From: Planctomycetaceae bacterium
GTDB taxonomy: Bacteria > Planctomycetota > Planctomycetia > Planctomycetales > Planctomycetaceae
Reading direction: 5' to 3'
Length of the DNA: 64,000 nucleotides
Assembly (NCBI GenBank): GCA_019636285.1
Contig: JAHBXV010000006.1
Location: forward strand, 62,001 to 126,000
In this document: positions 1-64,000 of the stretch, piece by piece
Position numbering within the stretch: the first letter of the stretch is position 1
Layout of the letters: every line of letters begins with the position of its first letter
Notes under the pieces: generated by a model
Databases searched by the model: none
The model's input: the letters and a program-made list of their open reading frames with translations, nothing else
Told to the model about the DNA's origin: nothing
Position numbers and translations under genes: made by a program

Positions 1-1
1 T

Positions 2-571
2 TGGCGGTTCAACCAGCAGCGACTCGAAGCCGAGGTCATCCGCGACAGTCTGCTCGCCGCCAGCGGTCAACTGGACGAGACGATGGGGGGCCACGAGATC
101 GACTACGCCCAGGGCCTGAAAGTCCCCCGGCGAAGCCTGTACTTCACGATTCACGGCGAAGCCCAGATGGAGTTCCTCGACACGTTCGATGGACCGAGCG
201 TCGTCGACTGTTACGAGCGTTCGGCCTCGGTCCGGCCGCAACAGGCGCTGGCCTTGTCGAACAATGAACTGGTCGCCGCGCAGGCGAACGCCCTGGCGAG
301 TCGGCTGGCGACGGAAATCCCCGCGAGCGGCGAGGTTTCCCAAACCGATGGTCGCTTCATCCAGGCGGTCTTCGAGCAGATTCTCGGCCGCGCGCCGTCG
401 ACAGAAGAGTTGGGCGTCTCTCTCACGTTTCTCTCTGGCGAACGAGAGTTGGCGCTAGCCGGGACCGCCGCCGCGCAAGGGGCCGTTCCGGTTGAGCAAG
501 CCGAGGCCGCATCGCGTGTCAGCCTGGTCCACGTGCTGTTTAATCACAATGACTTTGTCACCGTGCGGTAG
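2..571 (+). CDS. DUF1553 (PSD1) family protein, 3' part only
   Basis: The frame is open from the left window edge, so only the last 189 residues are present. They read as the C-terminal end of the planctomycete DUF1553 domain: RLEAEVIRDSLLA, then LDETMGG, the YFTIHG / EFLDTFDGP core and the ALALSNNELV segment typical of that family. Full-length relatives usually have cytochrome c-like and DUF1549 domains upstream, which would lie outside this window. The biochemical role is not established; relatives are exported and usually precede a DUF1501 gene, as here with a 57-base gap, so a shared transcript is inferred. Confidence 0.88.
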   Translation, partial: WRFNQQRLEAEVIRDSLLAASGQLDETMGGHEIDYAQGLKVPRRSLYFTIHGEAQMEFLDTFDGPSVVDCYERSASVRPQQALALSNNELVAAQANALASRLATEIPASGEVSQTDGRFIQAVFEQILGRAPSTEELGVSLTFLSGERELALAGTAAAQGAVPVEQAEAASRVSLVHVLFNHNDFVTVR

Positions 572-628
572 CGCTGCGTCCGGCACTCATTTTTTTGACG
601 AAGCCTTTTGAGAAACGGGAAGTCCGAC

Positions 629-2104
629 ATGCCCCTGATGTCACGCTGCTGCTCGCGTCGCAACCGTCGAACCTTTCTGGCCGATGTCGGCCTGGGGTTC
701 ACCGGGTTGTCGCTGGGGAGCATGCTGTTTCGCGATGGCGTGATTCGCGCTTCGGAAACGGGCGTGCCCGACGGTCTGCCGCTTCGCGATCCCCCGGCGA
801 AGCGCGTGATCTGGATCTTCCTGTCAGGCGGTGTCAGTCACCTTGAGACTTTCGATCCCAAGCCGCTCCTCAACGAATACGCCGGAAAGACCTACGACGA
901 AACACCGCACCAGAACCCCCAGAAGTTGCCGATCTTCCTGGAACGCTCTCGATCGGTCGTCGGGTTCGATCGCGATGTCGTCTCGAAGATCATGCCGCTG
1001 AATGTCGGCTATCAGAAGCGGGGCGAACTCGGCGTCGAGGTGACCGACTGGCTGCCGTATTTAGGGCAGGTCGTCGACGATCTGTGCATCGTCCGGTCGA
1101 TGTACACGACCGACAACGACCACGGAGCCGAGTTCCAGTTTCATACGGGCCGACACACGCTCGACGAACAGCAGCCGACGATTGGATCGTGGATCAGCTA
1201 CGGACTTGGAACCGCGAATCAGAACCTCCCGGAGTTTGTCTTCCTGGGGCAGTACAAAGACACCCGGGTGAAGAAGGACTTCGCGGCCGATTACCTCGGG
1301 CCGGGCTATGCCGGTGTCGAACTCTCGCTCGATCCGGCGAATCCGCTGCCGTTCGGCCGTGCCCTCGAAGGAAAGACTCCCGACCGCCAACGGCGCGAGT
1401 TTGAACTCGTCAATAAGCTCAACCGCATCACTGCGGTGGAGTATCCGGACGATGCCGACCTGCGAGCCCGGATCGAAAGCTACGAACTCGCCTACCGCAT
1501 GCAGATGTCGGCTCCCGAGGCGCTCGACCTCTCTCAGGAAACCGCCGAGACGCAGGGACTCTATGGGATCGATGACGAGACGACCGCCATCTACGGACGG
1601 CGGCTCCTAACGGCACGGCGACTCGCCGAGCGGGGCGTGCGCTTTACCTTGGTCTATCTCAGCGACTATGGCGAGTGGGACTCGCACTCGAACATCAAGG
1701 AACTGCATGCCCGCTCGTGCAAGCGGGTCGACAAGCCGCTCGCAGGGTTCATTGCCGACCTCAAGCGCCGGGGCCTGTTGGACGACACGCTTGTTGTCTG
1801 CGCGACCGAGTTCGGTCGCACGCCCGGGCTCGAGATCACCAGCTTTAACAAGGCGGGAACCGGCCGCGATCATCATCCGCACGGCTTCACTGTCTGGATG
1901 GCCGGCGGCGGCCTCAAGCGGGGCTGCGTCCACGGCGCGACCGATGAATTCGGCTTCCATGCCGTCGAGCACCCCCACTACGTCACCGACATTCATGCCA
2001 CGGTTCTGCATCAGCTAGGACTCGACTCCCGCAAACTGGAGATTCCAGGTCGGAAACGACTCGACGTCGATCATGGACAGGTGATTCGGGAGATCTTGGC
2101 CTAG
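629..2104 (+). CDS. DUF1501 domain-containing exported protein
   Basis: A 491-residue protein of the DUF1501 family, which belongs to the alkaline phosphatase/sulfatase-like fold; the substrate is unknown. The N-terminus has a twin-arginine-like export signal (RRNRRTFLADVG followed by a hydrophobic GLGFTGLSLGSML). The GRDHHPHGF motif near residue 411 and the preceding ATEFGRTP are hallmark metal-site segments of the family. I chose the ATG at 629, preceded by a GGGAAG-like ribosome site; a TTG seven codons upstream is also in frame. It follows the DUF1553 gene, the usual planctomycete pairing. Confidence 0.92.
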   Translation: MPLMSRCCSRRNRRTFLADVGLGFTGLSLGSMLFRDGVIRASETGVPDGLPLRDPPAKRVIWIFLSGGVSHLETFDPKPLLNEYAGKTYDETPHQNPQKLPIFLERSRSVVGFDRDVVSKIMPLNVGYQKRGELGVEVTDWLPYLGQVVDDLCIVRSMYTTDNDHGAEFQFHTGRHTLDEQQPTIGSWISYGLGTANQNLPEFVFLGQYKDTRVKKDFAADYLGPGYAGVELSLDPANPLPFGRALEGKTPDRQRREFELVNKLNRITAVEYPDDADLRARIESYELAYRMQMSAPEALDLSQETAETQGLYGIDDETTAIYGRRLLTARRLAERGVRFTLVYLSDYGEWDSHSNIKELHARSCKRVDKPLAGFIADLKRRGLLDDTLVVCATEFGRTPGLEITSFNKAGTGRDHHPHGFTVWMAGGGLKRGCVHGATDEFGFHAVEHPHYVTDIHATVLHQLGLDSRKLEIPGRKRLDVDHGQVIREILA

Positions 2105-2116
2105 GGGGCCAAAGTG

Positions 2117-2144
2117 GTTGGTGGTTAGTAGTTGGTGGTTGGTG
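2117..2144 (+). repeat. Heptanucleotide tandem repeat, GTTGGTG type
   Basis: Four consecutive 7-base units (GTTGGTG, GTTAGTA, GTTGGTG, GTTGGTG) fill most of the gap between the DUF1501 stop (2104) and the next ATG (2166). Related units recur at 14487-14514, 14546-14573 and 57685-57733. Confidence 0.8.
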
Positions 2145-2165
2145 AGAAGACGGACGGCGAAAGCG

Positions 2166-5100
2166 ATGAAGTTTGACTCGCTGGCGGCTCGATTCGGTAT
2201 CTGGGTGTTTACGACGATCGTTGCCGTCCATTGCTTCTCCGCCGCGACGGTTTTTGCTCAGGGGTTTTCGCCAGATCAAGTTGATGCCCGACTCATCGTT
2301 CCCGATGACCTGACCGCCACTCTGTATGCCGCCGAACCGCTGGTACGGCAGCCGAATTGCATCAAGTTTGATCGTCGCGGGCGCTTATGGGTCATTCAGT
2401 ATCTGCAATACCCCAATCCGGCCGGGCTGAAGCGGGTGGCTGTCGATCGCTGGTCGCGAACGCTCTATGACCGTCAACCGGAGCCGCCGCCCCACGGACC
2501 GCGCGGCGACGACCGCGTCGCGATTCTCGAAGACACCGATGGCGACGGACGAGCCGATTCCGCCCGCGATTTTGTTGCCGGGTTAAACCTCGCGACAGGT
2601 CTCGAGTTCGCCGATGATGGCGTCTTCGTTTTGCAGGCGCCGTATCTTCTCTTCTATCCCGATCGCAATCGCGACGACGTGCCCGATGGCGATCCGGAAG
2701 TCTTGCTGACGGGCTTTGGTCTTGAAGACGCCCAGTCGATGGTCAACCACCTCACCTGGGGACCGGACGGCTGGCTGTACGGCGTCACCGGCAGTACGGC
2801 CACGAATCGAGTTCGCGATATCGAATTTCAGCAGGCCGTCTGGCGGTATCATCCGCGCTCGAAGGACTTTGAACTCTTCTGCGAAGGGGGCGGCAACCTT
2901 TTCGGGTTGACGTTCGACGAACTCGGCCGGATGTTCTTCGGGTCCAACGGCGGCCATGTCTGTTGCCACGGCATCCCCGGCGCCTACTATGCCAAGGCGT
3001 TCGCCAAGCATGGCGACTTACACAATCCCCATGCATATGGCTGGTTCCAGGAGATCCACAAGCTGAAGCCGCAGTTGGGCGGCCCGACGACCGGACAGAC
3101 GATCTACCTGGGCGATCACCTGCCCGCGCGATATCGCGGCTCGCTCATCGGGGGTGATTTCCTCGGCCATACGGCGTCGTGGTGGACGATCCATCCCCGC
3201 GCTTCGACGTTTGAACTCGATCGCGGCGGCACGCTCCTCAATCCGCAGGATACATGGGTCGGCATCACCGATGTCTGCTACGGGCCGGATGGCGCGATCT
3301 ACCTGTGCGACTTCTATGATCGCCGAACCGCCCATCCCGATCCCGATGCCAACTGGGATCGCTCCAACGGCCGCATTTATCGCATCGCCGCCAAGGATCG
3401 ACCCCTTTCCGCTGTGGTCGATATGACCGCTCTCACGGTCCCGCAACTCGTCGAACACCTGTCGCACCCAAGCTACTGGCACCGCTTGCAGGCCCGGAGA
3501 ACTCTCGGCGAACGACAGACAACGGAAGTGACGAGCGAACTGTGCGGCCTCGCCTTGAACGGTCCGACGGTTCCCGCGCTGACGGCGCTCTGGACTCTCG
3601 CCGATCTCGCTCCTCTCGATGCGGAACTCGCGAATCGACTCTTGGCACATGACGACGAAGCACGGCGGGCGTGGGGCGTACGGTTTGTGGCTCGTGACTG
3701 GGACAAGTTGCCAGCCGATGCGATCTCGCTGAAAAAGAATGCCACCGAAGAAAAGTCGTTATGGGTGCTGTCGGAACTGCTGAGTGCCTGTCAGCGGTTA
3801 CCGGGGTCAGTGGCGATCGACGTCTTGTCGACGTTGCTGGCCGATGAACGGATCGCCAACGATCCGCAACTCCCCTGGCAGGCCTGGTGGGGGCTCGAAC
3901 GGCACGCCGCGACGCACCGAGCTGACGTGCTGAACGCATTCGCGAAGGAGTCGGCTTGGAACTCGCCACTTGGCCGGTTCCTGCTTCCGCTTCTCGTTCG
4001 GCGTTTTGCCGCTGAAGGATCAACCGAAGGGGAAGCAGCCGTCCTTGCCCTCTGGGAGAGTTGCCCCGCCGGTTCTGAAAACGGACTTGTCCAGGCGGTG
4101 AAGCTCGGGGTGGCGGAGCGCCAGAAGTCGATCGCGCCGCCGGGGCAGGGGGATCTTTTCGCTGGCGTCGCTGGCAAGACCAATGTTGAGGAAGCGGGAA
4201 CGCTGTCGCCGAAAGAACCGGTCGGGCCGGCGCTCATGGCCCGCCTCGTCAACTTTTGGCAAAAGGATCCTGCGGACGTCATGCGTCTGACGCTGGCCGT
4301 TGAAGTCGGTGTGCCTGCTGCCATCGCGACGGCTGAAAACCTGCTGCGTGAGCCCATGGCCGCTGCAGCCGAGCGTGTGGCAGCGCTCACAGCTCTGACC
4401 CACGGAGGGCGTCCCTTCGCTTCCGATGTCATGCTCCGCGTGCTGGATCCAGCGACACCCGCAGCGCTCTTGAAGGCCGTCATTCGCGCGCCGACTTCCC
4501 TCGAAGAAGGAAAGCTCGTCACAAGACTGCTGGAACTGCACGAAACCGTGCCAGCGCTGCGCGGCGAGATTCGCGGCGCTCTGTTCAGCCGTCCGGCCGG
4601 GGCGCTCGCGTTTCTGCGTGAGGTCGAAGCTGGGAGGATCGATCCTGCAAAGATAGACGTCCTGGAACTCCGGCCGCTGGCTTTGTTCGAGAATCCGGAG
4701 ATCGACGGCCTCGTCCAGAAGTTCTGGGGAACCGTTCGCGCGGGAACTCCCGAAGAGAAACTCGCCGAAATGCGGCGGATGAATAACGATCTGCGCGCGG
4801 GCACGGGAGACGTCGTCGCGGGGAAAGTGCTCTTCAAAGAGCACTGCGCGATCTGCCATCTCCTGCATGGCGAAGGGAAAAAGGTCGGGCCCGACCTCAC
4901 GAATTCCAGCCGCCACGACCGTGAGTTCCTGCTCACAAGTCTCGTCGATCCGTCGGCCGTGGTCCGCAAGGAATACACGGTCAACATCGTCGAAACGGCT
5001 TCCGGTCAGACCTTCAATGGGCTGGTCGTCGCCAGCCAGGGGGGCGAGATCACTCTTGTTGATAGTCGTGGCGAAGCACGGATGATCGCCGAAAGCGACA

Positions 5101-5228
5101 TCGAACAACTTGTTCCCTCGCCGGTCTCGCTGATGCCCGAGGGGCTGCCGAAGAAACTGACACCCGAGCAACTGCGCGACTTGTTCGCGTACTTGCAGCG
5201 AAAAGCCCCCCTTCCGTCGTCCGAGTGA
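2166..5228 (+). CDS. PVC-type membrane-bound dehydrogenase / heme-binding CxxCH protein
   Basis: A 1020-residue exported protein. After a signal peptide (hydrophobic segment ending in ATVFAQ) comes a six-bladed-propeller-like dehydrogenase region beginning FSPDQVDARLIVPDDLTA, with DTDGDG calcium-loop-like motifs (about residues 120-130), then an alpha-helical HEAT-like middle, and a C-terminal class I cytochrome c domain with CAICH at about residues 894-898 and the family phrase GPDLTN. Such proteins are expanded in Planctomycetes and are thought to act in periplasmic sugar or alcohol oxidation; the substrate here is unknown. The ATG at 2166 is preferred because the upstream in-frame codons are made of the heptamer repeat. 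Confidence 0.9.
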   Translation: MKFDSLAARFGIWVFTTIVAVHCFSAATVFAQGFSPDQVDARLIVPDDLTATLYAAEPLVRQPNCIKFDRRGRLWVIQYLQYPNPAGLKRVAVDRWSRTLYDRQPEPPPHGPRGDDRVAILEDTDGDGRADSARDFVAGLNLATGLEFADDGVFVLQAPYLLFYPDRNRDDVPDGDPEVLLTGFGLEDAQSMVNHLTWGPDGWLYGVTGSTATNRVRDIEFQQAVWRYHPRSKDFELFCEGGGNLFGLTFDELGRMFFGSNGGHVCCHGIPGAYYAKAFAKHGDLHNPHAYGWFQEIHKLKPQLGGPTTGQTIYLGDHLPARYRGSLIGGDFLGHTASWWTIHPRASTFELDRGGTLLNPQDTWVGITDVCYGPDGAIYLCDFYDRRTAHPDPDANWDRSNGRIYRIAAKDRPLSAVVDMTALTVPQLVEHLSHPSYWHRLQARRTLGERQTTEVTSELCGLALNGPTVPALTALWTLADLAPLDAELANRLLAHDDEARRAWGVRFVARDWDKLPADAISLKKNATEEKSLWVLSELLSACQRLPGSVAIDVLSTLLADERIANDPQLPWQAWWGLERHAATHRADVLNAFAKESAWNSPLGRFLLPLLVRRFAAEGSTEGEAAVLALWESCPAGSENGLVQAVKLGVAERQKSIAPPGQGDLFAGVAGKTNVEEAGTLSPKEPVGPALMARLVNFWQKDPADVMRLTLAVEVGVPAAIATAENLLREPMAAAAERVAALTALTHGGRPFASDVMLRVLDPATPAALLKAVIRAPTSLEEGKLVTRLLELHETVPALRGEIRGALFSRPAGALAFLREVEAGRIDPAKIDVLELRPLALFENPEIDGLVQKFWGTVRAGTPEEKLAEMRRMNNDLRAGTGDVVAGKVLFKEHCAICHLLHGEGKKVGPDLTNSSRHDREFLLTSLVDPSAVVRKEYTVNIVETASGQTFNGLVVASQGGEITLVDSRGEARMIAESDIEQLVPSPVSLMPEGLPKKLTPEQLRDLFAYLQRKAPLPSSE

Positions 5229-5268
5229 CGAACGGAGCGCTCGACGAACCTTCAGAAGATCAACGAGC

Positions 5269-6273
5269 ATGCTTGACCGAACGTTGTCGCGGCGTGACTG
5301 GCTCGCAACGGCCCTGGCCGGAGGCGCGGCTTGCCTGTCGCCACGGCTGATGGCCGCGGCGCCAAGTGACAAGGCCCGCATCGCGATCACGCTCGATCTG
5401 GAGATGTCGGCCGAGTACCCCGTCGCCGGGATGACCGAATGGAACTTTCAGAAGGGTAACCTCGACCAGGCGACGAAAGACTACGCGGTTGAAGCCGGTA
5501 AGCTCGTCCGCGAGCGCGGAGCCGTGCTGCACTACTTCTGCGTGGCCAGAGTTCTCGAACAGCCCGATGTTTCCTGGCTGCAAGAGTTGGCAAAAGCCGG
5601 GCACCCGATCGGTAACCATACTTACGATCATGTCTATGTCTTGGCTCAAACACCCGAAGAAGTGCAGTTTCGCTTTCGCCGGTCGCCGTGGCTGACCGCC
5701 GGAGAAACGCCCGCCGAGACCATCGAGCGCAATATCCGCCTCGCCGCGATTGCCCTAAAGGAGCGGGCCGGGATTGTGGAGAACGGCTTCCGCACGCCCG
5801 GCGGTTTTGCCACAGGTCTCAATGGACGTCCTGACGTCCAGCAGATGTTGCAAGGATTGGGATACACCTGGGTCAGTTCGCTCTATCCGCCAACCACCAT
5901 GCCGGAGCGAGGGATGGCTCCCACGGAAGCGACGTGGCAATCGCTCTACGAGGCCCTGCCGCGCGCACAGCCATTCGTCTATCCCACCGGGCTGGTCGAA
6001 GTCCCCATGAGTCCCATCAGCGATGTGAATGCGTTTCGCAGCAGCAAGTGGAAGCTCGACTGGTTTCTGGAAGCGATCGAGCGGGCCGTGACCTGGGCCA
6101 TCGAACATCGAGCGGTCTTCGACTTTCTCGCCCATCCGTCGTGCCTGGTCGTGGAAGACCCCGAATTTCGTTCGATTCGCAAGATTCTTGATCTCGTCGA
6201 ACGGGCGGGCGATAAAGCCGAAATCGTCGGCCTCGATCGCATCGCCGCTCCATTCATCAAGTCGAATGCCTGA
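5269..6273 (+). CDS. Exported polysaccharide deacetylase-like protein
   Basis: 334 residues with a Tat-type leader (LSRRDWLATALAGGAA). The body has a NodB-like layout: a first motif ITLDLEMS near residue 43, where the usual form is TFDDG; a second motif GNHTYDH near residues 115-121 (the metal-binding HxxxH/D region); and RTPGG near residue 175. This places it among secreted carbohydrate esterases or their relatives, probably acting on an N-acetylated polysaccharide. The altered first motif leaves activity uncertain. It starts 40 bases after the PVC cytochrome gene on the same strand and may share its transcript. Confidence 0.82.
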   Translation: MLDRTLSRRDWLATALAGGAACLSPRLMAAAPSDKARIAITLDLEMSAEYPVAGMTEWNFQKGNLDQATKDYAVEAGKLVRERGAVLHYFCVARVLEQPDVSWLQELAKAGHPIGNHTYDHVYVLAQTPEEVQFRFRRSPWLTAGETPAETIERNIRLAAIALKERAGIVENGFRTPGGFATGLNGRPDVQQMLQGLGYTWVSSLYPPTTMPERGMAPTEATWQSLYEALPRAQPFVYPTGLVEVPMSPISDVNAFRSSKWKLDWFLEAIERAVTWAIEHRAVFDFLAHPSCLVVEDPEFRSIRKILDLVERAGDKAEIVGLDRIAAPFIKSNA

Positions 6274-6299
6274 ACAATCTCTGGATAGAAGGCCCGTTC

Positions 6300-7361
6300 A
6301 TGTCATCCAAGCGATTGATTGTCTTGCCTCTCCTGGCATGCCTGTGTGCGACATCCGCTTTGGCCGAGGAAGCTCCGGCGAAACGCGTCTATCAGAACAC
6401 GCTCAAGCGGCTGAAGAACCCGCCCCCGTTGCTCGCCGATCATCCCGAGTTCGTGGAACCGATCGTCGAAGAGGCTCGCTACGAAGCTCCCAGGCTCGTT
6501 GACGACGAAAACGCCACGCTTTCGGTCCGTGCCTGGCGATTTTCCTACAACGCCCGTGGCATCATCGAGATGCCCAATCACATCAATGGCAAAGAAACAG
6601 CCGTTATCATGGTTCATCCCTGGGGGATCGATGACGGCCAGGGTTGGAAGACTCCCGAACCGGCGGGCGTGTGCGACTTCTGCACGCCGACCAAGAATCA
6701 TCTCGCGGCCCGGCATACGCGCACAGTCATCGATCCATTGCTCAAGCGCCTGCGCGACGACGTGGCCCTGACGATGTACAGCCTGCGCGGAGCCGAGTAC
6801 CCGGTCCACACGAAGCTCTATCGGTCGATTCGCTATAACCCCACCGACGAAGAGCGCGCGGCTGCCAAACGGGAGCTGACCGAACTTCTGAATGCCTTCG
6901 ACTATCGCGGGCAGCCGCTGCCGGCGTCGCTGGAATTGTCGAAAGAGACCCCCGTCATCGACTATTTCCGGCAGTTTCCGGGGCTCGATGCCTCGGCGAA
7001 GTACAACAACACGGGCTTCTGGGATATGGCGATTCCGGTCTGTGCCGACGTCACGATGCACCGCGACGACTATGTCTACTACGACGCGGATGGCTATCCG
7101 CCGCTGCGCGACTTCCTCAAGGCACAGGGAATCCGACACGTCATCCTGACGGGTTACGCGACCGACATGTGTTTCTGCGCGACGACCGCCGGCTATGAAA
7201 ACCTTTCGAAAGACTTCAACGTCTTCCTGGTGGGCGATGCCACGCTGGCGACGTTCCCGTCAAACATCACGCCGCGCTTCGCCACCAACGCCGCCATCTC
7301 CTTCGCGGCCCTCAATCAACTCGTCACCCAGACGTCCTGGATCAAGTCGCTGAAGGAGTAG
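6300..7361 (+). CDS. Exported isochorismatase-family cysteine hydrolase
   Basis: 353 residues with a Sec signal peptide (LIVLPLLACLCATSALA). The core is isochorismatase-like: a first beta strand AVIMVHPWGIDDG near residues 101-113, and the catalytic-cysteine strand VILTGYATDMCFCAT with the nucleophile near residue 290. In characterised members the first strand ends in the catalytic Asp (consensus D-x-Q); here MVHPWGIDD occupies that place, so chemistry may differ. Substrate unknown. It sits 26 bases after the deacetylase-like gene, suggesting a common exported degradation module. Confidence 0.82.
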   Translation: MSSKRLIVLPLLACLCATSALAEEAPAKRVYQNTLKRLKNPPPLLADHPEFVEPIVEEARYEAPRLVDDENATLSVRAWRFSYNARGIIEMPNHINGKETAVIMVHPWGIDDGQGWKTPEPAGVCDFCTPTKNHLAARHTRTVIDPLLKRLRDDVALTMYSLRGAEYPVHTKLYRSIRYNPTDEERAAAKRELTELLNAFDYRGQPLPASLELSKETPVIDYFRQFPGLDASAKYNNTGFWDMAIPVCADVTMHRDDYVYYDADGYPPLRDFLKAQGIRHVILTGYATDMCFCATTAGYENLSKDFNVFLVGDATLATFPSNITPRFATNAAISFAALNQLVTQTSWIKSLKE

Positions 7362-7382
7362 TCACGGATTCGCCGGGACTCG

Positions 7383-8237
7383 TCAGCGTACGTTGTGAGC
7401 CGAACGCCTGTTGGTGAGTGCCACTGCCGCCGCGATGCAGACGAGGCCGAACAGGCCCGTCACAACCAGGCATGCCGGAAGACTTGGCAGATTGGCGACG
7501 GCCGCCCCATCGGTAACCATTAGCCGCCTGAGCCCCGCGACTCCGTAGGTGAGCGGGTTCGCGCGAATGATCCAGCCGATCCACCCGGCTCCTTCGGCCG
7601 GGAAGAACGCCCCCGACAAGAGCCACATCGGCAGCAGGAAGACGCTCATGATGGCATGGAAACCATGTGTCGAATCAAGAGGCCAGGCAATTAGGTAGCC
7701 CAGCGCCGTCAGCGTGAGCCCCAGCCAGCCCAGATACAAGAGGACGGGGACCGCATTACTGAGAGTCAAACCCGTCGACATTGGTTCGGTCAGCCCCGTC
7801 AACGAGAGCAGTGGCCCGATGAGCAGGAACGCCACCGCCTGTAGAACCGCCAGCAGCATTCCCCCCAGGAGCTTTCCCAGTACGATCGCCAGCCGGGGAA
7901 CGGGAGCCACGAGGACACCTTGCAGGAACCCTTCGCGGCGATCTTCGATGATCGAAATCGTCGAGAAGATCGCCGTGAACAGAACGATCATCACCGCGAC
8001 GCCGGGAACGAAATACTCCTGAAACGACACGCCTCCCGGCGCTTGAAACGATCCCCGTAGCCCCGTGCCGAACAGAATCCAGAAGATGAGTGGTTGCCCC
8101 AGCGCTCCGACGATGCGCGTGCGCTGCCGCAAGAACCGCACGAGTTCGCGACGGGCCAGCGAGACGGCGGGCAGTACCAGTGCCGGTCGTGCTTCTGCAA
8201 GTTTCTTAACGTCAACCGCGTCAGAAACTGCACTCAT
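7383..8237 (-). CDS. ABC-2 type transporter permease
   Basis: 284 residues with about six hydrophobic segments and the ABC-2 membrane pattern: LARRELVRFLRQRTR near residues 26-40, then FGTGLRGSF, and IIEDRREGFLQGVLVAPVPR, the cytoplasmic signature loop of DrrB/NodJ-like permeases. Its start overlaps the stop of the ATPase gene by 4 bases (ATGA), so the two form a translationally coupled exporter. It is the last gene of the cytochrome oxidase block. The cargo is unknown; heme, copper or lipid handling for oxidase assembly is a guess from context. Confidence 0.9.
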   Translation of the reverse strand: MSAVSDAVDVKKLAEARPALVLPAVSLARRELVRFLRQRTRIVGALGQPLIFWILFGTGLRGSFQAPGGVSFQEYFVPGVAVMIVLFTAIFSTISIIEDRREGFLQGVLVAPVPRLAIVLGKLLGGMLLAVLQAVAFLLIGPLLSLTGLTEPMSTGLTLSNAVPVLLYLGWLGLTLTALGYLIAWPLDSTHGFHAIMSVFLLPMWLLSGAFFPAEGAGWIGWIIRANPLTYGVAGLRRLMVTDGAAVANLPSLPACLVVTGLFGLVCIAAAVALTNRRSAHNVR

Positions 8238-9226
8238 GATGATCGCCTCCGGCGGGGCGAGGCCGACGAAGGTTCTTCGGCGGCACCCGCATCAAGACGA
8301 TGACCGGTACGGGCAACAAAGACATCTTCCAATGTCGGCCGCGCGAGCGTGACGGAAGTCAGTTGATCGTCAAACGTCGCCAGCAGTTCTGGCAGCAGTT
8401 CCGGACCGCGATCGGATTCCATGCGCACGGTCGACCCGACGAGTTGCGTCGGAATCGCAAAGCGATCCTGAATGTCCCGCGCAAGTCGGGCCGGATCGGG
8501 CGACCCCAGCGACAGGCAGCGTCCGCCAAGCGAAGATCGCAAGTCCGCGGGCGAACCCGTCGCGACCAGCCGTCCCTGGTCGAGCAATGCGAGGCGATCG
8601 CACGACTCGGCTTCGTCCATCAGGTGCGTCGTCACGACAATGGTTGTCCCGGCCGATCGCCGCAGGTCTTCGAGCGTCTTCCACAGGTCTTGTCGCACGG
8701 CCGGGTCGAGTCCGGTGCTCGGTTCATCCAGAAGCAGCAGGCGGGGCCGGTGCAACAGACACTTGGCAAGCTCGACACGCCGGCGATAACCTCCCGACAA
8801 TTCATCCACCATCTGTGACAGGCGGTCGCCCAGTTCCAGGGTGCCCACGACGTGGTCGATCCGGGACTTCAGATCGGCTCCAGAAAAGCCGTACAGATGA
8901 CCCTGGTGCAGCAGGTTCTCACGGACCGTGAGCTTGCCGTCGAGACTGGGCGATTGAAACGCCACTCCGATCAGCCGCCGGACCAGGTCCGGCCGCCGCG
9001 CGACGTCGACGCCGAAGACTTCGATCGCCCCTTCGACGATCGGCAGGATGGTCGCCATCAGCCGAAACAGCGTGCTCTTACCGCTGCCGTTCGGACCCAA
9101 CAGTCCAAAGATCGCGCCGGGCTCCACGTTCAGCGAGACATCGTCGAGCACCCGCTGGTCGCGATAGGCGAACGAGAGATGCTGTACCCGGATCGCGGTT
9201 GTCGGCGTGCTGGAAGTGTCTGTCAT
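8234..9226 (-). CDS. ABC transporter ATP-binding protein (DrrA/CcmA-like)
   Basis: 330 residues from the ATG at 9226; an in-frame TTG at 9418 would read through coxD and is rejected. Walker A GPNGSGKST is at residues 44-52, followed by a Q-loop, the signature LSGGYRRR, Walker B LLLLDEPSTGLD and the switch histidine in TTHLMDEAE. The C-terminal tail ending in RPTLEDVFVARTG is typical of ATPases paired with ABC-2 permeases. It starts 10 bases after coxD, so it is very likely cotranscribed with the oxidase genes. Confidence 0.93.
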   Translation of the reverse strand: MTDTSSTPTTAIRVQHLSFAYRDQRVLDDVSLNVEPGAIFGLLGPNGSGKSTLFRLMATILPIVEGAIEVFGVDVARRPDLVRRLIGVAFQSPSLDGKLTVRENLLHQGHLYGFSGADLKSRIDHVVGTLELGDRLSQMVDELSGGYRRRVELAKCLLHRPRLLLLDEPSTGLDPAVRQDLWKTLEDLRRSAGTTIVVTTHLMDEAESCDRLALLDQGRLVATGSPADLRSSLGGRCLSLGSPDPARLARDIQDRFAIPTQLVGSTVRMESDRGPELLPELLATFDDQLTSVTLARPTLEDVFVARTGHRLDAGAAEEPSSASPRRRRSS

Positions 9227-9236
9227 GGACCGACGA

Positions 9237-9608
9237 TCAATGCGGGGCCGCGACGTGATCGGACGATGTCGAGGCAGCCTCGAGCCGCTCGAACTCGCGC
9301 TGCTGAGGAACGTCATTGGCGTAGTAGTGAAAAGCCAGATCGGCCGCCAGCGCGAACGGAACCGATGCGGCCAGCAGCAGCGTCGGCCCGAGCAGCAGGT
9401 ATTTCCAGCCTCGCTCAAACTTCAGGTGCATGAAGTACAGGACGACGCACGTGGCTTTAGCCATCGCAATCGCCGCGACAATCGCGAGAACCACGCTACG
9501 ATCCGCGACTTTGACTTCATCGGCAATCACGGACACGACCGTAAGGCAGCACAGGATGACGAATATCATCAGATAGGTTCGGCCGTGCGAGGCGTGAGAG
9601 TCTGTCAT
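9237..9608 (-). CDS. coxD: Cytochrome c oxidase subunit IV
   Basis: 123 residues with three predicted transmembrane helices and the prokaryotic subunit IV pattern: an N-terminal HGRTYLMIFVILCCLTVVSV helix, a second helix ending MAKATCVVLYFMHLKFE (the MHLKFE turn is highly characteristic), and a third LLLGPTLLLAASVPFAL. This small accessory subunit stabilises the oxidase membrane complex. It lies between coxC and the ABC ATPase in the same direction. Confidence 0.9.
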   Translation of the reverse strand: MTDSHASHGRTYLMIFVILCCLTVVSVIADEVKVADRSVVLAIVAAIAMAKATCVVLYFMHLKFERGWKYLLLGPTLLLAASVPFALAADLAFHYYANDVPQQREFERLEAASTSSDHVAAPH

Positions 9609-9655
9609 GAAGCACTCAGCTTTTTCTGGTCACGAATGAGACCGGTCAATATCCG

Positions 9656-10666
9656 CTACAGGATGTAAATCAGCGGGAACAGGAAGATCCACACCACGTC
9701 GACGAAGTGCCAGTACAATCCGCAGTTCTCGACGAACAGGGCGGAACATCCCGGCCCCCACGCCAGAATGATGAGGAACAGCAGCAATCCGACGATGACG
9801 TGAATCGCGTGGAAACCCGTCACGAAGAAGTACGTCGAAGCGAACAGGTTGCCATAGACGATGGGCTGCGTGACAACCACGTTCCCCAACACTCCTTTCA
9901 AGGCGTCCGACTGGCGGACCTTCTCGAACTCGTCCACGAACTCGCTGAACGATAAAGGTGGTGCGGAAGTCTGGCTCGCGCGGACATTTTCCAATTCCGC
10001 GAAGGGAACCGTAAACGAGATCTTATCGCGGGCGTGGTCGCGCAAATTGAGGTAGGCGGGAAGAAGCGCGTCCCAGGTCGTTTTGAACGACTCCAGCGTT
10101 TTCAGTTGAATCACTTCTGCCGGCGTCGGCTCGCTCTTGGCCTTCAGGTCCAGGAGTTCCTGATCGACGGCCGTCAGGCGGACGTCGCGCTTGTCCCCTT
10201 CGACGGGAAGGGACGCGACAAGGCGTTCCATGCGGGCATCGACTTGCCGCAAGACGTTTTCCATCGCCTGCGATTCGTTCTCGGGGATTCGTCCAGGAAT
10301 AATGCCGTGATCGAATTTCCCCCGGTACTCGACCGATTTGATTCCGAGGAACGCCAGTCCACACACCAGCGCTCCGATGATCGCCAGCCGCGCGGCCGAC
10401 GGTTTGTTCTGGAGCAATTTGTCGTGCGCCACCACGACCAGGTAGCTGGAGAACAGCAGAATAAACGTGTTGATCGCGCCGGCCCAGACGTTGATGTGCG
10501 TGACGTGGGGGTCGGTGGGCCATCCCCGCGAACCCAGGCGCAGGACGATGAACGTCCCGATGAACGCCGTGAACAGCATGATTTCCGTGCCGAGAAACAG
10601 CCACATCCCCAATTTGGAATTGGGAATCGGCAGCCCCATGCGGACGGGATGAGCGGCGGCGGTCAC
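9656..10666 (-). CDS. coxC: Cytochrome c oxidase subunit III with a soluble insertion
   Basis: 336 residues. The N-terminal half has the subunit III helices ([19 protein letters not shown] and [14 protein letters not shown]) and the conserved [12 protein letters not shown] segment; the C-terminal half has [14 protein letters not shown] and [17 protein letters not shown]. Between them, about residues 125-255, lies a hydrophilic, charged, predicted-helical stretch (MERLVASLP to SDALKGV) not found in standard subunit III proteins of about 200-270 residues. Only two bases separate its start from the ctaB stop. Confidence 0.93.
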
Positions 10667-10667
10667 G

Positions 10668-11609
10668 TCAGCTCCACAACAGTCGCAAGTGATCGATCGT
10701 CAGGCAGCCCAGCACGGTCGGCAGGTAGAACAGCGAGACCCACAGCACGCGCCGCGCCGAGCGGCGGTCTTCGGTCAGGGCAAAACGGACCGAAGCTGTC
10801 AGATACCAGACTCCCAGCGCCAGCGCCGTCACGCCGTACCAGGTTCCCGCCAGTCCGAGGTGAACCGGCAGCAGGCTGATGGGGAGAAGTGCCAAAGCGT
10901 AACCCGTAGCCATCAGTCCGGTGATATGCGGCGCGGGAATCCGGTTCGGCAGCATCCGCAACCCCGCCGCCGCGTATTGCTCGCGGTACAGCCAGGCGAT
11001 CGCCAGGAAATGCGGAAACTGCCACAAAAACAGAATCCCGAAAAGCGACAACGCCCCAAGGTCGAGCGAACCCCCCGCCGCCGTCCAGCCCAGCACGGGA
11101 GGCAGCGCGCCGGGAATCGCGCCGATCGCCGTGCAGAACGAAGTCGACCGCTTCAGCGGCGTGTAGACAAACGCGTAAAGCACGAATGTCGAGCCGCACA
11201 GGATCGCCGTCAACGGATTGATGAGAAACCACAGCCAGAGGCAACCGGCCGCCGCGCTGGCCAGGCCGAACGTCAGGACTTCCCAGGGGCGCAGGCGACC
11301 GGCCGGAAGCGGGCGGGTGCGCGTCCGCGTCATCCGGGCATCGGTGTATCGCTCGAGATACTGGTTGAGCGCGGACGATCCGGCTGCCACCAGCAGAATT
11401 CCAATCGACGCCAGCACGAGCGGCGCGAGTCGCCAATCTCCGGCCGAACCCAACCGATAGCCGGCGGCTACCGTTAATAGAACCAACAGGGCAATGCGCG
11501 GCTTCGTTAGTTCGGCGTAATCAGCCAGTCGGCTGACCATGCGCGGAATAGCGGCCGTCGGAAGGGACGCAGTCACGGGGGCGGCGGAAAACTCGGTTGC
11601 GGTGCTCAT
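10668..11609 (-). CDS. ctaB: Protoheme IX farnesyltransferase (heme O synthase)
   Basis: 313 residues, polytopic, UbiA/CtaB prenyltransferase family. [19 protein letters not shown] opens the first helix, and [19 protein letters not shown] is the conserved NxxxR/D-rich prenyl diphosphate-binding loop; a second acidic loop follows near YREQYAAAG. The enzyme farnesylates heme b to heme O, the precursor of heme A used by the oxidase encoded beside it. It is packed between ctaA (1-base gap) and coxC (1-base gap), indicating one transcript. Confidence 0.95.
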
Positions 11610-11610
11610 G

Positions 11611-12558
11611 TCAGGCCAGCCTTTCCGCCGGAAGAGTCGCCGTCCAGGTGGTCGAAGATCGACGGGAGACTGCCGCGATCATCGCACTCCGCGTGACCGT
11701 CAACATGACCGCCATGAAGGCCACCATCCCCACGACTTTATGCAGCGAACGAATTGCGGTTTGCAGCGATGTCTGCTGAATGGCCATCCAGCCGAACTGC
11801 GGGTACCCATATCGGACTGCCCACGTAGCGACGCCCAGGGCCGATTGCAGAAGGAGGCATGCCAGCATGACCAGCAGCCAGCGCCGCAGGAAAGAGTCAT
11901 TGGTTGATCGCGCGGCCCAGGCGGTTGCCAGACCCGCACAGACCACGACGACCGCGAACCACGGATGTATCAGCCAGCTTTCGGCATGCCCCAGGTGACG
12001 CAAAAGCCCGCCGAGGGTGTATTGAATGACCATCGTCACCGCCGTCAGGCAGGCCCAGGCAAAGACGGATGGCCCGGCCGGATCGCTACTGACCTGCGCA
12101 CGACCCGAGCGACTGGTCATTACGACAATCACGCACATCAGCGAGAAGACCCATGCCGCGAACTGCCCATGGATCATCGCCAGTTCGCGACTGTCGGCGA
12201 CAACCCGCAACCCACCCAGGACACCTTGGGCGATGACTCCCAGCAACACGCCGATGGCCATCCACCGGACCGACCATCGCCGGTCGCAGGCAAACGCGAC
12301 GACCACCAGTGCAATACTCGCGAAGCCCGTCAGCATGCCGGCCAGACGATGCCCATGCTCCAGAAACGCGTCTCCAGTCGACTTCAGCCACGGGTAGGCA
12401 AGCATTCCCTGCCCGTCGGAAGTGGGCCAATCGGGAAAGGCCATGCCGGCATCGACCGTGGTCACGACGGCTCCGACGCCCACGGGGAGCATCGCGAGCA
12501 CGGCGGTTGCCAGTGCCGTCCAGTAAAGCAGTCGTTGTGAGTTCGAGAGACGTTCCAT
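11611..12558 (-). CDS. ctaA: Heme A synthase (COX15/CtaA family)
   Basis: About 315 residues from the ATG at 12558 (an in-frame ATG at 12585 is an alternative; neither has a strong ribosome site). Eight hydrophobic segments; conserved heme-ligand histidines appear in EHGHRLAGMLTG and in RSLHKVVGM, and the phrase DAGMAFPDWPT after the first helix is typical of the family. It oxidises the methyl group of heme O to yield heme A. Its position between coxA and ctaB fits cofactor supply for the adjacent oxidase. Confidence 0.93.
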   Translation of the reverse strand: MERLSNSQRLLYWTALATAVLAMLPVGVGAVVTTVDAGMAFPDWPTSDGQGMLAYPWLKSTGDAFLEHGHRLAGMLTGFASIALVVVAFACDRRWSVRWMAIGVLLGVIAQGVLGGLRVVADSRELAMIHGQFAAWVFSLMCVIVVMTSRSGRAQVSSDPAGPSVFAWACLTAVTMVIQYTLGGLLRHLGHAESWLIHPWFAVVVVCAGLATAWAARSTNDSFLRRWLLVMLACLLLQSALGVATWAVRYGYPQFGWMAIQQTSLQTAIRSLHKVVGMVAFMAVMLTVTRSAMIAAVSRRSSTTWTATLPAERLA

Positions 12559-12676
12559 GAGCTTCACGCGGGGGGCCACTGACATTGCCAGTGCGAGGCC
12601 AATCCGATGTCTATTTTTGAAAAGCACTGGCGGAACCAGCGGCACACAATTCCTGTTTCTGACCTGTCACAAAATG

Positions 12677-14461
<1,785 letters not shown>

Positions 14462-14486
14462 GAGCTGGATCCTCTGGGGGGAGGTA

Positions 14487-14514
14487 GTTGGTGGTTAGTG
14501 GGTGGTGGTTGGTG
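14487..14514 (+). repeat. Heptanucleotide repeat, left arm between coxB and coxA
   Basis: Four 7-base units (GTTGGTG, GTTAGTG, GGTGGTG, GTTGGTG) on the + strand in the coxB-coxA gap. Bases 14485-14500 are the exact reverse complement of 14546-14561, so the gap can form a 16 bp stem. Confidence 0.8.
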
Positions 14515-14545
14515 AGAATACGCGAGCTGTTTTGCTTTGGCTTTT

Positions 14546-14573
14546 CACTAACCACCAACTACCAACCACTAAT
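14546..14573 (-). repeat. Heptanucleotide repeat, right arm overlapping the coxB stop
   Basis: Four units read on the - strand (GTTAGTG, GTTGGTG, GTTGGTA, ATTAGTG from left to right). The array runs into the coxB TAG stop at 14569-14571. Confidence 0.8.
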
Positions 14574-15372
14574 CACTCTTCTCCCCCTCCCCCACTCCGT
14601 CATCGAACTGATCTTCAAACGCCTGCTTCAGCCAGGCGGCGTAGTCTTCTTCCGACAGGGCGACGAGGCGGCCCTTCATCTTGTAGTGTCCCCAGCCGCA
14701 GAGTTCGGCACAGACCAGGTCATACGTGCCGGGTCTGGTCACCTCGAACCAGACGGGAATCCGCTTGCCGGGCAGGGCGTCCTGTTTGATCCGCAGCTCG
14801 GGGACAAAGAACGCATGCTGCACGTCCTCGGTCCGCAGGCTGATCGCAACTGGTCGATTGACCGGAACCCGCAGGTCGTTGACCGTGTAAACATCGTCGG
14901 GATGCGGGTCGGCTTCGAGTGTCTTGTCGGGAGCCGCGTAGCGGATCCTCCACTCGAACTGCCGCGCCGTCACTTCGGCGATGGTTCGCATGTCCTGGGG
15001 GTAGAACTCCCGCATGCGGAAACTCGCCCAGACATCCATCTGATAAAGAGCCAATGCCAGCAGGATGACACCCGGAATCACGGTCCAGACAACTTCCAGC
15101 GTCTGATTGCCGTGCGAATAGACGGCTTTTACCTCACTGGGCTGTTTCGCTCCCCGCCAGAGGACGTATCCCAAGGCGACATTCACGCCGACAAACACCA
15201 CCGCGATCACCACGAGAATGACGTAAAACAGGTGATCGATCCGCGCGCCGATCGTGGAAAGGGCTTCCCCGGAACCGGGGAACCACAATTGATACGCCGG
15301 CGCCACGGCGCAGGCGGCCAAAGCCGCCGCCGCGAAGATGACAAAAACCAGCGTCCAGAAACGGCCTTCCAA
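14569..15372 (-). CDS. coxB: Cytochrome c oxidase subunit II (CuA subunit)
   Basis: 267 residues: an N-terminal hydrophobic helix and a second one (ILVVIAVVFVGVNVALGYV), then the periplasmic cupredoxin domain. The binuclear CuA site is complete: His in VQHAFFVPEL near residue 186 and C221, E223, C225, H229, M232 in CAELCGWGHYKM. VWTVIPGVILL is the conserved second-helix segment. There is no fused cytochrome c domain, so the separate multi-domain cytochrome c upstream is the likely electron donor. The acidic C-terminus ends within a heptamer repeat. Confidence 0.95.
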   Translation of the reverse strand: MEGRFWTLVFVIFAAAALAACAVAPAYQLWFPGSGEALSTIGARIDHLFYVILVVIAVVFVGVNVALGYVLWRGAKQPSEVKAVYSHGNQTLEVVWTVIPGVILLALALYQMDVWASFRMREFYPQDMRTIAEVTARQFEWRIRYAAPDKTLEADPHPDDVYTVNDLRVPVNRPVAISLRTEDVQHAFFVPELRIKQDALPGKRIPVWFEVTRPGTYDLVCAELCGWGHYKMKGRLVALSEEDYAAWLKQAFEDQFDDGVGEGEKSD

Positions 15373-15412
15373 GTGGACCTCTTACTCTATGCGATAATCG
15401 TCATGAACCAGT

Positions 15413-16876
15413 TTACCGGGACGTCGCGACGGTCGGAGATGGGTTCGCGGTCGTGGTTGATGGTCCCTCGAAGGGCATGGCCATCACGTAGTTGACCAGA
15501 TGCCAGATTTCTTCGTCGGTCAAACCCGTTCCCCCAAAGGCGGGCATCGGCGTTCCCTTGATCCCCGCATAGAGGCGACGGAAGACATCGATCGGCCGGC
15601 GCCCTCCTCGATACTGGCCGCGAGTCAGATCGCGCGGGGGGACCAGGTGGCCCCATTCATCATGCAGTCCCCGTTCCGGATAGGTTTCGGACGAACCGGT
15701 AATGGCCCAGAAGTCTTCCGTGGCCGGGCCGTCCCCTTTTCCCGTGGAACCGTGGCACGTGTAACATTTCGTCTTCTGCGACAGGTAAAGCACGCGACCT
15801 TTCTCGCGCGATTCCGGTGTGTCGGCGACGCGGGCGATCGATGGCGTGATGATATTGTCGGTTGCGTCGGCCCTCTCCCACGGCCCAGCCATCAGGTCGC
15901 CTGCGTCCACGAACACGAACTCCAGGTCTTCCGCCATGCCTCGAAAGTCTTCTTCCGCACGGGTGGCCAGCTCGTCGGCGGTCGGTGGACGTTCCGCGTC
16001 CGGATCGTTTTTCACCGCCGCCTCGTATTCCAGCCGCGCATTCTTACCCTGCTCGGCAATCGCGGTCCGCGAGAAATCCTTCAGCTCGTCATTCAGCCGC
16101 TTCTCGAATTCTCCTCGCATGGAAAGCCAGCGGACATATTCAATCACCGCCGTCATTTCCTCGGGGGCCATCAGCAGGAATGACGGCATGTAGGTTCCGG
16201 GGATCCCATCGCGAATCGTTCGAGCCAGGTCGTCGCGCGAAACACGCTCGCCCGGCCGGGTCGACGTGAATTTCATGACGCCGCGGCGAAAGTCGCGCGG
16301 CAGAGGATTGAGATAACGGGCCGTCGGTCCGGCTCCATCCCCGGCGACGCCGTGGCAGTGCATGCAGTTCTTGAGATAGGACCGACGTCCATCGAGCAGT
16401 CGATTTCCCGGATTGAGCACGAACTCATCTCCGACATCCGGCACGGGATCGAGCCGCTGAGCCATGAGAACGGTTGATTCCGTTTCACCCGCGACAATCG
16501 AAGCCACTCCATCGGGCTCCGCTTCGTCCACCCGCGCGCCGGACTTCCACAGAAGTTGACGTGCCGATGCCGGGGCCGTGGTTCCCTCGCCCCGTTTCAC
16601 CGTCAGCTTCGTGCCGCCACCCTCAACCGTCTCGACCGCGGTCACCGTCCCCGCGAAACCTCCATACTCGACGGGCAGCCGCTCCCAGGCCACGAGCTCA
16701 TTCGGCGTCCCGAAATTCTGCAAGACCGCCCGCTTCACCCAGGCATTCGCCATCGGAGTCAGATCGTCTGTTTCCTTACTCCACGAAAAGCGGGCCTTTG
16801 GCGCGTCTCCGCAGCCACACAGCAGCAGACTCAGGCCGAGACTGACGAGCGAAACAGTACGTCGGTTGGAAGTCAT
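15413..16876 (-). CDS. Diheme cytochrome c lipoprotein of the oxidase operon
   Basis: 487 residues from the ATG at 16876. A short hydrophobic leader ends in LLLCGCG, a lipobox-like motif. Two class I heme sites are visible: CMHCH near residue 172 with Met ligand candidate MPSF, and CYTCH near residue 370 with MPAFG. The link between them is charged and helical. Immediately upstream of coxB on the same strand, it is most simply the membrane-anchored electron donor to the CuA site, replacing a fused caa3-type domain. Substrate-side partner (bc complex or alternative complex III) is not encoded in the window. Confidence 0.88.
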   Translation of the reverse strand: MTSNRRTVSLVSLGLSLLLCGCGDAPKARFSWSKETDDLTPMANAWVKRAVLQNFGTPNELVAWERLPVEYGGFAGTVTAVETVEGGGTKLTVKRGEGTTAPASARQLLWKSGARVDEAEPDGVASIVAGETESTVLMAQRLDPVPDVGDEFVLNPGNRLLDGRRSYLKNCMHCHGVAGDGAGPTARYLNPLPRDFRRGVMKFTSTRPGERVSRDDLARTIRDGIPGTYMPSFLLMAPEEMTAVIEYVRWLSMRGEFEKRLNDELKDFSRTAIAEQGKNARLEYEAAVKNDPDAERPPTADELATRAEEDFRGMAEDLEFVFVDAGDLMAGPWERADATDNIITPSIARVADTPESREKGRVLYLSQKTKCYTCHGSTGKGDGPATEDFWAITGSSETYPERGLHDEWGHLVPPRDLTRGQYRGGRRPIDVFRRLYAGIKGTPMPAFGGTGLTDEEIWHLVNYVMAMPFEGPSTTTANPSPTVATSR

Positions 16877-16939
16877 CGAAGCGGAATTCACGGAAGACCT
16901 GGCGGGATGTGACAAGCAGTCAACTCTCTCGTTTTCTCT

Positions 16940-17224
16940 TTACTCATCAGCGGACGGCGTTACGGCGGGATCGGTCGATTCACTTTCGGAGGGGGATGCT
17001 TCCGCATCGGTTTTCCCCGTGGCCGAAACCGTTCCGGATTCGGCAACGATCGGTGGAACGGGAGCTTCGGCAGGTAGCCAGGTGACCGTGGGCGTGACCA
17101 TGGTCCCCTCGCAACCCGACAGAATCGATGCAACGAACACCAGCAGGACGCCTGACAGAGTCCGCCGAGCGTTCCCGGCTGAGTCAGCGGGCGATTCGGG
17201 AGTCAGCAATTGCGGCGCTTTCAC
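16940..17224 (-). CDS. Small lipoprotein heading the oxidase operon
   Basis: 94 residues. A hydrophobic helix ends in ILSGC, a clean lipobox with Cys38, leaving a mature peptide of about 57 residues rich in Pro, Thr, Ser, Ala and acidic residues with no recognisable domain. It lies 63 bases upstream of the diheme cytochrome c in the same direction and is the first gene of the block. I do not recognise the family; an assembly or anchoring role is only inferred from position. Confidence 0.65.
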   Translation of the reverse strand: MKAPQLLTPESPADSAGNARRTLSGVLLVFVASILSGCEGTMVTPTVTWLPAEAPVPPIVAESGTVSATGKTDAEASPSESESTDPAVTPSADE

Positions 17225-17598
17225 GCGTCGATCCTCGGTGCCAAAAAGGCACTCGTTTCGGCAATCACACTCTTAGACGCTGTTCCACCCCAACGTCCGT
17301 CGAAATGCGGAATGAGGCAGTTCCTGAAGGCAGGACAAAACAACTTGAGGTTTGCCCGATCTTCATCCGGGAACTGTGTCCTGGAAATTCTCCTCGCCAG
17401 CCACTTTTCGAACAACCGCGCGTGCTCCCGCAAGTCGCGATTTCTCAGAACGGGGAAATGGTTCGTCCTCAGGAACGCAGCTCGCAGGATTCGACCTGAT
17501 AACAACTTCTGCCGATTTCCCGGAATGGCTCGGACCGGGAAGAGAATCCGATCACACGGGCACTTGCAGGCGCGGTCTATCAGCCCGACACTGGAAAA
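17225..17598. other. Divergent intergenic region with no gene seen
   Basis: This 374-base gap separates the oxidase block (-) from the D-glutamate cyclase-like gene (+) and must hold both promoters. I see only a small GTGCC / GGCAC hairpin with an AAAAA loop near 17239-17253; overlapping frames on both strands have no family resemblance. Confidence 0.5.
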
Positions 17599-18624
17599 AT
17601 GTTCTCGGGGAATGACCTGATCGAGCAGATGGAGTCGCTGATCCGCCGCGATCCCGCCGCGCGCGGGCTGCTCGCGGATTCCACGGGCGGCGACGGCCTG
17701 GCTCGCGGAGCACTCCTCGGGGCCGCCCGAAGTCTTTCCGAACGGCCCGGGCATGTGGTTCTAATCACTGGTTTCTTCATTCCCAGCGCGGAACCCGCCA
17801 ATGCCGAGACCGATGGTCCGCCCGGAACGGCTCTTCTCGCCGCTGTCCTGGAGAAGCTGGGGCACACGGTCGAGATCGTGACCGATGAGCTTTGCGAGCC
17901 GGTGGTGACCGCGGCCGCGCGGGGCTATCAGCTCTCGGAATCGATTGTCCAGGCGGCTCCTGTCGAGCCCCTGCAATTTGAAAGCTGGTATTCCGATTAT
18001 TGCCGACGCTTGGCGCTGTCTCGCCCCGCCCACTTCATCGCGATCGAACGGGTGGGGGCTTCGCACGACATGCAATCGGTGCAACAACAAGTTCGCAACG
18101 GTGATCCGCCCCTCGCCGAGTTTGCCGATAAAGTCCCCGCCGCGATGCATTCCCGCCGATTCACGATGCGCGGCGAATGCCTGGCCGCGTGGTCGGCCCC
18201 GCTGGAACGAATTCTGGAGGACCACAAGCGAATCTCGCCGGAAAGCCGCACGATTGGTATTGGCGATGGCGGTAATGAAATCGGCATGGGAACGTTTCCC
18301 TGGGAGACGCTCGTCGCTCGACTGCCGACCGTGTCACCTCCCTGGATTGTGTGCCGCACCCCGGCCGATCACACGATTGTTTCCGGCGTCAGCAACTGGG
18401 CCGCCATGGCCGTGGCTGCCGCCACGGCAAGGCTGTGCGATCGAGTCGATGCCCTCGCCGACTGGCATTGCGAGCACCACGAAAGCGTTTTGCGGCAAAT
18501 GGTTGAGGCGGGGGCGGTCGACGGAATATCCCGCAAACCAGCAACGAGCGTCGATGGACTGCCATTTCCGGCTTATGTCCAGACCTGGCGGGCTATTCGC
18601 GAACTGCTGGCTCTGCCGCGGTAG
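17599..18624 (+). CDS. D-glutamate cyclase-like (DUF4392) protein
   Basis: 341 residues of the DUF4392 family, the catalytic half of mammalian D-glutamate cyclase, which interconverts D-glutamate and 5-oxo-D-proline. Recognisable segments: VVLITGFFIPSAEPANAETDGPPGTALLA (substrate loop, residues 54-80), FIAIERVGAS near residue 150, and the strongly conserved IGDGGNEIGMG near residues 220-230. Cytosolic; stands alone, so its pathway partners cannot be read from context. ATG at 17599. Confidence 0.85.
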   Translation: MFSGNDLIEQMESLIRRDPAARGLLADSTGGDGLARGALLGAARSLSERPGHVVLITGFFIPSAEPANAETDGPPGTALLAAVLEKLGHTVEIVTDELCEPVVTAAARGYQLSESIVQAAPVEPLQFESWYSDYCRRLALSRPAHFIAIERVGASHDMQSVQQQVRNGDPPLAEFADKVPAAMHSRRFTMRGECLAAWSAPLERILEDHKRISPESRTIGIGDGGNEIGMGTFPWETLVARLPTVSPPWIVCRTPADHTIVSGVSNWAAMAVAAATARLCDRVDALADWHCEHHESVLRQMVEAGAVDGISRKPATSVDGLPFPAYVQTWRAIRELLALPR

Positions 18625-18901
18625 TCGTGTGCGGAATTAAGTCGTGATTTCGCTGGTTGTTAAGTCTTCATGCTGTCGCGGACGTGGGTTCCCGGAACGC
18701 TCCAGATCGTCCAGCGGCTGTTCCGCCATTCTTCGAGCGGCGCTATCGCTTGGCTTCATGCGGGGCGGCCGCGAAACCGTTCGGCAAAAAAATTCAAACG
18801 GGGTCTCTTTTCGGAGTTGCGGAATCCGATTACACTACGCGACTCAATTTCCTGCGCGAATTTTCTGGCCGCGAGGAGGCAAGTCATGACGGGAGGCGTG
18901 T

Positions 18902-19099
18902 GTGGTTAAGCTGCGATTGCGAGAAAACGAGCACATTTCGGAGGCAGTGAAGCGGTTTCGCAAGTTGGTTGAACACGCGGGCATCAAGAAAGAGATGCGC
19001 CGCCGTGAATACTACGAGAAGCCCAGCGAAATCCGCCGCCGCGCTCGTCGCCGCGCTGAACGCCGTTCCCGCATCCAGCGAATCATTGCCGGGACCTGA
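18902..19099 (+). CDS. rpsU: 30S ribosomal protein S21
   Basis: 65 residues, the usual S21 length. [27 protein letters not shown] is the conserved N-terminal half and the C-terminus is strongly basic ([13 protein letters not shown]). The start is GTG at 18902 behind GGGAGG three bases upstream. S21 helps 16S rRNA 3'-end and initiator interactions on the small subunit. The 277-base upstream gap presumably holds its promoter (TACACT near 18831 is a weak -10 candidate), and a hairpin terminator follows. Confidence 0.95.
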
Positions 19100-19150
19100 T
19101 TCTTTCTGGTTGCCGTCGTGACGCATTGACTTCGCGGAATTGTCGATTGT

Positions 19151-19181
19151 CAGGCCGCGCCTCTTCGTGGGTTGCGGCCTG
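19151..19181 (+). terminator. Hairpin terminator after rpsU
   Basis: Perfect 8 bp stem CAGGCCGC / GCGGCCTG with a 15-base loop, followed by TTTG; 51 bases after the rpsU stop. The short T run makes it moderate. Confidence 0.5.
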
Positions 19182-19204
19182 TTTGCTGCGCGGTCGAAAA
19201 CTGG

Positions 19205-19570
19205 CTAGCCCTGCGTTTCCGGGGGGCTCCAAGCCGGCGTGAAGTGAAACTCCCACGTTTGCCCCGCATCGCTCGTCGTGGCGATCAACAGGCGGCGACC
19301 CGAGTCATGGTGGAGCTCAATGACCTTCCGGTTCTCCGATCGGGTCAGCCATTCGCCGGTCCCTTGTTCGGCGATCGAGACTTCGCCACGCTCATTGCTG
19401 ACCGGTCCGGCATAGTTCAGGTACAGCAGTCGATGTCGGGGGAGCGGCTCCGCGATCATTCGGGCTCCGAGTGCCAGCGGGAGCCTCCAGGCCAGGCAGG
19501 TATCGCCGTCCTCCAAGAGGAAATCGTAGTGATCGTACGGATAGTCATGTCGGAGCAGGGCGTAGCGCAT
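19205..19570 (-). CDS. LigD-type 3'-phosphoesterase domain protein, stand-alone
   Basis: 121 residues resembling the N-terminal phosphoesterase domain of bacterial LigD. The opening YALLRHDYPYDHYDFLLEDG carries the metal-binding pattern (H8, H14, D16, E20), and LAWRLPL, HRLLYLNYAGPVS and RGEVSIAEQGTGEW follow the family order, ending in WEFHF. No polymerase or ligase domain is attached. Family enzymes remove 3'-phosphates or ribonucleotides at break ends, so an end-cleaning role in DNA repair is plausible. No obvious operon partner. Confidence 0.78.
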   Translation of the reverse strand: MRYALLRHDYPYDHYDFLLEDGDTCLAWRLPLALGARMIAEPLPRHRLLYLNYAGPVSNERGEVSIAEQGTGEWLTRSENRKVIELHHDSGRRLLIATTSDAGQTWEFHFTPAWSPPETQG

Positions 19571-19622
19571 CGCGGCGGTCCGAGCTGGAAGACTGCCTAG
19601 AAACCGTGCACACTTCCGGGCA

Positions 19623-19638
19623 TGGTACTGGGTTTGCT
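19623..19638 (+). promoter_or_regulatory. Sigma-54 promoter of glnA
   Basis: TGGTAC, five bases, then TTGCT: the invariant GG (19624-19625) and GC (19636-19637) are exactly 10 bases apart, as required for -24/-12 promoters. Predicted start of transcription is near 19648, which leaves the GTG at 19687 as the only usable glnA start. Confidence 0.68.
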
Positions 19639-19686
19639 TAATCGATTCTCCGTGTGATTCGTCTCAGCGCTCAGGAGAAACAGTCC

Positions 19687-21108
19687 GTGCATCCCCTTAC
19701 CCCGCGCGAAGTCTTGGCGCTCTGCCGGGAGCGGGAAATCCGTGCCGTCGATTTACGGTTCATGGATTTTCCCGGTCTCCTCAAGCATTTCACCGTTCCC
19801 GTAAGCAGTTTAGACGAAACAGTTTTCGAAGATGGCTTCGGATTCGATGGTTCGTCCATCCGCGGTTGGCAGGCCATTAACGAGAGCGACATGCTGGTCG
19901 TCCCCGAAGCGGGAACAGCCTTTGTCGACCCGTTCATGCCGAATACGCTGGTCCTCACCTGCAACATTCAGGATCCGATCACCCGCGAGGACTATGCTAA
20001 AGATCCGCGCAATGTTGCCCGAAAAGCGGAGAAATATCTGCTGTCGACGGGATTGGCTGACGGGGCCCAGATTGGGCCGGAACTGGAATTCTATATTTTC
20101 GATGACGTGCGGTTCGATCAGAACGAGCACGAGGGATTCTACCACGTCGAGAGCTTGGAAGGGGAATGGAATCGCGGCCGGGTTCAGGCGTCCGTTAACC
20201 GCGGGCATACCATCCGCCGCCGCGAAGGCTACTTTCCGGTCCCCCCGGCCGACACGCTCCTGCCGCTGCGCACTGAAGCGATGCTGACGCTTCAGGACTG
20301 CGGCGTCCCGGTCTTCTCGCAGCATCATGAAGTCGGCTGCGCGGGGCAATGCGAGATCGATATTCAACCGGGTGGGCTCGTCCGAACGGCCGACCACCTG
20401 TTGATCGCGAAATATGTGGTCAAGAATCTCGCAGCCCGCTCGGGACAAACCGCGACGTTCATGCCCAAGCCCTTGTGGAACGAAAACGGCAGCGGTCTGC
20501 ACTTGCAGTTGTCGCTGTGGAAAGAAGGCAAGAACCTGTTCGCCGGCAGCGGATACTCTGGCCTCTCCGAAACGGCCTTGCATGCAATCGGGGGCATTCT
20601 GAAGCACACCCCGGCGATCCTGGCGTTCTGTTGCCCGACGACCAACAGCTACAAGCGCCTGGTTCCCGGTTTCGAGGCTCCGGTCAACCTGACCTATAGC
20701 AGTCGCAACCGGTCTGCCGCAGTCCGGATTCCCGTCCATTCCCCGAAACCCGAGGACAAGCGCATCGAGTTCCGCTGTCCCGACGCGGCCTGCAATGCCT
20801 ATCTGGGGATGTCCGCCATGCTGATGGCGGCGATCGACGGCATTCAGAACCGGATCGATCCCGGCCGTTCCTTCGACAAAGACCTCTATGACCTGGCTCC
20901 CGACGAGTTGCAGGGTGTTCCCGGAATTCCCCAGGCGCTGGAAGAATCCCTCGATGCACTGCGGGCCGACCACGAGTTCCTGTTGCGGGGAGACGTCTTT
21001 ACCGAAGACGTCATCGACACGTGGATCTGGTTCAAGCGCGAAAAAGAAGTCGACGCGATTCGGCATCGGCCGCACCCGTACGAGTTCGCTCTCTACTTCG
21101 ACACGTAG
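19687..21108 (+). CDS. glnA: Glutamine synthetase, type I
   Basis: 473 residues, matching GlnA (about 470). The enzyme makes glutamine from glutamate, ammonia and ATP. D54GSSIRGW is the conserved N-terminal latch; ELEFYIFDD and HHEVGCAGQCEID supply metal-binding glutamates and histidine; the NRSAAVRIP segment is the glutamate-binding loop. The adenylylation tyrosine is present as Y401 in KDLYDLAPDE, so control by adenylyltransferase is likely. I chose GTG 19687 because AGGAG lies 9 bases upstream and because the sigma-54 promoter makes the earlier GTG (19654) nearly leaderless. Confidence 0.96.
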   Translation: MHPLTPREVLALCREREIRAVDLRFMDFPGLLKHFTVPVSSLDETVFEDGFGFDGSSIRGWQAINESDMLVVPEAGTAFVDPFMPNTLVLTCNIQDPITREDYAKDPRNVARKAEKYLLSTGLADGAQIGPELEFYIFDDVRFDQNEHEGFYHVESLEGEWNRGRVQASVNRGHTIRRREGYFPVPPADTLLPLRTEAMLTLQDCGVPVFSQHHEVGCAGQCEIDIQPGGLVRTADHLLIAKYVVKNLAARSGQTATFMPKPLWNENGSGLHLQLSLWKEGKNLFAGSGYSGLSETALHAIGGILKHTPAILAFCCPTTNSYKRLVPGFEAPVNLTYSSRNRSAAVRIPVHSPKPEDKRIEFRCPDAACNAYLGMSAMLMAAIDGIQNRIDPGRSFDKDLYDLAPDELQGVPGIPQALEESLDALRADHEFLLRGDVFTEDVIDTWIWFKREKEVDAIRHRPHPYEFALYFDT

Positions 21109-21119
21109 TCAGAGCCGCC

Positions 21120-21140
21120 CCGGCGGGCTTGTCCCGCCGG
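21120..21140 (+). terminator. Hairpin after glnA
   Basis: Perfect 8 bp stem CCGGCGGG / CCCGCCGG with loop CTTGT, 12 bases after the glnA stop. There is no T run, so it may be a repeat-type hairpin rather than a true intrinsic terminator. Confidence 0.35.
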
Positions 21141-21146
21141 ACGGAG

Positions 21147-21250
21147 AGTTTGGCGGCTAGTTGGTGAATGCAGGTCTTACAGCTCCCCTTCCGGGCAAGC
21201 CGGCAGGGGGAGGGCTTGGGATGTGCTGTGGCCGCGCTAGCCGCCAAACT
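21147..21250. repeat. Inverted-repeat element between glnA and the HTH-cupin gene
   Basis: AGTTTGGCGGCTAG at 21147-21160 is the exact reverse complement of 21237-21250. The 76-base interior includes CCGGGCAAGCCGG, and the same 13 bases recur just outside at about 21263-21275. No coding potential; compatible with a small non-autonomous element. Confidence 0.6.
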
Positions 21251-21329
21251 GCCGTTCCCACCGGGCAAGCCGGTGAGGGACGTAGCGGCCCGGTTTCCCG
21301 AAACGTCGTCTGCAACTGTGGCGTTGTCG

Positions 21330-21929
21330 CTACTGGTAGATGACCACCAGAAACACAAGAGCGTCGGTCTTGCCGAGGTTTTCGAGGGCGTGAGGAGTGT
21401 CGGCCCGGTAACTGGCCGAGTCCTGTTTGCCCAGGTCGCTCGATTCCATCCCGGAGTGCAGGCGAATGCGCCCCTGTTCGACGGTGAGGAACTCCCGTGT
21501 TCCCTGGAAGTGGGCGGCGCTCCGCAGCGTGCCGCCCGGTTTCAGTCGCACCTGGTAGAACTCCACGTCCTTTTCGAGATGCAGCGGCGACAACGTCCGG
21601 ATTTCGCACGATTCGTCCGAACGAAACAGATGGACGCGGTCGTCCGCGCGAATCACGTGGATGGCCGTCGACGCATTGGGGACTTCCACGAATTCGGCGA
21701 GCGACATCCCGAACGCCTGGGCGATCTTGCAGGTGACGGCGACGGTGGGATTGGCCTGATTGCGTTCGATCTGGCTGAGCATGGAACGGCTGACGCCGCA
21801 AGCCGCCGACAACTGCTCCAGCGACCAGCCCCGCTGCTTGCGGAGTTCCTGAACACGTCGGCACAGGTGCGAACTGACGGGATCTTCGGGCAGCGGCACG
21901 GCAGCGGGTGATGCGAGTTTGCGGGGCAT
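21330..21929 (-). CDS. HTH-XRE / cupin transcriptional regulator
   Basis: 199 residues with two domains: an N-terminal XRE helix-turn-helix (about residues 20-76; RVQELRKQRGWSLEQLSAACGVSRSMLSQIERNQANPT) and a C-terminal cupin (about 115-198; GTREFLTVEQGRIRL, then the ADTPHALEN strand). Proteins of this build sense a small ligand through the cupin and repress nearby metabolic genes. It converges on glnA, and its target is unknown. Confidence 0.9.
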   Translation of the reverse strand: MPRKLASPAAVPLPEDPVSSHLCRRVQELRKQRGWSLEQLSAACGVSRSMLSQIERNQANPTVAVTCKIAQAFGMSLAEFVEVPNASTAIHVIRADDRVHLFRSDESCEIRTLSPLHLEKDVEFYQVRLKPGGTLRSAAHFQGTREFLTVEQGRIRLHSGMESSDLGKQDSASYRADTPHALENLGKTDALVFLVVIYQ

Positions 21930-22152
21930 GTTACGACGTTAGCCGGGGAGGAAGCAGACCGGGCCGCGCCGGTCACTGGCCTTTCAGAATACCGCCCGCA
22001 CTGCAAAGGCGACAGGTGCGTTCGCGGCATCAAAACGGCAATCTTGCTTCAAACTCCCTCAAAAGGTTGGCGGGCCTCGGCAGGCTGCGGTAGCCTCGAA
22101 ATCAGGGGATCGTCCTTGCCGGACGCCGCGCCCCGCTGCCAGGGAAACTGCC

Positions 22153-23628
22153 ATGCGAGTGACAAGTCTCGTGAACCTCCCGTTCATTCTCGTGTTGGCG
22201 TCTCACGCCGCCGCGGATGAGTTCACGATCCTCGACGACACGGGCAAAACAGTCACCCTGGAGGCTCGCCTCGCCGCGACGGAACAAGGACTGACGGTCC
22301 TCGAACGCCGCGACGGATGCTGGGAGATTGTTCCCCACTCTCAGGTGCGCGATCGCAAGCCGGGCGATGGGCCCGTTCCCATCACCCCTGAAGAAATGCT
22401 CGACAATTTCCGTCGGGAGTTCGGCGAAGATCGGGTGCGCGGACTTTCCGAGCCCCCTTTTCTGGTGGTTCTGGTCCTGGCGGCTCCGTTGCCGAAATCG
22501 GCCGAGGTCCGCGCGAGCGGCCTACTCAAGAAGGCGGGGAAATTCCTGAAAACGGTCGAACGGGTGTTCGACGAATTCCTGAAGGATGTCCGACTGCCCT
22601 CAACCGAGGCACGCTATCCGCTCACGATGCTGATCTTCGAGACGGACGATGCGTTCATCGAGTATGCCCGCGACGTTACCGGCGGGCGGGGACTCTCGGC
22701 CGAGAACATCGCCGGCTTTTATTCCGCGCTCTCGAATCATCTCGCGATCCGCCTGACGGAGTGCCAGACGTTTGAAACTCCGCTGCACGAGGCCGTTCAT
22801 CAACTGGTTCATAACCGGGGCATTCTGCCACGATTGGGGGGCGTTCCCGCCTGGCTCAACGAAGGGATCGCGACGGGTTTTGAAGGGAACGGCGAAAAGA
22901 TTGCCGGGGGGCCCTTGCGGATCAATTCGCGCTATGCGCGGATGACCATGAATGCCCGTGCTGTCGACTGGCCCCAGGTGATCGCGGACGACGGTGCGTT
23001 TCGCGGCGATGTGCTGGCTGGCGAAGCGTACGCTCATGCCTGGAGCCTGCACTGGTTTCTCGTCACGAAGCTTCCCGAGCAGTATTCCCAATATCTGAAA
23101 CGGCAGGGGGCGAGGTCGCCTCTCTCGCGCGTGACGGCCCTGGAGCGCGAGAAAGAATTCGCGGAGGTCTTTGGGAAACCCTCTGCCGAGTTGCAGCGCG
23201 ACTTCGCCGATTGGCTCCAAGTTCAATCGAGGAAGCAGCGAGTCCTGTTCGACGACCTGCCTGCCGGAGTAAGCAAAACGGTCAGCAATCTGGCCGAAGT
23301 CGAGATGACGGCCGTTCGTCGTCTCGACAATGGCGGCGCGCTGGAAGTCGAAGGTCGATTGAAGAACATCTCGACACTCCGGCCGATGTCGTTTCATGTC
23401 ACCGTCGAAACGGATGGCGGTGCCTACGCCGATTGGTATTTATCACAGGTGACCACGCTCAAAACGGTGCCGCTGCCGCGTCAGAATGCCATCAAGCGGA
23501 TGAAGAATGCGCCGGGAGGCCCTTCCAGTCGCTTCGCGGTGCGCGTGCGCGCTGTCGTTCCCGAGAGTGAAGAGGGACAATCCTGGAAACGTGGCGAACT
23601 GCCGGTTCCGGTCTTTGGTGGTCGATGA
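22153..23628 (+). CDS. Exported DUF1570 metalloprotease-like protein
   Basis: 491 residues with a short signal peptide (LVNLPFILVLASHAAADE). The DUF1570 core holds a gluzincin zinc motif: H212-E-x-x-H216 in LHEAVHQLV, with a downstream glutamate in WLNEGIATGFEG near residue 238. Flanking features AYAHAWSLHWFL and the C-terminal beta-rich part are as in planctomycete relatives. Likely a periplasmic or secreted peptidase; no substrate known. A TTGGCG / TAGCCT pair near 22064-22093 could be its promoter. Confidence 0.85.
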   Translation: MRVTSLVNLPFILVLASHAAADEFTILDDTGKTVTLEARLAATEQGLTVLERRDGCWEIVPHSQVRDRKPGDGPVPITPEEMLDNFRREFGEDRVRGLSEPPFLVVLVLAAPLPKSAEVRASGLLKKAGKFLKTVERVFDEFLKDVRLPSTEARYPLTMLIFETDDAFIEYARDVTGGRGLSAENIAGFYSALSNHLAIRLTECQTFETPLHEAVHQLVHNRGILPRLGGVPAWLNEGIATGFEGNGEKIAGGPLRINSRYARMTMNARAVDWPQVIADDGAFRGDVLAGEAYAHAWSLHWFLVTKLPEQYSQYLKRQGARSPLSRVTALEREKEFAEVFGKPSAELQRDFADWLQVQSRKQRVLFDDLPAGVSKTVSNLAEVEMTAVRRLDNGGALEVEGRLKNISTLRPMSFHVTVETDGGAYADWYLSQVTTLKTVPLPRQNAIKRMKNAPGGPSSRFAVRVRAVVPESEEGQSWKRGELPVPVFGGR

Positions 23629-23673
23629 ATTCGAAGAGTTGAGCAAGATTAGCAGATGATTTCCCTCGTCTTT

Positions 23674-23708
23674 CTCGACGCTGGACACTCGACTCTCGAC
23701 TCTTCGAC
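23674..23708 (+). repeat. Heptanucleotide tandem repeat, CTCGACT type
   Basis: Five 7-base units (CTCGACG, CTGGACA, CTCGACT, CTCGACT, CTTCGAC) begin 46 bases after the DUF1570 stop. The same unit recurs in four perfect copies at 36302-36329. Confidence 0.7.
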
Positions 23709-23886
23709 GCGGTGAATTCGGTTTGCAGTTCCTTGCTCGCTTGCTATAACACGATCGCGCGAACAACGGACGTGACGGGTCTACGGTTTCGTCGTGCGGC
23801 AAGGAGTCTTGCTGCGGCAGGTCGCTCGGACACACTTCGGGATTGCCTCGCGCCTGGTGATCGAACGTCCGACACGGAGGTTGGCA

Positions 23887-24060
23887 GTGCAGCATCTCGT
23901 GACTGAACTGGCAATTGGAGAGACCATTCTCTTCAACGGTGTCGCCCTGACCCTGGTGGACGTGGAAGGCGACGAAGTCTCCTTTCGAATCGACGACGAC
24001 GAGGCCGGACCATTCTGCCCGGAATTCGATCCCCCGAACTGGGAAGTTCGCCGAGGTTGA
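23887..24060 (+). CDS. Small CsrA-like protein (57 residues)
   Basis: The GTG at 23887 has GGAGG six bases upstream, a far better start than the in-frame codon at 23794. The 57-residue product reads LAIGETILFNGVALTLVDVEGDEVSFRID, a spacing of hydrophobic and Gly-Glu residues that parallels CsrA (GEKI, alternating beta strands, V-x-G-x-x-V-x-x-x-I). It lacks the typical N-terminal MLVLTRK strand and has an acidic C-terminus ending GPFCPEFDPPNWEVRRG. It could be a divergent CsrA-fold RNA binder or an unrelated small beta protein. Confidence 0.5.
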   Translation: MQHLVTELAIGETILFNGVALTLVDVEGDEVSFRIDDDEAGPFCPEFDPPNWEVRRG

Positions 24061-24084
24061 TCGCGCGAGGCCCGCACCCGGAAC

Positions 24085-24112
24085 TTAGCCGCGACCCGCA
24101 GGGGAGCGCTGC
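24085..24112 (+). repeat. 28 bp TTAGCCGCGACC repeat, copy 1
   Basis: Begins TTAGCCGCGACCCGCAGGGG and ends AGCGCTGC; identical over all 28 bases to 44583-44610. Located 24 bases after the CsrA-like gene in a 292-base gap that otherwise shows nothing but the ribosome site for the next gene. Confidence 0.8.
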
Positions 24113-24352
24113 TCCCGCGAAACCTCAAACACTGCCATGGCCTGTCGCGTATTCAATAAGGCGCGGGCACTGGATTGACGGCGAGACCGCTTGCCCTGCC
24201 GTTCCCAGTCTGCCAGAATCGCGCGATCGATATTCGTCAATGGGTTTCGATGTCATCGGTGCGCGGGTTCGAGCGCGACGGAAGGTCGTGCTGCAAGTTC
24301 GGCACCCTGCAACGGCGACCCGCGGGATCGCCACCATCACGGAGGGGGGGAG

Positions 24353-26812
24353 ATGCGGACACTGCTCAAGGGACTTTGCGGGCTGGGAATCGCCGGGGTT
24401 CTGGTACTTCCGGTGGGTTGCCTGAGTTCATCGAATTCGACCCCGTCGAAGTCCACGACGTCTAAGTCCGGCTCTTCCGGTGCCACATCCTCTGGTTCGA
24501 CGGGAACTTCGGACCAGACCAAGACCGCCTTCTGGGAGGACTTTCCCGACGTCCCCAAAGTTCCCATCATGACTGACGTCGATGGGATCGTCATTCCCCG
24601 GCTTGAGCAGAAGGAAGTCTCGCTCGAACTGACTGGCGCGGTTCCGGTCGATGTCGGCAACCCGCTTGCCGCCTCAAAGCCGTCGACCCCCGTCACCGGG
24701 GATGCGATTATCATCCGTTTCAACTCGGAGCCCGAATCGCTCAATCCGCTGACCGAGTCCTCAGCGGTTCAGACCTATGCGCTCGCGAATACGATGGAGG
24801 GGCTGCTCCGGCAGAATCCCGAGACTTTTGAATACGAGCCGCACCTGGCAGCCGGGTATGCGAACGAAAGCTCCGTCAAGCTCGCCCCGACGTACCCCGG
24901 TCACGAGCGGCAGCTCGTCTTGGGCGACACGACAGGCGGCAGCGTCACGGTCACCGTTCCCGAACGATCCAAAGAATCCACCGAGGCGAAGCCGCTGTTC
25001 TTGAAGACCGTCGATGGAACGGGCGGCGCGGTTGGCGGCACGTGGGTGCATCTCATGCCCGACAAGCCGATCGCGGGAGTCTCGCTGTCTGGTTTTCATC
25101 TCTGGAGCGACGATGCCGGGCAACTCGATGTCGCCAGTTTGCCGGCGGGAACATACAACGCGCGCACCGGCTACGAGCTTTATGGGATCGTCGAAAAATC
25201 GGGAGAAGACTTGATCGTCAAGCCGGCCGGTCCCGAGAACCCGCTCACCGAGCGGCTCGCGCAGTCGGGCGACGCCGCGCTGACGCTCAAGAAGGGCGAG
25301 TGGATCGATCTGCAAGAGGGAATTGTTTTCACCTACAAGCTGCGGCCCGATGCCGCCTGGTCGGATGGAGCGCCTTTCACGACCAAGGATCTGGAATTCG
25401 GCTATGCAGTCGTCAACAACATGTCGGTCGATTGCGACCCCATCCGGACTTACTACTCGGACCTTGTCGAATGCCGTGCGCTGGGACCGCATACGATCCG
25501 CATGAAGTATCGGCAACAGTACTTCAAGGCGCTGGAATTCACGGCGGGGGTTTCCGCGTTTTCGCCCCCCTGGCACCAGTTTGAAAAAGCCTTTCGCGAT
25601 AAGGGACAGGAATTGACCTTCGAACGCCTGACCCCCCAGGAGGAAAAGGCTCAAAAGAAGGTCAGCGTTCATGGCGGCGAGTTCGGGCGGTTCTTCAATA
25701 ACGATCCGACCTACAACCGTGCTCCGCTGGGGACCGGGCCGTACGTCGTCTCGAAGTGGGACCGTGGCGACCGGCTCGAGCTGACCCGCAATCCGAATTA
25801 CTGGATGAAAGAGCGTGGGGGCTACCTCGACAAAGTCGTCATCCGATTCATTCCCGACAACGTGACGGCACTGCAAGCCTTCAAGGCGGGCGAACTTGAC
25901 TTCGTGTGGCCGCTCTCCCCGGAGCAGTTCTTCGAGGATCTGAAGGGAGACAACAACCTTCCAAAAGGTAAGTTCGTGAAGGCATCGTGGTTCACGCCGC
26001 TGTTCAACTATTACGGCTGGAACATGCTGGAGCCCGTTTCCAAGGAGGCTCCCGCGCGAGAGGCGTTTCTCGACCGCCGCGTGCGGATCGCGCTGTCGCT
26101 CTTGTTCAACAAGGAAGAGTTTCTGGAAAAGAAACTTTACAACGCGGGCATGGTGGTCTCGGGCTCTCAGTATTATTTCGGCCCCCTGTATGACCACGAG
26201 GTCAAGCCGATCGGTTACGACCCCGAGGTCGCGCGGGAGCTGCTTTCGGACGCTGGCTGGATCGACACCGACAATGATGGCGTGCTCGACAAGAATGGCG
26301 TGAAGATGCAGTTCATCTGCCATATTCCGCCCGGCAATCCGGTCGTGCAGGAACGCGTGGAACTGTTCCAGCGAGGGCTCAAGCAAGTTGGCATTCAGAT
26401 GGAGATTCGCAACCTCGAGTGGGCCTCGTTCATCGACAAGGTGAAGAAAAAAGACTTCGACATCGTGACGCTCAGTTGGGCGATGTCGCCCGAGAGCGAT
26501 CCCTTTCAGATCTGGCACTCTTCCGGGGCCGGTCCCGAGGCCCGCGGCAGCAACCATGTCTCGTTCAACAATCCGCTCGCCGATCAGTTGATCGAGATGC
26601 TGCGGCTGACGTTGGACAAAGACAAGCGGCGGCGGATCGCCCAGTCGTTCCATCGCGTGCTCGATGCCGAGCAGCCGTACATGTTCCTGTACGTCGTGAA
26701 GGATTTTGGCGCGTATCACGAACGGTTCCGGGGCGTGAAGTGGTATCGGCTGCGTCCGGGCTTCGACCTCAGCGAGTGGTACGTTCCCAAGGACGAACAA
26801 CTGCGGAACTGA
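24353..26812 (+). CDS. Oligopeptide-type ABC transporter substrate-binding lipoprotein (SBP family 5), enlarged
   Basis: 819 residues from the ATG at 24353, which follows GGAGGGGGGAG. Lipobox LPVGC near residues 19-23, then a Ser/Thr/Lys-rich linker of about 35 residues. The family-5 binding fold starts with IIRFNSEPESLNPLTESS (about 123-140), continues FTYKLRPDAAWSDGAPFTTKDLEFGY (about 326-350) and ends with the DPFQIWHSS and LDAEQPYMFLYV segments. An extra region at about 180-310 lies between the first two blocks. Typical members have 500-600 residues. Cognate permeases follow; no ATPase gene is nearby. Confidence 0.9.
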   Translation: MRTLLKGLCGLGIAGVLVLPVGCLSSSNSTPSKSTTSKSGSSGATSSGSTGTSDQTKTAFWEDFPDVPKVPIMTDVDGIVIPRLEQKEVSLELTGAVPVDVGNPLAASKPSTPVTGDAIIIRFNSEPESLNPLTESSAVQTYALANTMEGLLRQNPETFEYEPHLAAGYANESSVKLAPTYPGHERQLVLGDTTGGSVTVTVPERSKESTEAKPLFLKTVDGTGGAVGGTWVHLMPDKPIAGVSLSGFHLWSDDAGQLDVASLPAGTYNARTGYELYGIVEKSGEDLIVKPAGPENPLTERLAQSGDAALTLKKGEWIDLQEGIVFTYKLRPDAAWSDGAPFTTKDLEFGYAVVNNMSVDCDPIRTYYSDLVECRALGPHTIRMKYRQQYFKALEFTAGVSAFSPPWHQFEKAFRDKGQELTFERLTPQEEKAQKKVSVHGGEFGRFFNNDPTYNRAPLGTGPYVVSKWDRGDRLELTRNPNYWMKERGGYLDKVVIRFIPDNVTALQAFKAGELDFVWPLSPEQFFEDLKGDNNLPKGKFVKASWFTPLFNYYGWNMLEPVSKEAPAREAFLDRRVRIALSLLFNKEEFLEKKLYNAGMVVSGSQYYFGPLYDHEVKPIGYDPEVARELLSDAGWIDTDNDGVLDKNGVKMQFICHIPPGNPVVQERVELFQRGLKQVGIQMEIRNLEWASFIDKVKKKDFDIVTLSWAMSPESDPFQIWHSSGAGPEARGSNHVSFNNPLADQLIEMLRLTLDKDKRRRIAQSFHRVLDAEQPYMFLYVVKDFGAYHERFRGVKWYRLRPGFDLSEWYVPKDEQLRN

Positions 26813-26875
26813 CTAGATTGGCCGAGCAATTGCTCGCCGTGTCAATTGCCTGGTGTCATTGGTCCGGGGACGTCG

Positions 26876-27904
26876 TTGGCTACGTATCTCCTGAAACGCC
26901 TGCTGCTGATGATTCCCACGCTGGTGGGGATCGTCATCATTTCGTTCTTCGTGATTCGCCTTGCTCCGGGCGATCCTGCCTCGCAGAAATTCGGCGGAGT
27001 TGGCCAGGCCACGGCGGGGATCGATTCCGAGCGCGGGACGGCGGCCGCCGAGGCGCGCTTTCGGGAACGCTTTCACTTCGATGAGCCGCTGCCGTACCAG
27101 TTCGGCTACTTTCTGAAACGACTGGCGACCGGCGACCTGATCTTCTTTCAGACCGAACAACCGATCTGGACCGAACTGTGGCGGGCGATGAAGATCACGA
27201 TCGTGCTCAACCTCGTGGTTTTCGTGCTCATCTACATCATCGCGATTCCCACCGGGATCTGGTCGGCCGCGTTTCCGCACAGCACGTCCGACAAGATCAT
27301 CACGCTGATTCTGTTTCTGCTTTACAGTCTCCCCTCGTTTTGGGTCGCAGAGCTGTTACGTCTGGCCGCGAACTGGCAATGGTGGGCCGAGGTTGGTTTG
27401 CAACCCCCGATCTTCCCGATCTTTGGGCTCAGGTCGCAGAACTTCGATTCTCTGACGCCGTGGGGGCGGTTCATGGATTACGTCTGGCACGGAGTGCTGC
27501 CCGTGGTCTGTCTGACTTACGGGGGCCTGGCCTACATCAGCCGACAGATGCGGGCGGGGATGCTGGAAGTCATTCGCCAGGATTACATCCGCACGGCGAC
27601 CGCGAAGGGGGCTGGCCGGACACGAGTGATTATGGTCCACGCGCTCCGCAACAGCCTGTTCCCCATCATCACTTTGCTGGCATCGCTGCTGCCGTTTCTG
27701 ATCGGCGGGAGCGTGATTATCGAGGTGATCTTCAACATTCAGGGAATGGGCCTGAAATCGTACGAAGCCGTGCTCCGTCGGGAATACGACTTCGTCATGG
27801 TCACGCTGATGCTGTCCGCGGTCCTCACGCTTCTGGGGATTCTGGTTTCCGACATTCTGTACGTGATCGTCAATCCGCGGGTGACCTTCGAGGAGAAGGG
27901 CTAA
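26876..27904 (+). CDS. Peptide ABC transporter permease (DppB/OppB-like)
   Basis: About 342 residues with six hydrophobic segments. TYLLKRLLLMIPTLVGIVIISFFVIRLAPGDP is the standard N-terminus, and TATAKGAGRTRVIMVHALRNSLFPI is the EAA-type loop that contacts the ATPase. The start is probably TTG 26876 (GGGGAC just upstream); TTG 26846 is also possible. A charged loop of about 45 residues after the first helix is longer than usual. Second gene of the importer operon. Confidence 0.92.
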   Translation: MATYLLKRLLLMIPTLVGIVIISFFVIRLAPGDPASQKFGGVGQATAGIDSERGTAAAEARFRERFHFDEPLPYQFGYFLKRLATGDLIFFQTEQPIWTELWRAMKITIVLNLVVFVLIYIIAIPTGIWSAAFPHSTSDKIITLILFLLYSLPSFWVAELLRLAANWQWWAEVGLQPPIFPIFGLRSQNFDSLTPWGRFMDYVWHGVLPVVCLTYGGLAYISRQMRAGMLEVIRQDYIRTATAKGAGRTRVIMVHALRNSLFPIITLLASLLPFLIGGSVIIEVIFNIQGMGLKSYEAVLRREYDFVMVTLMLSAVLTLLGILVSDILYVIVNPRVTFEEKG

Positions 27905-27979
27905 GGCACCGCCGCGACTGGTGACCGATCGAGACGGGCGTGGGTTGAGCGAACAAAACGACAAGGCGGGGAAGGCAGC

Positions 27980-29512
27980 TTGTCCGAACGCGATGAATCT
28001 CAATGGATGCTGATCTGGCGCGAGTTCCGCAAGCGCCGGATTGCCGTGCTCGCCGCCGGGTTGTTGGCGATGCTGGCGGGAATCTCGATTTTTGCCCCGT
28101 TCCTGGCGAACGATCGGCCGATCTATTATCGGGGCATGAATCGTTTCGAGTATGACGAAGCCCGCCGCAATGTCCGCGCGCTGCTCGGGCTGCTCGCGGA
28201 TCATCAAGAGCCCCAATTGAATCGCGATCAGGTAACCGCCCTGACGCTGCAGGTCGATTTGATGGCGGACGCCGCGGACGACAAGGTTTCGGGGCCGCTG
28301 CGGGAATTCCAGAGCGAAATTGAAACCGCGCTGGCGCTCGACCCGGCTCAGCGATCCGAAACGCTCAAAACCTTGCGCAATCGCTGGCGCGCGGAGTTCT
28401 CGGGAAACGAATTGCCATTGACCGTGAAATCCCGCTGGCCGGTCTTTGTGTCGCTCGACTGGCTGGAAGTCTGGTTCATGACGGGAGCCCTGTGTCTTCT
28501 GGCGTGGACCGTGCTGGGCGGACTGTTGGCCCGCCAGTCGCCGCAGTTCAGATCGCTGGCTCGGCTCCTGGTTTTACTGCTAGTTCCGTCGGCCGTCTCG
28601 CTCGTCTGGTGGCTAACGGTGCCGCAACGTCTCGACCGCAGTCCGTACAAACGCGGCGTGATCGCGACCAGCGAATCGGCATCGAGCGCGGCGGTTGTCT
28701 ATGAAACGGTCTTGTGGCCGCCGATTGCCTATGGGCTCGACGAAGCTCATCTCGATGCCAAGTCAATTCCGCCAGCATGGATGGAATTGAAAGAGGGGCA
28801 GAAAGTTCCCGCCAGATCGATCTGGGAAGGGGTGAACTGGCTGGGGACCGACGAAATCGGTCGCGATGTGCTCTGCCGCATGATCTGGGGGGGGCGGGTC
28901 AGCCTTTCCGTGGGAATCGTCGCGGTCTCCATCTATGTGGTGATCGGCGTGATCGTCGGGGCCATCGCCGGGTATTTCCGCGGATTCGCCGATCTCGTCA
29001 TTTCCCGGTTGATCGAAATCGTGATCTGCTTTCCGGCCTTCTTCCTGATTCTCACGATCGTCGCGCTGCGCGGGCCGAGCATCTTCAACATCATGATTAT
29101 TATCGGTCTGACAAGCTGGACGGGAATCGCGCGATTGGTCCGCGGCGAGTTTCTCCGGCTTGTGGATCAAGAGTTCGTCCTCGCCGGGCGCGCCCTGGGG
29201 TTCAGCCCGGAACGAATCATCTTCCGGCATGTTCTTCCCAATGCCATGGCCCCGGTGATGGTGGCAGCCACGTTTGGCGTCGCGGGGGCCATTCTGACCG
29301 AATCGGCCCTGTCGTTCCTGGGGCTGGGCATTACGGCTCCCACGCCCAGTTGGGGGGGAATTCTGGCCTCCGGCCGCGATGCCATGTTCCGCGCGCCTTG
29401 GCTGATTCATTTTCCCGGACTGGTGATTTTTCTCACCATCACAAGCTGCAACCTGGTGGGCGAAACCCTGCGCGATGCCAGCGATCCCCGCCTGCGCGGT
29501 TCTCGCGCTTAG
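27980..29512 (+). CDS. Peptide ABC transporter permease (DppC/OppC-like), with large insertion
   Basis: 510 residues against about 300 in standard DppC. The N-terminus (EFRKRRIAVLAAGLLAMLAGISIFAPFLAN) and C-terminal half (LGTDEIGRDVLCRMIWGGRVSL, then the EAA loop LAGRALGFSPERIIFRHVLPN) are canonical. Residues of about 45-275 are inserted after the first helix; they hold a soluble helical part and two added hydrophobic segments (MTGALCLLAWTVLGGLL and LLVLLLVPSAVSLVWWL). Start TTG 27980 with ATG 28007 as alternative. Confidence 0.9.
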   Translation: MSERDESQWMLIWREFRKRRIAVLAAGLLAMLAGISIFAPFLANDRPIYYRGMNRFEYDEARRNVRALLGLLADHQEPQLNRDQVTALTLQVDLMADAADDKVSGPLREFQSEIETALALDPAQRSETLKTLRNRWRAEFSGNELPLTVKSRWPVFVSLDWLEVWFMTGALCLLAWTVLGGLLARQSPQFRSLARLLVLLLVPSAVSLVWWLTVPQRLDRSPYKRGVIATSESASSAAVVYETVLWPPIAYGLDEAHLDAKSIPPAWMELKEGQKVPARSIWEGVNWLGTDEIGRDVLCRMIWGGRVSLSVGIVAVSIYVVIGVIVGAIAGYFRGFADLVISRLIEIVICFPAFFLILTIVALRGPSIFNIMIIIGLTSWTGIARLVRGEFLRLVDQEFVLAGRALGFSPERIIFRHVLPNAMAPVMVAATFGVAGAILTESALSFLGLGITAPTPSWGGILASGRDAMFRAPWLIHFPGLVIFLTITSCNLVGETLRDASDPRLRGSRA

Positions 29513-29541
29513 CCAATAGCGCGGACCAGCCGTCGCGCCAG

Positions 29542-29593
29542 CATTCCATGATGGAAATCGGTGGTCGTCGCGGGGCAGGTCGGCGGCTAGAAT
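29542..29593 (+). promoter_or_regulatory. Possible promoter region of the NitT/TauT-type transporter
   Basis: TAGAAT at 29588-29593 is a good -10 hexamer 32 bases before the ATG at 29626, but no convincing -35 is spaced correctly. Bases 29542-29570 match 23 of 29 positions of a segment at 52258-52286 that also surrounds a TAGAAT box. Confidence 0.3.
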
Positions 29594-29625
29594 TCGGGCA
29601 AACGTAGTCCTCCTTCGAGAGCCGC

Positions 29626-30411
29626 ATGCCCGTTGATGACTTTGCCCAGCCGCTGATCCAGGCCATCGATTGCGGCGTCGCATTCGCGCCGGGCTCCGCC
29701 GTGCTGGAGGGCGTCGACCTCGCGATCGCGTCTGGCGAATTCGTCTCGATCGTCGGTCCTTCGGGCTGCGGAAAGTCGACGTTCCTGCGGATTGTCGCGG
29801 GGTTGGTCGCTCCCTCGTCGGGGGAAGTGCTGGTGAGCGGTTCCCGGCCGGAAAAAGCGCGACGCGGCGCGGCTCCCATGGCGTTCGTCTTTCAAGATCC
29901 GACGCTCCTCCCGTGGCGGACGGTTGCCGACAACCTGCAACTTCCGGGAGAACTCCAGAGTTCCCTGCCCCGACTCGCGCCGCCGGACGTCCTGGCCCTC
30001 TTGGAGCGGGTGGGGTTGAAGCCCGATGATGCCCGCAAGCGGCCGCGCGAGCTCTCGGGCGGCATGCGGATGAGAGTCTCGCTGGCCCGCGCGATGGCGA
30101 CGAACCCGAAGCTATTGCTCCTCGACGAACCGTTCGCCGCGCTCGATGACGTGTTGCGTCAGCAGTTGAACGAGGAACTGGCCCGCTTATGGCAGGCGGA
30201 TGGCTGGACGGGGCTGTTTGTCACGCACAATGTCTCCGAGGCGGTTTTCCTGAGCCAGCGGGTGCTGGTGATGTCGTCGCGGCCCGGCCGGTTCGTCGCC
30301 GATGTTCGTGTCCCGTTCGCATATCCGCGATCGTTCGCGTTGCGGGGAGACCCTGAGTTCGCGCGCGTGACGGCCGAGATCGGCCATGTTCTGCGGGAGG
30401 TGTTGCGGTGA
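29626..30411 (+). CDS. NitT/TauT-type ABC transporter ATP-binding protein
   Basis: 261 residues. Walker A GPSGCGKST at 44-52, Q-loop VFQDPTLLPWRT, signature LSGGMRMRVSLARA, Walker B LLLLDEPFAALDD and switch histidine in FVTHNVSEAVFLS, the order and phrasing of SsuB/TauB/ThiZ proteins. Its stop overlaps the permease start by 4 bases, so translation is coupled. Energises import with the next two genes. Confidence 0.94.
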   Translation: MPVDDFAQPLIQAIDCGVAFAPGSAVLEGVDLAIASGEFVSIVGPSGCGKSTFLRIVAGLVAPSSGEVLVSGSRPEKARRGAAPMAFVFQDPTLLPWRTVADNLQLPGELQSSLPRLAPPDVLALLERVGLKPDDARKRPRELSGGMRMRVSLARAMATNPKLLLLDEPFAALDDVLRQQLNEELARLWQADGWTGLFVTHNVSEAVFLSQRVLVMSSRPGRFVADVRVPFAYPRSFALRGDPEFARVTAEIGHVLREVLR

Positions 30412-31193
30412 ATCGCCTCGTGACGCGCTTCTTCGACACCGTCGTGCCGCCGCTCATCTTATTGATTGTCGCGGTCGGCGCCTGGGAGGCGTACATCGCC
30501 TGGTACAACGTCAAGCCTTACCTGTTGCCGACTCCGCGCGCGGTGGCCATGGCGCTGGTGACAAAGGCCCCGCAACTCACGCACGCGGTCCTGTTCACCG
30601 GGGCGGCCGCCGGTTTGGGGTTTCTGGCCAGCCTGGTGGTCGGCACGCTGGTCGCATTCGTCTTCTCGCAGTCGCGCTGGATTCGCGCGGCCGGCTATCC
30701 GTACGCGATTTTCCTGCAAACGGTTCCGATCGTGGCGATCGCGCCCCTCATCATCCGCTGGTTCGGGAATGGCTTCCAAAGCGTGGTCGTGGTGGCGTTC
30801 ATACTCAGCCTGTTTCCGATTCTCGCGAACGCCACCGCGGGACTGACCTCGTTGAATCACGATCTCGCCGACCTGTTTCGCCTCTACAACGCGTCGCGCT
30901 GGCAGACATTGCTGAAACTGCGGCTGCCGAGCGCGGTGCCGTCGATCATCACCGGCGCGCGGACGGCCAGCGGCCTGGCGGTCGTGGGGGCGATCGTGGG
31001 CGAGTTCTTCGCGGGATACGGCACCAAACGCTACGGGCTGGGCTTTCTGATGCAGGTCACCATCGACCAGTTGCAGACCGATTACCTGTTCGCGACGGTG
31101 ATGGTCTCGACGTTGTTTGGCGTCGGAATTTTCGCCCTCGTCAATCTGGCGGGGGGCGCGATCCTCCAGCGCTGGTATGATCTTCCCCGCTGA
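30408..31193 (+). CDS. NitT/TauT-type ABC transporter permease
   Basis: 261 residues with six hydrophobic segments; the conserved loop LFRLYNASRWQTLLKLRLPSAVPSIITGAR is the ATPase-contact EAA motif of SsuC/TauC/ThiX permeases, and ASGLAVVGAIVGEFFAG follows as usual. Start GTG 30408 inside the end of the ATPase gene. Inner-membrane channel of the importer. Confidence 0.93.
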   Translation: MNRLVTRFFDTVVPPLILLIVAVGAWEAYIAWYNVKPYLLPTPRAVAMALVTKAPQLTHAVLFTGAAAGLGFLASLVVGTLVAFVFSQSRWIRAAGYPYAIFLQTVPIVAIAPLIIRWFGNGFQSVVVVAFILSLFPILANATAGLTSLNHDLADLFRLYNASRWQTLLKLRLPSAVPSIITGARTASGLAVVGAIVGEFFAGYGTKRYGLGFLMQVTIDQLQTDYLFATVMVSTLFGVGIFALVNLAGGAILQRWYDLPR

Positions 31194-31246
31194 GGGCGGC
31201 TGCCCGGAAACTCCGTCGATAACTTCCCGTCAGGAAGAACTGCGTG

Positions 31247-32290
31247 ATGCCACAGTCAGATATCGTACGGCGCTGGTTCGCGCTGCTGATTGCCATGACA
31301 TTGGCGATGGGCGGTTGCGGCACCGCCGAGAACGCCACACCCGCGGCAAGCACCTCGGGCGCTCCCGCGAAAGAGCGCGTCACGATCATGCTCAACTGGT
31401 TTCCGGAAGCCGAGCATGGCGGATTCTATGCCGCGCTCGTGCACGGTTACTTCGAGGAAGAAGGGCTCGACGTCGTCATCGAACCTGGCGGCCCAAAGGC
31501 GCCGGTACTGCAAAATGTCGCCGACGGCGTGATGCACTTCGGCGTCGACAACGCCGACAAACTGCTGCTCGCGCGGGCGCAGCAGGCCGACGTGGTCGCC
31601 GTGCTGGCCCCGATTGTCGACAGCCCCCGCTGCATCATGGTGCGGGAAGACTCCGCCGTGAAAACCCTGGCGGACCTCGCGACGCAAAAGTCGTTCAAGC
31701 TGGCGATGAACACCGGGCAGCCGTTCGCCGCCTTTTTACAGCGGAAGGTCGATCTGTCGAACGTGCAGATCGTTCCCTATTCCGGAAGCCTCGCCTCGTT
31801 CCTGGTGGAAGAGAACTACGGCCAGCAGGCGTATAGCTTCAGCGAGCCATTCGTGGCCGCCGGCAAAGGAGCCAAAACTCGCGAGTTGATGATCTCCGAT
31901 CTCGGCTTCAACACCTATACCAGCCTGCTGGTGGTGGGACGGAAGATCCTCGATGAAAAGCCGGAACTGGTCCGCAAAGTCGTTCGGGCTTCGCGACGGG
32001 GATGGCTCAAGTATCTGAGCGATCCGGAAGAAACCAACGAGTTCATCCATTCCGAGAACCCCGAAATGGCCCTCGACGTTCTGGAATTTGGCGTGGGCGT
32101 GCTGCGACCGCTATGTCCTCCGGCTGATGCCTCTCCCGAAACGTGGGGAGAGATGTCCGCCGAGCGCTGGGACACGCTGGTCCGGCAGATGGAAGAGTCG
32201 GCCTCGCTGGAATCGGGGAAGGTGACGGTGGCCGAGGCGTGGACCAACGAGTTTCTGAAAGCGCCGGCCTCGAAGGAGAAGACACCGTGA
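31247..32290 (+). CDS. THI5/NMT1-like ABC transporter substrate-binding lipoprotein
   Basis: 347 residues from ATG 31247 (AGGAAGA nine bases upstream). Lipobox MGGC near residue 22 and a short Ala/Ser/Thr linker. The domain opens VTIMLNWFPEAEHGGFYAALVHGYFEEEGLDV, the pattern of ThiY/THI5-type proteins that bind pyrimidine precursors of thiamine; related NitT/TauT members bind sulfonates, nitrate or riboflavin, so the ligand is not settled. I saw no TPP riboswitch motif upstream. Its stop overlaps the next gene by 4 bases. Confidence 0.88.
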   Translation: MPQSDIVRRWFALLIAMTLAMGGCGTAENATPAASTSGAPAKERVTIMLNWFPEAEHGGFYAALVHGYFEEEGLDVVIEPGGPKAPVLQNVADGVMHFGVDNADKLLLARAQQADVVAVLAPIVDSPRCIMVREDSAVKTLADLATQKSFKLAMNTGQPFAAFLQRKVDLSNVQIVPYSGSLASFLVEENYGQQAYSFSEPFVAAGKGAKTRELMISDLGFNTYTSLLVVGRKILDEKPELVRKVVRASRRGWLKYLSDPEETNEFIHSENPEMALDVLEFGVGVLRPLCPPADASPETWGEMSAERWDTLVRQMEESASLESGKVTVAEAWTNEFLKAPASKEKTP

Positions 32291-32751
32291 AAGGTCCGCG
32301 CAATCGCACCGTGCTGGACGTCCGCCGTGCGTGGAAATGCGGCCGCTGCGGCAAGGAACGCCGCATGCCGGCCGACATCACCAGCGTTCAGTGTTCCTGT
32401 CAATCGCCCCCCGTTTGGATGACCATCGTCGCCGAGCGATCGGGACGGTTGCCTCCCGGCCTGGTGACGCTGCCGGACCGGATTCCTCTTCCGGAATGGC
32501 GGCCAGAGGTCAGCGCGGGGAACGACTTTCCCGCCACTCGAGGAGCGGATCGCCCCAACAAGAGGCCGCCTCGTGCCAAGCCTCCCGCCCCCGGTCATGG
32601 CCCCGCCGCGAAGTCGGGCGAGCAAGGAGGTCCGCGTGCCGAACGTCCTCCTTCCGTTGAACCGCGCGACACGACCTCGCCAAATGACAACGAAGACTTC
32701 GCCGAAGGTCTGGGTCTCTCCGGCGACACCGCCAACCCTTCCGGCGAGTGA
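32287..32751 (+). CDS. Zinc-ribbon protein coupled to the THI5-like transporter
   Basis: 154 residues from GTG 32287, which overlaps the TGA of the binding-protein gene (GTGA). Residues C18, C21, C36 and C38 (CGRCG ... CSC) form a zinc-ribbon-like cluster; the second half is a Pro/Arg/Gly/Ser-rich disordered tail with an acidic end. I do not recognise a named family. Translational coupling says it is made with the transporter; it may be a regulator or a fortuitous operon member. Confidence 0.7.
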   Translation: MKGPRNRTVLDVRRAWKCGRCGKERRMPADITSVQCSCQSPPVWMTIVAERSGRLPPGLVTLPDRIPLPEWRPEVSAGNDFPATRGADRPNKRPPRAKPPAPGHGPAAKSGEQGGPRAERPPSVEPRDTTSPNDNEDFAEGLGLSGDTANPSGE

Positions 32752-32840
32752 ATGAGTCGTGCCGCGGGAAGGCGGATCCGCGGCGCTGAAAAGCAAACAG
32801 GGAAGCACGGTCGAAACCGGCTTCCCCGCGCTCTTGTTCC

Positions 32841-32950
32841 TGGTCCCAGGCTTGGCGTGGGACACCCTGACGCTTGGTCTTGGGTTCCTCAAGTTCGAGG
32901 CACGGCTCTTGAAGTGCGGGCGTTTCCACGCAAGGCATGAGAACCAGTTA
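32841..32950. repeat. Hairpin-rich intergenic element between convergent genes
   Basis: Between the zinc-ribbon gene and the M56 gene. GTCCCA (32843-32848) pairs with TGGGAC (32858-32863) and TCAAG (32889-32893) with CTTGA (32908-32912). Its TCCCAGGCTTGG opening resembles dispersed CCCAGGCTTGGCCTGGGA-type bacterial repeats, but no second copy is in this window. Confidence 0.35.
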
Positions 32951-32965
32951 AATTCGACAGCGCCG

Positions 32966-34903
32966 CTACTTGCTTTCAGGCTTCTCGGCACTTCCCGGAC
33001 GATCGCCGTCTCGCGGTGCTCCTGGGGAACGCGGGCCATCCTCGCGCGGGGCATCGCGTCCTTCCGGACGAGGACCGCCACGGCCTTCGGGGCGAGGTGC
33101 ATCGCGTCCCTCCGGTCGGAAGCCATCCCGTCCCTCGGGACGCGGTCCGCGTCCGTCCGGACCCGGTTCGCCACGTCCGGCAGGCGGACGTGGACCATCG
33201 GGGCCGCCAAACTCGTCCGGACGACCAGGTCCCGGTCCCCGGCGATCTCCGTCGCGCGGCGGACCCTGTCGCATCGCGTCGTGCATCCGCTCCATGTCGC
33301 GATGTCGCATTTCGTGCAACTCGCGGATCTCGTGACGCAGCCCGGCCACTTCATGCCGCAGGTCGCGGACCATGTGCATCAGTTCCGCCATCACGACATG
33401 CGGTGGGGGCGGACCATCTTCCCGGAAGGGAGGACGTCGACCTTCGTCCCCTTCACGCGGCGGCCGGGGGCCATCTTCGCCGAACGGGGGACGCGGACCA
33501 CCCTCGCGGAATGGGGGACGACCTTCTTCCCCTTCGCGAGGCGGACGTCCGCCTTCAAAGGGAGGTCGATCGCCATCTCGTGGGCCCGGCGGTCGTTCCC
33601 CCTCGCGCGGTCCACGCGGCGGACCGCCATCGCGGGCTTCGGGCGGCCGAACTTCGCGTTCGCCCGGCGGAGGACCATCCGGTCGTTCGGGACGGTCTTC
33701 CCGGGGTTTATCCCCCTCCTGGGCAAAGAGAGTGGATGTCAAGGAGTCGCCGGAACCATCCGGCATCAGGAACACACCCGTCGCGGTTGCCAGCGACAGG
33801 CCCATGACGGCGGAACCTGTCAACCAGGGGCGCGCGACGGACGGAGCCGTCGACACACCCAATACTCTTCGAATCCGTTGCAGTAACTCCATCGAAGAAC
33901 CTCCCAGAGCCAATGCCAACAACGGGCGTTCAGCCTGGCGACATGCCAGGGCTGCGAATTCCAGACCTTGTGCGTACTTGAGGGGGTGGCCGGTCAGCGA
34001 CACCGCCAGATCGTCGCAACACAACTCGCGTTCGTGGCTGATCCGCGTCGACAGCCACCAGACGGCCGGGTGATAGAACAACCACGTTTCGGTCAGACGC
34101 TGGCACCAGACGATCCACACATCGCCCCGGCGAATGTGCGCCAGTTCATGCGCCAGCAGTGCTTCCAAGGCCTCGGGCGGCAGTTCGGTGACCCAGGCAG
34201 CGGGGAAGTAGATGACTGGTCGCCACGCCCCGGCGGCGCACGGGCTGCGTAGCCCGGCGAACAGGCGGAGTTCAACCCGGTTCGTTCCCGGACAACGCCG
34301 CTTCAGTTGTGCGAGTAACTGCTGCCAAGCCGCCGGTGCCGACGAGGATTGCCTCCGCCAGCGAACCAGGAACCACTGCCCGAGCAGCAAGCGAGCACTC
34401 AACAGCACCACCCCCAGAAGCCACGCTGAAACCAGCCAGGGAGCGATCGCTGTCGCCGATGCCGCTTCGTCTACAAGATTGGACACAGCTTCCGGAAGGC
34501 CAGCGCCGACTGTCGCGTTGGTGACGTTCCCAACATCGGACATGTTCGGCGAGTTCAACGCCGACTTCGCGCCGAGATGACCAACTGGCTGCGGCGCCGC
34601 GACCGAAGTAGGAAGCTCGTCCATCGGAACGACCTCCGAATACGCCACGCGCGGCGACACGGTTCCCCTCAGCGGTGCGGGAGCCCAACGGGTCGCCATC
34701 TCGGGACGCAAAACGCTCAGCGTCGCGACAGGCGCGAGAACCATGGCGAACAGAGCGATCACCAACACGGCATAGCGCGCCTGGGGCTTCATGAATCGCG
34801 CCGCTGCCAGGATGGCTTCCGCCGCCAGGGCGATCAGCGTTCCCTGCCAGACAAAGTGAATCAGGGCCGTCGCCAGCCAGGTCGTCCAGGTTTCGAAATT
34901 CAT
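32966..34903 (-). CDS. M56 (BlaR1-like) membrane metallopeptidase with Pro/Gly/Arg-rich tail
   Basis: 645 residues. Four or so N-terminal membrane helices; zinc motif HELAH in LLAHELAHIRRGD near residue 247, then the second-ligand region ISHERELCCDDLAV near 285. One more hydrophobic segment (VMGLSLATATGVFLMP) precedes a tail of about 240 residues built from Pro, Gly, Arg, Asp and Glu with repeated RPEGRD-like units, interrupted near residues 500-550 by a helical stretch (MAELMHMVRDLRHEVAGLRHEI). In BlaR1 systems this protease inactivates the BlaI repressor. Its ATG overlaps the repressor gene by 4 bases. Confidence 0.9.
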   Translation of the reverse strand: MNFETWTTWLATALIHFVWQGTLIALAAEAILAAARFMKPQARYAVLVIALFAMVLAPVATLSVLRPEMATRWAPAPLRGTVSPRVAYSEVVPMDELPTSVAAPQPVGHLGAKSALNSPNMSDVGNVTNATVGAGLPEAVSNLVDEAASATAIAPWLVSAWLLGVVLLSARLLLGQWFLVRWRRQSSSAPAAWQQLLAQLKRRCPGTNRVELRLFAGLRSPCAAGAWRPVIYFPAAWVTELPPEALEALLAHELAHIRRGDVWIVWCQRLTETWLFYHPAVWWLSTRISHERELCCDDLAVSLTGHPLKYAQGLEFAALACRQAERPLLALALGGSSMELLQRIRRVLGVSTAPSVARPWLTGSAVMGLSLATATGVFLMPDGSGDSLTSTLFAQEGDKPREDRPERPDGPPPGEREVRPPEARDGGPPRGPREGERPPGPRDGDRPPFEGGRPPREGEEGRPPFREGGPRPPFGEDGPRPPREGDEGRRPPFREDGPPPPHVVMAELMHMVRDLRHEVAGLRHEIRELHEMRHRDMERMHDAMRQGPPRDGDRRGPGPGRPDEFGGPDGPRPPAGRGEPGPDGRGPRPEGRDGFRPEGRDAPRPEGRGGPRPEGRDAPREDGPRSPGAPRDGDRPGSAEKPESK

Positions 34904-35298
34904 TCGTTCCCCTCCGACGACTCGAAACGCTCAAGAAGTCGGCGAATCTCCGCCAATTCCGTGTCGCTCGGACGGGTTTCCGAGAGCAGGTGGGCCACCA
35001 TGGCGCTGGTCGACCCTTCATACGCCCGTTGCCAGACGTCGGTAATCAGTTGACCGAGCGCCCGCTGCCGGTTGATGGCCGCCCGGTAACGAAAGGCGCG
35101 ACCTTCCGGCTCGCGCTGGAGCAATCTCTTGTCGGACATGACGTTCAGCAGGCTCATCACCGAGGTGTAAGCGCGAGAGTCGCCTTGCGTCGACATGTGA
35201 TCCAACACCTCGCGGACCGTCAGCGGACCGCGCTCCCAGAGGATTTTGAGAACCTCCAGCTCGGCTGGCGTCGGATGCGGCAACTTGGGACGTGCCAT
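34900..35298 (-). CDS. BlaI/MecI/CopY-family transcriptional repressor
   Basis: 132 residues from ATG 35298. The winged-helix domain shows LPHPTPAELEVLKILWERGPLTVREV and AYTSVMSLLNVMSDKRLLQREPEGRAFRY, the DNA-binding core of BlaI/MecI, followed by a C-terminal dimerisation helix pair. It should repress its own operon until the M56 partner is activated. Two dyads upstream are candidate operators. No beta-lactamase gene is nearby, so the regulon is unknown. Confidence 0.93.
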   Translation of the reverse strand: MARPKLPHPTPAELEVLKILWERGPLTVREVLDHMSTQGDSRAYTSVMSLLNVMSDKRLLQREPEGRAFRYRAAINRQRALGQLITDVWQRAYEGSTSAMVAHLLSETRPSDTELAEIRRLLERFESSEGNE

Positions 35299-35335
35299 CG
35301 AAACAAATCCTTTGATTAGCAAGGCGAAACTGATG

Positions 35336-35373
35336 CTACGGGTTTTGCCGTAGATGTCAACTGTAAAAACAGT
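35336..35373 (-). promoter_or_regulatory. Tandem operator-like dyads upstream of the BlaI-type gene
   Basis: CTACGG-6-CCGTAG (35336-35353) and ACTGT-AAAA-ACAGT (35360-35373) are perfect inverted repeats 38-75 bases upstream of the repressor ATG. Each resembles the short palindromes bound by BlaI-type dimers. Confidence 0.5.
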
Positions 35374-35456
35374 AGATAGCGACGCTTCCTCAACCCTGGG
35401 TGCCTCGAACGCTCTTTCGAATTGCTCTTTTCTTCATCTCTTCATCGCACTTTCTT

Positions 35457-35586
35457 AAACCGCAGGGGTCGCCGAGAACGCGGAGGAAATGCAGGGGACG
35501 AAGAGAATCCCGCTTCGATCCAGGTGTTTGTGGAGCTTGACACAAACGGGATCAAGTCTGCTTTTCTCCGCGTCATCTGCGGTAAA
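35457..35586. repeat. Degenerate CGCAG/GCGGAG inverted element
   Basis: ACCGCAG ... ACGCGGAGGAAA on the left (35457-35490) is mirrored by TTTTCTCCGCGT ... CTGCGGTAA on the right (35562-35586). The rest of the 400-base gap upstream of hpt shows no gene. Confidence 0.4.
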
Positions 35587-35698
35587 TCTCTGGCAACACG
35601 GTCCAGTCGAAGCCAGAACCGGTTCGCGCGCTGGAGTCTTTCGAGAACTTCGATCATTGTGCCCATGACGGATGATTCTCGCATTCCTGGGAACGCCA

Positions 35699-36220
35699 AT
35701 GCAGCCTCTTTTTTCCTCCGACGACATTGCCCGCCGATTGACAGAAATGGGCCAGCAACTCGCCAATGACTACGCCGAGCGCCGGCTGACCGTGGTGAGC
35801 GTCCTGTCGGGGGCAATTTTGTTCACGGCCGATCTCATTCGAGTCGTCGGCTTGCCGCTGAAGCTCGAATTCCTGCGGGCGTCAAGCTATCGCGGCACGG
35901 CCACCAGTCCCGGGGAATTGCAGGTCGAGTGCCTGGGCGACCTGTCGGCTCTCGCCGGTCGTGATGTGCTGATTGTCGATGACATTTTCGACACCGGCCG
36001 GACGCTCGAACGGATCATTGAGCGATTGAACGAGGCCAGACCGCGATCGCTGAAAACGGCTGTTCTCCTGTGGAAGACGGAGCGTCGACAGACGAGCCTG
36101 GTTCCGGATTACTACGGCTTCCAGATTCCGGATCGCTTCGTCGTCGGCTACGGACTCGACTTCGACGGCGACTACCGCCATCTGCCAGGAGTCTACGCGC
36201 TCGACGAGCCCGGCTCATGA
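35699..36220 (+). CDS. hpt: Hypoxanthine phosphoribosyltransferase
   Basis: 173 residues from ATG 35699 (GGGAA upstream); ATG 35672 is also in frame. The PRPP-binding motif VLIVDDIFDTGRTL lies near residues 89-102; VVSVLSGAILFTADLIR is the N-terminal phosphate loop and FVVGYGLDFDGDYRHLPG is the conserved purine-binding C-terminus. It salvages hypoxanthine or guanine to IMP or GMP. Confidence 0.93.
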   Translation: MQPLFSSDDIARRLTEMGQQLANDYAERRLTVVSVLSGAILFTADLIRVVGLPLKLEFLRASSYRGTATSPGELQVECLGDLSALAGRDVLIVDDIFDTGRTLERIIERLNEARPRSLKTAVLLWKTERRQTSLVPDYYGFQIPDRFVVGYGLDFDGDYRHLPGVYALDEPGS

Positions 36221-36252
36221 ATTCCCCACGTCGATACGCTAGCCTGACGTTT

Positions 36253-36329
36253 GGAGTCGAGAGTCCAGGGGCGAGAGAAACGTCTCTTTGTTTTGCCTTC
36301 CTCGACTCTCGACTCTCGACTCTCGACTC
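36253..36329. repeat. TCGACTC heptamer array with inverted partner
   Basis: Four perfect tandem TCGACTC units occupy 36302-36329. GGAGTCGAGAGT at 36253-36264 is the exact reverse complement of 36319-36330, so the array can close on itself. Lies between hpt and the dioxygenase gene. Confidence 0.8.
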
Positions 36330-36352
36330 CCCAGCCACAGAGATCGCCCCCC

Positions 36353-37150
36353 ATGGCCGTGTTCCAACTGTCCGATGAGCAGCTCGCGTCGTTTCAGCGC
36401 GATGGGTTCTTTGTTGCCCGTCAACTGCTGAGCGAGAGTGAGGTCGACCTTCTTGGGAAAATCGCCCGGGCCGACGAACAGTTACGCCATGAGAAGGGAA
36501 GCCGACAGGATGGGGAAGGGGGGGCTGTCGAACTCGTCGTGCGGAACGAACTCCCCGCCGACTCGGTCTACGGCGCGATTGTCCGCAGCCGCCGCATCGT
36601 CGCGACGATGACCCGCCTCCTCGAAGACGAGGTCTACCACTACCACCACAAGATGATCCTCAAAGAGGCCCGCACCGGCGGCGCCTGGGCTTGGCACCAG
36701 GATTATGGGTACTGGTACAACAATGGCTGTCTCTGGCCCGACATGGCGAGTTGCCTGATCGCCGTCGACCGGGCCAATCGCGAAAACGGCTGCCTCCAGG
36801 TCGTGCCGGGCTCACACCGCCTCGGCCGCATCGACCACATGAAGGTGGGCGAACAGACGGGAGCCGACCCCGAACGCATTCCCGCCATTCTGGAACGGAT
36901 GCCGCTGGTCTACTGCGATCTCGCTCCGGGCGACGCGGTCTTCTTCCACGCGAATGTGTTGCATCGTTCCGATCAGAACCGCAGCGAAAACCCGCGCTGG
37001 GCCTTCATCTGCTGCTACAACACCCGCCACAACGACCCCTACAAAGACTCCAAGCACCCCCGCTATTCCCGATTGACGATGATCGACGACGACTCCGTCG
37101 AAGTCATCGCGCAAGCCCACGCGGAACGCCTTGGCATCTCCTCCCAATGA
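36353..37150 (+). CDS. Phytanoyl-CoA dioxygenase family protein
   Basis: 265 residues from ATG 36353; the upstream in-frame codons are heptamer repeat. A non-heme Fe(II)/2-oxoglutarate oxygenase: H115 and D117 in AWHQDYGYW and distal H204 in ANVLHRSDQN give the 2-His-1-carboxylate site, with the oxoglutarate-binding Arg probably in NPRWAFICCYN. Other conserved phrases are LSDEQLASFQRDGFFV and GCLQVVPGSHRLG. Substrate unknown. Confidence 0.9.
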   Translation: MAVFQLSDEQLASFQRDGFFVARQLLSESEVDLLGKIARADEQLRHEKGSRQDGEGGAVELVVRNELPADSVYGAIVRSRRIVATMTRLLEDEVYHYHHKMILKEARTGGAWAWHQDYGYWYNNGCLWPDMASCLIAVDRANRENGCLQVVPGSHRLGRIDHMKVGEQTGADPERIPAILERMPLVYCDLAPGDAVFFHANVLHRSDQNRSENPRWAFICCYNTRHNDPYKDSKHPRYSRLTMIDDDSVEVIAQAHAERLGISSQ

Positions 37151-37172
37151 AAAGCCGCCGACGCATTCGGCG
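37149..37172 (-). terminator. Intrinsic terminator of htpG
   Basis: Stem CCGCCGA / TCGGCGG with loop CGCAT, followed on the - strand by a G/C pair and TTTT. It overlaps the stop of the convergent dioxygenase gene. Confidence 0.55.
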
Positions 37173-37191
37173 GTCCTCCCCGACGACCCCC

Positions 37192-39072
37192 TCACACAAT
37201 AATCGACGACTTCGATTTCGCGAGGTCTTCCAGCAGCGACTGCATCAGCTTCGCGGTCTCTTCCGGACGGCTGACAAGGCCGTCCTGGAGTTCGGCCGTG
37301 GCGTAAAGCTGACGGGCTGTCTGGCGGATGAAGTCGTCGTTCTCCGGGTTCGCGGAGAGATCGCACAATCGGCCAATCAACGCGGCGTGTGGGTTGATCT
37401 CCAGAATCCGCTTCGGCGGCTGGAAGTCCTTCTGGTTCTGGCGCAGCACCTTCTGCAACTGGCTGCTCAAGGAGCCTTCCGGATTGATCAGACAGCATGG
37501 GCTGTCGGTCAGGCGGTCCGATTGCCGGACGTCGCCGACACGCTCGTCGAGGCTGCCGCGAAAGAGTTCGACGACACGCTGGAAGTTCTTCGGCAGTTCG
37601 CGCGTTTCCATCGCGGCAGCGTCGGTACTGGCGGGGAACTTCACGTCGGACGAGTCGATCGAGACCAGGTCCTTGTCAGCGTATTTGTCCAGGCGAGTCA
37701 GCGCGAATTCATCGACCGGGTCGGTCAGGTACAGGACTTCCAGGTTCCGCTTGCGGAATGGTTCGAGGAGCGGATGGGCGGCAATGGACGTCAGGTCGGC
37801 TCCGCTGAGGTAATAAATCTGCTCCTGCCCCTCGGCTGCGCGTTGGAGGTAATCGTCCAGCGTGGTGATCGCGTCTCGGTCGTCGCCATGCGAACTGTGG
37901 AACCGCATCAGCTTGGCGATCCGCTCGCGATTGTCGTAATCCTCGGCGATGCCGGTCCGCAGGATGGGGCCGAACTCGCTGTAGAACGTCCGGTAGTCGT
38001 CCGGCTTCTCGGTCGCGAGGTCGGCGAGGAAGTCGAGTGTCTTCTTCGTCAGCACCTTCTTGAGCTTCGGGATCAGCTTATGGTCCTGCAGCGTCTCGCG
38101 CGAGACGTTCAGCGGCAGATCGGCGGAATCGACGACGCCGTAGAGGAAGTGCAGATAGTCGGGCAGCAGATCCTGGTTGTCGTCCTGCACCAGAATCCGC
38201 TTCGCGCACAGATTCAGGCCATGGTCGACCCGGCCGAAGCCCAACAGTTCATAGTTCTTCGGCGGGCAGTACAGGATCGCATGAAATTGGAGCGGCGAAT
38301 CGCTCGACAGGTGCAGATGCCACAGCGGCTTCTCCGTCGAGCCATGCTTGAGCCATTGGAAGAACTCGACGTATTGCTCTTCGGTGACCTGCGACTTCGG
38401 TTCCACCCAGATTGGCCGCTGCTCGTTGAGCTGTTCCCCTTCCAGATGAATGGGGTGGGGAATGAACGTGCTGTACTTGCGGACGATCGACTTCAGCCGG
38501 AACGGCTCAAGGAACTCTTCCTGGTCGGCCTTCAGGTGCAGGCGAATCTGCGCGCCACGGGGAACCTCTCCTTCCACGGCTTCAATCGTGAACTGGCCGC
38601 TGCCGTCGGACTCCCACCGCCAGCCTGTGTTCTCGCGGTAACTGCGGGTCACGACCTCCACTTTGTCGGCCAGCATGAACGCCGAGTAGAAGCCAACGCC
38701 GAACTGCCCGATCAGTTCGAGGGCGTTTTTCGAGTCGCCCTGCAACTGGTTCAGAAACTCCTTCGATCCGCTACGGGCAATCGTCCCCAGGTTCTGGATC
38801 AGGTCGTCGTGCGTCATGCCGATCCCCGTATCGCGGATCGTCAGCACCTTGGCCTCTTTATCGGGCTCCAGCACGATCTCCAGGTCGGCTCCGCCCCGCG
38901 CCTGCTCATCGGTGAGCTGGACGTGGCGCAGCTTGTTGAGGGCATCCGAGGCATTCGAGAGCAACTCGCGGAGCGCGATCTCGCGGTTCTGATAGAGCGA
39001 ATGCGAGAGGATGTTGAGAAGCTGTTTGATCTCGGCCTGAAACGTGAATTGCTCGGGGGTGGTCGTCGACAT
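37192..39072 (-). CDS. htpG: Molecular chaperone HtpG (Hsp90)
   Basis: 626 residues, the normal bacterial Hsp90 length. GHKL ATPase motifs: RELLSNASDALNKLR near residues 35-50, IRDTGIGMTHDDL near 78-90 and the lid IGQFGVGFYSAFML near 118-131. The middle-domain arginine region is LPLNVSRETLQ. ATP-driven folding chaperone, often heat induced. ATG 39072 has GAGG eight bases upstream. A structured repeat element lies 28-101 bases upstream, probably within its leader. Confidence 0.96.
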   Translation of the reverse strand: MSTTTPEQFTFQAEIKQLLNILSHSLYQNREIALRELLSNASDALNKLRHVQLTDEQARGGADLEIVLEPDKEAKVLTIRDTGIGMTHDDLIQNLGTIARSGSKEFLNQLQGDSKNALELIGQFGVGFYSAFMLADKVEVVTRSYRENTGWRWESDGSGQFTIEAVEGEVPRGAQIRLHLKADQEEFLEPFRLKSIVRKYSTFIPHPIHLEGEQLNEQRPIWVEPKSQVTEEQYVEFFQWLKHGSTEKPLWHLHLSSDSPLQFHAILYCPPKNYELLGFGRVDHGLNLCAKRILVQDDNQDLLPDYLHFLYGVVDSADLPLNVSRETLQDHKLIPKLKKVLTKKTLDFLADLATEKPDDYRTFYSEFGPILRTGIAEDYDNRERIAKLMRFHSSHGDDRDAITTLDDYLQRAAEGQEQIYYLSGADLTSIAAHPLLEPFRKRNLEVLYLTDPVDEFALTRLDKYADKDLVSIDSSDVKFPASTDAAAMETRELPKNFQRVVELFRGSLDERVGDVRQSDRLTDSPCCLINPEGSLSSQLQKVLRQNQKDFQPPKRILEINPHAALIGRLCDLSANPENDDFIRQTARQLYATAELQDGLVSRPEETAKLMQSLLEDLAKSKSSIIV

Positions 39073-39099
39073 CGGCAATCCTCGGGTTGATAAGAGTCC

Positions 39100-39173
39100 C
39101 TAACACAACCGGTTGTGCCTGTCAGAAACCGTGCAAAAACAGGCAACACCACATTGCACAGAGGTTGTGTTAG
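39100..39173. repeat. Structured ~75 bp element, copy A (upstream of htpG)
   Basis: Outer stem CTAACACAACC / GGTTGTGTTAG (11 bp, perfect); inner stem TGCCTG / CAGGCA; the left side also contains the palindrome ACAACCGGTTGT. Copy B at 51072-51147 shares about 80 percent of positions, the inner stem and CATTGCAC exactly. Confidence 0.75.
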
Positions 39174-39443
39174 AATTGGAAAAATAGTGAACAAAGATGG
39201 TCCGCCGGCCGTCCCGCGTCTTTGAACCGGGCGAAGGCGATTGGCACGCATTTTTCATGGGTAAAAGTAGAGCAACCCGAATGCCGTTGATAGTCAGTAA
39301 TCACAAGTCTCTTTAGTGAATGAAGTTGTGGATTCTTGTTCGGAATGGGCGATGTCGCGACTGCTGCCAGAATGGCATAAGGACTGCCAACTTGGCGATC
39401 CAACAAAAGTGGCAGCTGCAGCGTAGTTCCCAGTGATCGTTAA

Positions 39444-39497
39444 CACGGCGGGGCGGTCCCGCCGTGAGCATGAGGCGTGGTCGACAGGGTGTCGACC
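39444..39497 (+). promoter_or_regulatory. Two perfect hairpins in the hsp20 leader
   Basis: CACGGCGGG / CCCGCCGTG (39444-39466, loop GCGGT) and GGTCGAC / GTCGACC (39479-39497, loop AGGGT) lie 38-91 bases upstream of the hsp20 ATG. They could be mRNA leader structures or repeat hairpins. The remaining 270 bases up to copy A show no gene. Confidence 0.35.
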
Positions 39498-39534
39498 CGC
39501 CTTCACAGATGGTCGTTTTTGGGAGGATGAGCAC

Positions 39535-40017
39535 ATGTTTCCGAATCTTGCGACTCGGTGGCAGGCGGCGGCTGCGGATCCCTTCGTGGCCATCCGTCGG
39601 GAGATGGATCAGGCTTTCGAGGAACTCTTTCCGCAACGGACCGCCAATGGTTCAACCGGCTATCGTCCGGCGATGACGATTCGGGAGACGGATGACGCAC
39701 TGCTGCTGGAAATCGACGTTCCCGGTTTCCGCCAGGAAGACCTCGATGTGCAGTTCCACGATGGCATGTTGACGCTCAGTGGCGAACGCCGACCTTGCGA
39801 AGAGGGTGGCCGCTGCTGGCACAACGAGCGCGGTTTCGGCCGGTTCGAACGGCACGTCCGTTTGAGCGATAAGGTCGACGCGTCGAACGTGAAAGCGGAA
39901 CTGACCAACGGCGTTCTGTCGTTGCGGATCGCGAAGAAGCCGGAAGCGCAACCGGTCAAGATCGCTGTCACGTCGCCGACCGGCCAGCCGACGGAAAGCC
40001 CGAAGCTGCCCGAATAA
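39535..40017 (+). CDS. Hsp20/alpha-crystallin family small heat shock protein
   Basis: 160 residues from ATG 39535, with GGGAGG eight bases upstream. The alpha-crystallin domain runs about residues 40-140: RPAMTIRETDDALLLEIDVPGFRQEDLDVQ, LTLSGERR, and the C-terminal GVLSLRIAKKPEAQP with an I/V-x-I/V-type tail (VKIAV). ATP-independent holdase. Its neighbour htpG is divergent, so the gap may hold a shared heat-shock control region. Confidence 0.94.
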   Translation: MFPNLATRWQAAAADPFVAIRREMDQAFEELFPQRTANGSTGYRPAMTIRETDDALLLEIDVPGFRQEDLDVQFHDGMLTLSGERRPCEEGGRCWHNERGFGRFERHVRLSDKVDASNVKAELTNGVLSLRIAKKPEAQPVKIAVTSPTGQPTESPKLPE

Positions 40018-40048
40018 AACCGGCGTCCATGACAGAGCGTGGATAAGA

Positions 40049-40093
40049 AACTGGCCGCGGGCTCTGGAGCATTCTCCAGTCCCGCGGCCGGTT
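40049..40093. terminator. Bidirectional terminator between hsp20 and the convergent gene
   Basis: AACTGGCCGCGGG (40049-40061) pairs with CCCGCGGCCGGTT (40081-40093) over 13 bp with one wobble, and CTGGAG / CTCCAG pairs inside. T-rich sequence follows on each strand. Confidence 0.6.
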
Positions 40094-40119
40094 CGTTTCT
40101 TGATCGCGAACGGGGCGAA

Positions 40120-40539
40120 TCACTCAGCCGGCTCTTTGTCCGCGGGCTTTTGCGAAACATTCCCCAGCACGGTGACCACGACCATTGCCTTGCCCACCTC
40201 GACGTTCTGAATCGCGGCGTCCGCCTTCGGTTCGATGATCTCGGTCTTGCCGGTTTCGGTGTCGAGAATCACAACGCGGTCGCCGGCCTTGAGCATCTGG
40301 TATCGGCCACTCGGAACCGCCGCAGGCTTCGCCGCCACTTTCGGCGCGGCCGCGATCTCTTTAAGAACCGCTTCCAACTTCTGCAACCGCGCTTCCAACT
40401 GCGCCTCCCGCTTCTTTGCGGCTTCCTCCTTCACGACGCGAACCGATTCCGGTTTCGCTTCTTCCGCTGCCAAAGGATTCAGCGAGCCGAACGTGGCGAA
40501 AGCGAGCAACATCGGGACAAGAATCTTCCTACATGGCAT
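40120..40539 (-). CDS. Small exported coiled-coil protein
   Basis: 139 residues from ATG 40539 (AGGAG ten bases upstream). A Sec signal peptide (KILVPMLLAFATFGSLNPLAAE) is followed by a coiled coil of about 35 residues (EEAAKKREAQLEARLQKLEAVLKEI), a short beta-like region (MLKAGDRVVILDTETGKTEII) and a Lys/Ala/Glu tail. No family recognised; a periplasmic scaffold or binding role is a guess. The in-frame extension to 40785 overlaps the upstream gene and has no ribosome site. Confidence 0.65.
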   Translation of the reverse strand: MPCRKILVPMLLAFATFGSLNPLAAEEAKPESVRVVKEEAAKKREAQLEARLQKLEAVLKEIAAAPKVAAKPAAVPSGRYQMLKAGDRVVILDTETGKTEIIEPKADAAIQNVEVGKAMVVVTVLGNVSQKPADKEPAE

Positions 40540-40681
40540 GAGGGGCACTCCTTGGGCGCGTAGTCGATTGCGGGATCGCTCAATCGTACGCCGAGTGGGG
40601 GCCGGGCGATACCACCGAGTCAGTCCGCGAAGAGGTTCCCAGTCGGAGATCGCGTCCGCCCGGCGAGGCTGTTGGTCCGTT

Positions 40682-41164
40682 TCAAGAGGGAAAGAGAAAC
40701 GGTTTGACGGCGTCTCTGAGACGGTTTCGCTCTCCGTCATTGTGTTGAAGTTGATCGTGGTCCCAGTGGGTTGTGATGCCGTCATTGCAATCTTCGGCGA
40801 GTGATCGACCGATTCGCTCCAGACTCTGCTTCAAGGCTCGTTTCAATGTTTCCGCTTCGTCACGTGCCCCAACAACAAATACGCGAGAGCCAATGTCGTC
40901 AGGAATTTCCTGCTGAAAGTGGCTGAATCGACGATCGAAAGCTCCGTCGAAGTCAATCAGCAAAATGGCGTGGTCGCGCTCGCGATTCCGGAGTAACGAG
41001 ACATATTCACGCTTGAAGGTCTCCAGGACGTGTCCCCATCCGCCCGCGACCGGCATCACCTGGATGCGGCGACTGTCGACATTTTCCTGGAGCACAAATC
41101 CATCCGCGATCTGCCGGCAGGCATCGTCTTCCGGGATGACATACGCATGCGGGGGATATGCCAT
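40682..41164 (-). CDS. TOPRIM-like partner of the AAA ATPase
   Basis: 160 residues from ATG 41164 (AGGA nine bases upstream). I do not recognise a named family with certainty. Acidic residues are placed as in TOPRIM-like nucleases of OLD/DUF4276-type systems: E12 in VIPEDDACRQIAD, a Gly-rich turn AGGWGHVLE, then D71-x-D73 in HAILLIDFDGAFDRR, and a later VFVVGARDEAETLK segment. It begins seven bases after the ATPase stop on the same strand, so the two are made together. A metal-dependent nuclease subunit is inferred. Confidence 0.55.
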   Translation of the reverse strand: MAYPPHAYVIPEDDACRQIADGFVLQENVDSRRIQVMPVAGGWGHVLETFKREYVSLLRNRERDHAILLIDFDGAFDRRFSHFQQEIPDDIGSRVFVVGARDEAETLKRALKQSLERIGRSLAEDCNDGITTHWDHDQLQHNDGERNRLRDAVKPFLFPS

Positions 41165-41170
41165 CAATCG

Positions 41171-42259
41171 TCATCCTATGATCTCATTCCGGATCAGAGC
41201 GTTGATGAGATCGCCTTCAAACCTGAAATCCGACAACGGCCTGATGACAGTGGGATCGAGATGCGATGCCCGCGTCAGCACGAAAGTGGTTTCGTCGGAG
41301 AACTTTCGAATGGTCTCGGGATGATGGGTCGTTGCGAGGAATTGCCCTTTGTGATGAGCCATCCTTCTGAGAGCGATGATGAATTGTCCGACTTCGGAGA
41401 GCGATAGGTGATTGTCTGGCTCGTCCCAAAAACAGAAGACCGGATAGCCGGCAGTTTGTAGCGCGAGGAGATAGGCGCTCAGAAAGTAGCATTTTTCTCC
41501 AGAGGAAAGGGCAATGAAGTCCGTCGCGAAGTGGCGAGTCGGATTCTGTTGCTCAAATTTGACGATCAACTGCGATCCGCTTTCTCCGCGATCGACATAT
41601 TCAAGCGATGAAAAGTCGGGAATCGTTTCCTTGAGATAGCCTTCGATGATCCCGTAGGCCGCTGGTTTTCTTCCCAGAAGATGTTTCAGGCACGATGCAA
41701 GATTCGCTCCGTTGTACGAAAGTTCTGGCGAGGGTTGTTCTGAAAACCCAGCCATCAAATCCGGAATCGGCGCCACGATTATGGAAAACGCGAAAAAGAA
41801 CCTGACGGGGGGAATGGCGGCGTGATTGATGATGGGCAGGGCGGCGACGTGCCAGTCGAGGCCAAACGTCGCGCCACCGGAGAGGGAGACCTGCGCATGT
41901 TGGCGAGAAAAGATCGACTGCCCATCAACGGACAGGCGCTCTTCAAGAATTCTGGCTTCGTGAAACTGGGGCGGCCATTCGAACGCGATGGCGTACGCGT
42001 ATCGATTCTCGTCAATGACCAGATCGACTTCGATTCTGATCGGATGCTCCGGACGATGTTGGGCGAAATCAGCCGCCGAGACTAGAGTGCTAACTCGATT
42101 TGAACCGCGGCATAGTGTCTGTAGCAGCCGGAAACAATTCAGGATGGTGGATTTGCCGCTACCGTTCCGACCAATCAGGAGCGCCGTGGAATCTTCACCC
42201 GGAACGAACGTGAAGTTTTCCAGGCAGCGGAAATTGTGAACGTACAGACGCTGGATCAT
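41171..42259 (-). CDS. AAA (SMC/RecF-like, AAA_21) ATPase of a two-gene module
   Basis: 362 residues. QRLYVHNFRCLENFTF opens the RecF/OLD-type ABC ATPase head; Walker A GRNGSGKST is at 30-38, the signature SSGEKCYF near 258, Walker B VFCFWDEPDNHLS near 280 and the switch histidine region ATTHHPETIR near 308. There is no long coiled coil. ATPases of this class work with TOPRIM, HNH or DUF4276 partners in OLD, Gabija, Septu and PARIS-like defence systems; the gene directly downstream is TOPRIM-like. Confidence 0.85.
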   Translation of the reverse strand: MIQRLYVHNFRCLENFTFVPGEDSTALLIGRNGSGKSTILNCFRLLQTLCRGSNRVSTLVSAADFAQHRPEHPIRIEVDLVIDENRYAYAIAFEWPPQFHEARILEERLSVDGQSIFSRQHAQVSLSGGATFGLDWHVAALPIINHAAIPPVRFFFAFSIIVAPIPDLMAGFSEQPSPELSYNGANLASCLKHLLGRKPAAYGIIEGYLKETIPDFSSLEYVDRGESGSQLIVKFEQQNPTRHFATDFIALSSGEKCYFLSAYLLALQTAGYPVFCFWDEPDNHLSLSEVGQFIIALRRMAHHKGQFLATTHHPETIRKFSDETTFVLTRASHLDPTVIRPLSDFRFEGDLINALIRNEIIG

Positions 42260-42418
42260 GGAACGGGCCAGGAGCGTGAGATTCAGGTCAGTCGACGGCT
42301 GCCATCATCGCCCATCACGGCCATCGTGCAAGGCCGGTCTCGACGAAAAGTCTTTCCCGACCTCTGGCAACCGTTGGGTGGCCCGACCTCTTGAAATCCT
42401 CGTCGGAAGGTTCCTTCC

Positions 42419-42859
42419 TCACAACTCCAGCAGCCGGTTCACGATCCCGGCGTCGTGGTACGTCAACCCCATCGCCGTGGCGAGGGTGTTGCGGAGGAGG
42501 GATTTGCTGATTGGCTTTTTGAGGACGTCGAAGGCGATGCCGTCGCGGGCGGTGCGGGCCAGGTCTTCGGTGTAGTCGGCTGTCATCAGCAGACCCGGGA
42601 CGTGGAAGCCCCGGTCGCGGAGTCGGGTGAGTGTTTCCAGCCCCGTCAGTTCCCGCATGTGCATGTCACACATCACGATGTGAAACGTCGCGTCGTCAGC
42701 CAGTTCCAGGGCCTGTTCGCCGCATTCCGCTTCGATGGGGGTGAGGCACGGTTCCAGCAGTTCACACAAGACCTCGCGGAACGCGCGGTCGTCGTCGATG
42801 ACCAGAATCTGGTAGGTCGGTGCCATCGCGGTCTCGTCGCCCGAGGGGAGTGCGTCCAT
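42419..42859 (-). CDS. Single-domain response regulator (CheY-like)
   Basis: 146 residues from ATG 42859 (ATG 42826 is also possible). A receiver domain only: acidic pair D23/D24 in LVIDDDRAF, phospho-acceptor D65 in VMCDMHM, T93 in MTADYT and K115 in VLKKPIS. No output domain, so it should act by protein contact or in a phosphorelay. No histidine kinase is nearby. Confidence 0.92.
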   Translation of the reverse strand: MDALPSGDETAMAPTYQILVIDDDRAFREVLCELLEPCLTPIEAECGEQALELADDATFHIVMCDMHMRELTGLETLTRLRDRGFHVPGLLMTADYTEDLARTARDGIAFDVLKKPISKSLLRNTLATAMGLTYHDAGIVNRLLEL

Positions 42860-43220
42860 GGTCCGCTCGCGGAAGGGCTGAAACAGGGGAATGCCCGTCT
42901 GATCGACAATCGGCAATTTCTGCCGATTCCAAACAGTCTCTTTCCCGTACCACGGAATCGCGGGTCTGTCAATTTTGAAGGTTCTACGCGGCGTTTAAAT
43001 TGGGCTGCCTGCGTTGACGGGGTTGTTTCGAGGGGCCGTCCCTCACGTTTCGGATTTGCTTTCGCGGCCGTGCCGTGGCGTCCGATGACAGGGAGGCTGC
43101 AAGCGGGCCCGTCTTGGTCCCCAATTCTCAACCTTTGACCCCAGTCATCACGCGCCAGGGCGACAGGGCTGTTCGCGGCGAACAGCATCCGGCACTGTCT
43201 GGTGACGATTTTCGGCGATC
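42860..43220. other. Divergent intergenic region with a 19 bp palindrome
   Basis: The 361-base gap between the response regulator (-) and the membrane protein (+) shows no gene. GCTGTTCG-CGG-CGAACAGC at 43168-43186 is a perfect dyad 34 bases before the membrane-protein start and could be an operator or leader hairpin. Confidence 0.4.
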
Positions 43221-44573
43221 ATGTCACTAGCCGGTGGACGTACCAGCGATGACCGCCGCCGCCGTCGTCTGGCCGTTCAACCCGACGTCGGGGAAGCGGC
43301 AGCCGATGGTGAGGGTGGGCTGCGCGGAGTTCGCACCGCCGCGGGCCAGTTGATTTCGGTCCCTTGGGTGCCGAAAGCTGTCTGGAAAATCGCCGCGATG
43401 GGGGGGCTTTTGTCCCTCGTCTTTCTGGCGGTGGCCATCTCCAAGACCTGGTCGCCTCCCGTTCGCACCGAAGTCAAACCGCTCGCCGATCATTTGCTGG
43501 CGGGGGCGCACCCGCGTCTGATGGCGGCCGCCGAACTGTTCGGCTGGCTGCTGTGCGGGGCCTGGTGCTGGCTGATCGCCTGGTTCCGGTCGCAAAGTGA
43601 AGTCGATTACAACGGCCGATACCGCATCTGGGCGGCCGCCGGCAGCATCCTCGTCATCGTGGGATTCGCCGCGTCGACGGGGCTCACGGATCCTGTTGAA
43701 AACGTCGCACGCGGGCTGCTGGCCGCGCGTCTGCCGGCCGGAAGTCCCTGGATTTCAGCGACCTGGATGGTTCCGCTGGCTTTGATCGGCGGCTGGGTGG
43801 GGATGCATGCCGATCGCGATCTGCGGCGCTCGCGCGGCAGCGTGGCGCTGACCCGCTTCGGTCTTGCCGCGATGGTCTGGTCGACGCTCATGGCTCCACA
43901 GCGGTCGATTACGCTGCTCTCGAGCGAGTGGCGAATCGCCGTGGATGGCGCCTATCTGTCTGGACTGGGTCTGCTGTTCACGGGACTCTGGCTACAGGCC
44001 TGGTACACCGCCTACGTGTGTGCCGATCCTCCGGAACGAACCGTGCGCGAGCGGACTTGGCTGGGGGCCATCTGGGCTGTCGTTCGCCGCGTCTGGAACT
44101 GGGGCAAACCGTCCGGCGAGGACTCCGAGATCGAAGAGGAAAAGCCGAAGCGAACGCGGAAACGAACCACCAAACCGACGACGACGAAAAAGAAGACGTC
44201 GCGAACTCCACGCAAGACAAGCAGTCGTCGCAAGGCAGCGGAAGAGGTGGAAACCGCGGACGAGTCGGGCGAGGACTGGAGCGATGCGGGGGACTCGGAA
44301 TGGGTAGAGGATGCTGACTCCGAAAGCTCTGGCGAAACCTCTGATGAATCGTCGTCATCCGAGGGAAATGAGTGGGAAGAACTCGAACGATTGACGGCTC
44401 CCGAAGAAACTGGCGGCGGTGCTAACGATGAGGATTCCTCATCATCGGGTTCCTCGCACGGCGGACGTCAACTGCGAGTCGACGCCGGAGGAGACCCATT
44501 CCGCGGGCTAAGCAAGAAGCAGCGTCGCGAACTCAAACGTCAGATGCGGCAATCCGGCGACGACGACGAATGA
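43221..44573 (+). CDS. Membrane protein with basic then acidic C-terminal tail
   Basis: 450 residues, family not recognised. About six hydrophobic segments between residues 55 and 275 (for example AAMGGLLSLVFLAVAI and YLSGLGLLFTGLWLQAWYTAY). After that comes a Lys/Arg/Thr-rich block (KRTRKRTTKPTTTKKKTSR, about 310-345), a Ser/Glu/Asp-rich block (about 345-425) and a final KKQRRELKRQMRQ. The charge-segregated tail is probably cytoplasmic and disordered. Start ATG 43221 lacks a clear ribosome site. Confidence 0.7.
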   Translation: MSLAGGRTSDDRRRRRLAVQPDVGEAAADGEGGLRGVRTAAGQLISVPWVPKAVWKIAAMGGLLSLVFLAVAISKTWSPPVRTEVKPLADHLLAGAHPRLMAAAELFGWLLCGAWCWLIAWFRSQSEVDYNGRYRIWAAAGSILVIVGFAASTGLTDPVENVARGLLAARLPAGSPWISATWMVPLALIGGWVGMHADRDLRRSRGSVALTRFGLAAMVWSTLMAPQRSITLLSSEWRIAVDGAYLSGLGLLFTGLWLQAWYTAYVCADPPERTVRERTWLGAIWAVVRRVWNWGKPSGEDSEIEEEKPKRTRKRTTKPTTTKKKTSRTPRKTSSRRKAAEEVETADESGEDWSDAGDSEWVEDADSESSGETSDESSSSEGNEWEELERLTAPEETGGGANDEDSSSSGSSHGGRQLRVDAGGDPFRGLSKKQRRELKRQMRQSGDDDE

Positions 44574-44582
44574 TCATGAACT

Positions 44583-44610
44583 TTAGCCGCGACCCGCAGG
44601 GGAGCGCTGC
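44583..44610 (+). repeat. 28 bp TTAGCCGCGACC repeat, copy 2
   Basis: Identical over 28 bases to 24085-24112; lies 9 bases after the membrane-protein stop. The rest of this 227-base gap has a GTTCACC / GGTGAAC hairpin at 44705-44723 upstream of ppa. Confidence 0.8.
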
Positions 44611-44800
44611 CCCGAATTGAAAAAGACGAAGGCTCTGGTAACCGCGCGAGGCAGCGGATGGCGAAGCCCTCCGGCCACTGTTAGACTACCGGTAAGAATT
44701 GACGGTTCACCGGAGTGGTGAACAAGGCGATGGCCGCACCAATTGCGAGCCGCGGACCGATGAGCGGCGCGGTACGCGAAGGGAGCAGGAGACGTTGGGG

Positions 44801-45340
44801 ATGCATGCCTGGCACGATGTGACTCCCGGTGAAGATCTCCCGGCCGAGTTTACTGCGGTCATCGAGATCCCCCGCGGATCCAGCGTGAAGTACGAATTGG
44901 ACAAGGACACCGGGCTTTTAAGGCTCGACCGCATGCTCCACTCGGCCGTTTATTACCCGGCCAACTACGGCTTCGTTCCGCAGACGCTCGCGGAAGACGA
45001 TGACCCGCTCGATGTTCTGGTTCTCTGTCAGGAACCGGTCGATCCATTGACGCTTGTTCAGGCTCGCGCCATTGGTCTGATGACGATGATCGACGGCGGT
45101 AAAAAGGATCACAAGGTTCTGGCGATCGCCGTCCACGATCCGGAGTTCAACTGCTTCCACGAGGCGAGCGAACTTCCGCCTCACCGGCTGGCGATGATCC
45201 GCCGGTTTTTCCAGGACTATAAGCTCCTGGAAGGAAAGGCGGTGGAAGTGGACGAGCTCACGAGCGCGAAGACCGCGTTTCCGATTATTCTCGAGGCGTT
45301 GGAGCGCTACAGCACGATTCGTCGCCGCGGGTTCAAATAG
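44801..45340 (+). CDS. ppa: Inorganic pyrophosphatase (family I)
   Basis: 179 residues from ATG 44801, with GCAGGAG 12 bases upstream; family I enzymes are about 175. The active-site acidic cluster is present: EIPRGSSVKYELDKDTG, YPANYGFVPQTLAEDDDPLDVLVL (the DxDPxD signature, about residues 50-75) and GGKKDHKVLAIAVHDP. It hydrolyses pyrophosphate to drive biosynthesis. Cytosolic hexamer in relatives. Confidence 0.95.
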   Translation: MHAWHDVTPGEDLPAEFTAVIEIPRGSSVKYELDKDTGLLRLDRMLHSAVYYPANYGFVPQTLAEDDDPLDVLVLCQEPVDPLTLVQARAIGLMTMIDGGKKDHKVLAIAVHDPEFNCFHEASELPPHRLAMIRRFFQDYKLLEGKAVEVDELTSAKTAFPIILEALERYSTIRRRGFK

Positions 45341-45442
45341 CGTCTTAACTCTCTGCCAGCCTGAATGTTGTGCCATGATTGCGACTGCCGCTTCAGGGCG
45401 GCGCGTGCGGTCGTGATCTTGGCGTGATTTCATGGGGGCTGC

Positions 45443-45471
45443 TTGACAGTCTGCCTTAAGACTTGTACCGT
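45443..45471 (+). promoter_or_regulatory. Sigma-70-type promoter of the candidate RNA
   Basis: Perfect TTGACA at 45443-45448, a 17-base spacer, then TACCGT at 45466-45471 as a weak -10. Predicted start near 45478. Confidence 0.42.
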
Positions 45472-45477
45472 TCAAAG

Positions 45478-45722
45478 GGTTAGGCAGCGGCTGCAGCGCT
45501 GGTTCGAGGAGATCGAACCGGTTCGCGGTCCGTTCCCGGCATGGGGTGTGGTGTCGAAGGACCTGTTCCATGTGCTAATGACCGTAACTTGAATCCTCCG
45601 CTCGTTATCCGACGCTCCGTCAGGGGCAGTTTTCGTGGAGACGAAAGCACGGGTGGAGGCTGGATCGTCGTTCGGGTATCCCTGCGCGGCGCGACAAAGT
45701 GGGTCACTGCACCCGCTTTTTT
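45478..45722 (+). ncRNA. Candidate structured small RNA or nusA leader
   Basis: A stretch of about 245 bases bracketed by a promoter with perfect -35 and an intrinsic terminator, without a plausible reading frame. Internal stems include GGTTCGA / TCGAACC (45501-45519, extendable to 9 bp) and TTTCGT / ACGAAA near 45632-45647; GGTCC near 45527 can pair with GGACC near 45560. It does not match the conserved cores of tmRNA, RNase P RNA or SRP RNA that I know. It may be a free RNA or an attenuating leader of nusA-infB. Confidence 0.4.
45698..45722 (+). terminator. Intrinsic terminator upstream of nusA
   Basis: AGTGGGT / ACCCGCT stem (one G-T pair) with loop CACTGC, followed by TTTTT. The 255 bases from here to the nusA start show no recognisable gene. 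Confidence 0.6.
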
Positions 45723-45977
45723 CGTTGGTGCAGGTATTTTGGTTCATGAATTATGTGAGAGCTGGCGGACGACGCTTCGACAGGTCGGGCGGGGAAACGC
45801 TCGACAGCGAAATCGGCGAACGTCAGCGCGATGAGGACAGGCGGAAAGAGACCGCAAATGGGTCTAGCGAATTGATTTCGTTCGGCCGGGCGGCGGGGCT
45901 GTATGGCTCTGACCAGTCGGAACGACTGATTCTCGGACGATTGAGACGCTCGTTGGGACTTGACGGAACGTCGATCT

Positions 45978-47405
45978 ATGAACGGTGCTGAACTGCTGCG
46001 GATCGTGGATGCGATCCATCGCGACAAGAATATCGACAAGGAGATCGTGTTCGAGGGGATCGAACAGGCGATCGTGTCGGCCGCGCGCAAGCACTATTCG
46101 GAAGAAGACGTCATCGAGGCCAATCTGGACCGCAAGAACGGCCAGCCCACTGTCACGCGGAATGGAGAAGAGATCAGCGCCGATGCTCTGGGGGACATTC
46201 TGGGCCGCATCTCGGCTCAGACCGCGAAGCAGGTAATGATTCAGAAGATTCGCGAAGCCGAACGCGACGCGATGTACGACGAATTCGCCGATCTGCGAGG
46301 GCAGATTGTTACTGGCTCGGTCAGCCGGGTCGAAGGGGCGACCGTCACGGTCAATATCGGCAAGATCGAAGGTCTGCTGCCGCGCAGCGAGCAGATGCCC
46401 GGCGAAACCTATCGCGTGGGCGAGCGCGTGCGGGCCATTATCCTGGAAGTTCGCAAACAGGGCAGCCGCGTCCGCATCATCCTCTCGCGAATTCATCCGG
46501 AGTTCGTGCGACGGCTGTTTGAACTGGAAATTCCCGAAGTTTCCGAGCGAATCATCGAAGTCCGCTCGTTGGCGCGGGAAGCAGGCTACCGGTCGAAGGT
46601 GGCGGTTTCCTGCATCGACAGCAATATCGACGCCGTCGGGGCGTGCGTCGGCGTTCGCGGGGCCCGTATCAAGAACATCCGCGACGAGTTGGGTGACGAG
46701 CGGATCGACATCGTCCGCTGGAACGATTCGCTCCAGGTGCTCGTTCCCAATGCCCTGCAACCGGCCCAGGTGGAAGACGTGATTCTGTGTCCGATGCTGG
46801 GGCGGGTCATCGTCCTGGTTCAGGACGATCAGTTGTCGCTGGCAATTGGCAAGCGCGGTCAGAACGTTCGTCTGGCTTCGAAGCTGGTGGGCTGGGACAT
46901 TGAAGTGATGACTCGCGACGAGTTGGACGAGCAGCTCGAGCGGGCGGTCGGGGCGTTCTCGGCGATTCCCAAGATGACCGAGGAACTGGCCGAGAGCCTG
47001 GTGGCTCAAGGGTTTCTGAGTTTCGATGACCTGTCCGTGATCGAGCCCGATCAGCTCGCGGAAATGGGCGAACTGTCGGCCGAAGATGTGGACGAGATCA
47101 TAGAATACGCGGAGCGCGAGAGTGAACGGCTGGAAGCCGAGGAAAAACAGCGCCGGGCTCTTATGAAGGAACAGGCGGCCATCGAACGGGAACGCGACGC
47201 GCTGGCGGCCCAGATCGGCGTCGCGAACCCGCCAGCGGGGGAGGTTCCCGCGCCAGCGGCGTCGACAGCCGAAGGAAGTGACGCGGCGGCCGCGCCGACG
47301 GATGGAGCCGTGGCAACCGAAAGTGTCGAGCCCGAGGCCAGCGCTGGCGAACCGGAAGCAGCGAGCGCGGAACCAGAGGCGGAAGACAAATCGGCGGAGG
47401 CCTGA
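45978..47405 (+). CDS. nusA: Transcription termination/antitermination factor NusA
   Basis: 475 residues from ATG 45978. N-terminal RNAP-binding domain ([27 protein letters not shown]), S1 domain near residues 105-175 ([23 protein letters not shown]), and two KH domains ([11 protein letters not shown] and [14 protein letters not shown] with the GxxG loops). A helix-hairpin-like segment ([24 protein letters not shown]) follows, then an Ala/Glu/Pro-rich tail of about 70 residues. First gene of a nusA-infB-rbfA cluster; the usual rimP upstream is missing. Confidence 0.95.
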
Positions 47406-47542
47406 TGGCGAAAGGATAGGGACCGACGTGGCCGACCGCGGAGCGGAGGCCGTGCCGGGGACGAGTTGGCGGATGCCAGGACGAGGACGGGCTGATTACT
47501 GACGCGATTCGGGCGTCGAGGTTCAACATAGAGGAACCCCGT

Positions 47543-50446
47543 TTGAAGATTCGTATTTTCGCGCTCGCCAAAGAGCTCGACATGGACAGCAAGTTGTTGA
47601 TCGATTTCTGCGCGAAAGCGGGAATCACGATCAAGAACTCGGCATTGGCCAGCATTTCCCCGGAAGAGCGCGACCGGGTGCTCGCGTTGATTCATGCGGA
47701 CGAGGGTGGCCCGTCGACGGCTGTCCAGGAAGACTCCGCCGCGCCCTCGCGCGAATACGTTCCCGAGGTGGCGGGCAAGGTCCGCCAGATTCGGACAATG
47801 ACCTCGCGTCCGTCAGGCGTCCGTCAGCGCCCCGCGAGCGCCGACGTCGAAGCCGAACTGATCGCGGAAGAAGTTCCTTCGGTCGAGCCGGAAGATGAGC
47901 CCGTTGACGAAGCCGCGGGCGTCGTCGCGGAGGCCCCGGTCCTCGAAGAAGTTGAACCCGAGCCGGCCGCGCCGCTTGCCGAAGAGCCTGAAGAGACCGT
48001 TGCCGAGGCCACGGAACCTTCCGCGGCCCCCGAAGAAGGCGGTCCGCAGGCTCCCGCTGGCCAGGCACCGGGCAAGAAGCTGAGTCGCTCCGACTATGTT
48101 CCCGCCTCGGGAACGCTCCGCACGATGCGCAACATGCAGCCGATGCAGGCCCGTGGAACGCTCGACACGTCGGGTGCGCCGCGTGGGCAGACTCCGGCTC
48201 CTGCTGGTGGTACTTCGGGTGGCAGTGGTGCCGCTCCGGCATCGCCTCAGCAACCGCCGGCCGGTGCCAAGAAGCCTCCGAAGAAGCAGCAGTCGGCTCC
48301 GCTGATCGCGGCGATTCCCGAATTTCGCGGACCCGTTGCCAAGCCGGGACGTGGCGAAGAACAAAAGGCCCAGAAGCCCGAGATTCGGCTGAGCGAGTCG
48401 ATTCTCAAGGGACAAAGCCCGCTGACCGACCACATGCGGAAGGCGGCCGAGAAGAAGAAGGCCGAAGACGACCTCACGACCGTGCGTCGCGACGGCCGTC
48501 GACCGGCCGTCGATCGCAATGCCGGGATGGGCCTGGAAGAGAGCCGCGCCCAGCGTCGCGACCGTCGTCGGCAGACCACGCCGATCACGGCTGGCGAGGA
48601 AGAGGGTGATCGTCCCGTGGTGCGACAGCGTCCGCTCAAGCAGCGGCGGCGCGCTGGCGGCGGTACCGTTCAGTTCAAATCGACGGCGTCGGTCGAACTT
48701 CCCATCACGGTCCGCTCGCTCTCCGAGGCGATGGGCCGGCCGGCGAAGCAGATTTTGCAGATCCTGTTCCAGCAAGGCGAGATGCTCAACATCAACTCGC
48801 CGCTGGAAGAAGACGAAGCCACCGAACTGGCGATGGAACTGGGCGTCGATCTGACAATCCAGCGCGAAGCCGACCTGGAAGAAATTCTCGAAGAAGAGTT
48901 CGCTCGGCCCGACGAACCGGACCAGCTTTCGGATCGACCCCCGATCATCACGATCCTGGGGCATGTCGACCACGGCAAGACGACGCTCATCGACCGTTTG
49001 CGGTCGTCGAACGTCGCTGCGGGCGAATTCGGCGGAATCACTCAGCACATCGCCGCCTACCAGGTCGAACACAACGGGAAGAAGCTGACGTTCGTCGATA
49101 CGCCCGGCCACGCGGCGTTCGGCGAAATGCGGGCTCGCGGCGCGAACGTGACCGACATCGTCGTCCTGGTCGTGGCGGCCAACGACGGCGTGATGCCCCA
49201 GACGGTCGAGTGCATTTCGCACGCCCGTGCGGCGGGTGTGCCGCTGGTCGTCGCGATGAACAAGGTCGACCTGCCCGACCGGAACGAGCAAAAGGTCTTG
49301 CAGGATCTCGCCCAGCACAACGTGCTGGCGTCCGAGTGGGGCGGCGATATCGAAGTCGTGCGGACCTCGGGCCTGTCTGGCCAGGGCGTGGACGACCTGC
49401 TCGATACACTGCTGCTGACGGCTGAACTGCACGAGTACCGCGGAAACACCTCGCGCGACGCGAGCGGTGTCTGCCTGGAGTCGTTCCGGGACGAAGGTCG
49501 CGGACCGATCGCCTGGATGATCGTGCGGAACGGCACGTTGCGGATCGGCGATGTCGTTCTTGTGGGCGAAGCGTATGGCCGCGTCCGCATGCTCTACGAC
49601 GAGCGCGACCGGGAAGTGACCGAAGCGGGACCGAGCACGCCGGTGCGCGTCGCGGGTCTCGATATCGTTCCCAAGGCGGGCGACAAGTTCTATGTTCTGC
49701 CCGATCTCGAAATTGCTCGCGAGATTGCCGAGAAGCGGCGGGTTCGCGACCGGGTGCAGGCATTGGCCAATCGCGGTGGGCGTCGCACGCTGGACGACAT
49801 TCTGCAAGCGGCGCGCGAGGGCGAAGTTCAGGATCTCAACGTCATCGTCAAGGCGGATACTCCTGGTTCGCTGGAAGCGCTGCGTGGGGAAATCGGCAAG
49901 TTCGAACACCCCGAAGTGCGGGTCAAGATTCTGCACGACGGCGTCGGCGGCGTGAACGAAAGCGATGTGTATCTGGCGGCCGCGTCGGACGCGATCATCG
50001 TCGCGTTCCACGTCATCGCCGAAGATCGCGCCCAGCAGCTTGCCCAGGCGGAAGGGGTGGAAATTCGCCGGTACAACATCATCTACGAAGTGATTGACGA
50101 AATCCGTCAGACGCTCGAAGGGATGTTGAGGCCGGAAAAGAAAGAAATCACCACCGGTCGCGCCATCGTGCTGCGGGTGTTCAACATCAGCAAGTTCGGG
50201 TCGATCGCCGGTTGCCGTGTCCTCAACGGCACGATCGAGCGGTCGAACCGCATCCATCTGATCCGCGATCAGAAGGTGATGAACAACTATGGAATTGGCT
50301 CGTTGCGTCGCGAGAAGGACGATGTGAAGGAAGTTCGCGAGGGGATGGAGTGCGGCATTCGCCTGGAGAACTTCAGCGACGTGAAGGAAGGGGACCTGTT
50401 CGAGGCGTACCGCATCGAGGAAGTCCGCCGCACGCTCGATTCGTAA
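47543..50446 (+). CDS. infB: Translation initiation factor IF-2
   Basis: 967 residues starting at TTG 47543 behind [28 protein letters not shown] is the standard IF2 N-terminal subdomain; a long low-complexity Ala/Pro/Glu region spans about residues 60-370. The G domain has GHVDHGKTT (G1, near 475), DTPGHAAF (G3) and NKVD (G4), followed by domains II, III and C2. It delivers initiator tRNA and promotes subunit joining. It lies 137 bases after nusA; no ylxR or L7Ae-like gene intervenes. Confidence 0.96.
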
Positions 50447-50516
50447 GTTCCTGTTCCATGGCCCCCGTTCCTGACGGTTGTGGCCGCGCTGCCTGGCGGA
50501 GAAGGTCTCGGCTCCG

Positions 50517-51020
50517 ATGAAATCCCGTCGTCTGCTCAAAGCTGCCGAAGCGGTTCGGGAAGTGGTCAGCACGACCATTCTCTTCCACATCCGCGATCCG
50601 CGCGTCAAGAACGTCACCGTCCTCGGGGCTGACGTCGCGGGCGATATGCGCACCGCGAAAGTCTACGTTTCCGTGATGGGGACTCCCAAGCAGCAGTCGC
50701 TGTGCATGCACGGGCTCGAATCGGCAAAGGGCTTCATCCAGTCCAAGATCGCCGACCGCATGCAGACCCGCTACACGCCCGTGTTGAAATTCGTGCTCGA
50801 CCAGGGTGTTAAGAAGAGCGCCGAGACCTCTCAACTGTTGCGCGACGTGATTCCGGACGAGGAAACGGTCCCCGACGAGCACGCGGACGAAGGGGAAGAC
50901 GCGGAACTCGACCTGGTCGACGACTACGATGCGGACGATTACGAAGATTTCGACGACGTGGACGACGAGTCGGAAGAGGGGATGGACGAAGAAGATTCAG
51001 GAGAATCAGGGGGGCGGTGA
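50517..51020 (+). CDS. rbfA: 30S ribosome-binding factor A with acidic tail
   Basis: 167 residues from ATG 50517. The KH-like RbfA core (about residues 1-115) shows VREVVSTTILFHIRDPRVKNVTV, AKVYVSVMG and RMQTRYTPVLKFVLD. The last 50 residues are almost entirely Asp/Glu (DDYDADDYEDFDDVDD), absent from E. coli RbfA. Acts in late 16S rRNA 5'-end maturation. Follows infB by 70 bases, the conventional order. Confidence 0.93.
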   Translation: MKSRRLLKAAEAVREVVSTTILFHIRDPRVKNVTVLGADVAGDMRTAKVYVSVMGTPKQQSLCMHGLESAKGFIQSKIADRMQTRYTPVLKFVLDQGVKKSAETSQLLRDVIPDEETVPDEHADEGEDAELDLVDDYDADDYEDFDDVDDESEEGMDEEDSGESGGR

Positions 51021-51071
51021 CCCCTTGCCCACGGCCCGCGAGATCACTGCGAACAAGACAGCAAAGAACCC

Positions 51072-51147
51072 CTGACACAACCGGTTGTGCCTGTCGGAAA
51101 CCTGCGAAAATCCAGGCAAACGGCTCATTGCACGGAAGTTGTGTCGG
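51072..51147. repeat. Structured ~75 bp element, copy B (upstream of the HhH-GPD-like gene)
   Basis: Outer stem CTGACACAACC / AGTTGTGTCGG with one terminal mismatch and one wobble; inner stem TGCCTG / CAGGCA. Compared with copy A (39100-39173) the third outer pair changes from A-T to G-C on both sides. Ends 21 bases before the ATG at 51169. Confidence 0.75.
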
Positions 51148-51168
51148 GAAATCCAACAGAGAGAGCGT

Positions 51169-52167
51169 ATGGCAGCCGCAGCACGAACCAAGTCGTCCGA
51201 TCGGGCGGGCGTGATCAAGAAGCTCCTTCCGCTGGCCAAGAAGCACTACAAGGTCGCGCTGCCGCCCACCGACCTTCCCGTGGTGGAGACGATGCTGTTC
51301 TCGGTGTGTCTCGAGAACTCTTCGGTCGAGGCGGCACGGGCCGCGTATGACCGGCTCTTCGCCGTATACCCCGATCTGAACGAGGCCCGCGTCAGTTCCA
51401 TCACCGAACTGCAAGATGTCTTCAGCTCGCTGTCCGATTCGGACTGGCGGGCGTTTCGCTGTCGCCGCGTCCTGCAATACGTCTTCGACCGGTCCTTCGC
51501 CTTCGAGATGGAATCTCTTCGCAAGAAGACGCTCGAACTGGGCGTCAAGCAACTGGCGAAGATCAAGCAACTGACTCCGTTCGTCCGCGCGTACACCCTG
51601 CACGTGGCGATTGGGGCCCATCTGGTTCCGCTGGACGACAGCTCGCGCGGGTTCTTGTCGTGGCTGGGCCTGGTTCCCCGCGAAGGCTCCCTCGAAGAGG
51701 CCGGAGAGTCGCTCAAGTCGCTCGTGCGGAAGTCCGAAGCCGAAACATTTTGCGCGAGCATCCGGTGCCTGGCTGTTGATCCCAATCTCGCGCCGGCGTT
51801 CACCGAGGACGCAGCCAAAACCGATTCCTCCGCTGGAGACGCGGCGTCCGCGATCGAGCGGCTCGAACAACTGATGAAAATCGGCGCCGAGAAATATCTC
51901 GCCCAGGCGGCCAAGGCCGCGGCTGCCGCCGAGGAGAAAGTCGCCAAGGCCGCCAAGCCCGCGAAAAAGGTGGTCAAGGCGGCTGAGGACAAGGCAGCTC
52001 CCAAGACCAAGGCGGCTCCCAAGAAGGCGGCCCCGGCGAGTGCCGACGACAAGAAAAAGGCCACCAAGCCCCCCCCGAAGCCAGCGAAGGCCGAGAAAGC
52101 CGCGAAGCCGGCTCCGGCCAAGAAGAAAGCGGCCCCCAAGAAGCCGGCCCGCTCGACTAAGTCTTGA
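51169..52167 (+). CDS. Endonuclease III-like (HhH-GPD) protein with histone H1-like tail
   Basis: 332 residues from ATG 51169, which follows AGAGAGAG. Residues of about 15-185 follow the endonuclease III layout (LPVVETMLFSVCLENSSVEAARAAYDRLF; IKQLTPFVRAYTLHVAIGAHLVPLDDSSRGFLSWLGLV). The catalytic Lys of the LPGVGRKTA hairpin is not present (PFVRAYT instead), the aspartate position may be kept as D156/D157, and the FeS cysteines are absent. Residues of about 240-332 are Lys/Ala/Pro repeats like histone H1. Probably a DNA-binding, non-catalytic relative. Confidence 0.7.
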   Translation: MAAAARTKSSDRAGVIKKLLPLAKKHYKVALPPTDLPVVETMLFSVCLENSSVEAARAAYDRLFAVYPDLNEARVSSITELQDVFSSLSDSDWRAFRCRRVLQYVFDRSFAFEMESLRKKTLELGVKQLAKIKQLTPFVRAYTLHVAIGAHLVPLDDSSRGFLSWLGLVPREGSLEEAGESLKSLVRKSEAETFCASIRCLAVDPNLAPAFTEDAAKTDSSAGDAASAIERLEQLMKIGAEKYLAQAAKAAAAAEEKVAKAAKPAKKVVKAAEDKAAPKTKAAPKKAAPASADDKKKATKPPPKPAKAEKAAKPAPAKKKAAPKKPARSTKS

Positions 52168-52168
52168 G

Positions 52169-52196
52169 GCTGGCTGCTGGTAGCTGGTGGCTGCCC
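52169..52196 (+). repeat. Heptanucleotide tandem repeat, GCTGGTA type
   Basis: Units GCTGGCT, GCTGGTA, GCTGGTG, GCTGCCC begin one base after the stop of the preceding gene. Confidence 0.65.
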
Positions 52197-52239
52197 CCGG
52201 CGGGGCTGCCGCCTCTTGCTGGCTTTTCCGTGTGCGGCG

Positions 52240-52268
52240 TTGGTTCCGTCCCCGGTCCATTCTAGAAT
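52240..52268 (+). promoter_or_regulatory. Sigma-70-type promoter of the TPR gene
   Basis: TTGGTT (52240-52245), 17 bases, TAGAAT (52263-52268). The -10 sits inside the palindrome CCATTCTAGAATGG. Predicted transcription start is about 120 bases before the ATG at 52395. Confidence 0.5.
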
Positions 52269-52394
52269 GGAAGCCGGTGGTCGCCGAAGCAGGGCCGCTG
52301 CTGACTCCAGCCGGCGATGCCTCGTCGGACCTGGGTACGGGGGCGTCCCGCTTGCAGCAAGGGTTGGCTGCCAATTCAGAACGGGAGAACGCGC

Positions 52395-54620
52395 ATGCGA
52401 TCATGGATTCGGATCGGGATGCTGGCGAGTCCGGCCTGCCTGATGGTCTTGCTGGCCCCCAGTCCCGCCTCGTCGGCCGAATCGGCAAAGCCCGATTTTC
52501 GCCAGCAGGAAGCCGACGCGGCGGTCGAGCCATTGGTTCCCAAGGTTCCCGCCACCGAAGAGGAACGCAAGAAAGCCGACGCGCTGAGCTGGTACATGAC
52601 GGGGCGCCTGCTGGAGACCCGCGCGGATCAGCGACGGGCCTTTCAGGCCTATCAGAAGTCGCTCGCCCTCGATCCCGATCTGCTCGACACGTATCGGGCG
52701 CTGGTGCCGCTGAGCTTTCGTCTCAACCTGATCGAAGATGCGGTTCGCTATGCCCAGCGCGCGGTTGAACTGGATCCGAACGACGTCGAAATGCTGCAAC
52801 AGTTGGCAACGCACCTCGCCAATAAGCAGGAGTTCCCGGAAGCGATCAAGTACCTCGAGCAGGCGGCGAATTCCGAGCGTCTCGAGAAGAAATCTCCCGC
52901 CTACATTCTGCTCATGCGGAGCCTGGGGATTCTCTATTCGGTGCTGGGCGATAAGGAGAAAGCGGCGGATGCCTATTCGGCCGTCTTCGTGGGACTGCGG
53001 GACCATGCCGAGTACGGCCTCGATTTCCGGACCCGCCGCGCCTTGCTGAGCGATCAGCAAACGACGTTTGAGCGAATTGGCGAAGTCCTCCTGGACGGCG
53101 GCAAGGTCGCCCTCGCTGGCGAAGCTTTCGATTTGGCTGAAAAATCCGGCCGCGTGAGCGAAGGGAATCTCTACTTCCACCGGGCTCGGGTGCAGTTGCT
53201 CTCCGACAAGCCGGACGCCGCGCTGGAACAGTTGCAGACATACCTCGATGGCCAGCGCCAGTCGAAAGGCCGGGCGGCGTACGAGTTGCTGGCGGAAATT
53301 CTGAAGAAGCTCGGCCGCGAAAGTGAATTGCTCGATCGCCTGAAAACGCTCGCGGACAAGGACGCGCGCAACAAGCTCCTCCAATACTTCTACGCCGAGA
53401 AACTTGCCGAGGCGATGAACCTGGAAGAGGCGAAAGCCGTCTACGAGCGCTCGCTGGCCGGCGCGGGGGACGCGCAGGGCTACCTGGGTTTGGCCAGCGT
53501 CCTGCGGCAACTCAAGCAGCCCAACGAACTGATCGATGCGCTGGGGGCGGCCCTCAGCCGCGTTTCCCCGGAATCGGCCCAGCAACAGGAGGCGGAATTG
53601 AGAGCCGCCGCCGGAGACAAGTCGCTGCTGGCGAGTCTCTTCGATGCCGGGCGAGCCCAGGCGACGGCCGAGCCCAGCACGCTGACGTTCGAGGAGGCGT
53701 ACATCCTGGGCAAGCTGGCCTCCGAAGGAGAAGAGGTCGATGTCTCGGCCGAGTTCTTCCGCAAGGCGCTGCCGCTGGCCAAAGAACGCAAGTTCCTGAT
53801 CTATGGCGAACTGGCAGAAATCTATCAGGACGCAGGTCGGCACGCCGACGCCAGCGCGGTCTATGAAGAGGCCCTCAAGGAACCGTCGCTCGCCGAGCGC
53901 CGGCCCGATCTCTTGATGGCTTTGGCTCAATCCCGCGAAATGGGGGGCGAGACGGACGCCGCGATCAAGGCCATCGAGGAAGCGCTGAAGATCGTTCCCG
54001 GCAACCCGCAACTGCGGTTTCGCGAAGCGTGGATTTACTATCACGCCCATCGCTGGGACGAGGCCATTCCCAAGTTCGAGTCGATCGTCGCCGACCATCC
54101 GGAATTTCGCGAAAACCCGCTGCTGAAGTCCGTGATTCGAGCCTGCCAATACAGCATCTCGAATATCTACGTGCAGAAGGGGGATATGGCCCGCGGCGAG
54201 AAGATTCTCGAAGTGATCCTGGCGGAGGAACCCAACGATCCCTCGGTCAATAACGACTTGGGCTATTTGTACGCCGACCAAGGGAAAAATCTCGAACAGG
54301 CCGAGTCGATGATTCGCAAGGCGGTCACCGCCGAACCCGACAACGCGGCATATCTCGACAGTCTTGGCTGGGTACTGTTCAAGCAGGGGAAAGCCGCCGA
54401 AGCGCTGCCGTACCTGGAAAAGTCGATCGAAAAATCGACCGGCGCGGGGGACGCCACGCTGCAAGATCATCTGGGAGACTGCCTCCTGGCCTTGGGCCGC
54501 GTTCAGGACGCGGTCGCGGCCTGGGAAAAAGCTCTCGCAGATGCCCGCAAGCAGCGTTTCCCCGACCAGAAGCTCATCGACTCGCTGGAAGCCAAGTTGA
54601 AAGAGCACGCGAAGAAGTAG
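52395..54620 (+). CDS. Exported tetratricopeptide-repeat protein
   Basis: 741 residues from ATG 52395 (GGGAGA eight bases upstream). Signal peptide (IGMLASPACLMVLLAPSPASSA), then TPR units throughout, for example RRAFQAYQKSLALDPDLLDTY, DAVRYAQRAVELDPNDVEML, PEAIKYLEQAA and a C-terminal pair (NDLGYLYADQGKNLEQAESM, YLDSLGWVLFKQGKAAEALPYL). A periplasmic or outer-membrane scaffold; no enzymatic domain. Sits between the HhH-GPD-like gene and yebC. Confidence 0.87.
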   Translation: MRSWIRIGMLASPACLMVLLAPSPASSAESAKPDFRQQEADAAVEPLVPKVPATEEERKKADALSWYMTGRLLETRADQRRAFQAYQKSLALDPDLLDTYRALVPLSFRLNLIEDAVRYAQRAVELDPNDVEMLQQLATHLANKQEFPEAIKYLEQAANSERLEKKSPAYILLMRSLGILYSVLGDKEKAADAYSAVFVGLRDHAEYGLDFRTRRALLSDQQTTFERIGEVLLDGGKVALAGEAFDLAEKSGRVSEGNLYFHRARVQLLSDKPDAALEQLQTYLDGQRQSKGRAAYELLAEILKKLGRESELLDRLKTLADKDARNKLLQYFYAEKLAEAMNLEEAKAVYERSLAGAGDAQGYLGLASVLRQLKQPNELIDALGAALSRVSPESAQQQEAELRAAAGDKSLLASLFDAGRAQATAEPSTLTFEEAYILGKLASEGEEVDVSAEFFRKALPLAKERKFLIYGELAEIYQDAGRHADASAVYEEALKEPSLAERRPDLLMALAQSREMGGETDAAIKAIEEALKIVPGNPQLRFREAWIYYHAHRWDEAIPKFESIVADHPEFRENPLLKSVIRACQYSISNIYVQKGDMARGEKILEVILAEEPNDPSVNNDLGYLYADQGKNLEQAESMIRKAVTAEPDNAAYLDSLGWVLFKQGKAAEALPYLEKSIEKSTGAGDATLQDHLGDCLLALGRVQDAVAAWEKALADARKQRFPDQKLIDSLEAKLKEHAKK

Positions 54621-54721
54621 AAATGGTCGTGGCGAGTTGAGTGTCGTGGCGCGGAACCTGAAGCGGGCGCCCATCGGACGTCAGGTCGTCGTCAATTTCC
54701 TGGGAGCTATTCGGGCACGCC

Positions 54722-55477
54722 ATGGCAGGACATTCGCACTGGGCAAACATCGCCTACAAGAAAGGGCTGGTCGACAAGAAGCGCGGCAAGCTCTTCGGCA
54801 AACTCGCGCGGCTGATTATCGTCGCGGCCCGGCATGGCGGCGGAGATCCGGCTGCGAACCTGTCGCTACGCTATGCGATCGACCGGGCCAAAAAGTCGAG
54901 CATGCCCAACGACACCATCGAAAAGGCCGTCAAGAAGGGGACCGGCGAACTCCAGGCCGAGACCTTCGAAGAAGTCCTCTACGAGGGCTACGGACCGCAT
55001 GGCGTCGCCGTCCTCTGCGAAATCCTGACCGACAACCGCAATCGAACGGCGGGCGAAATCCGCCGGTTGTTCGAACATCACTCCGGGAACCTCGGCAGCA
55101 CGGGCTGCGTCGCCTGGATGTTCGAACGCAAAGGTATCTACCGCATTCCGGCCGCCGGGCTCACGGAAGACCATGTCCTGGAAGTGGCGCTGGAAGCCGG
55201 TGCGGGTGACGTCCGCCAGGATGGCGACGCATTCGAAGTCACCTGCACCCCCGACGTCTTCGCCGAAGTCGGGGCTGCCCTCGAAGCGGCCGGCCTAGCC
55301 ACAGATCTCGCGGAAATCCAGCGCGTCCCGGCCAACACCGTCGAACTCGACGTGGCAGCGGCCTCCGACGTCCTCGCGTTGATCGAAGCGCTCGACGACA
55401 ACGACGATGTCCAAAGCGTGACGGCGAATTACAGCATCTCGGATGAAGTTCTCGCCGAATTGCAGGCCAGGGAGTAA
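54722..55477 (+). CDS. YebC/PmpR family protein
   Basis: 251 residues, the usual length. MAGHSHWANIAYKKGLVDKKRGKLFGKLARLI is the invariant N-terminus; NDTIEKAVKKGTGE and YEGYGPHGVAVLCEILTDNRNRT follow, with the GCVAWMFERKG strand. Family members are DNA-binding regulators, and some act on ribosomes at proline stretches. Start ATG 54722 lies 101 bases after the TPR gene. Confidence 0.95.
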   Translation: MAGHSHWANIAYKKGLVDKKRGKLFGKLARLIIVAARHGGGDPAANLSLRYAIDRAKKSSMPNDTIEKAVKKGTGELQAETFEEVLYEGYGPHGVAVLCEILTDNRNRTAGEIRRLFEHHSGNLGSTGCVAWMFERKGIYRIPAAGLTEDHVLEVALEAGAGDVRQDGDAFEVTCTPDVFAEVGAALEAAGLATDLAEIQRVPANTVELDVAAASDVLALIEALDDNDDVQSVTANYSISDEVLAELQARE

Positions 55478-55654
55478 AGGCGGACGGTTGGGCGTTTACT
55501 CTCTCCAGTTTCCAATCAGTCCCTTTTTTCCCGAAGACCTTGATCCAATGACGGTTGCGGGCGTTATCACACGGTGAGGCCGTGTCCGGCCTCAATCCGG
55601 TATCCTGTCTCCGCGTGACTCCGCTTCGAAACCCGTCTTCGGAAGGCCTCGTCC

Positions 55655-56593
55655 GTGGCGATTGAATTTCATTGCCCGCACTGCGACAAGTTTTTGTCGA
55701 CTTCGGACGACAAAGCCGGCCGGGAGGCCAAGTGTCCCGGCTGTGGGGACTTCATTACCGTCCCCATGCCGGAAATCGCGGCACCGGCCACTTCGTCGCG
55801 CCCAGCAGCACGCGAGGCATCACGAGTTGGCTCAAAAACGTGCGCCGTCTGCGGGACCGAGAGCCGGGCGCGAGCGCGAATCTGCGAGTCCTGCGGAACC
55901 GAGTTCCCGGAGGACGGTCGCGAAGACCGCCCCCAGATTGTCGATGCCGGCGTGGTTCTCTCGGAGGGATGGAACCTGTTCTCGCAACGATTTGGCCTGG
56001 CGATCGGCGCGAATCTGCTGTTTACCGTGCTGTGCATCGTCGCGGCGATTCCCGTAATCGCGCTGGCTATTGTCGGCGGGAATCTCGCGGATCGGGCTCC
56101 TGGAGAAATGTTGCTGATCGCATTCATCGTGCCGACTGTTTTGATACCGCTGGCGGTCGGGGCCTATCTCTTGCCGGGGTTGACGATGATCTTTCTGGGA
56201 ATCGCCCGTGGCGAGTCGGTCGATATTGCGACGCTCTTTAGTGGCGGACGATATTTCCTGCGGTCGGCGGCAGCCTCGTTCCTGTTCTTCATGGCGGTGG
56301 CCGTGGGCATGATGCTCTGTATCGCTCCCGGCGTCTACTTGATCCTGCGGTATTGGCCCTATCTGTTCGTCATGGTCGATGACGACGCTTCCGTGATGGG
56401 GTCTTTTCAACGAGCAGGAGAGCTGACCTCCATCAATCTGGGGACCAGCTTCGTCGTCGGTCTTGTCGGCTGGCTGGTGAATTTCGCGGCCAACTCCGTC
56501 TGCCCGATTGCGAGTATCGTGACCCAGCCGCTCGCGTCGTTGTGGTGGGCGACCGCCTACGCCAAGATGACGGCTCGGATCGACGACAGGTGA
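55655..56593 (+). CDS. Double zinc-ribbon membrane protein
   Basis: 312 residues from GTG 55655. Two Cys4 clusters: CPHC ... CPGC (about residues 7-31) and CAVC ... CESC (about 63-81). The remainder is a membrane domain with about five hydrophobic segments (LLFTVLCIVAAIPVIALAIV; VPTVLIPLAVGAYLLPGLTMIFL; SFLFFMAVAVGMMLCIAPGVYLIL; FVVGLVGWLVNF), like glycerophosphoryl diester phosphodiesterase-associated or DUF975-type membrane proteins. Function unknown. Confidence 0.75.
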   Translation: MAIEFHCPHCDKFLSTSDDKAGREAKCPGCGDFITVPMPEIAAPATSSRPAAREASRVGSKTCAVCGTESRARARICESCGTEFPEDGREDRPQIVDAGVVLSEGWNLFSQRFGLAIGANLLFTVLCIVAAIPVIALAIVGGNLADRAPGEMLLIAFIVPTVLIPLAVGAYLLPGLTMIFLGIARGESVDIATLFSGGRYFLRSAAASFLFFMAVAVGMMLCIAPGVYLILRYWPYLFVMVDDDASVMGSFQRAGELTSINLGTSFVVGLVGWLVNFAANSVCPIASIVTQPLASLWWATAYAKMTARIDDR

Positions 56594-56665
56594 ACGCTGT
56601 GGGACGGGCGTCCCTTCCGTTTGCCAGGTCGATCACCACCAGACCAGCGACGAAAGGTGACCACG

Positions 56666-57637
56666 ATGCGGCGACAACTGGCGTGCAGCTTGATCCTTCT
56701 CGGAGCCTTCGCGGCCCAGGTGACGGGCGGCGAGATTCGTGAGACGCGGATTCCCAGCTCGATCGATGGTGCACCGCAGCCCATTCGCTACGCCCTCCCC
56801 ACGAAACCCGCGACCGAGCCGCGGCCGCTCCTCGTTCTGCTGCATACATGGAGCGGCGGCTACGAACAACCCACGTATATCAACGACTTGGCGGCTGCTT
56901 GCGAACAGCGCGGGTGGTTGTTATTAGCTCCGCATTTTCGCGGTCCCAATGTTCGGCCAGAGGCGTGTGCGAGTGATCTGGCGGTGCAAGACGTGCTCGA
57001 CGCGGTCGACTGGCTCTCAAAGCAGCAACAGGTCGACAAGTCTCGCGTCTATCTGACAGGGGCTTCCGGCGGCGGGCACATGACGCTCCTGCTCGCGGGG
57101 CGTCATCCCGAGCGGTGGGCGGGGGCATCGGCCTGGGTGCCGATTGTCGACCTCGCGGCCTGGCATGCCGAGTCCGTCGTTCGTAAACAGACGTATGCCC
57201 AGCACTTGGAGGCGGTGTGCGGCGGAAAGCCGGGTGACAGTCCGGCGGTCGATGCCGAGTACAAGGCGCGTTCGCCCCTGACGTATCTGGCCCGCGCGAA
57301 AGAGTTGCCGGTCGATATCCAGGCGGGAATTCACGATGGTCACACCGGATCCGTCCCGGTCGGCCACACGCTGCATGCGTTCAATCTGCTGGCCCGCGAG
57401 AACGACGTCCCTGCGGCTGTCGTCCCCGAAGAGTCCATTCGTGCGATCGTCGAGACGCGCACGATTCCCGCAGGGCTGGAAACCGAAGCGGCCGATGCGA
57501 CCGACGCGAACCGGCAGCACAAAGTCCTCTTGCGCCGCCACGCCGGTCCCGCCCGGCTCACCCTCTTCGAAGGCGGACACGAAGGCGACCTGCTCTCAGC
57601 CCTCAACTGGCTCGCTTTGCAACAACGGCCTCGCTGA
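56666..57637 (+). CDS. Exported alpha/beta hydrolase (prolyl oligopeptidase/esterase-like)
   Basis: 323 residues from ATG 56666 (AAGGTGA upstream). Signal peptide (LACSLILLGAFAAQVTGG). Alpha/beta hydrolase features: PLLVLLHTWSGGY as the oxyanion strand, nucleophile Ser in LTGASGGGHMTLLLAGRHPE near residue 135, and a terminal His in EGGHEGD near residue 309. Resembles secreted esterases or peptidases; substrate unknown. Confidence 0.82.
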   Translation: MRRQLACSLILLGAFAAQVTGGEIRETRIPSSIDGAPQPIRYALPTKPATEPRPLLVLLHTWSGGYEQPTYINDLAAACEQRGWLLLAPHFRGPNVRPEACASDLAVQDVLDAVDWLSKQQQVDKSRVYLTGASGGGHMTLLLAGRHPERWAGASAWVPIVDLAAWHAESVVRKQTYAQHLEAVCGGKPGDSPAVDAEYKARSPLTYLARAKELPVDIQAGIHDGHTGSVPVGHTLHAFNLLARENDVPAAVVPEESIRAIVETRTIPAGLETEAADATDANRQHKVLLRRHAGPARLTLFEGGHEGDLLSALNWLALQQRPR

Positions 57638-57684
57638 ATGAGATGCGTGGACAGGGACCGGTAACGAGCGACGCTTGCAGCCTC

Positions 57685-57733
57685 TAACCACCAACCACCA
57701 ACCACCAACTACTAACCACTATTGCTAACTACT
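57685..57733 (-). repeat. Heptanucleotide repeat, GTTGGTG type, overlapping a stop codon
   Basis: Seven 7-base units read on the - strand as GTGGTTA, GTGGTTG, GTGGTTG, GTAGTTG, GTGGTTA and two degenerate units. The array ends at the TAG (57732-57734) of the - strand gene. Confidence 0.8.
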
Positions 57734-58952
57734 ACTCCCCCAACATCCGCTTGATCGCTTCCGGGGCATTCCCTGTCAGCAAAACCTGTCGATACTTGCG
57801 TTCTTCCTCCGCATTGCCCATGCGGCGGCAGGCATTGTGGAGATCGAACGCCAGTCGCCACGACGGATAGGCCGATTGGTTCCACAAGTCCTCGAGCGTC
57901 CGGATTCCCGCGGCCATTTCATTGTCATCGGTATCGGGCGAAGCCAGTTGCCAGCGGGCCAGATCGGCCTGGGCGCACAGGTTGTCAGGATCGGATTTGA
58001 TGGCATTTTCCAGGTAGGCCCTGGCCTTCGGCGAATTATCCAACATCGCCGCGTGAAGGCGTGCCAGAATGCAATAGGCATGTCCCGCCACCGCGCGATC
58101 ACGTGCATGGCGCGTCAGCCGCAAGGCAACGACCTCGGCCTTTCGGTCGTCGTGAATTAAAGCCTTGAGGGCCTCGATGACCGGGTTCCCGCCCGGTTCC
58201 GTGGTCCCGGCATCGTGAACCTTTTCGGCTTCCCGGAGTCGTTTCTCCGCCGTCGCCGGGTCTCCCAGGAGATGCGCGGCGAGCGCTCGTAGAACGAGCG
58301 CTTCGGTCCAGTAAGGGTCGCGGGCCAGCCAGTATTCGAGATAGCTGGCAAGTATCTCGAAATCTCCCCGCGCGAGCCGCATGACGGGCAGCGTCACCTC
58401 ACGCCAGCGAATGCGGGCTGATGACAGTTCATCAATGGCGGCCGCCTGCTCTTTCTCCAAGGGCTCGATTTTCGTGATCAGCGCCTTGATCTCACTCTCG
58501 GCCTCTTCAATTTTGCGCTGGGCGTTCTGCGATTCGGCGGCGGCCGCTTCGCGTGCCTGTTTGCGCTGGTCAAGCTCGGCCATGATCTGTCCAAGCGTCG
58601 CCGCGTTCGGCGCCGTTGGCAGGGCTCGATTGAGCTTCGCAATCTCCAGGCTATGGCCCTGGTACAGCAAGTCGGCCTTTTGCTTCAGCTGCGCGAAGCG
58701 CGAATGCTGTAAGCGCGCGTTCTCACGGTTCTGGTACAGGGAACTCAGCTCTTTTTCGACAGTCGTGACTGTCTTGACTGCGTTCGCGGCCCGGTTCGCG
58801 AGCTCCGCCAATTCTTTCCGGCCGGCATACGTCAGATCATAGTCGGCCGACGGCGTCGCAATCGATTGAGCCAGCACCGTCGGGACGGGGGCCAGTGACG
58901 CGATCGTCAAAACGACCAGTGCCTGCCAACACGACACGGAAACAATCGGCAT
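57732..58952 (-). CDS. Exported coiled-coil/TPR-like protein
   Basis: 406 residues. Signal peptide (ALVVLTIASLAPVPTVLAQ), a coiled coil of about 140 residues (for example AQRKIEEAESEIKALITKIEPLEKEQ, about residues 50-180), then helical repeats with TPR character (YWLARDPYWTEALVLRALAAHLLGDPATAEKRLREAE; DNLCAQADLARWQLAS). No named family. Possibly an envelope scaffold. Alone on its strand between two + genes and the queC block. Confidence 0.75.
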   Translation of the reverse strand: MPIVSVSCWQALVVLTIASLAPVPTVLAQSIATPSADYDLTYAGRKELAELANRAANAVKTVTTVEKELSSLYQNRENARLQHSRFAQLKQKADLLYQGHSLEIAKLNRALPTAPNAATLGQIMAELDQRKQAREAAAAESQNAQRKIEEAESEIKALITKIEPLEKEQAAAIDELSSARIRWREVTLPVMRLARGDFEILASYLEYWLARDPYWTEALVLRALAAHLLGDPATAEKRLREAEKVHDAGTTEPGGNPVIEALKALIHDDRKAEVVALRLTRHARDRAVAGHAYCILARLHAAMLDNSPKARAYLENAIKSDPDNLCAQADLARWQLASPDTDDNEMAAGIRTLEDLWNQSAYPSWRLAFDLHNACRRMGNAEEERKYRQVLLTGNAPEAIKRMLGE

Positions 58953-59038
58953 GCCGATGGGCCTTTCGGGCGAGGGGACGGAAAGCCGTTGGATTCAGTC
59001 TGCGACTCCGCCCGCGCTCCGTCAAGAATGGCACGACC

Positions 59039-59062
59039 TTAGCCGCGACCCACCGGGGAGCG
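59039..59062 (+). repeat. TTAGCCGCGACC repeat, copy 3 (degenerate, shortened)
   Basis: 24 bases matching copies 1 and 2 except two substitutions (CACC for CGCA in the centre). A pyrimidine-rich tract follows at 59078-59115. Confidence 0.65.
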
Positions 59063-59164
59063 TTCGCCTTTATCTTCATCGCCCCATCTCCCCCTCTCCG
59101 TGTCTCCCCCTCCCGCAAATGCGCACCCCCGCGCCATAGGACGAGGGGACGCAATGAGCTAGCC

Positions 59165-59374
59165 CGCGAGTCACGCTCGCGCCGGAGCATCCCTTCCGGG
59201 CCAGATCGGGGCCCACATTTCCCAGCGGGGCTCACCCCCCTCTGGAGGCGCGCCAGGACCGCGCGCTGCCTGACGTCAGGTACTTATTCGCACGCCAGTG
59301 CGAACCCCTGATCGACGCCAAACGGAACTCCGGCGGACCGAACCCAAACATCGGTCCGCCGGGGAACCCCGGCG
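59165..59374. repeat. Cluster of perfect palindromes between two - strand genes
   Basis: CGCGAG / CTCGCG (59165-59181), CCTGACGTCAGG (59269-59280), TTCGCAC / GTGCGAA (59287-59304) and CCGGCGGACCG / CGGTCCGCCGG (59330-59362, 11 bp) follow one another; CGCCGGGG-AA-CCCCGGCG (59357-59374) overlaps the last. The 505-base gap from 58953 to 59457 contains no credible gene. Confidence 0.55.
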
Positions 59375-59457
59375 ACAAAACTCGCGTCTTCCGCAGGCAT
59401 CGCCCCAACGGCGCGACAGCGCCCGGGGACCGCGCCCATTGCACCCCCCACCGAGCG

Positions 59458-60150
59458 TCAGGCATATCGAATAGGATCGGAAACTCCCGCCTCGCGGAAG
59501 CCCTTGAGCCGCAATTGGCACGAATCGCAATGCCCGCAACTGGTGCCGTCGGGCAACGGGTCATAGCAACTGTGCGTCAGACCGTAGTCGACACCCAGCC
59601 CGGTTCCCCGGCGAATGATGTCGGCTTTCGTCAGATGAATGAGCGGTGCATGAACCCGCCAACGCGTTCCTTCGACGCCCGTCTTCGTCGCCAGATTCGC
59701 GAGTTGCTCGAAGGCGGCGACAAACTCCGGCCGGCAATCCGGGTAGCCGCTGTAGTCGACCGCATTCACACCCAGAAACAGGTCACTTGCCCCGAGCACT
59801 TCCGCCCAGCCCAATGCGAGCGAGAGAAACACCGTATTGCGGGCCGGGACATACGTGATCGGAATCCCGGCATTCATCGCCTCGTCCGACCGGTCGCGCG
59901 GGACCGCGATGTCGTCGGTGAGAGCCGATCCCCCAAACGCCCGCAGGTCGATCGGGATGACAATGTGCCGGGCGACTTCGTTGGCTGCGGCGACTCGACG
60001 GGCCGCTTCCAGTTCAAACCTGTGGCGCTGGCCGTAGTCGAACGAAATCGCGTGGACTCGATAGCCCTCCGCTTTTGCGATCGCCAGCACCGTGGCCGAA
60101 TCCAGTCCGCCACTCAACAGAACCACGGCTGGACGTGCGGTGTCATGCAT
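59458..60150 (-). CDS. queC: 7-cyano-7-deazaguanine (preQ0) synthase
   Basis: 230 residues. PP-loop SGGLDSAT near residues 14-21, FDYGQRH near 39, and the zinc site C-x(8)-C-x-x-C-x-x-C in [17 protein letters not shown] near the C-terminus. It converts 7-carboxy-7-deazaguanine to preQ0 for queuosine. queD, queE and queF are not in this window, so the pathway is dispersed. Confidence 0.95.
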
Positions 60151-60190
60151 GAACAGGTCATCCCGGAAGTGAACCGGGACCGACCGCCAG

Positions 60191-60760
60191 CTACCATCCG
60201 CGGTAGACCCGAGTTCCCCCCGTGTAAAACGGGTAGAAGAAGGAGTTCATTCCGTAGCGATTGTACGGCGGCGGAACGAAATCGGCACTCGGTAGGTTGA
60301 CGTCCACTTTGGTCGTGCCCCGCTGAATCACCGTCGGCCGCATTTGCCCGAACAGGAATTCCATGGTCGCATCATGCCGATAGCTCGGGCTGGCGTCGTA
60401 TTCCGCCCGGCTGAAGGGAATGGCGTTGTAGACCTGCCGATACAGGCGAACGAGATCGGCCGGCGAACCCTGCGGACAGGCAGTCGTGGCGCCGTCTGTC
60501 GCCGACGTATCAGTTCCAGCCGTGGGGACGTCCGTCAAACCCACGTCCGACGTCTGTTCCGGGACGATCGCCGGAAGGTCTTGTGTCGAAGATGCTTGCG
60601 ACACGAGCCGGATTGCCGATTGGGGGTGTGCTGCCACCGGCCGAGACACCTTCGCCTCGACCGTCACCGTCCAGTCGCCGAACGTGTACTCCTCGGCCCG
60701 AATGTTGGGCGATTTCTCGGAGAACAGCAGCACGGCGAAGAGGATGGTTTGTCGCAACAT
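60191..60760 (-). CDS. Exported hypothetical protein
   Basis: 189 residues from ATG 60760 (AGGAAGGA about 10 bases upstream; an in-frame TTG at 60769 is too close). A short signal peptide ([19 protein letters not shown]) precedes a low-complexity Thr/Ser/Asp middle, then a better-ordered C-terminal half ([57 protein letters not shown]). Not recognised; likely periplasmic. Lies 40 bases upstream of queC on the same strand. Confidence 0.65.
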
Positions 60761-60953
60761 GTCATTCAATCCTTCCTAAAGCTCCTATCTTGATGCTCAG
60801 GGGACATCGTGGACATGCGTGACAACCCGTGTCAACGTAAAACTCGCTCGGTACCGGAGTCTCGTTCAATTTGATACAAACCGAGAGTTTTCAACCTGTT
60901 CCGCGATCGCTCATGCGATCCCGACAACCCTGCGAGCCGAAGGACAATCTGCC

Positions 60954-62336
60954 GTGTCTGCCAAAGCCTGGGGCGGAAGATTCGCCGAGAAGACCGACGC
61001 GCTGGTCGAGCGATTTACTGAGTCGATCAGCTTCGACGCACGCCTGGCCGCGGTCGATATCCGCGGCTCCCAGGCCCACGCGCGGATGCTGGCGAAAGCG
61101 GGACTGCTGACAGACGACGAGTGCCGGCAGATCGTCGAGGTTCTGACGACCATCGGCGAGGAAATCACTCGCGGCGAGTTCGTCTGGAAGATCGAACTCG
61201 AAGACATTCACATGCATATCGAGTCGGAACTGATCCGGCGCATTGGCGATGTGGGGCGTAAGCTGCACACCGGCCGCAGCCGCAACGATCAGGTCTCGAC
61301 CGACCTGAAGCTCTACGTTCGCGACGCCATCGACGAACTCGATCGCCTGCTTCAGGACGTGCAGTTGGCCTTCGTGGGGCGGTGCGAGCGCGATGCCGAC
61401 GTGGTGTTGCCCGGCTACACCCATCTGCAACGTGCTCAACCGGTGATGGCGAACCATTACTGGCTGGCCTACTGCGAGAAGTTCCAGCGCGATCGTGAAC
61501 GCCTGGCCGATGCGCGCAAGCGGGTCAACATCTGCCCGCTGGGAGCCGCAGCTCTCGCGGGGACATCGCTCCCCATCGATCGCTTCGAGACAGCGAAGCT
61601 TTTGGGATTCGAAAGCGTCGCGGCTAACAGTCTCGACGTCTCCAGCGATCGCGACTATCTCGCCGAGACGATCGGCGCGCTGGCTCTCATCGCCGTCCAT
61701 CTGTCGGGCTGGGCCGAAGAATGGATCCTGTGGTGTACGACGGAGTTCGGCTTCCTGAAACTGCCGGATGCCTTCACCACCGGTTCATCGATCATGCCCC
61801 AAAAACGCAATCCCGATGTGCTGGAACTCATTCGCGGTAAGTCGGCTCGCGTGCTCGCCGATCAGCAACAGATTCTCACGCTGCTCAAAGGACTGCCGCT
61901 GGCTTACAACCGCGATCTGCAAGAAGACAAACTGGCTTTCTTCGATGCCTTAGACACAGTGGCCGCGTCGCTGGAAATCGCGGCCCCGCTCATCACGCGG
62001 GCGGAGCTTCGTCGAGAAACGATTCGCGCGCGCATTGAAGAGGGTTACCTCGACGCCACCACGCTGATGGAATACCTGATTCAGCGCGGCGTGCCCATGC
62101 GGACGGGCCATGAAGTCGTCGGCGGTCTCGTCAAACTCGCCGAAACGCGCGGCTGCCAACTCGCGGAACTCTCGCTCGAAGATCTGCGCGCCGCGTGCGA
62201 TCTCATCGAACCCAACGTGACCGATGCCCTCGGGGTCGATCACGTCGTCGCGAAGCTGAAAAGCTTCGGCAGCGGAGGACGCGAGGCCGTTGCTGAACGT
62301 GTCGCGGCCTGGCGGGAACGGCTGGGTGTGAAGTGA
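60954..62336 (+). CDS. argH: Argininosuccinate lyase
   Basis: 460 residues from GTG 60954 (AAGGA 11 bases upstream), close to the 457 of E. coli. [21 protein letters not shown] is the family N-terminus; [28 protein letters not shown] and the superfamily signature [12 protein letters not shown] near residue 282 provide the active site. It releases arginine and fumarate in the last step of arginine synthesis. In-frame codons back to 60819 lack similarity. Confidence 0.96.
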
Positions 62337-62423
62337 CGCCGCGATCCTGCGATGATGAAAAGCCGGCGACGCTGTTGTTGGTCTTCCGGCTGGACGGGAA
62401 ATCGCTCTGATTGGAATGTCAGC

Positions 62424-63152
62424 GTGATACGGCTGTTGAGCTACAACATTCACAAGGGAATCGGTGGACGCGATCGCCGCTACCGGCTGGAACGGATCAT
62501 TGAAGTCATTCGAGCTGAGTCTCCCGACATCATCTGCCTGCAAGAAGTCGATCGCGATGTCCGTCGATCCCGATTTCACGATCAGGCCCTCATGCTCGCC
62601 GAAGAGTTCACCGCGGTCGCTCATCTCTATCAATTGAATGTGCGGGTGCAGCGCGGGGGGTATGGGAACCTGCTCTTAAGCCGATGGCCGTTGCGACACA
62701 GCCATCAGATTTCACTGACTCGCCATGGCAAGAAGCCTCGTGGTGCCCAGATTGCCGTGATCGAGAGCGAGGAAGGGCCGCTGCAAGTCGTCAATTGGCA
62801 CCTGGGACTGTCCGAGCAGGAGCGCCACTGGCAGGTGCGACATCTTCTCCGGCATCACCTGTTTCGCGAGTCGGCTCATTTGCCGAGTATTCTGATTGGC
62901 GACACGAACGACTGGCGAGACACGCTCGAACGCGGACCATTCTCAATCCATGGATTTCACCAGATCACCCGGCCCCTCTCGCGCTTCCGGTCATTCCCCG
63001 CTTATCTGCCCCTGGGAGCACTCGACAAAGCGTTCGCGCGCGGGAATCTCGTCGTGGAACACGCCAAGGTGAGTCAACGGCGCGTCGCCCGAGATGCGTC
63101 GGACCACTTGCCGTTAATCATCGATGTTCGACTGACGGCTCCATCGACCTGA
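62424..63152 (+). CDS. Endonuclease/exonuclease/phosphatase family protein
   Basis: About 242 residues from GTG 62424, the point where similarity starts (an ATG at 62352 is in frame). Mg-dependent EEP fold: LLSYNIHKGIGG (Asn), IICLQEVDRDVRR (metal-binding Glu), VVNWHLGLS (His), LIGDTNDWRD (Asp/Asn) and ASDHLPLIIDV (final Asp-His). Could be a DNA/RNA nuclease, a lipid phosphatase or a phosphodiesterase. Follows argH by 87 bases. Confidence 0.88.
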   Translation: MIRLLSYNIHKGIGGRDRRYRLERIIEVIRAESPDIICLQEVDRDVRRSRFHDQALMLAEEFTAVAHLYQLNVRVQRGGYGNLLLSRWPLRHSHQISLTRHGKKPRGAQIAVIESEEGPLQVVNWHLGLSEQERHWQVRHLLRHHLFRESAHLPSILIGDTNDWRDTLERGPFSIHGFHQITRPLSRFRSFPAYLPLGALDKAFARGNLVVEHAKVSQRRVARDASDHLPLIIDVRLTAPST

Positions 63153-63162
63153 CAGCGCCCAC

Positions 63163-63236
63163 GTGTGCCACTGGCTCCGCCAGTGCTTCTTATACGCTGG
63201 TCAACTTAAGGCACACTGGCAGAGCCAGTGGCACAC
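63163..63236. repeat. MITE-like element with 23 bp terminal inverted repeats
   Basis: The arms 63163-63185 and 63214-63236 are reverse complements at 22 of 23 positions (core GTGCCACTGGCTC); each arm also folds on itself (CACTGGC / GCCAGTG). The 28-base centre has no reading frame. Confidence 0.75.
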
Positions 63237-63260
63237 GACCGCAACATTCACATCAACAGA

Positions 63261-64000
63261 TCACGACTTCACCACGACGGGATCACCCTGTTCCCGCAGC
63301 CACGTCTTGAGAGTCTCCTCCAGATCGGAACGCTGCTTCTGAAACTCCGCGGACTCGGACAGATCATTCAGTTCATGTGGGTCGGCTTTCAAATCGAAGA
63401 GCTGTACGCGGTCGATTTGCGGGTACCAGATGAGCTTCCACGAATCGCGGCGGATCGCGCGTTGCACGTCGCCATAGTATCCGATGATATATGGCCGCGC
63501 GGTGTCTGATTGGCCACGAAGAACGTCCGCGAAACTCTCGCCGTCACAATGTGGCGCTGGGACGTTGGCCAGATCGCATAACGTGGGAAACAGATCCCGC
63601 AACACGCACTGGGCATCGGTCACCTGACCTGAGACAACGCCGGGACCGGCAACGATCAGCGGCACATTCAAGGTGTGCTCATACATGTTCTGCTTGCCCG
63701 TCAATCCATGGCTTCCCAGTGCCAGTCCATGATCGCTCGTAAAGACGATGAGCGTGTTCTCTAACTCTCCCGTCTCAGCCAATCGAGCCAGTATGCGACC
63801 GATCTGGCGGTCGATGTCTTCAACCAGCGCCGCGTACACCGCCCAGGCTGGCTTCAGTGCGTCTGGCGTTCGTGGAAACGGAAACAGCATCTCATCACGA
63901 CCGTGGGCATTGCCATGATCGAAGGGATGTTCCGGCAGAGAGTTCGTCGGTAAGACGACCTGTTCAACCCGCGAAAGCGGATCGGTCCCCGGCGGAATTA
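63261..64000 (-). CDS. Sulfatase, C-terminal part (5' end beyond window)
   Basis: Open to the right edge; about 246 residues are present (the frame reaches 63998). TLIVFTSDHGLALGSHGLTGKQNMYEHTLNVPLIVAGPG is the conserved C-terminal metal-binding block of formylglycine sulfatases (D-H pair and Lys), followed by DLFPTLCDLANV and the C-terminal WKLIWYP / QLFDLKADPHELNDL segment. The formylglycine Cys/Ser site would be upstream and is not seen. Planctomycetes carry many such secreted enzymes for sulfated polysaccharides. Confidence 0.93.
   Translation of the reverse strand, partial: IPPGTDPLSRVEQVVLPTNSLPEHPFDHGNAHGRDEMLFPFPRTPDALKPAWAVYAALVEDIDRQIGRILARLAETGELENTLIVFTSDHGLALGSHGLTGKQNMYEHTLNVPLIVAGPGVVSGQVTDAQCVLRDLFPTLCDLANVPAPHCDGESFADVLRGQSDTARPYIIGYYGDVQRAIRRDSWKLIWYPQIDRVQLFDLKADPHELNDLSESAEFQKQRSDLEETLKTWLREQGDPVVVKS

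What the first reader, a model, noticed from the sequence alone, without database searches (positions are those of the whole stretch)
39100..39173. Two-copy ~75 bp structured element with a compensatory base-pair change
Copies at 39100-39173 and 51072-51147 share about 80 percent of positions. Both can form an outer stem built on ACACAACC, an inner TGCCTG / CAGGCA stem and keep CATTGCAC in the linker. In the outer stem the third pair is A-T in one copy and G-C in the other, with both partners changed, and the second pair moves from T-A to T-G. Such changes suggest selection for structure. The copies lie just upstream of htpG and of a DNA-binding HhH-GPD-like gene. It may be a new RNA motif or a palindromic mobile repeat.
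Basis: partly seen in the sequence, partly recalled or inferred. Interest (0 to 1): 0.72.

Follow-up and report, generated by a model that had tools for sequence, protein, structure and literature searches.

The report
Family of tiny IS5-type jumping repeats
The two look-alike hairpins are members of a family of about a hundred short, gene-less jumping repeats in this planctomycete genome; their ends resemble those of ordinary IS5-type transposons, but a folded core is kept even in relatives whose ends resemble a different IS5 element.

Summary
In detail: two copies, 82% identical over 77 aligned columns, with the stated stem changes. They are not a two-copy RNA. The element is about 88 bp and at least 93 dispersed copies were cut out of this genome. 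It is best read as a MITE moved by IS5-family transposases: 17-bp inverted repeats starting GAA/GAG; a TNA target duplication (of 26 copies with TNA on both sides 21 carry the same N, 9.7 expected); two orthologous sites without it; a relative inserted in a copy between CAAG repeats. An IS5 element of another family of the class has nearly the same left end, GAGACCCTAACACAACC (16 of 17; right end 14) and a TAA duplication. None with such ends was found in the window genome.

A similar core (GGTTGTGS…CANCAGAGG) was read in ten other genera of the family, mostly with different but still paired ends. Pairing inside the core, beyond the ends, also covaries between lineages. So changes in the outer stem need no RNA; those in the core suggest that folding matters. 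No sense preference beside genes and no Rfam match speak against a plain cis-regulatory RNA. Why the core is kept is open.

The parts
39094..39179 (+). MITE copy 1 (subfamily A), terminal inverted repeats included; 21 bp upstream of the htpG start as called (htpG on the - strand, 37192-39072). Right outer end eroded; no intact target duplication (TAA left, AAA right)
   Evidence: (R2 match, 75.3 bits)
39094..39110 (+). left terminal inverted repeat GAGTCCCTAACACAACC
   Evidence: family consensus compared with IS5 ends
39111..39162 (+). folded core of copy 1 (GGTTGTGCC ... CAGGC ... TTGCACAGA)
39163..39179 (+). right inverted repeat GGTTGTGTTAG plus eroded outer 6 bp
51066..51153 (+). MITE copy 2 (subfamily A), 45 bp after the rbfA stop codon (51020) and 15 bp before the start of the ORF called at 51169; no intact target duplication (AAA left, CAA right)
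   Evidence: (62.0 bits)
51066..51082 (+). left terminal inverted repeat GAACCCCTGACACAACC
51083..51136 (+). folded core of copy 2
51137..51153 (+). right inverted repeat AGTTGTGTCGG plus outer 6 bp GAAATC

Best explanation
[quoted passage not shown] It codes for nothing. It is most likely moved in trans by an IS5-family transposase (NCBIfam IS5_3, DUF4096 + DDE domain) that recognises those ends. Insertions survive between genes, often with the duplicated TNA forming the stop codon of the neighbouring gene. The outer stem is simply the two ends pairing, and its compensatory changes follow from both ends having to suit the same transposase. Between the ends is an asymmetric folded core that stays while the ends differ between lineages and resemble different IS5 elements. 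Shown here: copy number, target duplication, two orthologous sites without the element, a nested insertion, IS5 elements with near-identical ends, covariation in outer stem and core. Inferred: that an IS5 transposase acts in trans, and that the core is kept because its folding matters for movement or for the host's tolerance.
For: Copies: 109 left boxes, control 2; 93 full elements in G000; 1 of 93 inside a called gene. TNA duplication: in 26 copies with TNA on both sides 21 have the same N, 9.7 expected; identical 3-mers 25 of 93, 8.7 expected; p at most 5e-5 each. Stop-codon overlap in 29 of 108 elements of two genomes, 18.0 expected if even over the TNA sites of the same gap. Sites without the element: both elements of G115:C53. 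Nested insertion: 86-bp relative inside a copy in L112 with CAAG on both sides; taking it out restores a normal copy. IS5 ends: G252 TAA|GAGACCCTAACACAACC (window family 16 of 17; its other end 14), G229 (sister genus, 16 and 16), G126 TTA|GAACCTATCCGAAAACC (G110 repeats 16), the window genome's IS5 at C59 (G018 repeats 15, right end), G119 (subfamily B 16 and 16). Transposases of L368, L188 and L291 pass the NF033580 IS5_3 cut-off in at least one frame. Covariation.
Against: No IS5 element with window-type ends was found in the window's own genome: its 3 DUF4096 and 3 DDE_Tnp_1 matches (4 places) have no CTAACANAACC within 1 mismatch nearby. The IS5 elements that fit mostly lie in other genomes than the repeats; the one same-genome pair read (C59 IS5 and subfamily C) agrees at only 13 of 17. 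IS5 elements with quite other ends also sit in element-bearing genomes (L187, L189, L361, L363). Neither window copy keeps a target duplication. In G115 alone the duplication is not significant (7 of 22, 4.8 expected). The orthologous empty sites have drifted and are not base-exact. The core is not explained by IS5 descent; some IS5 ends share only its first bases (GGTT in L368, CCTCT in L375 and L421).
Confidence: 0.88

Rival explanations
1. A functional structured RNA (cis-regulatory element or small RNA) that happens to be repeated: the core is transcribed and its fold is what selection keeps.
For: Core stem next to the ends covaries between 13 lineages (own pairs 4.92 of 5, swapped 4.40, permutation p 0.0003). 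The inner 13-pair hairpin of the sister genus has both-sided changes in 7 pairs and is 97.5% paired; its interior was not part of the search pattern. G-T mismatches outnumber A-C in inner stems (sister genus 20 to 3; window family stem 2 16 to 3, stem 3 38 to 22), not in the window-type outer stem (14 to 20); outer stem of the broad set 10 to 4.
Against: No preferred sense relative to same-strand neighbours (23 with, 36 against, p 0.12); found among convergent (17), divergent (16) and same-strand (59) gene pairs; no Rfam match. The excess of G-T rests on few independent events.
Confidence: 0.15
2. REP/REPIN-like repeats moved by a RAYT (Y1 transposase).
For: Palindromic, dispersed, intergenic; the genome has 9 Y1_Tnp matches, 8 over the curated cut-off.
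Against: None of the 30 Y1 loci fetched (of 39 matches in four genomes) has an element within the fetched flanks; a TNA duplication is not a RAYT trait (recalled); the ends resemble IS5 ends.
Confidence: 0.03
3. Dispersed integron attC-like sites.
For: Size, imperfect palindrome, AAC/GTT in the stem, unpaired internal loop (seen by eye; attC traits recalled).
Against: Dispersed, apart from a few tandem pairs; flanking TNA duplications; IS5-like ends. The GTTRRRY box was compared from memory only and does not fit.
Confidence: 0.02
4. Neutral origin of the compensatory changes: repair or replication errors inside palindromes copy one arm onto the other, so covariation needs no selection. (It concerns the covariation and is compatible with the MITE reading.)
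For: Known for quasi-palindromes (recalled); would act on any long inverted repeat.
Against: It should also erase the interruptions, but the GGT/GA internal loop is kept through the 39-row alignment (25 of those rows were picked with boxes that include it) and an unpaired base in stem 2, mostly T, is seen in most lineages other than those with CTAACAMAACC ends.
Confidence: 0.2

Closest known systems
MITEs derived from IS5-family insertion sequences (IS1031/IS427-type, NCBIfam NF033580 IS5_3)
   Same: Ends GAR..., TNA or TA duplication, no gene, intergenic, many copies, ends nearly identical to IS5 elements of the class. A three-base target is given as a common feature of the IS1031 group in PMC2516522, and 2-bp duplications for most, and two overlapping frames for some, IS427-group elements in PMC3281130 (passages seen).
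   Different: A similar core occurs in elements whose ends resemble different IS5 elements, so it is not just an internally deleted copy of one IS.
Other prokaryotic MITEs with hairpin transcripts (review PMC10969869, passages seen)
   Same: Small, hairpin-forming, intergenic.
   Different: Asymmetric core with lineage-to-lineage covariation; planctomycete host (the term 'Planctomyc' does not occur in that review).
REPs of planctomycetes (PMC3733652, passages seen)
   Same: Dispersed palindromes in the same phylum.
   Different: Longer, other ends, target duplication, no RAYT found beside them in 30 loci.

Membership tests
IS5-family MITE | terminal inverted repeats like those of an IS5-family IS | tested here: met
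   window family 16 of 17 with the left and 14 with the right end of the G252 IS; four other repeat types 15-16 of 17 with four other IS5 elements, subfamily C only 13
IS5-family MITE | short target duplication of the same type as the IS (TNA) | tested here: met
   G000: 21 of 26 same N, p at most 5e-5; IS L415 TAA, L368 TTA. G115 alone not significant
IS5-family MITE | no transposase gene inside, small size, many copies | tested here: met
   about 88 bp, 93 full copies
IS5-family MITE | mobility (sites with and without) | tested here: met
   two sites of the sister genus, drifted; nested insertion of subfamily B
IS5-family MITE | source IS present in the same genome (usual, not strictly defining) | tested here: not met
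   no window-type ends at the DUF4096 and DDE_Tnp_1 places of G000; the C59 IS5 resembles subfamily C, not A
IS5-family MITE | transposition in trans by the IS5 transposase | not testable with these tools
   needs a mobility assay
Structured RNA family (Rfam sense) | match to a curated family | tested here: not met
   none at gathering score in the window; no match at the elements in five related loci up to E 5
Structured RNA family (Rfam sense) | covarying base pairs | tested here: met
   outer-stem counts favoured by how rows were chosen
Structured RNA family (Rfam sense) | transcription | not testable with these tools
   no expression data
REP/RAYT | repeats flank a Y1 (RAYT) gene | tested here: not met
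   0 of 30 fetched Y1 loci, of 39 matches
attC site | cassette array beside an integron integrase | not tested
   copies are dispersed; integrase not searched

The most novel reading that the evidence does not exclude
The conserved asymmetric hairpin core is a functional folded nucleic acid (RNA or single-stranded DNA) that persists as a passenger in the Planctomycetaceae while its ends are repeatedly replaced to match whichever IS5 transposase is available, so that one element family has used several different sets of ends.
Probability: 0.25. Interest if true: 0.68.

Novelty: new variant of a known kind. Interest (0 to 1): 0.42.

Why it matters
It explains about a hundred intergenic hairpins of this genome, and many in related genera, as one mobile family, and warns that compensatory base-pair changes in a terminal inverted repeat are not by themselves evidence for RNA. 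It also gives a case in which both ends of a miniature transposon differ in concert between lineages around a kept, covarying core, which can be tested directly with a two-plasmid mobility assay.

Tried and rejected
RAYT link: 30 of 39 Y1_Tnp matches looked at, none beside an element. IS5 partner with window-type ends in the window genome and genus g30: not found. K-turn reading of the internal loop: considered by eye, rejected because the left strand lacks the GA. attC reading: rejected by dispersal and target duplications; integrase not searched. Rfam: nothing.

Rows dropped or mended. The first alignment of the sister genus (A2) had three rows in the wrong orientation (L052, L060, L049); A3 replaces it and leaves out L146 (31 of 32 rows). 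Of 40 loci fetched for R1 matches in other genera, 35 gave a row (L338 a poor one); G070 gave none and G064 was not read. In one search, 84 of 93 window-type copies could be placed.

The seven non-planctomycete hits of the 18-base left end among 84,980 genomes are near the roughly 15 that I reckon chance gives (no tool estimate). One is an IS5 element in a Hyphomonadaceae MAG (L291). It suggested the IS5 link, but its GGTTGTG was selected by the pattern and is not used as evidence for the core.

Papers: the listings showed nothing on these repeats (one search listed 15 of 1,213, 8 of 1,091, 12 of 21); the library holds open-licence PMC papers only.

Full report
What is there. Both copies are as described. 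Over 39100-39173 and 51072-51147 they agree at 63 of 77 columns. The window alone hides the main point. A 72-base query finds 42 places at E below 0.01 in the 6.37-Mb genome (40 of 101 candidates scored), and the left box TRACACAACCGGTTGTGCNYG with up to 3 mismatches finds 109 places against 2 for the reversed pattern. From the stretches fetched plus the window, 93 distinct full elements were cut out. Mean pairwise identity is 75%; 8 of 93 copies have a nearest neighbour at 95% or more, against 10 of 22 in G115, so most window-type copies look old.

Boundaries and target duplication. Outside the element both sides favour TNA. In 93 copies the flanking 3-mers are identical in 25 (8.7 expected by shuffling partners); among 26 copies with TNA on both sides 21 have the same middle base (9.7 expected); p at most 5e-5 for both. 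Base by base, the strongest link between the two flanks is exactly that middle base (47 of 74, 29.5 expected). The match is direct, not complementary, so it is a target duplication and not more stem. In the sister genus (G115, 22 copies) the same test is not significant (7, 4.8 expected). Neither window copy keeps its duplication.

Where it sits. With a simple codon-usage gene caller of my own, 1 of 93 copies lies inside a called gene; 17 are between convergent, 16 between divergent and 59 between same-strand genes. In 29 of 108 intergenic elements of both genomes the element edge lies within one base of a stop codon, so that the duplicated TNA overlaps it, against 18.0 expected if sites were used evenly over the TNA triplets of the same gap (no formal test). 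TAA and TGA are TNA triplets, so such an insertion rebuilds the stop codon. Element sense relative to same-strand neighbours is 23 with and 36 against (p 0.12), so no orientation rule is visible.

Mobility. Two elements of G115:C53 were compared with genomes of the same genus. At site 2, G029 and G114 have the flanking genes without the element. At site 1, G029 has both flanks without it; G114 could be read on the right side only. The surrounding intergenic DNA has drifted, so the sites are not base-exact, but the TTAGAATGTC edge of site 1 is kept in G114 and nearly so in G029. A sharper case is in the window genome itself: in L112 a copy is interrupted by an 86-bp relative (subfamily B) flanked by CAAG on both sides; removing the insert and one CAAG restores a normal copy.

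Relatives. The exact 18-base left end occurs, among 84,980 genomes, in three planctomycete MAGs (Planctomicrobium piriforme LH-05nov19-189, Planctomycetaceae RYN_439 and D1_Bin_8) and in seven scattered genomes; records of the window genome may be left out there. A covariance model from 74 copies (R1) matched 16 of 170 genomes of the family at E up to 0.01, in 11 of 58 genera (at most 26 candidates scored per genome; some matches weak and not read). Read out, elements of ten other genera share the inner boxes AACCGGTTGTGS...CANCAGAGG, with exceptions, but mostly have other outer stems: TCCGAAAACC (G110), TTTCAAAACCC (G018, G023, G175), CCGACAAAACC (G123); G119 has CTAACACAACC like the window and the sister genus CTAACAAAACC. 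Ten loci outside the family, one per genome, were read: by eye 7 of 10 have the same TNA on both sides of GAR ends, nine give matches of only 80-82 bases with flanks, and the four whose alignments to R2 were shown lack the core. In the window genome R2 also finds subfamilies B (TCCGTCAAAACCC) and C (TTTCAAAACCC).

The IS5 link. Seeing GAR ends and TNA, I looked for IS5 elements. G126 has an intact one (transposase 275 aa, NF033580 IS5_3, 231 bits, cut-off 110) with ends TTA|GAACCTATCCGAAAACC, one base from the G110 repeats. The window genome has one at C59 with GAGGCGGTTTCAAAACY ends and a TA duplication, in two overlapping frames, resembling the repeats of G018. A search of 397 class genomes with the transposase part of L291 matched 139. 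Of 30 loci whose ends were read, 12 have CTAACA in at least one end, among them G252 TAA|GAGACCCTAACACAACC (other end GAGACTCTAACACAACT), G229 TTA|GAAGCMCTAACAAAACY, G162 TAA|GAACGCCTAACAAAACC and G053 TAA|GAAACTCTAACAAAACC; several of the 30 gave no convincing ends. These transposases were not scanned against families one by one. Compared as 17-mers, five of six repeat types have their best match at 15 or 16 of 17, each with a different IS5 element; subfamily C reaches 13, tied between two (for C59 only the right end was used). Against this: no IS5 with window-type ends was found in the window genome, most fitting pairs come from different genomes, and IS5 elements with other ends sit in element-bearing genomes (L187, L189, L361, L363). 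A three-base target as a common feature of the IS1031 group is stated in PMC2516522 (passages seen).

Structure. Inner CCTG/CAGG stem: both-sided changes at 2 of 6 pairs, 6 cells. Sister genus, 31 rows: the inner 13-pair hairpin is 97.5% paired with both-sided changes at 7 pairs. Across 39 rows chosen from the window genus and other genera of the family the outer stem is 98.1% paired with both-sided changes at 9 of 11 pairs; stem 2, written with one fixed bulge, is 75.9% paired there. Cautions: copies in A1 were cut out by similarity to both arms, and the 25 rows of A4 outside the window genus and g30 were chosen with at least 7 of 9 outer pairs formed, so outer-stem percentages are inflated; the interior of the sister-genus hairpin was not selected for. 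Stem 2 was then tested, allowing one unpaired base, by swapping partners between 13 lineages: own 4.92 of 5 pairs, swapped 4.40, p 0.0003 (lineages are related, so p is optimistic; the sister genus is the weakest at 4 of 5). Changes seen there are TGTGC/GCATCA, TGTGG/CCATCA, TGGCG/CGTCCA and, in one sequence each, TGCGG/CCGTCA and TGTAC/GTACA.

Reading. The outer stem is the pair of transposon ends; its compensatory changes need only that both ends suit one transposase. The core is different: the IS5 ends read lack it as a whole, though a few share its first bases (GGTT in L368, CCTCT in L375 and L421); it is kept over changed ends, and its pairing covaries while interruptions persist. That is a constraint on folding of one strand or of a cruciform, unless arm-to-arm copying explains it; what it serves is unknown. 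I think a role in movement or in tolerance of the palindrome is likelier than a host RNA, because sense and gene arrangement are not constrained.

Noticed in passing
L093:1639-1738 and 15543-15642, L223:2097-2197, L124:4988-5087, L112:2885-2984, L109:2604-2705, L131:880-979, L240:1896-1995: Subfamily B in the window genome: same layout, ends TCCGTCAAAACCC, perhaps a 4-bp target (CAAG in L112; CAAGG on both sides in L223, by eye); ends like those of an IS5 element in G119.
   Followed up: partly
L118:578-677, L084:3992-4090, L241:801-900: Subfamily C in the window genome, ends TTTCAAAACCC, resembling at 13 of 17 the ends of the genome's own IS5 element at C59 (L188).
   Followed up: partly
beside copies in L005, L012, L084, L100, L101: A further palindromic repeat, GTGCCACTGGC..GCCAGTG, lies next to several elements; possibly a REP.
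   Followed up: no
L083, L090, L104, L132 (about 90 bp apart): Tandem pairs of elements, one right next to another.
   Followed up: no
G045, G201, G216, G250, G310 and others outside the family (L394, L395, L397-L404): Mostly shorter repeats with GAR ends and, in 7 of 10 read by eye, TNA on both sides; no core in the four whose alignment to R2 was shown.
   Followed up: partly
window 51169-52167: ORF with an alanine/lysine-rich tail and no Pfam match; its called start lies 15 bp after copy 2.
   Followed up: partly
L291:2901-3751: IS5-family element in a Hyphomonadaceae MAG, TTA duplication, transposase in two overlapping frames.
   Followed up: yes
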